Source of the DNA: Bacteroidota bacterium
Lineage (GTDB): Bacteria; Bacteroidota; Bacteroidia; Bacteroidales; UBA1556
Length of the DNA: 7,714 bases
Direction of reading: 5' to 3'
NCBI GenBank assembly: GCA_003648395.1
Contig: QMPB01000190.1
Coordinates: 1-7,714, forward strand
Positions 1-7,714 of this stretch are shown here, in pieces (the stretch's first letter is position 1; each line of letters starts with the position of its first letter). A model generated the notes under the pieces. The model made no database searches. It saw nothing but the letters and a program-made list of their open reading frames with translations, and was not told the origin of the DNA. The position numbers and the translations under genes were made by a program.

Positions 1-104
1 GATATATTAAGCGAGTTGATAATTTACATATATTTCTTATTAATATTGTTTAGATTAATAAGGTCAATATAAATTAGCTTTAGCAAATTAACTCATTTTA
101 TATT

Positions 105-140
105 TTATTATTGTTTTTTTTGACAAAAAAATAATAATAA
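105..140. repeat. 16-bp A/T hairpin with TGAC loop
   Basis: Bases 105-120 pair with 125-140 around the loop TGAC (121-124). That is sixteen pairs, all A-T except one G-T wobble (113 with 132). Seven consecutive T pair with seven consecutive A next to the loop, and ATT/AAT triplets pair outside. The arms are low-complexity, so slippage may have built them. It lacks the GC-rich stem of a normal intrinsic terminator; it could be a cruciform or bend site, or a weak terminator of a gene to the left. Confidence 0.45.
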
Positions 141-204
141 TAAATGCAACGTAATTTTATATTGTTTGTCATATCTTTTAGAAATACGATAATAAATTAT
201 TGCT

Positions 205-221
205 GCAAATTGGTAATTTGC
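205..221. repeat. 7-bp hairpin GCAAATT-ggt-AATTTGC
   Basis: GCAAATT at 205-211 and AATTTGC at 215-221 pair around a three-base loop. The same heptamer occurs at 82-88 inside the left arm of the long inverted repeat, so GCAAATT is present three times in this region, twice direct and once inverted. It could be an operator-like dyad or part of an alternative RNA fold. Confidence 0.4.
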
Positions 222-379
222 TAAATTTCTAATTCTTATGAGAGCTTCCATTAATTAGTTTAGTTTTTATGTAACATAATTGATAGTTTGGAGTATAGTA
301 GTTTATGTGAACTTATAGCATTAATTTGTGTATTGTATGTTAAAATAATTTGTAATATTGTGTCTTGAAATATTTAAGT

Positions 380-1369
380 ATGACTATTAAAAAGCAAAGG
401 CCATATATAATTGTATTGTTAATTTTGTTTATTTCATTGGGAATTAGGGCGCAAGATGCTCAATTTTCACAGTTTTATGCAAACCCATTATATCTAAATC
501 CTGCATTTGCAGGCTCTAAGGTATGCCCTAGGTTAATAATGAATTATAGAAATCAATGGCCATCCATTCCTGGATCCTATGTTACTTATAATGCAAGTTT
601 TGATATGCATTTTGATGGTATTGGTGGAGGATTAGGGCTGCTTTTTACTTCAGATAGGGCAGGACAGGGGGTTTTAACAACACAAACAATTTCTCTTATT
701 TATTCTGTTAGAATTAAAGTTTCAAAGCATTGGGCTATTAAAGCAGGGATGCAAGCTAGTTTTTTTCAGAAGCATTTAGATTGGGATAAGCTCACTTTTG
801 GAGATCAAATAGATTCCAAATGGGGTTTTTCTAATGTGACAGCAGAAAAAAGACCTTCTAATGGTGAATATAGTAAAATGGCACCTGATTTTTCAGGAGG
901 AATTTTAGTATACAATGAAAGGTTTTTTGGAGGTGTTGCAGTACATCATTTAGTGCCAGTTGATGTTGGTTTTGATGCTGAGAGTTTTCTCCCTATGAAA
1001 ATATCAACTCACCTAGGTTATCAATTTCCTTTGACTAAAGGAAGACAAAGACCTGGTGACCCAACTATCAGCCCAAATATTGTTTATATGCAACAGGGTC
1101 CTTTCCATCAATTTAATTATGGAGCTTATTTTAAAAAAGCACCTATGATTTTTGGAATTTGGTATAGACATTTCTTAGAAGGGTCTGACGCAATTATATT
1201 ACAAGCTGGTTTTGAGTATGATAAATTTAAATTTGGATATAGTTACGATATTACAATTTCAGAATTATCAATATCTTCAGGTGGAGCTCACGAGTTTTCT
1301 TTTGCACTAGATTTCAATTGTCCAGTAAAAAGAAAACGTATGCGTGAAATAAGTTGCCCTGCTTTTTAG
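380..1369 (+). CDS. type IX secretion membrane protein, PorP/SprF family
   Basis: Outer-membrane beta-barrel protein of the PorP/SprF family, 329 residues, a usual length. Residues 1-25 form a signal peptide: basic start, hydrophobic stretch IIVLLILFISL, likely cut after RAQ. The mature start carries the family hallmark QFYANPLYLNPAFAGS (about 31-46), followed by YRNQWPSIPGSYVTY (56-70) and alternating beta-strand sequence to the end. The C-terminus, CPVKRKRMREISCPAF (314-329), resembles the Cys-containing tail of PorP. PorP works with the PorK/GldK-PorN ring in secretion; SprF-type paralogues help export particular adhesins. The frame stays open to a TTG at 365, but the ATG at 380 gives a normal signal peptide, so I chose it. 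gldJ follows 35 bases later with no terminator between, suggesting co-transcription. Family is near certain; whether this is the core PorP or a paralogue cannot be decided here. Confidence 0.9.
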   Translation: MTIKKQRPYIIVLLILFISLGIRAQDAQFSQFYANPLYLNPAFAGSKVCPRLIMNYRNQWPSIPGSYVTYNASFDMHFDGIGGGLGLLFTSDRAGQGVLTTQTISLIYSVRIKVSKHWAIKAGMQASFFQKHLDWDKLTFGDQIDSKWGFSNVTAEKRPSNGEYSKMAPDFSGGILVYNERFFGGVAVHHLVPVDVGFDAESFLPMKISTHLGYQFPLTKGRQRPGDPTISPNIVYMQQGPFHQFNYGAYFKKAPMIFGIWYRHFLEGSDAIILQAGFEYDKFKFGYSYDITISELSISSGGAHEFSFALDFNCPVKRKRMREISCPAF

Positions 1370-1404
1370 TTATAGTTATAGTATTATATAAATCTTTATA
1401 AGTT

Positions 1405-3189
1405 ATGATAAAGCGAAGAAATATATTTAATTTGGGAATGCTTTTTATTTTAGCATTTGCTTTCACTTCATGTGGAAAAGAACAGTCTCCAACTACTGGT
1501 TGGGAATATAATAATTCAAAAAATGGTGGATTTGAAGTTACTCCTTACGAAGAGCAAGAAACAGGTCCTGGTTTGGTTCTAATTGAAGGAGGAACCTTTG
1601 TTAAAGGACGTACAGAGCAAGACGTATTCTTTGATTGGAATAATCAGCCTAGGAGAACTACTGTACCTTCTTTTTATATGGATATGACTGAAGTTCGTAA
1701 TTTGGACTATCTAGAATATTTGAATTGGTTAAAGCATGTGTTCTCTGATGAGAACCCAAGAATTGTACAAAAAGCACTTCCTGATACTTTAGTATGGAGA
1801 TCTAAACTAGCGTACAATGAGCCTTATGTTGACTATTATTTCAGACATCCTGCATATAGAGATTATCCTGTTGTAGGGGTTAATTGGTTGCAAGCTAGAG
1901 ATTATTGTTCATGGAGAACAGATAGAGTAAATGAGTATATTTTGGTTGAATTTGGTGTTTTGAATTATCAAGAAACACCAACTTCTGATAACCATTTCAA
2001 TACAGATGCTTATATGACTCCTGGTATTACTGGTATTGGTGAAGAAAGTGAGCATCAGCTAGTTGATATAGCACCTAATAGTAGTGGATATAGAAGAGCA
2101 AGAATGGAAGATGGTATTCTTTTGCCTAAGTATAGGTTGCCAACTGAATCAGAGTGGGAATATGCTGCCCTTGGTTTAATAGGTAATACAATGTACGAAA
2201 GAATAGTTGAACGACGTTTATACCCTTGGAACGGTCATATTACTAGAACTGACGAATCAAGTAACTATGGTGATATGGTTGCTAACTTCCGTAGAGGACG
2301 TGGTGATTATATGGGTGTTGCTGGTAATCTTAATGATGCTGCTTCAATTTCTGCCCCTGTTTATGCATACTGGCCAAACGATTATGGCTTGTATAATATG
2401 GCTGGTAATGTCGCTGAGTGGGTTATGGATGTTTATCGTCCTCTTACCGATGAAGATATGGATGATTATAATTCTTTCCGTGGTAACGTTTATAAAACAT
2501 TTGTAAGAGATAATTCAGGTGCAATTGCTGATAAATTGTATAATACTATATATGATTATAAGGGAATACTTAATTGGTTAGAAAATGAAGATGGAACAGG
2601 ATTCTTTAATAATTTAAGTTATGAGTTAAATGGCGATGAGGAAAAACTTAAAGCTGATTTAAAGACAAGTCTTGAAGCTATTATTAAGTTAAATGATGAT
2701 AGGAAATATGAAGAAGCTGCCGAGTCAATGACTGAAATGCTTGAAGATAAATTATATGGTAATCCTTCTGAGTCTATTCAAATTGCTGCAGAGATTGCTA
2801 AAGGTATTTCCGATTTTATTATTGCTACTCCTGGTGAATTGAGAACTAGAAATGTTACAATAGAGGAAAATTTGGAGAGAAGAAATTATAGAAAGGCTAA
2901 TAATATTAACTATCTTGATGGTGATTTTGCTTCTAACTATAATAATAATGAGAATCCATGGTCTGATTGGAGAGACGATGAAAATAAGAGCAGTAGCAAA
3001 ATGTATGACTATAGTATTACATCAATGATTAATGATAATGCTAGAGTATATAAAGGTGGTTCATGGAAAGATGGTGCATATTGGTTAGGTCCAGGTACAC
3101 GTAGATTCTTAGATGAACGTCAATCGACAGATTATATTGGTTTCCGTTGTGCTATGACAAGAGTTGGTAGTCCAATAGGAAATTATTAA
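1405..3189 (+). CDS. gldJ: gliding motility / type IX secretion lipoprotein GldJ
   Basis: Outer-membrane lipoprotein (594 residues) of the gliding and type IX secretion apparatus; in Flavobacterium johnsoniae GldJ stabilises GldK and is needed for gliding and secretion. Residues 1-22 are a lipoprotein signal with FTSC and lipidated Cys23. GldJ hallmarks are TGWEYN (31-36), GGFEVTPYEEQETGPGLVLI (41-60) and EGGTFVKGR (61-69). The rest is a formylglycine-generating-enzyme-like fold: YPVVGVNW (154-161), RLPTESEWEYAA (244-255), GLYNMAGNVAEWVMD (328-342), VYKGGSWKDGAYW (548-560) and a closing DYIGFRCAMTRVGS (576-589). The catalytic cysteine pair of true formylglycine-generating enzymes is missing: the matching stretch LGPGTRRFLD has no Cys, and the whole protein has only Cys23, 168 and 582, so it is probably structural. 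A mostly helical insert of about 110-120 residues (roughly 375-490) splits the fold. GldK, the shorter relative, is less likely given the length and N-terminal motifs. Confidence 0.92.
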   Translation: MIKRRNIFNLGMLFILAFAFTSCGKEQSPTTGWEYNNSKNGGFEVTPYEEQETGPGLVLIEGGTFVKGRTEQDVFFDWNNQPRRTTVPSFYMDMTEVRNLDYLEYLNWLKHVFSDENPRIVQKALPDTLVWRSKLAYNEPYVDYYFRHPAYRDYPVVGVNWLQARDYCSWRTDRVNEYILVEFGVLNYQETPTSDNHFNTDAYMTPGITGIGEESEHQLVDIAPNSSGYRRARMEDGILLPKYRLPTESEWEYAALGLIGNTMYERIVERRLYPWNGHITRTDESSNYGDMVANFRRGRGDYMGVAGNLNDAASISAPVYAYWPNDYGLYNMAGNVAEWVMDVYRPLTDEDMDDYNSFRGNVYKTFVRDNSGAIADKLYNTIYDYKGILNWLENEDGTGFFNNLSYELNGDEEKLKADLKTSLEAIIKLNDDRKYEEAAESMTEMLEDKLYGNPSESIQIAAEIAKGISDFIIATPGELRTRNVTIEENLERRNYRKANNINYLDGDFASNYNNNENPWSDWRDDENKSSSKMYDYSITSMINDNARVYKGGSWKDGAYWLGPGTRRFLDERQSTDYIGFRCAMTRVGSPIGNY

Positions 3190-3209
3190 TAGATATTATA
3201 TTTTTTATT

Positions 3210-3234
3210 AAAAGCCGAGTAATCGGCTTTTTTT
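3210..3234 (+). terminator. intrinsic terminator after gldJ
   Basis: AAAAGCCGA (3210-3218) pairs perfectly with TCGGCTTTT (3223-3231) around the loop GTAA, and the T run continues to 3234. The stem starts 21 bases after the gldJ stop codon. It ends the porP-gldJ unit and separates it from the receptor gene. Confidence 0.9.
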
Positions 3235-3241
3235 ATGCATT

Positions 3242-3262
3242 AATAAATTAAGAATAAATTAA
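3242..3262. repeat. 10-bp direct repeat with 11-bp period
   Basis: AATAAATTAA occurs at 3242-3251 and again at 3253-3262, one helical turn apart. The second copy covers the expected -33 region of the receptor promoter. It could be an operator for two side-by-side protein contacts or an AT-rich upstream element. The A/T-only sequence makes chance a real alternative. Confidence 0.35.
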
Positions 3263-3282
3263 CATTATAATTATATTTTAAT

Positions 3283-3290
3283 TATCTTTG
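3283..3290 (+). promoter_or_regulatory. Bacteroidota-type promoter (-7 box TATCTTTG)
   Basis: TATCTTTG matches the Bacteroidota primary-sigma -7 consensus TAnnTTTG at every fixed position and is followed by CAC. The expected -33 zone (about 3258-3264) is TTAACAT, a weak match. It lies after the gldJ terminator and 76 bases before the receptor start codon, predicting transcription from about 3295-3298 for the receptor-lipoprotein pair. Confidence 0.75.
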
Positions 3291-3294
3291 CACT

Positions 3295-3325
3295 GCTTTT
3301 GTAGACAGTCCTGCTACTCAAAGGC
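3295..3325 (+). promoter_or_regulatory. stem-loop at the 5' end of the receptor mRNA
   Basis: GCTTTT (3295-3300) pairs with AAAGGC (3320-3325), including one G-U pair. After a two-base bulge (TC, 3318-3319), GTAG (3301-3304) pairs with CTAC (3314-3317), leaving a nine-base loop, ACAGTCCTG. The hairpin falls at the predicted transcript start and is much richer in GC than its surroundings. It may protect the 5' end or bind a regulator. It matches no riboswitch I recognise. Confidence 0.4.
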
Positions 3326-3366
3326 TAATAATTAAATGTTAAAATAAAGTTAAAATATATTTTTTT

Positions 3367-5727
3367 ATGAGAAACTTGCTACTTATTCTATTATTCTTTT
3401 CAATTACTAAGATAAATGCCCAAAATTTAGGAGGGATAAATGGTAAGGTTACTGATTCAAAAAGTGGAGCAGCAATCTCAGGAGTTGAGGTTTTACTTTC
3501 TCCAGCAAACAAAGGTACTACCACAAGTAATAAAGGTGTTTTTCATATTATTGGTATAGAACCTGGAGATTACAAATTAAATATTAAGTATTTGGGTTAT
3601 GTTAGTGTTATTAAAGATATTACCATAGTCAAAGGAAAGGTAATAGATATTGATGTTAAAATGGATGTTGATATTCGAGAGCTATTAGCTGTTGAGATTA
3701 GAGATGATAAAATTGAGAACCATGCATATTCAAAGGTTGTATTAAAAGAAGCTCAGATTGAGCAAAAAGCAGTAAGAGATATTGCTGATTATATGAGAGA
3801 AATTCCTAATGTGTCTGCAGTACGAAAAGGAGGAGCAAATCTTGACCCTGTGATTAGAGGTTTTAAGTTTAGCCAACTTAATGTACAAGTTGATAATGGT
3901 TTGATAATGGAGGGTGGTTGTCCTAATAGAATGGATCCAACTACATCACATATTGAAGCGGGTGATATAGAAGCAATAGAAGTAGTAAAAGGGCCTTTTG
4001 CGTTAAGGTATGGGCCTGTAATGGGAGGAGTTGTTAATTTACTTACTACTGAGCCAAAACCATTTGATAAATTGCAAGTTCATGTAAAAGGAAGTATGGG
4101 TTATGAGAGTAATTGGAATGGACAAAGGCAGCATGTTTCTGTTTATGGTGGTGGAAAAAAAGTATTTTTTAGTTTTTCTGGGAATAATGCTCAGTATGGG
4201 AATTATTCTGATGGAGATGGTAATTTAATAGCATCGAGTTTTAATAAGTTTGGGTATAATGGAAAACTTGGTTTTGCCTTGTCAAAAAAACATACTATTA
4301 TAATGTCTTATTCTGAGTTTTATGCTAGAAATGTTGAGTTCCCTGCTTTGCCAATGGATGAGCGTGCGGACAATACAAAACTATATTCAATTGATTATAA
4401 GGGTAGAAAGATTTCTAAAACAATTGAAACTATTGATGTTAAGGCCTATATGACTGATGTTGATCATACAATGGATAACTACTCTCGTGGCTTTAGTGAT
4501 ACTATTGCTACGGTTTCACATATTATTGCTAAAAGGATGGGCTATAGAGCTGAAGTTGGTATTAATACAGGCAATAGGAGCCACTTATTTGTGGGAACTG
4601 ATATGTTTCACATAGAAAAAGACGGTGATAGGGTAAAAACTATGCTTGGACAATTTCCTATGATGGGAAAAGTACCAGTAAAGATTGAAAATTTATGGAA
4701 TAATGCTGTCATCAATAATTATGGTGTATATGGAGAATATACTTTGAATAAGAATTTATGGGAGTACGTTATATCAACAAGGTTAGATTTTAACTCATCA
4801 TACTCCGATTCTATCTCACTGCTAAATATGAAAAAGAAAGATATAATCGGGCTTTCTGCTGATAGTACAAGCTCTTCTTTTATTAATTTTAGTTTTAGTG
4901 CTGGTGTTACTAGAAAATTAAATGAAAATATGTCGTTGGGACTGTCTCTAGGTAGAGGTGTAAGAAGTGCTGATATGAACGAAAGGTTTATTATTAATCT
5001 TCCTGTTGGTTTTGATAATTACGAGTATCTGGGAAATCCATTAATTAAGCCAGAGGCGAATAATGAACTTGATTTGGTATATAAGTATAGAAACCAGAAT
5101 ATTGGAGGATTTGAAGTGTCAGTTTTTTACTCCTTTGTTCAAGATTATATTGGAGGAGTTTATCTGCCTCCTTCAGTGCAAAAGCCTTTAATGCAAAGTG
5201 TTTTAGGAGTTAAGCGATTTGAAAATTTAGGAAATGCAAATTTGTATGGATTTGAGTTTTCTTACGCTACCCCTAGCCAGTATAAGTGGAGAGCATCTCT
5301 GACTGCAGCTTATACAGCCGGAACAATTACCGAAATTGAAATATTAGATTTTGATGTAAATAGTAATGTAACTGGTAAGAGTATTGTTAATAATGATCCA
5401 TTAGGTGAAATTCCTCCTTTAAATATAAATGTAAATTTGAAATATGACTTCTTTGATGGTAAACTTGTTCCTGTTTTAAATTATAGATTTTCTAGTGCGC
5501 AAAATAGAGTTTCTGATGCAATGCAAGAGTTAACCACTCCTTCGTTTTCATTACTAGATCTTAGTTTGATGTATAAGCATAATCAATATTTCAGAGTAGT
5601 TGGTGGTGTAAATAATATATTTGATATATCATATTATGAGCATTTGAATAGAAGAATTCTTGGTACTAATACAAGAATTTATGAGCCAGGGAGAGTGTTT
5701 TATATAAACTTAATATTTAATATTTAA
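3367..5727 (+). CDS. TonB-dependent outer-membrane receptor, OprC-like (probable copper uptake)
   Basis: Outer-membrane active transporter, 786 residues. Residues 1-19 are a signal peptide ending NAQ. About 20-105 form a carboxypeptidase-regulatory-like beta domain (GKVTDSKSGAAISGVEV, GDYKLNIKYLGY), common in Bacteroidota receptors. The plug is about 120-230, with DYMREIPNVS, DPVIRGFKFSQLNVQVDN and VVKGPFALRYGPVMGGVVN. The rest is a 22-strand-type barrel ending in VFYINLIFNI, a terminal strand closed by an aromatic-rich pattern. The plug carries GGCPNRMDPTTSHI, with Cys185 and Met189 as CxxxM; the barrel part carries DHTMD, with His367 and Met369 as HxM. Pseudomonas OprC binds copper with just this set (Cys143, Met147, His323, Met325) at nearly equal spacing. 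A Met/His-rich stretch (M413, H415, M426, M432, M433) may add ligands. It is too short for SusC and has no SusD beside it. Own promoter; lipoprotein 24 bases downstream. The receptor call is certain; the copper substrate is inferred from motifs. Confidence 0.85.
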   Translation: MRNLLLILLFFSITKINAQNLGGINGKVTDSKSGAAISGVEVLLSPANKGTTTSNKGVFHIIGIEPGDYKLNIKYLGYVSVIKDITIVKGKVIDIDVKMDVDIRELLAVEIRDDKIENHAYSKVVLKEAQIEQKAVRDIADYMREIPNVSAVRKGGANLDPVIRGFKFSQLNVQVDNGLIMEGGCPNRMDPTTSHIEAGDIEAIEVVKGPFALRYGPVMGGVVNLLTTEPKPFDKLQVHVKGSMGYESNWNGQRQHVSVYGGGKKVFFSFSGNNAQYGNYSDGDGNLIASSFNKFGYNGKLGFALSKKHTIIMSYSEFYARNVEFPALPMDERADNTKLYSIDYKGRKISKTIETIDVKAYMTDVDHTMDNYSRGFSDTIATVSHIIAKRMGYRAEVGINTGNRSHLFVGTDMFHIEKDGDRVKTMLGQFPMMGKVPVKIENLWNNAVINNYGVYGEYTLNKNLWEYVISTRLDFNSSYSDSISLLNMKKKDIIGLSADSTSSSFINFSFSAGVTRKLNENMSLGLSLGRGVRSADMNERFIINLPVGFDNYEYLGNPLIKPEANNELDLVYKYRNQNIGGFEVSVFYSFVQDYIGGVYLPPSVQKPLMQSVLGVKRFENLGNANLYGFEFSYATPSQYKWRASLTAAYTAGTITEIEILDFDVNSNVTGKSIVNNDPLGEIPPLNINVNLKYDFFDGKLVPVLNYRFSSAQNRVSDAMQELTTPSFSLLDLSLMYKHNQYFRVVGGVNNIFDISYYEHLNRRILGTNTRIYEPGRVFYINLIFNI

Positions 5728-5751
5728 TATTTTATTTTTAGAATAATAATT

Positions 5752-6147
5752 ATGAAAAAGATATATTTTATTATAGCAGTATTAGCAATAATAGCAAGTT
5801 CTTGTCAAAAAGAAGCAGATTCAAAAGTTGTTGATTATATGATTACTGGATTAGCTGATCCATATTCCATTGTTTATCTTGATGATAATGGAAATAGTGT
5901 TGCAGAAACAATTACTCCTAATGGATTAAGTGATAAGTGGATAAAATCATTCTCAATGGATGAAGGTTCACCTATTTATTTATATATAAAGTTTACAGAA
6001 GATATTAGCTCTAATATGAGCTTTAACATGGGAGTTTTAATTAATGGTAAGTATTATAAGCAAGCTAAGCACTTTGATAAAGAATCTAGTGCTACAGGGA
6101 CTTTAATATTTGAAGTAAAAAGATCTGGTATCGTGCCATTTGAATAA
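5752..6147 (+). CDS. small lipoprotein, MmpS-like fold, partner of the receptor
   Basis: A 131-residue lipoprotein. Residues 1-17 are a signal with hydrophobic core FIIAVLAIIA and lipobox ASSC, lipidated at Cys18. The following residues, QKEAD, resemble the Lys/acidic surface-export signal described for Capnocytophaga lipoproteins, so the protein may face outward. The mature part looks all-beta: VDYMITGLADPYSIVYLDDNG (about 27-47), WIKSFSMDEGSPIYLYIKF (63-81), FNMGVLINGKYYKQAK (91-106) and TGTLIFEV (115-122). This pattern recalls small MmpS-like domains, which I judge by pattern only. Four methionines (30, 69, 89, 93) and His107 could bind metal, though none forms a known motif. It begins 24 bases after the receptor stop with no terminator between, so the two are almost surely co-transcribed. 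A role in handing substrate to the receptor is inference. Confidence 0.75.
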   Translation: MKKIYFIIAVLAIIASSCQKEADSKVVDYMITGLADPYSIVYLDDNGNSVAETITPNGLSDKWIKSFSMDEGSPIYLYIKFTEDISSNMSFNMGVLINGKYYKQAKHFDKESSATGTLIFEVKRSGIVPFE

Positions 6148-6174
6148 ATGTGATATAATTTAAGTGATGTTGTC

Positions 6175-6197
6175 ATAGAATTTTGTGCAGATTCTAT
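6175..6197 (+). other. hairpin in the 3' untranslated region of the lipoprotein gene
   Basis: ATAGAAT (6175-6181) pairs with ATTCTAT (6191-6197) around a nine-base loop. It has no T run, so it is not itself a terminator, but it ends six bases before the terminator stem. Together they would give the mRNA a double-hairpin 3' end. Confidence 0.45.
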
Positions 6198-6203
6198 CGA
6201 AAT

Positions 6204-6235
6204 ATGGTGAGTTCATAATTGGCTCACCATTTTTT
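6204..6235 (+). terminator. intrinsic terminator after the receptor-lipoprotein unit
   Basis: ATGGTGAG (6204-6211) pairs perfectly with CTCACCAT (6223-6230); two G-U pairs can extend it into the 11-base loop. A T run (6230-6235) follows. It ends the receptor-lipoprotein transcript and isolates the next gene. Confidence 0.85.
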
Positions 6236-6277
6236 ATTTATTATAAAAGTATTCCGCATGCGTAATAATATTTTTTG

Positions 6278-6285
6278 TATATTTA
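6278..6285 (+). promoter_or_regulatory. probable promoter of the nitronate monooxygenase-like gene
   Basis: TATATTTA matches the Bacteroidota -7 box TAnnTTTG at all but the last position and lies 31 bases before the ATG. No clear -33 TTG is seen about 20 bases upstream; that place holds an 8-bp palindrome, CGCATGCG (6255-6262). As a terminator precedes it and no other promoter is evident, this is the best candidate. Confidence 0.45.
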
Positions 6286-6316
6286 CATATTCAAAATACT
6301 TCTAAGAATTATTATT

Positions 6317-7264
6317 ATGGAGAAAAATAGAATTTGCCAAATGCTAGATATACAATATCCTGTAATTATGGCTCCTATGTTTTTAGTTTCAACTGTTGAG
6401 ATGATAGTTGAGGCATTAGAAAGTGGTATAACAGCAGCATTTCCTGCCATGAATTATCGTACAGATAGCGATCTGAGAGCTGCAATTATAGAGATAAAGT
6501 CTAAAACAGATAAAAGTTTTGGAGTTAATTTGATAGTAAATAAATCAAATCCAAAATATCAACAGCAGTTAAGCACATGTGTTGAAATGGGAGTAGGTTT
6601 CTTTATTACTTCTTTAGGAAATCCAAAGGAAGTAATACTAAAATCCAAGGAAAAGGGTATTAAAGTATTTTGTGATGTTACTAATTTGCAATTTGCCAAA
6701 AAAGTTGTAGGTCTTGGTGCAGATGCAATTATTGCAGTAAGCTCAGAAGCTGGTGGACATGCAGGGAATATTCCCACTAAAGAATTAATAACTGAATTAA
6801 AGACTCATATTGATATTCCTATTATTTCTGCAGGAGGTATTGCCACTCATTCTGATTATCTTGAGAAACTAGCTTTAGGAGTTGATGGGGTGAGTGTGGG
6901 AACAATTTTTATTGCTAGTAATGAGTGTAAAGTGTCTGATGACTATAAGAAGGCACTAATAGAATACGGAGCCAAAGATGTCGTACTTACTTCAAATTTA
7001 TCTGGTTCTCCATTAACTGTTATAAATACTCCATATGTACAGAAGATTGGTATTGAAGCTAATTGGCTTAATAGGATGATGTATAAACATAAGAAATTAA
7101 GAAAATATTTGAAAATGATAATTGCCATTAATGGAATGAAGAAGATAGAAAAAGCTGCCTTTGGTGCAAATTATAATACATATTTTGTTGCAGGACCTTC
7201 CATTGAGCATATACATTCTATACGTTCAATAAAGGAGATTATAAAGGATTTGGTTAACGGCTAA
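6317..7264 (+). CDS. nitronate monooxygenase-like FMN enzyme (2-nitropropane dioxygenase family)
   Basis: Cytoplasmic TIM-barrel flavoenzyme, 315 residues, the usual length. Nitronate monooxygenases oxidise alkyl nitronates with oxygen using FMN; the related FabK is an enoyl-ACP reductase. PVIMAPM (15-21) is the N-terminal flavin motif of the nitronate monooxygenase group, FGVNLIV (68-74) is the next strand, and SEAGGHAG (143-150) contains the catalytic-type His148. ISAGGIA (170-176) and GVSVGTIFIAS (191-201) form the FMN-phosphate site, and SGSPLTVINTP (229-239) is the usual C-terminal motif. The APM motif rather than the QGGM of FabK favours nitronate monooxygenase, but many family members have untested substrates. 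The frame is open upstream to a TTG at 6275, but the ATG at 6317 places the conserved MLDIQYPVIMAPM correctly, and the upstream residues are AT-rich noise. It is a single-gene unit between a terminator and a convergent gene. Confidence 0.88.
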   Translation: MEKNRICQMLDIQYPVIMAPMFLVSTVEMIVEALESGITAAFPAMNYRTDSDLRAAIIEIKSKTDKSFGVNLIVNKSNPKYQQQLSTCVEMGVGFFITSLGNPKEVILKSKEKGIKVFCDVTNLQFAKKVVGLGADAIIAVSSEAGGHAGNIPTKELITELKTHIDIPIISAGGIATHSDYLEKLALGVDGVSVGTIFIASNECKVSDDYKKALIEYGAKDVVLTSNLSGSPLTVINTPYVQKIGIEANWLNRMMYKHKKLRKYLKMIIAINGMKKIEKAAFGANYNTYFVAGPSIEHIHSIRSIKEIIKDLVNG

Positions 7265-7467
7265 AGTAAAAAGTCAAAGTAAAGAAATTCAAAAGAGAGA
7301 ACATGGAGAACACACCTGCCTGATAAGCATGCAGGAATTGAGCAGATGACTACTTATACAAAATATTAAGATGTATTCAGAGTATTGTAGAAATACTAAG
7401 TAATACGGTTATAATGACATTAAATATATTTCTTTGCAATTACCAGTGTAATAGATAGATAAGTCTA

Positions 7468-7714
7468 TTATTTATCAAAAGTTTCTAGCCACTTATGAGC
7501 TTCTTCAATAGTGTTAAAAAACTTAATAGGAGCACCAAATTTTTTTACCGAATTCATGATGTTATTTAAATAGTATTTCTTGAAAATATTACCATTAAAT
7601 ATTATGGCAGATCTTTTAACACCTGCAGCATAAGCTTTCGGTAGAATTTCAGTTTGAAACCATTTTCTAAAATCTGGAGGAATAATATTCTGTTCCCTAA
7701 TATCTGAAATATAA
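7468..7714 (-). CDS. SpoIIAA/STAS-like protein, C-terminal part, cut by the window edge
   Basis: A minus-strand frame enters from the right edge and stops at a TAA (complement of 7468-7470), giving 81 residues that begin YISDIREQNIIPPDFRKW. The pattern fits small Bacteroidota proteins related to SpoIIAA/STAS-like folds (about 125-140 residues): D-R followed by IPPDFRKWF, then ILPKAYAAGVKRSAIIF, and an ending KFFNTIEEAHKWLETF, where a late F-x-x-x-E-E-A-x-x-W-L helix is typical. I recall the pattern and have not aligned it, so function is open; such proteins have no well-defined role. The start and about 40-60 residues lie outside the window. It converges on the nitronate monooxygenase-like gene across 203 bases with no strong terminator. 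Confidence 0.65.
   Translation of the reverse strand, partial: YISDIREQNIIPPDFRKWFQTEILPKAYAAGVKRSAIIFNGNIFKKYYLNNIMNSVKKFGAPIKFFNTIEEAHKWLETFDK

Follow-up and report, generated by a model that had tools for sequence, protein, structure and literature searches.

A predicted OprC-type copper receptor and its partner lipoprotein in a Bacteroidales lineage

The TonB-dependent outer-membrane receptor encoded at positions 3367..5727 (+ strand, 786 residues) of the window, by which we mean the whole 7,714-nucleotide stretch of Bacteroidota DNA analysed here, is of the OprC (CxxxM-HxM) type, and it very probably works as a copper importer in the manner of OprC. We infer copper import in this case, and the inference is supported: the CxxxM-HxM site, which is the principal copper site of the copper importer OprC (PMC8610252), is found at the equivalent positions of the window receptor, and it is kept in relatives across the phylum.

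The receptor and its predicted copper ligands

Pfam divided the window receptor into an N-terminal carboxypeptidase-regulatory-like beta domain (residues 24-106, positions 3436..3684, + strand; PF13715 and PF13620), a plug domain (residues 119-217, positions 3721..4017, + strand; PF07715) and a TonB receptor barrel (residues 278-751). Two of the predicted copper ligands lie in the plug, namely Cys185 (codon TGT, 3919..3921) and Met189 (ATG, 3931..3933), and the other two, His367 (CAT, 4465..4467) and Met369 (ATG, 4471..4473), sit in the barrel strand formed by residues 353-370 in the predicted structure, all four codons being on the + strand. These residues map onto Cys143, Met147, His323 and Met325 of OprC, and the Cys-to-His separation is 182 residues in the window receptor versus 180 in OprC (143 to 323). 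Reading the codons confirmed the coordinates and residues given in an earlier note on this DNA, and the alignment to OprC, together with the residue mapping, bore out the match of motifs, order and spacing that it had put forward.

One more match, absent from the earlier note, was Met330 (codon at 4354..4356, + strand, assigned by residue mapping), the equivalent of the methionine-track residue Met286 of OprC.

In a phmmer search of the PDB, the six top distinct sequences were all OprC (best match 6fok, E 2.2e-40), and the next protein, PhuR, followed at 1.2e-9. CPNRMD of the window receptor paired with CPNRMD of OprC and DHTMDN with DHIMDN, which brought all four ligands into register, as the earlier note had anticipated. 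The structure prediction pointed in the same direction: with the window receptor model as the query, OprC was the top match among solved structures in both searches, each run with a different program. ZnuD came only ~2 Z units below OprC in the structure list, and heme receptors also followed. The sequence alignment to OprC began at residue 136 of the window receptor and the structural one at residue 118, both after the N-terminal beta domain. This fits the earlier statement that OprC lacks this domain, whose presence in the window receptor the Pfam matches substantiate. It is not universal among CxxxM-HxM receptors, as 7 of the 43 examined start too near the motif to hold it, including one from the window's own clade (L029).

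The tie to the TonB-dependent copper receptor family TIGR01778, which the earlier note had proposed to look for, held only in part. TIGR01778 was the best NCBIfam match (257.1 bits over residues 133-784), well ahead of the next one, the heme/transferrin family TIGR01786 (163.2 bits), but the score lies below the curated cut-off of this equivalog model, 472.45 bits, so that membership was not reached. The cut-offs of the heme or siderophore receptor families TIGR01785, TIGR01786 and TIGR01783 were not reached either (151.5, 163.2 and 104.3 bits versus 316.85, 323.75 and 223.5, respectively). Two relatives, L035 and L038, scored 234.7 and 278.6 bits against TIGR01778.

The methionine track of OprC includes Met286, and Met348 is likewise named (PMC8610252). 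We looked in the window receptor for counterparts of Met286, Met339, Met341 and Met343, and found only that of Met286; in the best 120 of 645 homologues, Met339, Met341 and Met343 had no methionine counterpart. By these alignments, the predicted principal copper site is retained and the greater part of the methionine track is absent. According to the OprC paper, the track residues are only partly conserved in NosA of P. stutzeri, which is called an OprC orthologue there (PMC8610252), and for this reason we did not take the track as defining. Against an OprC-like reading, we counted the shortfall to the TIGR01778 cut-off, the missing Met339, Met341 and Met343, the identity to OprC of ~25% and the closeness of ZnuD.

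Conservation and distribution in the Bacteroidota

A search of ~5.8 billion proteins, in which 7996 candidates were scored, gave 645 matches at E 1e-20 or better, and we examined the best 120 of these, with identities down to 43%. GGCPNRMDP and an HxMDN were present in every one of the 120. We then aligned the best 120 of the 645 homologues with 31 distant Bacteroidota receptors and OprC. Cys185 and Met189 were both identical in 120/120 and in 31/31, and Met330, His367 and Met369 were identical in 120/120 and in 30 of the 31 distant receptors, the one remaining row showing a gap that fits the shortened ORF of L080. His759 was likewise identical in all of the best 120 and in 30 of the 31 distant receptors, with one gap. 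The earlier note had made its case depend on conservation of the motifs among close homologues and had judged coincidence unlikely; both views stand up, the four residues being identical in all of the best 120 of 645 homologues.

We used a DNA pattern for CP[N/S]RMDP on a sample of 395 Bacteroidota genomes drawn from across the phylum. The pattern matched 34 of the 395 genomes and its reverse matched none. No receptor ORF was recognised at two of the 34 matches (L093 and L094), and the other 32 were receptors, the close relative G001 being counted among them. HxM followed the Cys after 165-231 residues in the same ORF in 31 of the 32 (after 180-183 residues in 27 of these 31), and the 32nd receptor, L080, is a split gene with its HxM (DHLMDN) in the following ORF. 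Across the phylum, the first half of the site predicts the second. When a Gly codon was also demanded ahead of the Cys codon, the pattern matched a single genome of the 395, the centre genome, a count that understates the distribution because most distant receptors have Ala before the Cys. A protein search at E 1e-100, which found 6 of the 395 genomes, was too strict. In the family of the Bacteroidales relative G001, one receptor each was found in 10 of 11 genomes.

A maximum-likelihood tree was built for 48 receptors, with nine other TonB receptors of G001 and G111 as the outgroup. One branch (99/96) parts these nine Bacteroidota receptors from all the CxxxM-HxM receptors included, among which are OprC, a Raoultella TIGR01778 protein and an OprC-like protein of Thioclava. 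The window receptor clusters with its Bacteroidales relatives, and the next branch outside is L035 (99/98). A place within a siderophore or cobalamin clade had been named in the earlier note as an outcome contrary to its reading; the tree instead joined the window receptor to the OprC side, with an outgroup that is limited to Bacteroidota and leaves out proteobacterial heme and siderophore receptors. Several branches are long, which leaves it unsure where exactly OprC falls among the CxxxM-HxM receptors.

At source, the majority of the best 120 of 645 homologues are unnamed and several are labelled 'iron complex outermembrane receptor protein'. The caution in the earlier note against a simple iron or siderophore label was thus fair, and with such labels the uptake of copper by uncultured Bacteroidales can readily be missed. 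CxxxM-HxM plus Met330 offers an easy way to screen for candidate copper receptors: in the 395 genomes, the first half of the motif picked 32 receptors, and the second half came after it in frame in 31 of them and in the next ORF in the other. The Bacteroidales branch further suggests, by what its sequences retain, that the four ligands and Met286 are essential to OprC, and that Met339, Met341 and Met343 are not.

Neighbouring genes and upstream leaders

Upstream of the receptor, the window contains a PorP/SprF-family gene and gldJ (gliding/type IX secretion), and downstream it contains the gene for a 131-residue lipoprotein, followed by a nitronate-monooxygenase/FabK-like gene. No copper gene was recognised among these neighbours, which we counted against the copper reading. 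A GCCGA...TCGGC hairpin with a T run, read from the sequence after gldJ (3214..3234, + strand), is probably the terminator of that upstream gene. Before the receptor, TATCTTTG (3283..3290, + strand) fits TAnnTTTG, which we take to be the Bacteroidota -7 promoter element, and this word stands at a similar place in six other loci (L019, L020, L021, L023, L024 and L025). Given the gldJ terminator hairpin and the TAnnTTTG word, the receptor and the lipoprotein probably form an operon of two genes of their own. We discarded the idea of a 5' leader RNA shared by the window's clade, as the upstream alignment gave only the gldJ terminator and TAnnTTTG. Rfam found no family at the gathering score in the window, and a plasmid megablast with the window gave no match.

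The lipoprotein gene (5752..6147, + strand) starts 24 bases after the receptor gene, and its product is the conserved partner of the receptor in the window's clade. The protein carries a lipobox cysteine, Cys18 (5803-5805, + strand), and has an MmpS-like beta-sandwich fold; neither Pfam nor NCBIfam returned a family for it. Its function is not implied by the MmpS fold. A role as a copper chaperone was considered and rejected, for no Met, His or Cys is invariant except the lipobox Cys, and this argues for an accessory rather than a metal-binding protein.

Gene context was compared in 12 neighbourhoods of the clade. Two of them contain a gene for MbnP (PF20243) and one of the di-haem CCP/MauG family: in L026 these immediately adjoin the receptor, and in L029 they come one gene further off, after the lipoprotein. 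The MauG-family gene of L026 had MbnH (TIGR04039) as its best NCBIfam match, below the cut-off. L035, which branches next to the window's clade, has its receptor in a cluster with NosZ (TIGR04246, 946 bits), NosD and NosL. Elsewhere, SCO-like and Cu-nitrite-reductase-like proteins lie near L036 and L039, with an azurin-like protein near L036 too (at these two loci, two NCBIfam matches are below cut-off, and SCO, having no NCBIfam match, was assigned by eye), NosZ-like proteins near L090 and L103, and NirK- and SCO-like proteins near L085. We also counted two results against the copper reading. With ten copper-context queries, phmmer gave copper labels at some of the distant loci and no such label at the rest. 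MbnP, for its part, adjoins the receptor in only the two neighbourhoods above and was not detected in 4 of the 12 genomes examined; it was present anywhere in the other 8 (7 over the cut-off), and 11 of the 12 carry the receptor. COX1-family proteins were found in 12/12 genomes examined (11 over the cut-off), matches that may include nitric-oxide reductases, for which no copper is needed. The MbnP and COX1 counts both come from genomes without completeness figures.

A separate observation was that a small ORF resembling CruR sits directly upstream of distant Bacteroidota OprC-type receptors. By our rule for such leaders (same strand, 100-200 residues, at least 3 Cys, PP near the C terminus and a gap below 700), they precede 28 of the 31 distant receptors, a figure that is descriptive and not blind, as the rule was set after viewing the same loci; the three without one are L035, L101 and L103. 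When the rule was put to the remaining ORFs of like size in those neighbourhoods, 3 of 130 fitted it. Within the window's clade, none of the 10 receptors with an upstream ORF in view had a leader, and no CruR-like leader was found in the window itself, where the upstream gene is gldJ. The cysteines take the CxGxC form in 18 of the 28 leaders and other patterns in 10. In 18/18 of the former, 62-68 residues separate CxGxC from the C-terminal PP, which lies 2-7 residues from the end, and Cys58, Cys68, Gly70, Cys72, Pro137 and Pro138 are invariant in the 17 that were aligned. We rejected an assignment to DUF2946, as the six leaders submitted to Pfam had no match at E up to 1; they are look-alikes only.

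The leader profile matched 158 of the 395 genomes, far above the number with an OprC-type receptor, and the leader is thus not specific to this receptor. We opened 14 of these matches (L122-L135). What follows the leader is an OprC-type receptor in one case (L122), an MbnP-like gene in five (read by eye; two MbnP genes elsewhere were confirmed with Pfam), a lipoprotein and then a CTDKM-type receptor, in which CTDKMDP replaces CPNRMDP, in three, a TonB receptor with no CxxxM in the part viewed in two and a Met-rich protein in two; the last has no same-strand gene in view. Because they also stand before MbnP-like genes and CTDKMDP receptors, the leaders, as far as gene order can tell, belong to copper genes more widely.

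CruR of Bordetella, which belongs to DUF2946, senses copper as a nascent chain, via CXXC, and stalls at RAPP, and CruR homologues head operons with OprC-type receptors and MbnPH (PMC9426467). On a Raoultella plasmid, a DUF2946 gene lies directly before that of a TonB-dependent copper receptor. In its available sections, a recent RAPP/RGPP survey has no uORFs of copper-related genes in Bacteroidota (PMC12992588), and the leaders found beside relatives of the window receptor would make nascent-peptide copper sensing testable in this phylum. The leader family may be partly covered by earlier work, since Bacteroidota are given as one of the main phyla in the legend to a figure on CutF-like proteins (PMC9973294); the accessible portions of PMC12914433, PMC9426467, PMC12992588 and PMC9973294 hold no description of the leader motif family.

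These observations allow a joint reading that we offer as possible but doubtful, in which a phylum-specific nascent-chain copper sensor stands over OprC-type import and the window lineage is leaderless and has an MmpS-fold lipoprotein. The sensor would consist of small proteins destined for export that have a hydrophobic segment at the N terminus, a Cys motif, which in the largest leader group is C-x9-C-x-G-x-C, and a PP arrest motif, mostly HPP, at the C terminus. It would stand at the head of OprC-type receptors, of MbnP-like genes and of a further receptor family, that of the CTDKM type. In the window lineage, the receptor and its dedicated lipoprotein would make a two-part importer that dispenses with most of the methionine track.

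Copper import, its rivals and known systems

The plug of the window receptor provides Cys185 and Met189 and its barrel strand His367 and Met369, at the ligand positions of OprC, and the alignment with OprC suggests that the four side chains would meet at a single site between plug and barrel. Such a site would capture an ion of a soft metal, with Cu(I) or Cu(II) the most likely, and TonB energy would then shift the plug, allowing release of the ion to the periplasm. The copper imported may go to heme-copper oxidases; relatives may also use it for N2O reductase or further cuproenzymes. The N-terminal beta domain would be an accessory coupling module, and the lipoprotein an accessory encoded in the same operon.

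Copper might also enter in chelated form, carried by a chalkophore, by a peptide or by a scavenged copper protein, with the CxxxM-HxM site taking the ion from its carrier; this would be a variant of OprC-like import and not its opposite. The missing Met339, Met341 and Met343, part of the track proposed for Cu(I) in OprC, lend themselves to this reading, as do the MbnP and MauG-family genes that adjoin the receptor in two of the 12 neighbourhoods and whose namesakes lie in methanobactin operons (PMC3621798). MbnP-MbnH pairs, however, occur far outside methanobactin producers (PMC3621798), the 12 clade neighbourhoods, where ORFs were mostly judged by eye, showed no gene noticeable as one for chelator biosynthesis, and one Cys, two Met and one His are ligands for an ion and do not amount to a chelate pocket. 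We consider import of chelated copper rather unlikely.

That the protein is a heme, siderophore or zinc receptor, its four residues being the relic of an OprC-like ancestor, appears very unlikely. The secondary HMM matches to TIGR01786 and TIGR01785 (163 and 151 bits), the appearance of ZnuD and heme receptors after OprC in the structure list and the source labels reading 'iron complex outermembrane receptor' would agree with it, but these matches are weaker than those to OprC by sequence, by profile and by structure. Moreover, the exact copper ligands are kept in 120/120 of the best 120 of 645 homologues, which would be unexpected for a relic, the motif pair is also kept in distant Bacteroidota, and copper genes adjoin some of the relatives. 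It is highly improbable that the four residues bind a regulatory or structural metal while the receptor carries some other substrate; a signalling metal in the plug is compatible with the sequence, but the same site, aligned here, is the principal copper site of OprC (PMC8610252). Our preferred reading is that of an OprC-type copper importer.

The idea of an OprC-type copper receptor is correct but not new for Bacteroidota, because a CxxxM-HxM TonB receptor of Bizionia argentinensis, a member of this phylum, was named as a likely or possible copper uptake protein in 2024 (PMC11213822). The OprC paper describes conservation in many Proteobacteria, and 'Bacteroid' is absent from its main text (PMC8610252); a clustering of marine TonB receptors published in 2012 has an OprC/NosA copper cluster (PMC3400609). 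The Bacteroidales branch, the partner lipoprotein, the missing track residues and a phylum-wide test of the site were not found in these three papers, in the sections of them that were accessible.

Among known systems, OprC of P. aeruginosa (PDB 6fok, 6z8q) shares the four ligand positions with the window receptor, despite the low identity given above, and also the methionine that corresponds to Met330. It differs in having Met339, Met341 and Met343, and the N-terminal carboxypeptidase-regulatory-like domain and the adjoining lipoprotein gene are features of the window side. TIGR01778 is the closest NCBIfam family, yet at 257 bits versus a cut-off of 472. In the structural alignment, the zinc receptor ZnuD of Neisseria meningitidis is 17% identical to the window receptor. 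MmpS5 of mycobacteria (PDB 8em5) shares its fold with the window lipoprotein at 17% identity; unlike MmpS5, the lipoprotein is predicted to be lipid-anchored at Cys18, and no MmpL-like gene adjoins it in the window. CruR has the same layout as the Bacteroidota leaders, a Cys motif and a C-terminal PP upstream of a receptor, and by analogy they may act in a similar way. Finally, the Bizionia argentinensis protein G2EC70 is, like the window receptor, a CxxxM-HxM TonB receptor of the Bacteroidota; it is listed close to CcoG and NosL genes, and its identity to OprC is printed as 21.8%, the comparison with the window receptor being by description only (PMC11213822).

Leader ORFs upstream of distant OprC-type receptors

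A small cysteine-containing ORF with a C-terminal PP motif, HPP in most, was found directly 5' of 28 of the 31 Bacteroidota OprC-type receptors outside the window's clade (loci L036-L039, L078-L092, L095-L100, L102, L104 and L105). Only 3 of 130 background ORFs met the leader criteria (same strand, 100-200 aa, at least three Cys, PP near the C terminus, gap <700); this rule was written after the loci had been seen, and the counts are descriptive. In all 18 leaders having a CxGxC motif, the CxGxC-to-PP spacing was 62-68 residues. Judging from their sequences, the leader products look exported and resemble CruR (DUF2946), the copper-sensing uORF product of Bordetella. None of the six leaders tested matched a Pfam family. 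A leader profile had matches in 158 genomes of the phylum-wide sample of 395. At two further loci, L123 and L124, a leader-like ORF precedes a gene for a methionine-rich, outer-membrane-like protein, possibly another copper gene.

CTDKM-type receptors

Bacteroidota also contain a second type of TonB receptor, in which CTDKM replaces CPNRM (L136, L130, L131 and L133). The L136 receptor carries CTDKMDP at residue 116 and, 183 residues downstream, EHYMDD, that is, an HxM at an OprC-like distance. At L130, L131 and L133, a CruR-like leader is followed by a lipoprotein gene and then by the CTDKM-type receptor. The OprC-type site may be wider than the NCBIfam model TIGR01778.

Neighboring and interrupted genes

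Downstream of the receptor-lipoprotein pair, the window encodes a nitronate monooxygenase/FabK-like flavoprotein (6317-7264) that matches PF03060 and, below the cut-off, TIGR03151; a homologue is also downstream in L023 and L024. Within the clade, the L026 receptor frame (8942-11311, genome G399) is broken by one in-frame TGA, reflecting either sequencing error or decay. The L023 receptor frame is intact; about 300 bases 3' of it, the partner lipoprotein is apparently truncated, its frame covering the first half before a stop.

A nos cluster next to the clade

On the branch next to the clade, L035 has the order nosZ, nosD, ABC permease, DUF6448, OprC-type receptor and nosL, its nosZ being the Sec-dependent form (TIGR04246). 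L035 is a naturally occurring example of NosA-like genetics among the sampled Bacteroidota.
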